A DNA stretch of 21,382 nt from positions 1 through 21,382 of the IMG/VR virus record IMGVR_UViG_3300037504_000244, one strand, 5' to 3'. Source of the DNA: a virus. A program made the position numbers and the translations under genes. This document shows, piece after piece, positions 1-21,382 of this stretch. Numbering within the stretch: the stretch's first letter is position 1; each line of letters starts with the position of its first letter. The notes under the pieces were generated by a model. That model ran no database searches and was not told where the DNA came from. It was given only the letters and a program-made list of their open reading frames with translations.

Positions 1-224
1 ATCGCCTGGTCAGCGTTCTGGGAGAAATTGAGTAGAGCCGCGCCGCCCGCCACGGCACCGGTGACTACCGCGGCCGCAGCCGTGCCCACCAGGGCTAAGC
101 CACCAGTGGCGACACTGCTAGCGATGCTACCCAAGCCACCCAGGGAACCACCGAAGCCGTCGATGATACCAGACGCCTCGTCTCTGGCTTGTAAGATTAG
201 TTCTAACGCTGCGGTGCTGACCAT
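1..224 (-). CDS. Tape measure protein, N-terminal part (runs off the window)
   Basis: An open frame on the minus strand starts at the ATG at 224-222 and continues past the window edge, giving about 74 residues. It begins MVSTAALELILQARDEASG and then becomes a Gly/Ala/Ser-rich hydrophobic stretch ending in NFSQNADQA. This is the usual start of siphophage tape measure proteins: a short 'K/QArDeaSg' helix followed by a membrane-like segment. Tape measure proteins set tail length and help DNA enter the cell. A weak AGGTAGGGA ribosome site lies just upstream. Position supports the call, because it directly follows the tail assembly chaperone pair, as in most siphophages. Only the N-terminus is visible, so total length and any lytic domains are unknown. 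Confidence 0.75.
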   Translation of the reverse strand, partial: MVSTAALELILQARDEASGIIDGFGGSLGGLGSIASSVATGGLALVGTAAAAVVTGAVAGGAALLNFSQNADQA

Positions 225-247
225 TCCCTACCTCTCAAACAATGCAG

Positions 248-272
248 GGCGGGCTTCCATTGGAAGCCCGCC
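248..272 (-). terminator. Perfect 11-bp hairpin between chaperone and tape measure genes
   Basis: GGCGGGCTTCC (248-258) and GGAAGCCCGCC (262-272) form a perfect 11-bp stem with a 3-base loop. It sits between the end of the frameshifted chaperone frame (stop at 280) and the tape measure start (224). On the minus strand it is followed by CTGCATTG, not by a T-run, so it is more likely an RNA-stabilising or partial attenuation hairpin than a full terminator. Confidence 0.5.
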
Positions 273-279
273 TTATACT

Positions 280-564
280 TCACCCTGCCAGAGCCTCCTG
301 GGCACGCCTGCGCTCCCTAGCGATCAATGCTCGCTTCTTCAGAAGCGTCTTCAGATCGCGGATCACCCACTCAGGTGTTGCCTGCAGCTCCTGCCAGGAC
401 CATCCGGTTTCCAAGAGAACCACGATATCATTCATCTCCGGCGGGAGCGCCGTCCCCTCCCGGCACGCCACCTCGACCAGCTCCTCGAAAGGAGGCCTGC
501 TCTTCCTTCGACCGCTTCCGCCGTGGGTTGTAGGCGTTGATCTCGGCCAGGATGAAGTCGCCAT
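280..564 (-). CDS. Tail assembly chaperone, downstream frame (GT-type extension)
   Basis: This frame overlaps the end of the chaperone gene at 428-865 and is offset by +1 from it. Its own ATG at 564 has no properly spaced ribosome site, so it is probably translated as a C-terminal extension by ribosomal frameshifting. A good candidate site is TTT-C at 490-487, giving a fusion of about 194 residues. From there it reads EELVEVACREGTALPPEMND, then a Trp-containing segment (TGWSWQELQATPEW), and ends in a basic helix rich in Lys/Arg. G/GT-type chaperone pairs coat the tape measure protein during siphophage tail assembly and nearly always lie immediately before its gene, as here. Up to the proposed shift this frame reads as Ser/Pro/Thr/Arg-rich text typical of non-coding shadow. 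Confidence 0.65.
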   Translation of the reverse strand: MATSSWPRSTPTTHGGSGRRKSRPPFEELVEVACREGTALPPEMNDIVVLLETGWSWQELQATPEWVIRDLKTLLKKRALIARERRRAQEALAG

Positions 565-865
565 CCTCTTCGCTCAACGCCTCGATCCACTGCCGGCGGA
601 CCGGGATCTTCTTGCCCGTGGTCGGATGCCTGAACGTCCAGTCGACGATAGCCAGCTCCAGGATAGCCAGATTCATCGTAGCCACCTGGACGTCAGTCAG
701 CGCCTCGGGCTTCCCGTTCCCGCTATCGACCAGGTCGATCCGAACAGCGGATCCGGCCAGCTTCTGCCGGTCTCCGTAGCTGAACTTCTTGATCACAACC
801 GTCTCGTCCTCGTCCCACCAGGGTGCCTGGATCTCCTTCGTCTCATCGATTATGAATCGTGGCAT
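428..865 (-). CDS. Tail assembly chaperone (G-type, upstream frame)
   Basis: A 145-residue protein starting at the ATG at 865 with an AAGGGGG ribosome site. It starts MPRFIIDETKEIQAPWWDED and contains an acidic/aromatic N-terminal part, then a region around residues 55-100 (VATMNLAILELAIVDWTF..TGKKIPV) typical of small phage tail chaperones and XkdN/gpG-like proteins. The last 18 or so residues are Gly/Ala-rich (RGAGRGGVPGGDGAPAGDE), which looks like read-on beyond a frameshift point and not like conserved coding sequence. It lies between the tail tube gene and the tape measure gene. The product would act in the cytoplasm, binding tape measure protein before tube polymerisation. The family call rests on position and the overlapping-frame arrangement more than on sequence signatures. 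Confidence 0.7.
   Translation of the reverse strand: MPRFIIDETKEIQAPWWDEDETVVIKKFSYGDRQKLAGSAVRIDLVDSGNGKPEALTDVQVATMNLAILELAIVDWTFRHPTTGKKIPVRRQWIEALSEEDGDFILAEINAYNPRRKRSKEEQASFRGAGRGGVPGGDGAPAGDE
484..490 (-). promoter_or_regulatory. Candidate +1 ribosomal frameshift site (TTT CGA G)
   Basis: In the chaperone frame the codons read GCC TCC TTT CGA GGA. A +1 slip of tRNA-Phe from TTT (490-488) to TTC (489-487) keeps good pairing and moves the ribosome into the downstream frame at GAG GAG CTG. CGA is a slowly decoded Arg codon in many bacteria and could provide the pause. CTCC/GGAG around the site can form a short stem. A second possible +1 site in the overlap is GGA GGG GAC. The exact site is inferred. 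Confidence 0.45.
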
Positions 866-894
866 GTCAATTCCCCCTTATTGAACTAGACAAT

Positions 895-1923
895 CTATGT
901 CGGATATGCGTCCAGATCGGTCAGCACCTTCGCCTCGAACATCTTGGCACCGGTCGCATCGTATCGCCCCTCAGCCGTCACCTTAACGGTGGAAGCACCC
1001 TCCTCGTCGCTCAACTCTGGCCAGTCGGTGTAGCGCACGCACTGATCGAGGATCAGGTACGGCAGGTTGTCCTGGCCGCTGTCGAGCTCGCTCTCCCCCC
1101 AGATCTCGATCCGAAGGAATGCGTCGGTGCGGTTCTCATACTTCGTCTTCTCGCTGTCAGAGTCGCTGTTCCAGCGATAGGTGAGCTCCAGCACCGGGTT
1201 CTTCTTATCCTCGACCACGCTGGCAAAGTAGAGATTGCCGTCGGCTGTGACAAACGCCTTGAACATCGTATCGAGCGTCCAGGTGAAGCCACGGAGCAAC
1301 CCGGTCTTCTGTGTCCCACCCAGCCCGGCCCACGTGGTATCGATGTAGAACTTGGCCTTGTTGAATGGCGCCCGCTGGACCGTCTGAGCCGTCAACGCTG
1401 CGGTGAACGTGGTATCGGTCTCCTGCCGGCCGTTGATCGTGAGACTGATTTTGACCGGCTCGTTGGGTGCGCCGCTGATCTGGATCTGAGTAGCAAAGCA
1501 ATACTCGGCCTCATAGGCCTGCGTATCGTCGCCATATTCGATAGTGAACGTATCGATACCGTCGCTCTCGTCGGGCGTATTGGGTGCCGTGAGCGCTGGG
1601 GTGAACGTCCAGAGATAGGCATTGGGCTCGTTGGTTGGATCAGGCTGGGTGGGCGTGATATTCCCGCATAGCGACATCGCCAGCGCCCAGATAATGTGGC
1701 GGAAGTTGAGATCGCCCTGCCAGTTGAGCTCCACCAGCTTTCCGACCACCAGATCATCGGCCACGTTCGCCGCCAGGTTGTTCCGATCCTCATCCGGCTG
1801 ATGGATGATGAGGCCCGGCTTGAAACTCATCGTACCGTACAGAATCTCCACCGCGGCCTCGGCCGTGCCGACGGTGTCCTCCGGATTGCTAATCTGAATC
1901 CTGCGAAACGCTTTTAGTCCCAT
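895..1923 (-). CDS. Major tail (tube) protein
   Basis: The frame is open from 1950, but I place the start at the ATG at 1923. That start is preceded by a strong AAGGAGG ribosome site with 5-base spacing, and the same 25-base start region recurs at the nested scaffold start. The product is about 342 residues, beta-rich and without membrane segments: MGLKAFRRIQISNPEDTVGTA at the N-terminus, then alternating strands with many Thr/Asp (TFTIEYGDDTQAYEAEY, VKISLTINGRQETDTTFTAA). It lies after connector and terminator-like genes and directly before the chaperone pair, which is the standard place for the protein that polymerises into the tail tube. Its length is at the long end for tube proteins, so extra surface domains are possible. 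It overlaps the upstream gene by 10 bases. Confidence 0.75.
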   Translation of the reverse strand: MGLKAFRRIQISNPEDTVGTAEAAVEILYGTMSFKPGLIIHQPDEDRNNLAANVADDLVVGKLVELNWQGDLNFRHIIWALAMSLCGNITPTQPDPTNEPNAYLWTFTPALTAPNTPDESDGIDTFTIEYGDDTQAYEAEYCFATQIQISGAPNEPVKISLTINGRQETDTTFTAALTAQTVQRAPFNKAKFYIDTTWAGLGGTQKTGLLRGFTWTLDTMFKAFVTADGNLYFASVVEDKKNPVLELTYRWNSDSDSEKTKYENRTDAFLRIEIWGESELDSGQDNLPYLILDQCVRYTDWPELSDEEGASTVKVTAEGRYDATGAKMFEAKVLTDLDAYPT

Positions 1924-2408
1924 CTCAACCTCCTTGCTTGCTCTCGCCAATCGAATAACATCCGCACGCTGACGCGCGGAATCAACTCGGCCAGCTCGTG
2001 AAGCTGATCATCGTCCATCTTCGCCAGCTCATCAACGTCCTTGACCTCCAACTCGCGCAAAATCGCCTCCGTCTCCGGTCCCACGCCGCGGATTTCCAGG
2101 AGCGAGCCTCTCAGAGCCTCGCTGTCGGCAGAATGCGCCGCGCAGCGCATCCCCCAGACCAAAACGGACGCTTTACAGCGCCCAGAGGCCGTGGGGGCGC
2201 CGCAGAACGGCTCCACCTCGACCAGATCGTCTGCCTTGTAGAGCGGAGACGCCGCGATCATCTCCGGCGTGATCCGCTCCCGCCGCTCCAGCTCGATCAG
2301 GTCGGCGGGATAGAGATCGCGGGCCGGGACGCCGTTCATATACGCCCCAGGCGGCCCCACGAACCGAAAGACCCTAAATGCCGTGCTTTTGTCTGAATGC
2401 TCGCTCAC
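1914..2408 (-). CDS. Phage protein with Cys cluster and helix-hairpin-helix-like C-terminus
   Basis: A 164-residue protein. I choose the GTG at 2408 because GGAGG lies 7 bases upstream; it overlaps the glycosyltransferase gene by 35 bases. Residues 12-45 (FRVFRFVGPPGAYMNGVPARD) look like a small beta-domain found in many tail/connector-region proteins. Residues 69-92 hold C69, C78, C89 and H92 in an FCG..GRCK..MRCAAH pattern that could bind a metal. Residues 102-160 (LLEIRGVGPETEAILREL, then a second helix pair) match a helix-hairpin-helix fold as seen in DNA-binding proteins, with the GVG hairpin visible. Function is unknown. It lies just upstream of the tail tube gene and may be a connector or assembly protein. 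Confidence 0.6.
   Translation of the reverse strand: MSEHSDKSTAFRVFRFVGPPGAYMNGVPARDLYPADLIELERRERITPEMIAASPLYKADDLVEVEPFCGAPTASGRCKASVLVWGMRCAAHSADSEALRGSLLEIRGVGPETEAILRELEVKDVDELAKMDDDQLHELAELIPRVSVRMLFDWREQARRLRWD
1916..1940 (-). repeat. 25-base start-region repeat, copy at tail tube gene
   Basis: On the minus strand this segment carries the ribosome site and start codon of the tail tube gene (AAGGAGGTTGAGATGGGACT within it). It matches 9823-9847 at 24 of 25 bases, the only difference being one C/T. The other copy sits at the internal start inside the protease/scaffold gene. Both genes should make abundant structural proteins, which suggests a shared strong translation start cassette. 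Confidence 0.85.
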
Positions 2409-2994
2409 GCTCGTACCTCCCCGGCAGAAACGCCGCCTTATCCCGCTGCCGCTTAACGTTCCGCAAGTGGCTCAGGTGGATGAAGCGGCACAGCTCAGGG
2501 CTCACCCGCACGGCGCCAGGCAGGTTGATCAGCCGATCATCGCTCCAAAGCGCATTGTGGGAGCCCTCGTAGCGCATCCGGCCTCGGTGTTGCCAGAGCC
2601 GTGGCACCCACGTCCAGCGGAGATCCCGCGTATGAATGCGGAACGCATAGTGCTGGCCGTCCTCGGGCTCGGGCAGCGTACCCACCAGCCGCTCGTCGGC
2701 GTCAATGTGAAAGTACCAGTCACCATCTTCGCCCACCAGGTACGCGCTCCGCTTGACGATCTGATTCTCCCAGGCCACCGGCTGCCCATCGTCGCCGGTG
2801 GGGCAGGGAATCCACTCGGCGCCGTAGCACCAGGCGATCTCCCGCGTCACGTCCGTGCTGTAGGGTGCGTCGTGGGGAAAATGGGCGTAGGCCCCATCCA
2901 CCACCACGATCCGATCGACCTGGTCCTGAATGCTTTCCAGGCATCCTGGGAGCATCCGCTCCTCGTTAAACGCGATGATACAAGCGATGATCAC
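2374..2994 (-). CDS. Family 2 glycosyltransferase
   Basis: A 206-residue protein starting at a GTG that shares GTGA with the end of the preceding gene; GGAGGGGGAGAG lies upstream. The N-terminus IIACIIAFNEERMLPGCLES followed by RIVVVDGAY (residues 28-36) is the nucleotide-sugar-binding start of GT2 enzymes, and HIDADE (96-101) contains the DxD metal-binding motif. It lacks any membrane segment and is short, so it is a catalytic domain alone. Such enzymes move a sugar from a nucleotide donor to an acceptor, which could be phage DNA, a virion protein or a host surface glycan. Its place between tail terminator and tail tube genes is unusual and suggests a cargo gene or modification of a virion protein. 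The acceptor cannot be read from the sequence. Confidence 0.85.
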   Translation of the reverse strand: MIIACIIAFNEERMLPGCLESIQDQVDRIVVVDGAYAHFPHDAPYSTDVTREIAWCYGAEWIPCPTGDDGQPVAWENQIVKRSAYLVGEDGDWYFHIDADERLVGTLPEPEDGQHYAFRIHTRDLRWTWVPRLWQHRGRMRYEGSHNALWSDDRLINLPGAVRVSPELCRFIHLSHLRNVKRQRDKAAFLPGRYERERAFRQKHGI

Positions 2995-3452
2995 GCGAAC
3001 TCTCCCCCTCCGGCGTAGACGACATCCTCCACGGTCCGGACCGTAACTCGGCTAAACGTGAACGTCGGCAACGCGTCCGACTGCCCTGCGGGACGAATGT
3101 AACGCGGCTCCGTCGCCGCGCTGACGTGGGCGCCGGAGATCCCGCTCTGACCGCCCAGTGTAGGATTTTCGTTGATTGCATCCACGACCGTCTGCCGAGC
3201 CGTGGTCAGATCGCTATAATCATCGCCCAGGAAGCGCGCGATGACATCGACCGTATGCTCCCAAATAAACTGGACCTGAGACCAATCTCCAGCGCGCCGC
3301 GCTTGAAAGATCCTACCCGGCAGAATCACCGCATAGGGTGCGCCCCCGCTGTCCAGAACACGGTAATCGCCCAGCGTGACATCCGCATCGGCGAACAACG
3401 CCTCCGCCTGGAGCAGATTTTGAATGTAGCCCTGAATCGCTGCATCACTCAT
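2991..3452 (-). CDS. Putative tail terminator / tail completion protein
   Basis: The frame is open to 3473, but the codon there is TTG. The ATG at 3452, giving an 8-base overlap with the preceding gene, is preferred and gives about 153 residues. The sequence is MSDAAIQGYIQNLLQAEALFADADV, a beta-rich centre with GRIFQARRAGDWSQVQFIWEHTVDVIARFLG, and a C-terminal strand region. Small proteins of this size and layout, just after the head-tail connector and before the tube, are usually tail terminators that cap the tube and bind the head. I do not see a diagnostic motif, so the assignment is by position and overall shape. Confidence 0.5.
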   Translation of the reverse strand: MSDAAIQGYIQNLLQAEALFADADVTLGDYRVLDSGGAPYAVILPGRIFQARRAGDWSQVQFIWEHTVDVIARFLGDDYSDLTTARQTVVDAINENPTLGGQSGISGAHVSAATEPRYIRPAGQSDALPTFTFSRVTVRTVEDVVYAGGGEFA

Positions 3453-3960
3453 CGGCCGGGTCCCAGTCGACAATCTCGTGATCGATCATTTCGCGGTGGA
3501 AGGGCGGCACCAGGTCGTCACCGGCCGCATCCTCCAGACGGCATTTCAGACCATAGGTAAGATGGCGGGAGCGGGTAGCACCCAGCGCCTCGAACCCAAT
3601 GGCGTGCTCGAGGATGAAGTCAGTCGCCTCAGAGATAATGATCTTCATCGGCGTCGAGGTGCGGAGCTGCTCGCTACCCGGGGCGAAAGGTCCGGCACCG
3701 TTCGCCGCGTGAACCAACTGGACCGTCTGATTGATCACGAAATCGTCCAGCGCCAGCTTTGCATCGGCCTGGGAGACGGGAATCGAGAACCCAGCCTCGG
3801 CCAATAGGACGTTGACAATACCGGAGACGCGATCGATCATTGCCTCGACTTGAGTCGAGGTAGGGCGTGTAGTGGCATCGAATGACCCCGCATTAGTGTA
3901 CCGCTGAACCAGGGCCTCGACCTCGGCCACGCTACCGTATGAGTTACTCCCGATTGCCAT
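3445..3960 (-). CDS. Putative head-tail connector (adaptor) protein
   Basis: A 171-residue protein with an ATG at 3960 and GAGAGG upstream. The N-terminal half (SVAEVEALVQRYTNAGSFDA, then STQVEAMIDRVSGIVNVLLAEAGF) is the typical start of gp6/gp15-like head-tail adaptor proteins: a short alpha-helical domain that docks beneath the portal. The next helices (QADAKLALDDFVINQTVQLVHAANG) fit as well. It opens the tail-side block immediately after the carbohydrate genes, so those accessory genes split the capsid gene from the connector gene. The acidic C-terminus (EIVDWDPADE) overlaps the next start. Confidence 0.65.
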   Translation of the reverse strand: MAIGSNSYGSVAEVEALVQRYTNAGSFDATTRPTSTQVEAMIDRVSGIVNVLLAEAGFSIPVSQADAKLALDDFVINQTVQLVHAANGAGPFAPGSEQLRTSTPMKIIISEATDFILEHAIGFEALGATRSRHLTYGLKCRLEDAAGDDLVPPFHREMIDHEIVDWDPADE

Positions 3961-3995
3961 TCAATCCTCTCTTTACCGTCGGACCACAACCGCGA

Positions 3996-5264
3996 TTATG
4001 GCTCCTGTGTCAAATCGGGCCAGCCGCCGACCTCCGAGGGATCATCTATGATTGATCCCGTGCGATTCTGGACCGCTGTTACAATCCGCTGATCAACGGC
4101 ATCCCGCGCCGGGAGCGTTGCTCCGGCGTTGGCAAGAACACAACCAAATACATCCGATACATCCATCGGATCAGCGGTCTGGCTCAGTGTATCGAATCTC
4201 TCGTTTGCGAGAAAATCGCTGATCTGCAAGTTGTCGCTTTCTGCGAACAACCGCTGCACTATGTCGCTCTGCTGCTCGAAGGGAACATCTGTAACCGTGT
4301 TCCCTTCGAGCCACAGACTCAAGCGTGGTTCCTCGTGATAGCTCAAGACTGTGCCGCGACAATATGTACCATAATACCAGTGCGCAATGTGATTCCCGAT
4401 GAAGTTGACGCGACTCATATCTCCGTCGTTAACCTGCGCATCCCCGAATTGTGGACTCGTTACGAATCCGGATATGAGATTGTTCACAAAATCGACTCTA
4501 CCATCCATTACCAGCGGGTTGCGCTGAAAGTTGAACGCAAACAAACACCGCTCTATCGTTACACCGGTCGCGCCGTAGCTCACCAACGCGCCCATCGAGT
4601 GCTCCCCTTTCGGGTGGACGCTATCATTGAGCGCCTCACTTATGATGCAGTCGCGGATCACGATATCTTCGACCGGGTTGCCGATGCCTAGATTCTCATC
4701 AACGCCCCAGCTCAATGAGCAGTTTTCAACAACAACGTCCCGCGCCGGACTCATAAAATGCAATGCATCGCACAAAACCGCGCCCGGCCTTATTCGCAAA
4801 TGACGCAAGATCACTCCGTGCGTCTCAATGCTAATCTGATTGCCCTTTACGCACACCCCGCCATTAGGAGCCGTTTCGCCAAGCACTATCACATCCGGGT
4901 TCGTGATAGCAATCTGGCTCTCTAATTCGATTGTGCCTGATACATCAAATTTTATAATTCGCTCTCCGTCCGCCTCAAGCGCATCACGCAATGTTCCGTC
5001 TCCGCTATCATTCAGACTGGTGACTGAGTATATCGCAGCGGACAAAAACCGTCTGGCGCACTGGCCGCTCCCACTCCACGATCTCAGCCTACCCATTCGA
5101 TGGATGCCGCTTAATGCAGATGCGTCAAACAACGCCTCTGCGATGATATAATCCCCCACATCAACGGAGTGCCAGTTGTGGCTTGGATTATCCCCGCCGA
5201 TCACAGCCGATTGAGCAGACGCAACATCGCTGGAATGTATCATCACGTATCCGTGCCAACTCAT
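3996..5264 (-). CDS. Pectate lyase-like (PL1) right-handed beta-helix protein
   Basis: A 422-residue protein whose ATG follows the stop of the LamG gene by one base (TGACATG). Residues 78-165 match the front of PL1-type pectate lyases: VTSLNDSGDGTLRDALEADG, RIIKFDVSGTIELES, then TAPNGG and THGVILRHLRIRPG. Residues 175-260 show the repeating beta-helix turns with WGVDE (186-190) and repeated VVENC/VIRDC/TIERC rungs. The C-terminus keeps the DAVDQRIV...GGWPD ending common in bacterial members. PL1 enzymes cleave polygalacturonate-like acidic sugars by beta-elimination. There is no signal peptide, so it is probably carried on the virion; residues 1-75 match nothing I know and may attach it. Codon use is AT-richer than the head genes, suggesting acquisition by transfer. 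Catalytic activity is not proven by sequence. Confidence 0.85.
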   Translation of the reverse strand: MSWHGYVMIHSSDVASAQSAVIGGDNPSHNWHSVDVGDYIIAEALFDASALSGIHRMGRLRSWSGSGQCARRFLSAAIYSVTSLNDSGDGTLRDALEADGERIIKFDVSGTIELESQIAITNPDVIVLGETAPNGGVCVKGNQISIETHGVILRHLRIRPGAVLCDALHFMSPARDVVVENCSLSWGVDENLGIGNPVEDIVIRDCIISEALNDSVHPKGEHSMGALVSYGATGVTIERCLFAFNFQRNPLVMDGRVDFVNNLISGFVTSPQFGDAQVNDGDMSRVNFIGNHIAHWYYGTYCRGTVLSYHEEPRLSLWLEGNTVTDVPFEQQSDIVQRLFAESDNLQISDFLANERFDTLSQTADPMDVSDVFGCVLANAGATLPARDAVDQRIVTAVQNRTGSIIDDPSEVGGWPDLTQEP

Positions 5265-5265
5265 G

Positions 5266-5997
5266 TCATGCCGTCAGGCGCTCCATCACAGACCGGCTCA
5301 GCGCAGTCGCCCACAGGGGCACGGGGCCGATCCATCCGTTCCACACGCCGGCTGGCGCGGCAGAGAATGCTCCAATCGTTGCTACTACAAGCGCCCCGGC
5401 TGCCCACGCGCCCAGCCCAGTGTCCGCAAATAATCTAGATCCATTGGCGTAATACGCCACCTCGTCAGCCGAATGCGACCACGTCATTCCATACCGCGCC
5501 CAGTCCGTGTCCTCGGTTGTGTGCGTGTATGACTCGCTTGTCCCGTTTGCCTCATAACGATACAGTATGCTTTTGTCGTCGGCTGGACTCGTGATATACA
5601 ATCTGTTTTGTGCATCAACGCGGAATTGTGCCAGCGTCCTGTTGTTGCCATCGGTCCACACTCCGCTATTAAAGACGCGAGCTGGCACAATCAACGCCCC
5701 TTCTCGCCCATCAAAATCTGCATCTAGTCCAGCAGAATCCACGTCAAGCACGTCATTTACTCCGTCATACCGCGGAACTGGCCTGCCTAGATATGTGGCG
5801 TCGGCTAGTGTGACGCCAGTATAGGCGCCATCATTTCCCTCGGCTGACGAGTCCTCCGCCGTTGCCCCGCTCGTTTCGTCCTGAATCCAAAATCCAATCA
5901 GGTCTGTGGAGTACTGGTTGAGGATTAAATTAACGAATCCACCACCTATCCCGAACATCCCCGGAATGAATCCCCCGCGCCCACTGATAATGCCCAT
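5266..5997 (-). CDS. LamG / concanavalin A-like lectin domain protein
   Basis: A 243-residue protein starting at the ATG at 5997 after GGGGGCTGAGTAG. A Gly-rich N-terminus (MGIISGRGGFIPGMFGIGGG) is followed at about residues 32-240 by a LamG-type jelly-roll: LIGFWIQDETSGATAEDSS, then GNDGAYTGVT, a YDGVNDVLDV strand, a central WARYGMTW strand and a closing WNGWIGPVPLWATALS, the usual last strand of Laminin_G_3 domains. These domains bind sugars or act as trimeric structural folds in phage fibres. It is directly coupled to the pectate lyase gene downstream, and both are AT-richer than neighbours, so I infer a binding/cleaving pair displayed on the particle. No signal peptide is seen. Confidence 0.8.
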   Translation of the reverse strand: MGIISGRGGFIPGMFGIGGGFVNLILNQYSTDLIGFWIQDETSGATAEDSSAEGNDGAYTGVTLADATYLGRPVPRYDGVNDVLDVDSAGLDADFDGREGALIVPARVFNSGVWTDGNNRTLAQFRVDAQNRLYITSPADDKSILYRYEANGTSESYTHTTEDTDWARYGMTWSHSADEVAYYANGSRLFADTGLGAWAAGALVVATIGAFSAAPAGVWNGWIGPVPLWATALSRSVMERLTA

Positions 5998-6031
5998 CTA
6001 CTCAGCCCCCATAATGCTCATTACCATACGA

Positions 6032-6400
6032 TCACGTATGACAAATGAGCACAGCACACGCGTTCGCGCTCGGCGCACCAGTCCCATCAGCCGACGTCGT
6101 CACCGCAACGCTGACCGCCGTATCAAATTCAATCCCCTCAGCCGGGATCCCCGGCACGACCCCGCCGCCGTCAGTGCTACCCGCTGTCGGCACCGGCAAC
6201 GAGAAATACGCCTCGGTCTCCCCCACCGTCACATCAGCCAGCTTCTTGTTGTAGAAGAATGCATACAACTTCGCGTCCGTGAGATTGATCAACGTGATCG
6301 CCTTCAATCGCGTCGCCGTCGCGACAACCTCTTCTCCAGCCTCATCCACATCTAAAGACGACCACGGAGTCGTCCCAGGTCCCAACGTCACTTCTTGCAT
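6032..6400 (-). CDS. Small phage structural protein of unknown role
   Basis: A 122-residue protein with an ATG at 6400 and a GAGGAGG ribosome site. It is beta-rich and Thr/Val/Ala-rich (ATRLKAITLINLTDAKLYAFFYNKKLADVTVG, TEAYFSLPVP), with no membrane segment. The pattern of a single beta-sandwich with a 'linltda..y..fynk' core is like small accessory proteins found beside fibre genes in many phages, where they serve as fibre bases or head decorations. I do not recognise a named family. It lies between the E3-binding-like protein and the LamG protein and may help attach the latter. Confidence 0.6.
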   Translation of the reverse strand: MQEVTLGPGTTPWSSLDVDEAGEEVVATATRLKAITLINLTDAKLYAFFYNKKLADVTVGETEAYFSLPVPTAGSTDGGGVVPGIPAEGIEFDTAVSVAVTTSADGTGAPSANACAVLICHT

Positions 6401-6451
6401 CTCATCCTCCTCGCCCCTCCCACCCTGGACTCACCCTCTGCTGCGCTACGT

Positions 6452-6754
6452 CTACAGCGCCGCTTCCACATCCGCCACCAGCACTCGGCCTTCTTCGCCA
6501 CTGCCCGGAGCCAGCGCCTGCAGATCGACGCCGTGCTCTTCTGCCAATGCCCGAGCAGCATTCGTCGCATCCACCTGGTCCACATCCGCCTCCATGATCT
6601 CGGTGATCTCCAGATTCTGGCAGTCGCGGATCTCATCTGTCATATCCCCGACCTGGACCCTCACCGGCTCGACCTTGGTGAATCGACGTCCGCAGACTAC
6701 GATCACTGGGTACCGATAATCGCCCTTCAGTTGCACGCTATACATCGTCGCCAT
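6452..6754 (-). CDS. Small phage protein with C-terminal E3-binding (PSBD)-like domain
   Basis: The frame is open from 6799, but the ATG at 6754 has GAGGGG upstream and starts just after the previous stop, so I use it (100 residues). Residues 4-52 form a short beta-domain (MYSVQLKGDYRYPVIVVCG). Residues 62-100 (DATNAARALAEEHGVDL, then GSGEEGRVLVADVEAAL) follow the E3-binding/peripheral subunit-binding domain of 2-oxo acid dehydrogenase E2 proteins: AAR.LA.EHGVDL, a G[ST]G..GR[IV] loop and DVEAA. In E2 this 35-40 residue domain docks E1 or E3. Here it has no lipoyl or catalytic domain. In phage proteins such a module could be a small folding or docking domain for another virion protein. Its function is unknown. 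Confidence 0.65.
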   Translation of the reverse strand: MATMYSVQLKGDYRYPVIVVCGRRFTKVEPVRVQVGDMTDEIRDCQNLEITEIMEADVDQVDATNAARALAEEHGVDLQALAPGSGEEGRVLVADVEAAL

Positions 6755-6765
6755 CAGTTCCCCCT

Positions 6766-7755
6766 CTACTGGTTGTTGCTCTCCAACATCAAGAGCCACT
6801 CGGTATCCTGGCAGATCATCTTGATCACGTCGTACTGGCCCATATCGAGCGCGTTGCCGTCGGTGGTCCGCAGATTGGTGGCGTTGATCGTGATCGTGTT
6901 GTTGTCATCACCAATCAACGTCAACTCGTGTCCGTCCGTTGAGCAGGCCGCGATGGTGATCGTCACGGCGCCACCCGAATCAAGCGCGATGATATCGGCC
7001 TGATCCGTAGGGGTGATCGTCTCCCCATCGGTGACCGTCAGATCCTCGAACTCCTTGTAGATATGGCCGTTGCTCATCGTCAGGTCACCCACGCCGAGGG
7101 TCACATCGCCGTCGAGGCGGGTGTTACCATCGGCCTCCAGGTTGCCCTGGATGTATGCGTCAAGCCCGTTGATGGTGAGGCTCGCGCCGCTGGGGTCTCC
7201 CACAACGAAGTTGCCAGTCGACACGACGAAGTACCCATCGCTGGCCACCGTGGCCGTCAGCGTGCCGTTGTTGGCATTGGAGATCGTCTCATCATTCTCA
7301 AAGGTCAGATCACCCTCGATACCCAACGCACCACCGTTGCCCACTGTCACCACGTCGGTACCATCCGATTGCTCGAAGACGACGAGGTTGCTAGTCTGAG
7401 TCGTGTAGCCTTGAACAGTCAGTTGAACAGCATCGGCCGCGCCGTCGACCATCAGGTCATCGGTCATCGTGATCGCGCCAGTGCCGCTGGTAATGTTACC
7501 ATCCACGTCCATCGTGTCGTTCAGTGTCACCGCGCCGTCCGCGTCGAGGGTCTGTAGCCCATCGACGCCACCCGAATCGCTCACACTGAAGATCACCGAC
7601 CCAGTGTCGTCCTCCAGCCGGAAGGCGTACCCACTCAAGCTCTGGATCCCCACGTCCACAGGCTCTTCCGCTGAGCTCAACAGGAAGAACAGCCCCAGCG
7701 CGAGCGTAACGGCCAACACCACGGCAACAGCGATATCCTGAATCCTCTTTCTCAT
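6766..7755 (-). CDS. Exported or membrane-anchored beta-repeat protein
   Basis: The ATG at 7755 (AAAGGAG upstream) is preferred over the open frame to 7818, which runs through a large hairpin. The 329-residue product starts MRKRIQDIAVAVVLAVTLALG, with a basic start and a hydrophobic segment at residues 8-28. This is a signal peptide (possible cut near SSA-EE) or an uncleaved anchor. The rest is made of short beta-strand repeats rich in D, G, T and N (LDADGAVTLNDTMDVDGNIT and similar), ending in a DNNTITINATNL..GQYDVIKMI domain often seen at the C-terminus of phage fibre-like proteins. A signal segment is odd for a gene right after the major capsid protein. It could be a host-surface protein made during infection or lysogeny, or a fibre. 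Confidence 0.7.
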   Translation of the reverse strand: MRKRIQDIAVAVVLAVTLALGLFFLLSSAEEPVDVGIQSLSGYAFRLEDDTGSVIFSVSDSGGVDGLQTLDADGAVTLNDTMDVDGNITSGTGAITMTDDLMVDGAADAVQLTVQGYTTQTSNLVVFEQSDGTDVVTVGNGGALGIEGDLTFENDETISNANNGTLTATVASDGYFVVSTGNFVVGDPSGASLTINGLDAYIQGNLEADGNTRLDGDVTLGVGDLTMSNGHIYKEFEDLTVTDGETITPTDQADIIALDSGGAVTITIAACSTDGHELTLIGDDNNTITINATNLRTTDGNALDMGQYDVIKMICQDTEWLLMLESNNQ

Positions 7756-7775
7756 GTCCCTTCTCCTTTCATTCA

Positions 7776-7825
7776 GCGGCCGGTGGCGGCGCGACGGGAT
7801 CCCGCCCCGCCGCCACACAGGCCGC
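7776..7825 (-). repeat. Large inverted repeat after the major capsid gene
   Basis: GCGGCC (7776-7781) pairs with GGCCGC (7820-7825), and inside it GTGGCGGC (7783-7790) pairs with GCCGCCAC (7809-7816), enclosing a GGGATCCC palindrome. It fills the gap between the capsid stop (7857) and the next start (7755). There is no T-run after it on the minus strand, so it may reduce read-through or protect the capsid mRNA end without acting as a strict terminator. Confidence 0.55.
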
Positions 7826-7856
7826 GTTCCGTGCTAGCTGATCACCCGTCATCGGC

Positions 7857-8828
7857 CTACGTGTTGCCCTGGATGCACAGCCGCCAATCGCCGTAGAACC
7901 CTTCGTACCGGGCGACCCAGCTGTAGTACCGGATTCCGCTGGGCACCTGGCTGTAGTCATCCCAGTAGACGAGCTGAGGCTGCTGCCGGATCTGCAGGTT
8001 GACAGGTTTGGCGGGCTGACTGGGATCGACCAGGAACCAAGCGGAGCTGTCCAGATACCCACCGGGGGCCTGGAGACCGGTCACGCCATCGCGATAGGGA
8101 TTGATCTCCCGGTTGGCGACATCATACGCCCACTGATTGTCCACGATCTGGGCGGCGGTGCGCCGGAGCTCAAGCGCGTGGATCAAGAGGGTGTGCTCGA
8201 ATCCGCACGGCTCCCCTCGATCGTCCACGAAGAGTCCGGCCGCGTTGAAGACAGTCTCGAAGTTATCCAGGCTGAGCGACAGGGCATACTCATTATCCTG
8301 GGCGGTGGTGTATTCGGCGCCGGGATCGGCGTGGCTAGCAGAGAAGAAGTTCTGACCATCATAGCAATGGCCGTAGGTGTCAGCGCCGCCAGAGTTGAGA
8401 AGCTGGAATGCTAGGTAATCCTTGTGCTGCTCGAAGCGCCAGCTGGCGCTACGCGCCCACTGCTCCAGTCCACCGACGCGGTCGTCATTGATGGCGTTGT
8501 GATAGATACCGATGGTAATCGGCCAATCCCGGTTGTGAACGGTCAGGCCGCGCTCGTTGCCGCCCAGGATGGTCACCGGCCCACCTTCGTGGAGCCCGCC
8601 CACCTGGGGGTGCCCGGTGCGGCCGTCGGTGCCCGTGTCGCCGCCCTGCCCGCCGTTAGCGGACGGGAACGGCACGGCGCCCATGTCGACATACATCTCG
8701 AACGCCCCGTCGCTCGGCGTTTCTTTGCAAAACGCCGCACGCTTGGGACGATACTCTTTCTTCGCCTTGAGGAAATTGACCTTTGCTCCCCGTTCAAGAC
8801 GACCAACAACGTCTGTTCTAACGATCAT
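7857..8828 (-). CDS. Major capsid protein, Mu gpT-like
   Basis: A 323-residue protein with an ATG at 8828 and AAAGGAG 10 bases upstream. Residues 156-167 (YDGQNFFSASHA) carry the motif seen in Mu gpT-type head subunits. Around it are the expected DWPITIGIYHNAINDDRVGG segment, the EYALSLSLDNFETVFNAAGLF and HTLLIHALELRRTAAQIVDN helices, and the C-terminal RYYSWVARYEGFYGDWRLCI. The Gly-rich loop at residues 56-83 replaces part of the usual E-loop region. The protein should form the HK97-fold shell. It sits after the decoration protein and the protease/scaffold gene exactly as in Mu (I-Z-T order). It is a little longer than Mu gpT (about 305 residues). Confidence 0.85.
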   Translation of the reverse strand: MIVRTDVVGRLERGAKVNFLKAKKEYRPKRAAFCKETPSDGAFEMYVDMGAVPFPSANGGQGGDTGTDGRTGHPQVGGLHEGGPVTILGGNERGLTVHNRDWPITIGIYHNAINDDRVGGLEQWARSASWRFEQHKDYLAFQLLNSGGADTYGHCYDGQNFFSASHADPGAEYTTAQDNEYALSLSLDNFETVFNAAGLFVDDRGEPCGFEHTLLIHALELRRTAAQIVDNQWAYDVANREINPYRDGVTGLQAPGGYLDSSAWFLVDPSQPAKPVNLQIRQQPQLVYWDDYSQVPSGIRYYSWVARYEGFYGDWRLCIQGNT

Positions 8829-8858
8829 CTGCTAGTTTCTCCTTTCACTCACGCCCGC

Positions 8859-9350
8859 TTACGGGGCGTCGTCCGCTTCGCGCATCCACGCCGGAGCGAT
8901 GTCGACCCAGACGTAGGTGTCGTCCACATCCACGATCTTCCCGACGAACAGATTGTTGGACGAGGTGGTAGTGATGGTGTTATCGTCAGAGGCGTAGGCA
9001 TTGGCGCCCACGTCGGCGATCGTGAGGGATCCCTTGGCGAAGCCCCAGATCCCATCCCGGTAGGCAGTGACCGACGCATCGCCGTCGCCGGTGATATCGC
9101 TATCGACCACCTGCTGCTCGGCCGCGACTCCAGCGAATACATCACCGCTGGCGACGGTCTCGTCATCCAGCGCACGGCCATAGCCATCGGAGTCGCTGAC
9201 GTCGATGATCAGAATCGACCCCTTGTAGACCGTGTGGGCAGTGTTGCCATCACCCTTGTTCGTATATCCAATCAACTTGACCGGAAACGTCGAAAGCCCC
9301 TTCGAAGGCGGCTTGACCGGTCGTTGCACATCCGCGCTTAGAACCGTCAT
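8859..9350 (-). CDS. Capsid decoration protein
   Basis: A 163-residue beta-rich, acidic protein starting at an ATG 6 bases after GGGAG and 3 bases past the preceding stop. The sequence (VKPPSKGLSTFPVKLIGYTNKG, then VYKGSILIIDVSDSDGYGRAL, VFAGVAAEQQVV, NNLFVGKIVDVDDTYVWVDIAP) is typical of small head-decoration proteins of the DUF2190/gpD type, which bind mature shells at symmetry axes. Its place between protease/scaffold and major capsid genes is the normal one. No membrane or enzymatic features are seen. Confidence 0.75.
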   Translation of the reverse strand: MTVLSADVQRPVKPPSKGLSTFPVKLIGYTNKGDGNTAHTVYKGSILIIDVSDSDGYGRALDDETVASGDVFAGVAAEQQVVDSDITGDGDASVTAYRDGIWGFAKGSLTIADVGANAYASDDNTITTTSSNNLFVGKIVDVDDTYVWVDIAPAWMREADDAP

Positions 9351-9353
9351 CGG

Positions 9354-9830
9354 CTACTCCCTCCCCTGCCACTTGGACAGGTCATACTGATCCAGATCGC
9401 CCAGCTCCAGGATGGAGCTCTGCAGATCGGATAGCTCGATTTCACCCGCGTCGAGCGCCTCGGCATACTCGGCCGGGAGCTCTTTCTTGTCGCCCTGACC
9501 CTCACGGCTGGAGCCCAGCTCGCGGAACGGAACCACCTTGGCTTTGAGGATCCCCTTCATCCGATCGGCCGTCTCCTGGTCCAGCTCGGCCATCAGCTCG
9601 ACCAGCTCGTCGGGATCGATACTCAGCCCGGCGTCTCCACCGCATACCTCCGCGGCGAACTCGCCCAGCTCCCGCTTCCGCTCGAAGTGAGCCGCCATCT
9701 CTGCCTCAACCTCGACGCGCAGCTCCTCGGCCAACTCGGCCCGGGTCTGCTCTTTCTGCTCAAACTCCGCCAGGATCTCCTGACGCAGCTCATTGCGCAG
9801 TTCCGCGCGTTCCTGCTCTGTCAGTCCCAT
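9354..9830 (-). CDS. Nested scaffold protein from internal start (Z/Nu3-like)
   Basis: Within the protease gene an ATG at 9830-9828 has a perfect AAGGAGG ribosome site 5 bases upstream. This start region matches that of the tail tube gene over 25 bases. It would give 158 residues, MGLTEQERAELRNELRQEIL onward, covering just the coiled-coil scaffold domain. Nested scaffold products from the 3' end of a protease gene are well known in lambda (Nu3 in C) and Mu (Z in I). Here the frame is the same as the parent, so both proteins share a C-terminus. The nested start is inferred from the ribosome site. Confidence 0.75.
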   Translation of the reverse strand: MGLTEQERAELRNELRQEILAEFEQKEQTRAELAEELRVEVEAEMAAHFERKRELGEFAAEVCGGDAGLSIDPDELVELMAELDQETADRMKGILKAKVVPFRELGSSREGQGDKKELPAEYAEALDAGEIELSDLQSSILELGDLDQYDLSKWQGRE

Positions 9831-10643
9831 CTCAACCTCCTTACTTGGTTCGGTTTCTCCACCCTCTTCCTCGTCGTCCTCTAGCTCATAGTCACCCTCA
9901 TCAGCACCTCCGAAATACGCACCGAAGATCGGCACGTCAACCCGAATCATGCGGTTGCCCGCCTCACCCACGTTATTCGCAAAAACCTCCAGCGCGTCCC
10001 CGATGGCACTCGATAAGCCAATCCTCTCTTCTACACTGAGATAGCCCGAAGCCGCCAGGTCATCCGCGATAGTCGTAAACTGCCGATGCATCCGCGCCTG
10101 CAGATACCCGCTGATTGTCACAGTCCCCGGCTCCCCATCAGCCAGATCGTAGCGCGCCAAACCAGCGGCGATCCCATCCAGAATCTTTCTGCCCAGGGAC
10201 CGCATTCCGCCCGATTCCAGCGCGTACGCCCCATCGCTCAGCTCCACCGGCCGGAGACCCTTCACCGCCGGAAAGTTGACCAGACTGATCGACTTAAGCA
10301 CCTTCTTCGCGGTGTCGATGGTGGCGGAGATGTAGCGATAGACTTTATCCCCCACCAATTGCTTACCGAACTCGTTCCAGTCAACCATCGCCAGAAGGCG
10401 ATCGCCCTCCCGCCACAGGCTCTGAACCCACCCAGCCGCCTCAGCCCGCTCGTGGAGAACGTCAACTGGCACCTCCTGCCCCGCCGCCCCCGCCTCGAAG
10501 TTGGCGACATAGGCGTCCAGGTCCTCCATCGTCACCTCGACGTCCCGACCGTACCGATCTACGAACTCACCAGTCCGGATAACCTCGACCGGCTTCCCTT
10601 CCTGGAACTCGGTGAACAAAAAATCGACCCTCAAGTTAGGCAT
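9354..10643 (-). CDS. Mu gpI-like head maturation protease fused to scaffold
   Basis: A 429-residue protein whose ATG overlaps the end of the gpG-like gene by 8 bases. Residues 1-145 look like the Mu gpI protease: VPVDVLHERAEAAGWVQSL (H64 as likely catalytic His), YRYIS (102-106), and KSISLVNFPA (117-126) with the probable catalytic Ser. Residues 145-205 hold a helical unit (SGYLQARMHRQF..LAASGYLSVEERIGLSSAIGDAL) found in several phage head proteins. An acidic linker follows (DYELEDDEEEGGETEP), then a long Glu/Arg-rich coiled coil (272-360) that serves as scaffold. The protease removes scaffold and capsid N-termini during head maturation. A strong internal start at 9830 predicts a separate scaffold product. 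Confidence 0.85.
   Translation of the reverse strand: MPNLRVDFLFTEFQEGKPVEVIRTGEFVDRYGRDVEVTMEDLDAYVANFEAGAAGQEVPVDVLHERAEAAGWVQSLWREGDRLLAMVDWNEFGKQLVGDKVYRYISATIDTAKKVLKSISLVNFPAVKGLRPVELSDGAYALESGGMRSLGRKILDGIAAGLARYDLADGEPGTVTISGYLQARMHRQFTTIADDLAASGYLSVEERIGLSSAIGDALEVFANNVGEAGNRMIRVDVPIFGAYFGGADEGDYELEDDEEEGGETEPSKEVEMGLTEQERAELRNELRQEILAEFEQKEQTRAELAEELRVEVEAEMAAHFERKRELGEFAAEVCGGDAGLSIDPDELVELMAELDQETADRMKGILKAKVVPFRELGSSREGQGDKKELPAEYAEALDAGEIELSDLQSSILELGDLDQYDLSKWQGRE
9823..9847 (-). repeat. 25-base start-region repeat, copy at nested scaffold start
   Basis: This is the partner of 1916-1940, identical at 24 of 25 bases. It encodes SKEVEMGL in the protease frame and carries the AAGGAGG site and ATG for the nested scaffold. 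Confidence 0.85.
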
Positions 10644-11064
10644 TAGCCAATCCCTCCACTAGCTCGTACCCCTCGGTCACCAGCAGCGAATGCACCTCTG
10701 CCACGTGGCCCGAGACGATCTCGTCCGTCGTCTCCCAGCGGCCACGGTGTACCGGCAACTGCTGGCCCGGCCCCTGGACCTCCGGCCCGTACGGGATCGC
10801 GTTGGTGATCCGACCCCCCAGAACGTGCCCACTCACGGTAATCTGCGGTGTCGCGGCTGTCCAACCCCGACCCAGAGTCCCCGTCCGCCGATAAGTACTG
10901 TTCGGCGGCTTGGGCGGATAATCGGCGGCGTAGGTCGCCAATAGCATCAATCCCTGGTGAACCACCGTTCTCAATCGCTCGGTAGCCTGGTCGGGAAACT
11001 GCTCGATTCGTGCTTCCATATCCCGCAGCTCCCGCAAGAACGACTGGATACCCCTGAACTCCAT
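10636..11064 (-). CDS. Mu gpG / HK97 gp10-like virion morphogenesis (neck) protein
   Basis: A 142-residue protein with an ATG at 11064, 3 bases after the portal stop. Residues 1-45 are helical (GIQSFLRELRDMEARIEQFPDQATERLRTVVHQGLMLLATYA). They are followed by PPKPPNSTYRRTGTLGRGWT (a 'R.TG.L...W' turn typical of gp10/gpG-like proteins) and strands with an INAIPYGPEVQG loop. These proteins join head and tail or fit the tail end. Position matches Mu gpG, between F and I. A competing frame at 10643-11071 is rejected because it lacks these motifs. This gene ends in an 8-base overlap with the protease start. Confidence 0.7.
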   Translation of the reverse strand: MEFRGIQSFLRELRDMEARIEQFPDQATERLRTVVHQGLMLLATYAADYPPKPPNSTYRRTGTLGRGWTAATPQITVSGHVLGGRITNAIPYGPEVQGPGQQLPVHRGRWETTDEIVSGHVAEVHSLLVTEGYELVEGLANA

Positions 11065-11067
11065 CCG

Positions 11068-13083
11068 TCATCCCCTCAACTCCGCCCGCACGTCGGAAAG
11101 CATGCGCCCTCCGTAGTTTTCACTGACAATCATCTTGTGGAGATCGCGGCACCCGTTGACCCCACCCCACGGCGTGTTCAACGGCTGTTTGCAGACGCGA
11201 TCGCCGCGAACGGTGTACCAGACCACACACCACTCCCCATTGGGCAACAACTGCGGTCGCGTAGCGCACCGGCAACGCGGGTGAGCGGGAGCCTTCTTCT
11301 CTGCCCTCGGCAACCCCACTGACTGGCGCACCAGGTCGTTCGCCTCATCGAAGGCCCTCGTAACCTCTGTTGAGGCGATCAGATCCGCCCGCCGGCGGCC
11401 GAACGTCGGCGCCAACGCATCGATTAGATCATCTAGCCGCGCGCCGGTCTCGATCCAGGCCGCCACGTCCTCCCGCACCGAGGCCCGCGTGGTCTCGGTG
11501 ATGCCGGTGATCAGCTCCCCCACATACTCCCGCGCCCACCGGGCCGCGTCCGCGTTGACGCCCGCCCAATCCGCGCCACCCCCAAGCTGCGCGGTGACGT
11601 CATCGATAGCGATGTCGACCAACCCGTTAACGATCTGCTGAAGCTGGCCCAGGAACCGCTGGCGGAAGGTCTGGGTCTCGGCTTCCCAGAACCCATCGTC
11701 TTCACCCACGTTGTTCTGGGGCGAACGCTCCATCTCCGATCGCACCCGGCCAAGCTGTTCCGCCAAGAACCTCTCGACGTCATCTGATAGGTCTGCCTCG
11801 ATCGCCGCCCGGTCCTCGTCCCGGCCGTCCCACTCTGCGAACTCTGCCAATTCGGCTAACTCTTCCTCGTCCGACTCAGGATCCTGGTCCTCGTCCTGTT
11901 CTTGATCCTCCACTCCGTCGCCCTTGCGCGTCGGCATCCCGGTCCGCTTCCGGATCCAGTTTTCATCCTCCTCGGTCCAGGTGATCAGCTGAGCCACCTG
12001 CTGGAGCCAATTTCCCAGCTGTCCCAGCGCTGGCTTCTCGACCGGCGTGTGAGTCAGCGACGCCGACCCCGCGATCTGCGGGTTGAACTCCAACAACCGC
12101 GGCACGCCGAATCGATTCCCAACGTTCGCCAGCCGGTCGAGGGTCCCATCGGTCGCCATCAGGTAGAGCTGGCTTTTGTCGCTACCCAGCGCCCAACTCC
12201 CCGTCTGACCAGTCCCCAGGTTGATGAAATCGGCCAGCATCGTCTGGAGCATCAATAGCCGGTAATACTGGATCGTCTGCAGCAACGCATCTGCCCCGCT
12301 GTTTTGCGCTGTCACCAGATCCATCCGAACGCCTGGCGGGAGACTGACATACTGTTTCGCGTCGACTGTCAACCCCTGGCCAATCTCATCGACTTTTGCC
12401 AGATCCTCTGGGCTCGGCTTTTCCTCGAACTCAAACTTCGGAAGTCCCACAAACGAACGACTCCAGCCAATCCCGTTGATGATCTGCAGATTCTTGATGT
12501 AGTACCATGTCTCGTAGAGGGATTCTAGCAGACTCATTCCCTCCGGGTTCCCCCCATCCCGCTGGAAGGTAAAATGAAGGCTCTTCTGGATCGGGATCGG
12601 GATCAGCTCATAGGTCGGCGCCGGCGCCTGGATCAGCGCATGAACCCCTCCGGTGTCATCAAAGTCCCACTCATGAAACGATGACTGGCGCCGCACGGCC
12701 CACTTTCGCCAGCCGATCAGCCCGTCATCGCGCCGCTTGTAGCAGATCTCCAGCCACGACCAGCCAAACATCACGCACGTCAGCGCGTCCTCAATCGCAT
12801 CCTCGATGGTATGGCTCATATCGGCGATGCAGCTATTGAGAAACTCCGCCGCGCGCTTGTCCTCGTCCGCCTCAGAATCGGGCTCGAAGTACCAGGTGGC
12901 TGTCCTGGCCAGCATAATCAGCGCGTTCCACATCGTTCGGATGGTGGGATCCCGGCGCCGCATCTCATCGTAAACGTTGTACGCATCGGGCCATTCGAGC
13001 TTGCTGGTGTACGCCTCGGTCACCTGACCGGCAAACGTCAGCAATCCGGTGCGCCCCACCTCACCCATCGGAGCAGTTGGCAT
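11068..13083 (-). CDS. Portal protein fused to MuF-like head morphogenesis domain
   Basis: I use the ATG at 13083, which forms TGATG with the terminase stop and follows GGTGGGG; a GTG at 13095 is the alternative. The product is 671 residues. Residues 1-385 fit the Mu gp29/DUF935-type portal (YNVYDEMRRRDPTIRTMWNAL, then VMFGWSWLEICYKRRDDG and LLQTIQYYRLLMLQTMLADF), forming the ring through which DNA passes. An acidic linker (about 390-440, DQEQDEDQDPESDEEE) leads to a MuF/SPP1 gp7-like domain with STEVTR (571-576) and HPRCRC (601-606). Mu keeps portal and F separate. In this protein a WYTVRGDRVC...GC.DLH segment (about 621-649) comes after HPRCRC, whereas in usual MuF proteins the equivalent segment comes before it. 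MuF proteins are packaged in small numbers in the head. Confidence 0.85.
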   Translation of the reverse strand: MPTAPMGEVGRTGLLTFAGQVTEAYTSKLEWPDAYNVYDEMRRRDPTIRTMWNALIMLARTATWYFEPDSEADEDKRAAEFLNSCIADMSHTIEDAIEDALTCVMFGWSWLEICYKRRDDGLIGWRKWAVRRQSSFHEWDFDDTGGVHALIQAPAPTYELIPIPIQKSLHFTFQRDGGNPEGMSLLESLYETWYYIKNLQIINGIGWSRSFVGLPKFEFEEKPSPEDLAKVDEIGQGLTVDAKQYVSLPPGVRMDLVTAQNSGADALLQTIQYYRLLMLQTMLADFINLGTGQTGSWALGSDKSQLYLMATDGTLDRLANVGNRFGVPRLLEFNPQIAGSASLTHTPVEKPALGQLGNWLQQVAQLITWTEEDENWIRKRTGMPTRKGDGVEDQEQDEDQDPESDEEELAELAEFAEWDGRDEDRAAIEADLSDDVERFLAEQLGRVRSEMERSPQNNVGEDDGFWEAETQTFRQRFLGQLQQIVNGLVDIAIDDVTAQLGGGADWAGVNADAARWAREYVGELITGITETTRASVREDVAAWIETGARLDDLIDALAPTFGRRRADLIASTEVTRAFDEANDLVRQSVGLPRAEKKAPAHPRCRCATRPQLLPNGEWCVVWYTVRGDRVCKQPLNTPWGGVNGCRDLHKMIVSENYGGRMLSDVRAELRG

Positions 13084-14678
13084 CAGACCCCCCACCTACC
13101 ACGTTCGCCCGCCAGCTCAGCCATCCCACCAATCTCCCCAAACGGATCCCAGCGGCTCGGCACCGTCGGCGCCTGAGGAAGATCCGACATCGCCACGTAT
13201 CCCGGACACATTTGCCAAACGCCGCTGACACCGTCGACCTGGTCATCATTCGCCCCGTTGGGGAACGCCACCGCCTCGGCGATGAAATCGTCGTTCCACG
13301 GCCCGCGGACCATAAACACCTTCCCGTCCTCGATCCGCGTGCCCCAGAGCTGAGCGCGCGCCTCCTTGTCGCCCTTGGGCAGCACCGCCTCGATGGCGCG
13401 CATATGAAGCCGGTCATCGTCCCGGAAGTTCTGGTAATAGCCGTCCTGCTGCCCGCCGATCTCAATCCCCTGGACAACTTCCATCGGGTCGTTGAGCATC
13501 ACATCGATCATCCGCGGCCGGGCAGAGGACCAGGGCGCCGGAATACGCGCGATATCGATGATGTAGAAATTCTTCTGCCGATCCCGGCCGCCCAGCACTC
13601 CCGAGAGCCAATCGGCCTTCTTCCGGCCCACCGCCAGATCCCAGTACCGATAGAGTCGCATCCCCCGCGGCACGTCCTCCCGATCGATGATCTTGATTTT
13701 CCGCGCCTTGATCATCGCCCCCTCGGTCCGCCAGGGCCGCTGCTGATAAAGCGCGTCGAAATCGTAGCCGCCGATATTGGCCTTGATTGCCTGCAACGCC
13801 TCGATCGAGTACTTGACCGGCCAAAGCGCCTGACCAGGCTCACGCCCCATCGGATCGACCCCCATCCACCACCCCGACCGAACTGCCTCCCGGACCTGAT
13901 CCGGCTCAACCTTCTCGGCCCACTCCTCGGCGATCGCTGGAAGACATAGGACCTCCCACCGATCCGCCCCGGGCTCCTCGACCATCTGCCGGAGCAGACG
14001 CCCAGCCCAGTCATCGGCGTGCCAGCGGGTGAGAATCCCAATCACGGCCGCATTGTTCTCCAGACGCGTGTACGCCGTCGAGGTCCACCAGTTCCACACC
14101 GCGTCCCGCCGGGCCTTGCTCTCTGCGTCCGCTCGATCCTTATGTGGATCATCGATGATCATCAGGTGGGCGCCCTTGCCCGTAATTCCGCTGCCCACAC
14201 CCGCAGCCACCATCCCGCCGCGGTGACCCTCCAGCGTCCACCGCTCCACGCTCCGGCTGTCCCCGGAGATCTGGACCGGGTCCCCGGCCGAGAGATCGCC
14301 GAATACAGCGCGGTACGGATTGTCGAGCACCACGTTTCGCGCCTGGCGGGAGAAACCCGTTGCCAGCGAGCTGTTGTAGCTGGCGATGATCACCTTACAA
14401 TCCGGATTCCGGCCCAGAAACCAGGCCGGAAACAACGTAGATGAGTTGAGGCTCTTGCCGTGCCGGGGCGGCATAAAGATCAGCAACCGGCCGATCCCCT
14501 CCCGCCCCTGGGTCGCCACGTACCGCTCTACCTCCTGAAGGTAGGCCGCCAGAATCTCCACGTGAGCCGAATCCTGCCAGCCCCGGTAGGCGTATCGAGC
14601 GAAATCCAGGTAATTCGTCCGGGCCAGATCGATTTCGAGAAGATCTTTCTCGATCAGTTCGGCTTCACTCAGCGGCAT
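13083..14678 (-). CDS. terL: Terminase large subunit
   Basis: A 531-residue packaging motor. Residues 69-76 are the Walker A MPPRHGKS, residues 172-177 the Walker B LMIIDD, and SYNSSLATGFSRQARNVV (100-117) is the conserved segment between them. The C-terminal RNase H-like nuclease shows D347 in YWDLAVG, E406 in QGIEIGGQQDG and D478/D479/D482 in NDDQVDG, so all catalytic acids are present. It cuts the concatemer and pumps DNA into the prohead using ATP. The ATG overlaps the small subunit gene by 14 bases and the stop shares a base with the portal start, so packaging genes are translated as one block. Length is normal for Mu/P22-like members. Confidence 0.95.
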   Translation of the reverse strand: MPLSEAELIEKDLLEIDLARTNYLDFARYAYRGWQDSAHVEILAAYLQEVERYVATQGREGIGRLLIFMPPRHGKSLNSSTLFPAWFLGRNPDCKVIIASYNSSLATGFSRQARNVVLDNPYRAVFGDLSAGDPVQISGDSRSVERWTLEGHRGGMVAAGVGSGITGKGAHLMIIDDPHKDRADAESKARRDAVWNWWTSTAYTRLENNAAVIGILTRWHADDWAGRLLRQMVEEPGADRWEVLCLPAIAEEWAEKVEPDQVREAVRSGWWMGVDPMGREPGQALWPVKYSIEALQAIKANIGGYDFDALYQQRPWRTEGAMIKARKIKIIDREDVPRGMRLYRYWDLAVGRKKADWLSGVLGGRDRQKNFYIIDIARIPAPWSSARPRMIDVMLNDPMEVVQGIEIGGQQDGYYQNFRDDDRLHMRAIEAVLPKGDKEARAQLWGTRIEDGKVFMVRGPWNDDFIAEAVAFPNGANDDQVDGVSGVWQMCPGYVAMSDLPQAPTVPSRWDPFGEIGGMAELAGERGRWGV

Positions 14679-15309
14679 TCTTTCGCCTCAGCTCTCGCAA
14701 ACGCGCGCGCTTCTCTTCCTCAGTCATTCGTTGGAGATCGTCCGGCTGAATAGCGCCAATGCGCAGCGTCTCCTCGTGATCCCCCAGCATCTGGAGTGCC
14801 ATCTTCCGATCTGCGTGATTCCGCGGGTTCGGATTCGACGCCGATTCGATCAGCGCTTCCCAGATATCGAGCCGCGCCGTGGCCAAACGCGCCTGGGCCG
14901 TCTGCCGAATGAAGTCCACAAAGAGCTCGTCATTCTTCCAATCGCGGATCTTCCGTGCGCTGGTCAGGCCCAGCTCCCGCACCGCAAACTCTTTCTCCGT
15001 CCGAATCGCTCGCTGGTCCCTGGGCATAATTACCCAGGTGATGTAGGCCGCTTTCCGCCAGGGCCATCCATCCTCCAGCAAATCCCAGTAGGTGAGCCAA
15101 TCCGGATCGCCGCCGTGTTTGCCCTCAAATCGTGCTTTGGCCTCGATACTGCGAATCTGACTTTCTTCGTCGGCAGGCACCACAGCGCTAGACATTCCCG
15201 GAAGCGTCTGCCGGCGGGATGACGCGCTCAACACCGGACCACACGAACCGGGAGACGTGCGGGGGACACGCTTGGGATCCGTCTGGTCCGGTACTGAATC
15301 CGCCATCAT
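14665..15309 (-). CDS. Terminase small subunit (putative)
   Basis: A 214-residue protein. The ATG at 15309 has GAGGAGG 8 bases upstream. The first 45 residues are Pro/Ser-rich and probably disordered. Residues 85-135 (WRKAAYITWVIMPRDQRAIRTEKEFAVRELGLTSARKIRDWKNDELF) hold a helix-turn-helix of the kind seen in phBC6A51-type small terminases and Mu gp27. Residues 136-180 are a helical oligomerisation region, and the C-terminus is basic and coiled (TEEEKRARLRELRRK). It should recognise the packaging site and recruit the large subunit. Direct overlap with terL supports this strongly. No strict family motif is visible beyond the HTH. Confidence 0.75.
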   Translation of the reverse strand: MMADSVPDQTDPKRVPRTSPGSCGPVLSASSRRQTLPGMSSAVVPADEESQIRSIEAKARFEGKHGGDPDWLTYWDLLEDGWPWRKAAYITWVIMPRDQRAIRTEKEFAVRELGLTSARKIRDWKNDELFVDFIRQTAQARLATARLDIWEALIESASNPNPRNHADRKMALQMLGDHEETLRIGAIQPDDLQRMTEEEKRARLRELRRKNAAE

Positions 15310-15392
15310 CTGTACATCCTCCTCATGAACGAGGCTGCCATCTCCAGGTTATTCGTCCCGCTCACCAAACCGGTCTCTAAGCGGAAAATCAA

Positions 15393-15995
15393 TCAGTCAC
15401 CCCTACGCATCATTGCATCGACCAAATCCGGATTGATATGAGCCTTGAGAACCGGTACTGGATCGACCCATGTCACGCCCGGTGTCCGCCAAGCCGCCCA
15501 ATGGAAATGATCCAGCGCCATATCGAAGTGGAGGTGATCCCCGCCATCACCACCCTTCCAGTTGCCCAGGTAGCCAACCACATTGTTGGCTTCGACCCCC
15601 TGACCCTCGAAAAGCGAAATACTCTCGAGGTGGGCATACCGGACGTAGATCGGATCCCCTTCGTGCTGGTGCCGAATTACCACCACGCTGAGCCACCCGT
15701 CACTCTGCCCCACCTCGAGCACCATTCCCGAAGCGATAGAGAAGATGGGAAAGCCCCGCTCGACGTCGCCCCAAGGAGGCTCATCAAGGTTGATGTCGAG
15801 GCCGGTATGGGACTGAGTATGCCGCTGGGCCACGTACCACCGCTCAGGCGGGAAATCCTCTGTGCCTACCGGCAGCACCCACAACTCGGGCTCGTCCGGT
15901 GTGTCGAGAGCGTCATAGAGCCTATCGGTGATTACGCTGGCTTGCGCCAACGTGGTTTGGAGCATTTTCAACAACTCGAATACGCTCTCATTCAT
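15393..15995 (-). CDS. M23-family (LytM-type) endopeptidase, probable endolysin
   Basis: A 200-residue protein with GAGGATGA before the ATG at 15995 and an 8-base overlap with the gene upstream. The zinc-peptidase motifs are complete: H63-x3-D67 (HTGLDINL), H122 in YAHLE, and H154-x-H156 (HLHFD). The catalytic domain covers about residues 60-180. There is no signal peptide or wall-binding domain, so release needs the holin. M23 enzymes cut peptide cross-links in the cell wall. It directly follows two membrane protein genes, forming a lysis unit. The 80-odd bases after it hold no gene. A virion-associated role is possible but less likely by position. Confidence 0.85.
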   Translation of the reverse strand: MNESVFELLKMLQTTLAQASVITDRLYDALDTPDEPELWVLPVGTEDFPPERWYVAQRHTQSHTGLDINLDEPPWGDVERGFPIFSIASGMVLEVGQSDGWLSVVVIRHQHEGDPIYVRYAHLESISLFEGQGVEANNVVGYLGNWKGGDGGDHLHFDMALDHFHWAAWRTPGVTWVDPVPVLKAHINPDLVDAMMRRGD

Positions 15996-16227
15996 CCTCG
16001 TCTAGCCCCCACAAATCGGCGTCCGCCGGATCGTACCCCAAACTCTCGATCCACTCACAAACCCGGTGGTACCGTTCCTTCCACCGGTTGACCTCTTTCT
16101 CCAGCTCGTCTATGATCCCGCGAAGGGTTTCGACCTCCGATTTGCGCGCCGATGTTAGCGTCGAATAGAGCGAAATCGCAACGCTAGCGATAGCAATCGC
16201 GGTGGTGATGACGTCAGAAGTGTCCAC
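15988..16227 (-). CDS. Small membrane protein with coiled coil, second lysis protein
   Basis: A 79-residue protein with a GTG start 3 bases after the holin stop. Residues 5-26 form one transmembrane helix (VITTAIAIASVAISLYS). Residues 28-60 are charged and likely coiled coil (SEVETLRGIIDELEKEVNRWKERY), and the end is acidic (DPADADLWGLDEDE). Its place between holin and endopeptidase suggests an antiholin, pinholin partner or inner-membrane spanin-like protein. No Rz1-like lipoprotein is nested or adjacent, so a full spanin pair is not supported. Confidence 0.6.
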   Translation of the reverse strand: MDTSDVITTAIAIASVAISLYSTLTSARKSEVETLRGIIDELEKEVNRWKERYHRVCEWIESLGYDPADADLWGLDEDE

Positions 16228-16230
16228 GAA

Positions 16231-16596
16231 CTAGCCCTCGATCTCGTTGGGAAACTGCCTCCGCACCTCGGCCTCTATCATTGCCCGGATGACCTCGGCA
16301 TATTCGTGTAGATCGAGCGGAACCCCACGGGCGGCCAGCTCGCGCTCAACGAACAACAGCGCCGCATCGAGCTTCGTCTCCCCCCACTCTTCCAGCTCGT
16401 CGGTGAGGCCAAGTTGCTCGGCCGCGGTGACAGCGCGACTGACAGCCTCCTCAATGACCCACCACTCATCCCGCTGGCGGACCCGCTTTAGGTGAACCTT
16501 CAGCTCGGCGACTCCCCAGGCGAGCAAGACCGGGACCGCGACCTCAATCACCACCAAAAGCGACTTCTGCAGAATGCCCAGCCCCTCTCCCGACAT
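16231..16596 (-). CDS. Holin, phage LLH family (putative)
   Basis: A 121-residue protein with an AGGAGG site 6 bases before the ATG at 16596. It has one N-terminal transmembrane helix (residues 12-32, SLLVVIEVAVPVLLAWGVAEL) and then an amphipathic helical part. That part contains ISRAV-like (AVSRAVTAAEQLGL) and GETKLDAALLFVERELAARGVPLD elements, the pattern of LL-H-type holins. It would form membrane lesions to release the endopeptidase. A strong terminator lies just upstream of the gene, so late transcription may need antitermination. Confidence 0.75.
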   Translation of the reverse strand: MSGEGLGILQKSLLVVIEVAVPVLLAWGVAELKVHLKRVRQRDEWWVIEEAVSRAVTAAEQLGLTDELEEWGETKLDAALLFVERELAARGVPLDLHEYAEVIRAMIEAEVRRQFPNEIEG

Positions 16597-16618
16597 CTAC
16601 CCCCTCCTCATGCAATGC

Positions 16619-16648
16619 AAAAAGCACCGTCCAATCATCGGACGGCGC
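16619..16648 (-). terminator. Rho-independent terminator upstream of the lysis operon
   Basis: On the minus strand GCGCCGTCC, a 7-base loop and GGACGGTGC form a 9-bp stem with one G-T pair, followed by TTTTT (16623-16619). It lies 23 bases before the holin start. Anything transcribed from upstream must pass it to reach the lysis and head genes. Confidence 0.75.
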
Positions 16649-16858
16649 AATCCCGTTCCCCCAACGCCGCACGGCAAGCCCCCGTACATTTCCTCCATTT
16701 TACCATGAAAAACAATGTAATGATATTTCTTATAGCGAATATATCCCAAAACCAGGACAAAAAAGAGCCTGATCGATGCTCAGACCCGTAGAACTGGTGA
16801 TGTGGGGCGAGGCGGTCGACAAATATTGGGATTGCAATATCTGTTATTGTACCTGTAC
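16649..16858 (-). promoter_or_regulatory. Gene-free regulatory stretch with candidate late promoter
   Basis: I see no gene in the 308 bases between 16597 and 16904 beyond the two terminators. This part is AT-rich and holds a candidate minus-strand promoter: TTGGGA at 16749-16744 and TATCAT at 16725-16720, spaced 18 bases. A transcript from there would be about 85-95 bases when it meets the terminator at 16624-16648. This fits a small terminated leader RNA with read-through into the late operon. An ATTGCAAT palindrome lies at 16831-16838. The short open frame at 16635-16862 has no ribosome site and crosses the elements, so I do not accept it. Confidence 0.35.
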
Positions 16859-16864
16859 GCAAAA
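16843..16864 (-). repeat. Left copy of outward inverted repeat TTTTGC..AGGTACAATAAC
   Basis: The minus strand reads TTTTGC, 4 bases, then AGGTACAATAAC. The same two blocks, with 2 bases between, occur on the plus strand at 17830-17849. Both copies point outward from the two-gene cassette. The inner end overlaps the T-run of the terminator. Confidence 0.7.
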
Positions 16865-16889
16865 GCCCCCGCCGGCGTGGCGGGGGCTT
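16861..16889 (-). terminator. Rho-independent terminator after the repeat-flanked cassette
   Basis: AAGCCCCCGCC (16863-16873) and GGCGGGGGCTT (16879-16889) form a perfect 11-bp stem with a 5-base loop. On the minus strand the stem runs into TTTT. It lies 16 bases after the stop of the gene at 16905. Confidence 0.75.
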
Positions 16890-16904
16890 GCTTGCGGTGA
16901 ACGG

Positions 16905-17342
16905 CTACCGAGCCGCGGATGCCCTATCGATCCAGGTCTGCCAGTGATCGTGCATCAGCTCCTGCACCTCAATCAAGGCCTCCTCCTCCAGCCTGTAGTT
17001 GTCCTGGGCGTATATCTGTACGTGATCGTTGATCCCCTGAACAACCTCGACCTCTGCCCCAGGGTACTCCTGCTGCAGCTCTGCGGATAGGCTATCAGCA
17101 TAGTCACCCATCTCGTCGCGAGAGATCTCCTCTCCTCCAGCGACGCTATCCACGCTGAACTCCACACGGATGCTCTCGATTTGCCCTTCCATCGTCTCCT
17201 CCTCGTGCTCGTGCATTTGATGGCGCCAGTAATAGCTCTCGACCAGAGCGGCGAACGCTGCGACGTTGCTGGTGTAGCCTGCTGCGATCTGCTCCCATTT
17301 CTCGTAGGTGTCCGATCCGACATTGAATTTCAGCTGTTTCAT
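16905..17342 (-). CDS. Unknown protein with ribbon-helix-helix-like N-terminus
   Basis: A 145-residue protein starting at an ATG with AAAGGAG upstream. Residues 1-40 (KQLKFNVGSDTYEKWEQIA, then SNVAAFAALVESYYWR) could fold as a ribbon-helix-helix: one short strand and two helices, as in Arc/CopG-type repressors. A His/Glu-rich linker (42-50) leads to a second domain (MEGQIESIRVEFSVDSVAGG..EVEVVQGINDHVQIYA) of mixed alpha/beta type. A strong internal ribosome site (GAGGAGG) precedes the in-frame ATG at 17192, so the second domain may also be made alone. The gene is the last in a cassette whose promoter carries three 11-bp repeats, which suits an autoregulating repressor. DNA binding is inferred, and no named family is recognised. 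Confidence 0.5.
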   Translation of the reverse strand: MKQLKFNVGSDTYEKWEQIAAGYTSNVAAFAALVESYYWRHQMHEHEEETMEGQIESIRVEFSVDSVAGGEEISRDEMGDYADSLSAELQQEYPGAEVEVVQGINDHVQIYAQDNYRLEEEALIEVQELMHDHWQTWIDRASAAR

Positions 17343-17356
17343 TCTCTTCTCCTTTG

Positions 17357-17389
17357 CCCCCGCCCGGATGAGGGCCTGCCGGGCGGGGG
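17357..17389 (-). repeat. Perfect 11-bp hairpin between the two cassette genes
   Basis: CCCCCGCCCGG (17357-17367) pairs with CCGGGCGGGGG (17379-17389) around an 11-base loop. On the minus strand it lies just after the 83-residue gene and ends 3 bases before the ribosome site of the next gene. It lacks a T-run. It could lower translation of the second gene or stabilise the first part of the mRNA. Confidence 0.6.
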
Positions 17390-17401
17390 ACTAACTGATG
17401 A

Positions 17402-17653
17402 CTACCGATAGTCGTGGCCGGGGATGAGATTCTCGGCCCGGGCCTTCTCGTGAGCGAAATCGGACAGAGCGTCGAAGTCGTTGCCATCGAAGTCGATTCT
17501 CTCCAGATTCTCATGCGCCCACGGCTGAGCCAGCATCGCCGTGAGCCCGGCGAACTCGACCCGGGCGTACTCGCTGACCTCGAAATCTCCGTGCTCTAGG
17601 TAGGTCTCGATCATCTCTCTCAGTTGCTTCTCCGTCATCTGCGTGTTCTCCAT
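17402..17653 (-). CDS. Small acidic protein of unknown function
   Basis: The frame is open from 17890, but that stretch contains the promoter and a terminator. The ATG at 17653 has AAAAGGAGAG 6 bases upstream, so this start is firm and gives 83 residues. The sequence is acidic and helical at the start (MENTQMTEKQLREMIETYLE), with a Trp/His/Asn centre and an ending like LIPGHDYR. It has no membrane segment and I recognise no family. It is the first gene of the cassette driven by the promoter at 17735-17763. Small acidic phage proteins of this kind often bind or inhibit host or phage proteins, but nothing in the sequence shows which. Confidence 0.65.
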   Translation of the reverse strand: MENTQMTEKQLREMIETYLEHGDFEVSEYARVEFAGLTAMLAQPWAHENLERIDFDGNDFDALSDFAHEKARAENLIPGHDYR

Positions 17654-17726
17654 TTCGATCTCTCCTTTTCTCACTGGGATTCTGGGTTTTGCCCTCATCC
17701 CTCTATCGGGATTCTCTATCTCTGCT

Positions 17727-17759
17727 GTACCACTATGGTACCACAACGGTACCGATTTG
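17727..17759. repeat. Three 11-bp operator-like direct repeats over the promoter
   Basis: Plus-strand units GTACCACTATG, GTACCACAACG and GTACCGATTTG follow each other with an exact 11-base period, so the GGTACC cores face the same side of the helix. They cover the -10 and the spacer and touch the -35. A fourth GGTAC lies upstream at 17774-17778. This layout fits cooperative binding by a repressor, possibly the product of 16905-17342. Confidence 0.7.
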
Positions 17760-17763
17760 TCAA
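17735..17763 (-). promoter_or_regulatory. Sigma70-type promoter of the cassette
   Basis: On the minus strand TTGACA (17763-17758, perfect -35) and TACCAT (17740-17735, 4 of 6 for the -10) are separated by exactly 17 bases. The start of transcription would be near 17728, giving a leader of about 75 bases before the ATG at 17653. The -10 and spacer are covered by 11-bp repeats, implying repression. Confidence 0.75.
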
Positions 17764-17829
17764 GGGTCAATTTGGTACTTTTTGGGTTATTCTGATAAAG
17801 ACTATAATTATTCCCCTGATGCGCTCCGA

Positions 17830-17849
17830 TTTTGCATAGGTACAATAAC
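17830..17849 (+). repeat. Right copy of outward inverted repeat TTTTGC..AGGTACAATAAC
   Basis: The plus strand reads TTTTGC, AT, AGGTACAATAAC. It matches 16843-16864 (minus strand) at all 18 block positions, with spacers of 2 and 4 bases. The copies are about 965 bases apart and enclose the two-gene cassette. Confidence 0.7.
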
Positions 17850-17870
17850 GTGCCTTGTTGCGCCACAGCA

Positions 17871-17900
17871 AGAACCCCCCGCTCAACCAAGAGCGAGGGG
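17871..17900 (-). terminator. Terminator ending the lipoprotein-FtsK operon
   Basis: On the minus strand CCCCTCGCTC, loop TTGGTT and GAGCGGGGGG form a 10-bp stem with one G-T pair, followed by TTCTT. It lies 38 bases after the stop at 17938 and separates this operon from the cassette promoter. Confidence 0.7.
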
Positions 17901-17937
17901 CTCTCTACACGTCCCGCTAATAATATCTAGCGCCATC

Positions 17938-18138
17938 CTACACACTGTTCGCGTGGCGCTCGATCTCAGCCCACATCGCGTCCACCAGGAAGCGCCGTAG
18001 CGTGGAGAAAGCCAGGAGAATCGCCCCGGCCTCCTCCGGCGTCTCAATGTACCCGATCATCTCATCAGCTGCCTTCGACGTCGCGGCCACAATCCGCTCC
18101 TCCAGTCGCTCCAGCACGCTATCCGCCCCCACCTTCAC
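17938..18138 (-). CDS. Small helical protein of unknown function
   Basis: The frame is open to 18198, but I choose the GTG at 18138, which follows AAAGGAGG at close to ideal spacing and reduces overlap with the upstream gene to 20 bases. This gives 66 residues, VKVGADSVLERLEERIVAATS onward, all predicted helical and amphipathic, with ETPEEAGAILLAFSTLRRFLVDAMWAEIER at the end. There is no membrane segment and no known family. It is the last gene of the operon that begins with the lipoprotein and FtsK genes and stands just before a terminator. Longer starts at 18198 or 18183 are possible. Confidence 0.55.
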   Translation of the reverse strand: MKVGADSVLERLEERIVAATSKAADEMIGYIETPEEAGAILLAFSTLRRFLVDAMWAEIERHANSV

Positions 18139-18496
18139 GTCCCCCTCCTTTGAGCAACCACTCAACGAATCCAGGTTCCCCATCGCCCGCCCGCGCATGG
18201 GTCAGATTCCTTTCATCCACCGGCTTGCTTTTCATTGGCAGATTCTCACGTGCCATCAGATACTCGGCCCACCGCGCCTGTTGAACGCGCACGCGGAAGA
18301 ACAGGTGATCATCATCGAATGCACGACCCCAGATCCGGATCCCATTCTCGGCCAGCATATCCTCAATCTCCTGACCGGCCCATCCGCACCAGCGGTCGAT
18401 CGCAAAGCGGTGAGACTTTTCCCCTTTCATAGCCCTGAAAATCTCATCCACGCGCTCGAACCAATCCAGCTTTGCCAAAAACTCTATAAGGGTCAC
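18119..18496 (-). CDS. Protein of unknown function coupled to the FtsK gene
   Basis: A 125-residue protein whose GTG start shares GTGA with the FtsK stop and has GGAGG 6 bases upstream. Residues 1-90 look folded (MTLIEFLAKLDWFERVDEIF, then RFAIDRWCGWAGQEIEDMLAENGIRIWGRAFDDDHLFFRVRVQQARWAEYLM). There is an alpha-rich start and two strands (IRIWGRAF, LFFRVRV) of the kind seen in small alpha/beta proteins. The end is Gly-rich (KGGGREGGGG) and its DNA encodes the ribosome site of the next gene. I do not recognise a family. Tight coupling to the translocase suggests it works with it. Confidence 0.65.
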   Translation of the reverse strand: MTLIEFLAKLDWFERVDEIFRAMKGEKSHRFAIDRWCGWAGQEIEDMLAENGIRIWGRAFDDDHLFFRVRVQQARWAEYLMARENLPMKSKPVDERNLTHARAGDGEPGFVEWLLKGGGREGGGG

Positions 18497-20004
18497 AGTT
18501 TACCTCCTGAGAACCTCTTTTCCAGGAAAGGAGGAAGCTCCACCTCCCCCTCCCCTGCCTGGGACCATTCCGATCGTGGTGCCGTGGTAGGGCTGGTAAG
18601 GCGTGGTACGGCCCTCTGAGTCGTGGTGCGGGTCGTGGTAGGGGTCATGGTAAGGTTAGCCAGTCGTTCTAGCTCCTGCGTGACCTGGCGGCCCACAGGA
18701 TGGCCCTGGGCATTGCGCCCTGGAAGCGTCAGCCACCCCCGTCGCTCCCACGCTTTCGCCAGCTTATTGATCGCATACTTACTCAACCGCTCCTCGGCTC
18801 CCAAATCTCCATCTTCCTGGGCCTCATAAAGCCGGTCCGTCACAAACGCACCATCGAGCTCCTTGATCGCGTACCGCACCAGCGCCGCCTCGACCTCGGT
18901 CAACACCGGCCGGGCATCCGCCACGTCGAGCCACTCTCCTAGCGCATCCTCAGGCACGTAGACCGCCTGGGCCTTCCGCCAGCCCCCCCCGGCGTTGGTC
19001 AAACACTGTCCCACTCGAGCCAGCTTCTCCGCACCTTGCCGGTCTAGGATCACCTGGGACTCATATCGATCCGTCACAGCGAAGGAAATCCGCGTTTCCA
19101 AATTCGCCTTGACTTGCCGGCTGAGCACCGCCTTATCCGGCCGCTGGGTCGCCAGGATCAGAGAGATCCCCGCCGCGCGGCTTTTCCTGGCCAGCTCGAC
19201 CAGGTCATCCATCACCTGAGACTTAGCGAAATCTGCGCACTCATCGACCACCACCAAGAGCAGGGGGAAGCCCTCCCCCGGCGGCATCCGATCCCAGCTC
19301 GTCACCTGGGCAGCGCTCATCACGTCAAATCGTCGCTCCATCTCTTCCCGTACCCGCGCTACCAGCTCGGCCGCGTCCTCCGCCTTAGTGGCGATGGGAC
19401 GGACAAGATGGGGCAGGTTACCCAACGGTGTAAAATCGAGCCGCTTGAGATCCACGATAGCCAACTGGAGCGTGTCAGGTCCGTTCTTCCCGATCAACTG
19501 AAGTAAGATACTGAGAATCGCCGTCGTCTTTCCCCGGCCCGAGCTACCTGCGATCAGCATCGCCCGCTCTCCCCGCGCCAGGTCGAGCACCACATCATCG
19601 GCGCGGGAGACTCCAAGAAGCGCCGTGTATCGTCCACCGGGCACCCGATCCACCTCCAGGACCACCCGCCGCGGAAGTCGCTTCCGCTGGGGCTCGCCTG
19701 GCTCCCTAGCCACCACCACGGCCAACCCGGCCGAGTCCGCCACGAAACACCGCCGCCCGCGGAGCGTAGCCCGCAATTGGAGCCACATATCCCGGTCGAG
19801 CCAATCTTCGCGAGAGATCCCCGCCAATCGATTCATATCGAGCAAGAAGATCACCCGATCCGGCAGCACCAACGCCTCGGCACTGGGGATCACCGCCGTC
19901 CGGTTCTCCCGCTTCTGGCGTAGCATCCCCCGCTGTTTCAGCGTTGCAATCAGCCCACGCCAGTACGTCACCACCTCACTATATGATGCTGGTTGATTAT
20001 TCAT
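18493..20004 (-). CDS. FtsK/SpoIIIE-type DNA translocase
   Basis: A 503-residue protein whose ATG overlaps the lipoprotein stop by 8 bases. Residues 153-160 are the Walker A GSSGRGKT and 248-258 the Walker B LLLVVVDECAD. ATQRP (285-289) with KANLETRISFAVTDRYESQVILD is the hallmark of FtsK/SpoIIIE-type motors. Residues 360-455 look like a winged-helix unit (RYAIKELDGAFVTDRLYEAQ, then AINKLAKAWERRGWLTLPG) resembling a DNA-reading C-terminal domain, and the last 45 residues are Thr/Pro-rich linker. There are no membrane helices, unlike cellular FtsK, so it is a soluble motor. It could move DNA at the membrane through the coupled lipoprotein, or act in plasmid-like replication or segregation of the phage. 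All ATPase motifs are intact. Confidence 0.9.
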   Translation of the reverse strand: MNNQPASYSEVVTYWRGLIATLKQRGMLRQKRENRTAVIPSAEALVLPDRVIFLLDMNRLAGISREDWLDRDMWLQLRATLRGRRCFVADSAGLAVVVAREPGEPQRKRLPRRVVLEVDRVPGGRYTALLGVSRADDVVLDLARGERAMLIAGSSGRGKTTAILSILLQLIGKNGPDTLQLAIVDLKRLDFTPLGNLPHLVRPIATKAEDAAELVARVREEMERRFDVMSAAQVTSWDRMPPGEGFPLLLVVVDECADFAKSQVMDDLVELARKSRAAGISLILATQRPDKAVLSRQVKANLETRISFAVTDRYESQVILDRQGAEKLARVGQCLTNAGGGWRKAQAVYVPEDALGEWLDVADARPVLTEVEAALVRYAIKELDGAFVTDRLYEAQEDGDLGAEERLSKYAINKLAKAWERRGWLTLPGRNAQGHPVGRQVTQELERLANLTMTPTTTRTTTQRAVPRLTSPTTAPRSEWSQAGEGEVELPPFLEKRFSGGKL

Positions 20005-21232
20005 CCCCCATTTCCTCCCATTGCCCCTCGATCGCCTGGGCCAGTTGCGGTGGCAACACGCCGTCCGCCGCGGCCTGATCCAGCGCTCCGATCGTCCGCA
20101 CCCCCCTCAACCCCTGCTCTGGTCGACCGCGCATCCGCGGTGGTGGCAACGGAACACCGCCAGGGAAAATCACATTCCGAACCTTCTCCTTTTTAGGCTG
20201 GTGACGAGCTTTAACCACGTCACCCGTCTGACTGGCGTGCTCCAGATTGACCGTCTGCTGACGCGCCGTAGCCCGCTCCTGAAGCTCCGGGGACGGCGCC
20301 AGCATCGGCGCCCGCTCTGATCCGCGCGTCATATCAGCATACGAACCGAACTGACGCATTGGCAACGCAATCCGTTCCCGATCCAGGACCACAATCGGCT
20401 CTCCCTCATCCGGCTGACGCCGGATCACCCGCCCACGGTCCTCGATCAGATTCCATATCCGAAGGCCCAGATAACCAACGCCTCCGATTCCACAGAGAAT
20501 CACGAGCAAAACCCCCACCGCCCGCACCGGCTCCAGAAGCGCTTCTCTCCGGTCCAGACGCGCCACGGCCGCCGCCGTCGCCTGTACTGCGGTAGCTGAT
20601 GCCGCGTCCTGCCTGGCCACCACAGTCGCGGTAGCAATCTGGCTCTCTGTCGTAGCGGTCGTTTGGATCGAATAGGCCCGCGCCGTGGCGGTCGCTCTCT
20701 CACTCTGCGCTGTAGCCGTTGCCCGGCGTGCCTCTTCCGTAGCCGTTGCCTGTACTGCCCACGCTTGCGCCGTGGCGGTCACGTGAGCCACTTCCGCCGT
20801 GGCGGTCGCTCTGGCATAGCCCGCCTGTCGGGTCGCCTCCGCCTGGGCTAATGCCGCCTGGGCCGTCGCCGTCGCGTTGATTGCGTTTTGTCTCTCTTGA
20901 GCATCCAACGCCTGGCGCGTCGCCTCCGCCGCGCTGGCCCTGGCCCGCTCGTAGGCCTGAGCCTCGGCAGTCATCTGAGCTACCCGTTGCTCGTGCTGGA
21001 TCCGCGCCGCGTCCGCTGTAGCCTGAGCCTGAGCCGCCTGCTGACGGAGCATCTCCGCCTCCACGTATCGCTGGACCGCCGTAGCCTGGATCATATCCCG
21101 CGTTGGGCCAGGCGGAATCTCCTCAACTATACGCGTCAAGTCGATAGCGCTGGGCGTGTACGTTTCCCACTCTGCGCATCCACTCAAAAGCATCATTGTC
21201 AGGACCGCCGACAAAATCGTCGCCCTCTTCAT
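19997..21232 (-). CDS. Lipoprotein with long Thr-Ala-rich coiled coil and second membrane span
   Basis: The ATG at 21232 shares TGATG with the stop of the gene before it. The product is 411 residues. Residues 1-19 are a lipoprotein signal peptide (basic MKR, hydrophobic core, lipobox LSGC with C19). Residues 45-230 are a helical coiled coil with repeats of ATATAQA/ATATEE type every 9-11 residues. Residues 237-260 form a transmembrane helix (VGVLLVILCGIGGVGYLGL). A cytoplasmic tail of about 150 residues follows (RGRVIRRQPDEGEPIVVLDRE onward). The N-terminus is thus lipid-anchored outside while the C-terminus lies in the cytoplasm. Such Thr-Ala-rich proteins are frequent in Chloroflexota. The gene is coupled to the FtsK gene and may form its membrane partner. 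Function is not known. Confidence 0.8.
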   Translation of the reverse strand: MKRATILSAVLTMMLLSGCAEWETYTPSAIDLTRIVEEIPPGPTRDMIQATAVQRYVEAEMLRQQAAQAQATADAARIQHEQRVAQMTAEAQAYERARASAAEATRQALDAQERQNAINATATAQAALAQAEATRQAGYARATATAEVAHVTATAQAWAVQATATEEARRATATAQSERATATARAYSIQTTATTESQIATATVVARQDAASATAVQATAAAVARLDRREALLEPVRAVGVLLVILCGIGGVGYLGLRIWNLIEDRGRVIRRQPDEGEPIVVLDRERIALPMRQFGSYADMTRGSERAPMLAPSPELQERATARQQTVNLEHASQTGDVVKARHQPKKEKVRNVIFPGGVPLPPPRMRGRPEQGLRGVRTIGALDQAAADGVLPPQLAQAIEGQWEEMGDE

Positions 21233-21382
21233 CACCAATCCCCCCATCCCAGGTCGATTTCGCCGTCGAGTACAATCACCGGAAATTTCCCGGCATTCGA
21301 CCGATTGCTCGGCAGCGCCTGTTGCTTCCCCCAAAATCCCCGTGACTTTTCCACTCGATAGCGCAGGTAGAAGACCCCCGCC
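21232..21382 (-). CDS. Unknown protein, C-terminal 49 residues
   Basis: A frame runs from the window edge to the TGA at 21234-21232, which forms TGATG with the lipoprotein start. It reads GVFYLRYRVEKSRGFWGKQQ, then GKFPVIVLDGEIDLGWGDW at the end. The composition is that of a real protein (aromatic and charged residues, an intact beta-strand ending in Trp) and the stop is perfectly placed for translational coupling. The alternative frame at this place would only extend the lipoprotein ahead of its signal peptide. Function cannot be judged from the fragment. Confidence 0.65.
   Translation of the reverse strand, partial: AGVFYLRYRVEKSRGFWGKQQALPSNRSNAGKFPVIVLDGEIDLGWGDW

Follow-up and report, generated by a model that had tools for sequence, protein, structure and literature searches.

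A phage lipoprotein and a soluble FtsK-type translocase predicted to form one membrane-bound DNA motor

The cellular DNA motors FtsK and SpoIIIE are held at the membrane by an N-terminal domain of four transmembrane (TM) helices and a flexible linker. Phage members of the family include those of the cluster J mycobacteriophages (Omega, LittleE), which have no N-terminal membrane domain and a divergent C-terminus, and such soluble phage FtsKs have long been without an assigned role (PMC3706429). In the Bacillus phages SpaA1 (P26-P28), BhaS-171 and Page, a membrane protein, an FtsK and a Replic_Relax protein (PF13814 in SpaA1 and BhaS-171) form a module, the best-known example of a membrane-protein gene directly upstream of a phage FtsK. 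FtsK-type motors also serve mobile elements, as do TcpA of pCW3 and TraB/Tra of Streptomyces. Finally, an N-terminal lipobox combined with a later TM domain is found in the u-spanins, such as T1 gp11.

The locus described here resembles the cellular systems in its motor family and in a predicted membrane tether via a flexible linker, but its membrane part lies on a separate one-TM lipoprotein, and the motor protein carries neither the four-TM domain nor a recognisable gamma domain. It shares with the cluster J proteins a phage motor without an N-terminal membrane domain and with a divergent C-terminus, whereas in cluster J a membrane-protein gene is not directly adjacent. Like the SpaA1-type module, it has a membrane-protein gene directly upstream of FtsK, near lysis genes; however, the membrane proteins of that module are different ones, without a lipobox, and are accompanied by Replic_Relax, which was not matched by the two small genes (gp125 and gp86) that follow FtsK here. 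The statement of an earlier note that no named system has this pairing is thus partly right, given that the Bacillus phages also place membrane-protein genes directly upstream of soluble FtsKs. Unlike TcpA and TraB, the motor has no conjugation partners that could be found, and it scored below the TraB cut-off.

The window, that is, the whole stretch of DNA analysed, comprises one entire IMG/VR virus record (21,382 bases), which is a linear fragment. Nearly all likely genes are carried by the minus strand, in the order lipoprotein, FtsK, two small orphans, two more small genes and a holin (Phage_holin_6_1), followed by a small helical protein, an M23 peptidase, the small and large terminase subunits, a Mu-type portal, protease, capsid and tail genes. 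The features of the module are listed in Table 1. The promoter-like site lies directly 3' of the FtsK module and is oriented toward the next gene.

Table 1. Predicted features of the lipoprotein–FtsK module (window positions; residues in protein numbering)
Feature	Position	Strand	Basis
Lipoprotein with later TM helix, 411 aa, putative membrane anchor of the motor	19997..21232	-	ORF, lipobox, TM, RBS, AlphaFold2 model, fused L208 counterpart
Signal peptide and lipobox LLSG↓C19, residues 1-19	21176..21232	-	Sequence
Ala/Thr/Gln-rich long helix, residues 43-226	20555..21106	-	AlphaFold2, pLDDT mostly >90
TM helix, residues 239-257	20462..20518	-	Mean KD 2.29, positive inner flank
Cytoplasmic tail, residues 258-411, mostly disordered, short C-terminal helices	20000..20461	-	AlphaFold2
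Soluble FtsK/SpoIIIE-family DNA translocase, 503 aa	18493..20004	-	PF01580, phrog_1358, Foldseek
Motor domain, residues 125-352	18949..19632	-	Walker A GSSGRGKT 153-160, Walker B DE 254-255, ATQRP
C-terminal helical region, residues 365-450, possibly winged helix	18655..18912	-	Low-confidence AlphaFold2 helices, sequence reading
gp125, orphan, 4-b overlap with FtsK stop	18119..18496	-
gp86, orphan small helical protein	17938..18198	-
Putative promoter-like site with GGTACC repeats	17735..17763	-	Consensus match only

The assignment of the 503-aa protein to the FtsK family was supported by Pfam, PHROG, PDB sequence and Foldseek searches: it matched PF01580 at 7.5e-26 (91.4 bits against a gathering score of 24) and phrog_1358 at 3.6e-59, and its top Foldseek matches were FtsK (6t8o, 1.2e-20), followed by TcpA (6o1x, 6e-17). 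The Walker motifs and the fold are intact. By its sequence the protein is a true FtsK-family motor, for which ATP-driven translocation of dsDNA is predicted. No TM helix was found in it at a cut-off of 1.6, and the N-terminal membrane domain of the cellular members is absent; residues 355-503 gave no Pfam match, and the XerD-activating gamma domain (KOPS/XerD) was not recognised there. The motor and lipoprotein reading frames share 8 bases (19997-20004), and GGAGGAAATGGGGG precedes the FtsK start codon. A defence role was rejected, as the PADLOC matches (SspH, mad8) span only the FtsK domain. The gp125 and gp86 frames overlap each other, family searches with both proteins gave no match, and relatives of gp125 as a separate gene were not detectable in viral contigs, phages or plasmids; a Replic_Relax identity was rejected after a profile search without a match. 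The description in the earlier note, namely an FtsK/SpoIIIE-type gene without its own membrane domain, overlapping the lipoprotein gene by 8 bases and followed by two coupled genes of no known family, therefore holds in all of these points.

For the lipoprotein, the lipid anchor at the N-terminus and the later TM helix were likewise both found. Directly after the TM helix (residues 239-257) stands the basic stretch RIWNLIEDRGRVIRR, which places the tail inside the cell; with 154 residues, the tail agrees with the roughly 150 anticipated. In the single-sequence AlphaFold2 model the TM helix extends over residues 236-265 and the tail has mostly pLDDT <50. The long helix, 184 residues and roughly 27 nm in length, holds TATA-type repeats. 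It had been expected as a 185-residue coiled coil outside the cell; a helix of this length is indeed predicted, but the coiled coil is unproven because heptad periodicity (3.5-3.67) was not significant. A fold search of BFVD with the lipoprotein gave no match, and no relative encoded as a separate gene was detectable in viral contigs, phages or plasmids.

The lipoprotein could also be read as a u-spanin-like lysis protein that adjoins FtsK by accident, considering that an N-terminal lipobox with a C-terminal TM domain is typical of u-spanins (PMC6139136), that its helix would be long enough to span the periplasm and that the holin and M23 endolysin genes lie 3.4 kb downstream. This is highly improbable, and a lysis identity was rejected on the tail, the fold, the position and a fused counterpart: the long cytoplasmic tail means that the TM helix is not C-terminal; the ectodomain is predicted to be helical, whereas the periplasmic domain of u-spanins is mainly beta (PMC6139136); the gene lies outside the lysis cassette, with terminator-like sites (16787-16624) between the two; and in the related phage L208 the same architecture is fused to a DNA motor. 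Moreover, the likely host phylum, Chloroflexi, is without LPS and, although the point is disputed, probably consists mostly of monoderms (PMC8871954).

Given that the lipoprotein and gp125 had no detectable relatives as separate genes, relatives of the locus were sought by phage kinship. About 40 related phages were gathered via terminase and portal alignments, and further ones via a ParA alignment; a scan of genome contigs for FtsK returned almost only cellular FtsKs. Six distinct members carry FtsK (the window, L024, L138, L203, L204 and L208). The kinship of L208 to the window phage is seen in its TerL (39% over 487 aa) and TerS (39%, 2e-27). Positions 4859-6730 of L208 form one ORF of 631 aa with a lipobox (LLAGC), an Ala/Thr/Gln stretch rich in TATAEARQATA-like sequence, a TM helix (residues 176-194 of the ORF) with the juxtamembrane sequence KRAQVIKRDERGDAPILV, an FtsK motor (PF01580, 46.9 bits, cut-off 24) and an HTH-like end. 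Judged from sequence, this single polypeptide firmly has the architecture of the lipoprotein/FtsK pair of the window; the fusion junction is covered by a single assembly, and L205 (99.3% identical) begins just past it. When the N-terminal part of L208 was compared with the window lipoprotein, the score was 156 against 70 +/- 10 in shuffles. Common descent of the two is rated only as likely, because the similarity is mostly low-complexity sequence and, for the tail by itself, is weak, its score being reached by 18 of 2000 shuffles. The pair thus recurs elsewhere in fused form, although the lipoprotein itself has no separate-gene relative.

All six FtsK-bearing members anchor the motor, either by fusion (L208, L138, L203) or through an adjoining membrane gene (window, L024, L204). 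TM helices lie inside the FtsK polypeptide in L138 (also L202) and L203; in L024 and L204 the gene directly after FtsK encodes a tailed 2-TM protein, and this gene overlaps FtsK by 11 b in L024 (counted from the ATG) and starts 23 b after it in L204. TM helices were called by a hydropathy script (cut-off 1.6) with a background of 26% of ORFs in these G+C-rich phages, and a TM-encoding neighbour is present for 46% of ORFs, so that adjacency alone (3/3) is not significant. With so high a background an adjacent TM gene proves little, and it is the fusions that carry the anchoring argument. Physical pairing of the lipoprotein and FtsK as one membrane-bound motor, as the earlier note had proposed, is well supported by the single polypeptide of L208 and by the fused or adjacent anchor in every FtsK member. 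Among GenBank phages, 7 of 12 sampled records encode a membrane protein directly upstream of FtsK, compared with 14 of 99 background genes (Fisher p=0.0014); after allowing for kinship, this comes down to about 3 among 6 independent lineages and is only suggestive.

In the motor-domain tree, which as a whole lacks resolution, L138 and L203 were strongly and L024 and L204 moderately grouped, while the window motor did not group with that of L208. By identity, its nearest motors are the FtsKs of cells and of cluster J phages (about 40%), and it is only about 31% identical to the L208 motor. Because the motors do not form one clade and the L208 motor is so distant, the module would have been assembled more than once, and anchoring would outlast motor replacement. 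Different FtsK motors seem to have been inserted at one and the same place, always accompanied by a membrane anchor.

ParA and a small gene resembling ribbon-helix-helix (RHH) proteins were found near FtsK in all five members in which the region is visible (L024, L138, L203, L204 and L208), and in L208 they adjoin the fused ORF. The RHH assignment reaches the Pfam cut-off only in L203 (RHH_5, 26.1 vs 26 bits). The order ParA, RHH-like gene and soluble-tailed membrane protein is seen in L024, L130, L131, L143, L147, L196, L199 and L201, and in many relatives this block separates the replication genes from the lysis/terminase genes. Since many members keep ParA and the membrane protein without FtsK, the membrane proteins may have another job. 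Those of L130, L143, L003 and L131 are related to one another; their C-termini read as winged-helix-like, without a database match. The DnaA-N-like gene of L196 weakly matches plasmid and DnaA genes. The window fragment stops about 150 b upstream of the lipoprotein gene, before any ParA could be visible. An RHH C-terminus sought in these last 150 b gave no significant match, the VIVLDG match to L024 being discounted because 85 of 2000 shuffles reach the same score and 14 proteins were tried.

Among 72,556 plasmids, the ParA nearest to that of L024 is encoded by a plasmid of Leptolinea sp. HRD-7 (46% identity vs <=33.5% for all others), which suggests a host in the Anaerolineae (Chloroflexota). 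The product of the gene behind the Leptolinea ParA gene, 140 aa long, resembles several of the phage proteins in carrying SRSPRYDW close to its end; no FtsK domain was found on this plasmid. An Anaerolineae host is thus likely for the phage family, though not proven for the window phage, for which we can only infer it.

Based on these data, the reading that we favour, with moderate confidence, is a split membrane-tethered FtsK-type motor that belongs to a plasmid-type maintenance module of a temperate phage and translocates the DNA of the phage itself. One membrane-anchored translocase of dsDNA would be split over two proteins, the lipoprotein and its FtsK-like partner. The TM helix and the N-terminal lipid would hold the lipoprotein in the cytoplasmic membrane, and its disordered tail would bind and tether a hexameric ATPase, so that the lipoprotein would supply in trans the function that cellular FtsK/SpoIIIE carry in cis in their N-terminal membrane domain and linker. 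The pair may belong to a module of ParA, an RHH-like protein and a membrane protein, with or without FtsK, whose owners would be temperate phages, probably of Anaerolineae. Maintenance as a plasmid or at division is suggested by the ParA and RHH-like genes that lie nearby in the relatives. The motor would most likely act on phage DNA at the membrane or septum, and an unintegrated or plasmid form of the phage may thereby be segregated or rescued at cell division. Of the uses considered at the outset, segregation is favoured by the same neighbours, whereas control of genome ejection found no support.

Transfer between cells had also been considered: the same anchored motor might pump phage DNA from cell to cell, for example along Anaerolineae filaments, in the manner of Streptomyces TraB/Tra and AICEs. 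In Actinobacteria, a single FtsK/SpoIIIE-like protein is enough to transfer dsDNA (PMC3218068), and the membrane anchoring of the motor across the whole family would fit this use. The TraB model NF041214 matches the window motor weakly (1.8e-15), but the score of 56.5 bits lies far under the cut-off of 800 bits; no relaxase or spd-like set was recognised, and the ParA and RHH-like neighbours favour maintenance, so transfer appears unlikely.

FtsK activates XerCD, and the motor could similarly aid the phage's tyrosine recombinase in resolving dimers or recombining the phage genome. Membrane anchoring fits septal FtsK, and L023, L117 (the L024 contig) and L204 have genes whose products by eye resemble tyrosine recombinases. 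The window fragment, however, contains no recombinase, and the window motor is without the recognisable gamma domain that would activate XerD; this role is therefore rated as quite unlikely. Control of DNA entry or superinfection by the pair at the membrane is very unlikely: a part in DNA injection was suggested for the SpoIIIE/FtsK of Bacillus phage Pony, but as speculation in its source (PMC3853050), there is no evidence of virion association, and ParA adjoins in the relatives.

Returning to the favoured reading of a split motor within a maintenance module, a wider version can be put forward only tentatively, and we rate it as rather doubtful: a split motor, anchored by lipid and TM helix and repeatedly assembled from unrelated motors and anchors in a single group of Chloroflexota phage-plasmids, would act with ParA as a self-contained pump that segregates phage DNA or passes it between the cells of a filament. 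A membrane-anchored motor beside ParA suggests a concrete job, namely membrane-linked DNA segregation in temperate phages or phage-plasmids. As the motor of this family is always anchored, and once as a lipoprotein fusion, it offers a testable minimal system, and the module opens up the little-studied phages of the Anaerolineae.

The membrane proteins of four related phages or viral contigs (L130, L143, L003 and L131) form one family with a common conserved C-terminal domain, which is possibly a winged helix. In L130, L143 and L131, the membrane-protein gene lies downstream of the ParA gene and the ribbon-helix-helix (RHH)-like gene, and no FtsK gene was seen adjoining it; the L003 contig begins too late to show the region. 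In the related L199, the position that follows the ParA and RHH-like genes is occupied by a 129-residue protein (8469-8858) with a charged helix and a transmembrane segment (TM), in which VVAC is a possible lipobox. Its design is similar to that of the window lipoprotein, here without FtsK.

The Leptolinea plasmid AP024711.1 appears to have its own partition version of the phage ParA module at 18001-19186, made up of a gene annotated 'Soj' and a hypothetical protein of 140 residues.

Within the structural region, amid capsid and tail genes, the window encodes a protein with an N-terminal signal-like helix (6766-7818), and the related L024 one with an N-terminal lipobox (17747-20509). The window portal (11068-13095) is a single polypeptide whose C-terminal region is head-morphogenesis-like (phrog_2468). 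GGTACC palindromes are interleaved with a promoter-like site, perhaps a repressor-controlled promoter for the gene at 17402. Holin-position proteins of the window's phage family carry an N-terminal lipobox, followed by a Pro-rich SPLPTP-type linker and a TM; a holin resembling a lipoprotein is unusual.

Locations of membrane proteins, holin-position proteins and the promoter-like site
Feature	Location	Detail
Membrane protein, conserved C-terminal domain	L130:3775-4707	
Membrane protein, conserved C-terminal domain	L143:2580-3497	
Membrane protein, conserved C-terminal domain	L003:176-1177	
Membrane protein, conserved C-terminal domain	L131:1756-2529	
Lipobox-bearing holin-position protein	L023:3573-4088	Phage_holin_6_1 match
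Lipobox-bearing holin-position protein	L131:6102-6557	
Lipobox-bearing holin-position protein	L135:3550-4062	
Promoter-like site	window 17735-17763	TTGACA, 17 nt, TACCAT
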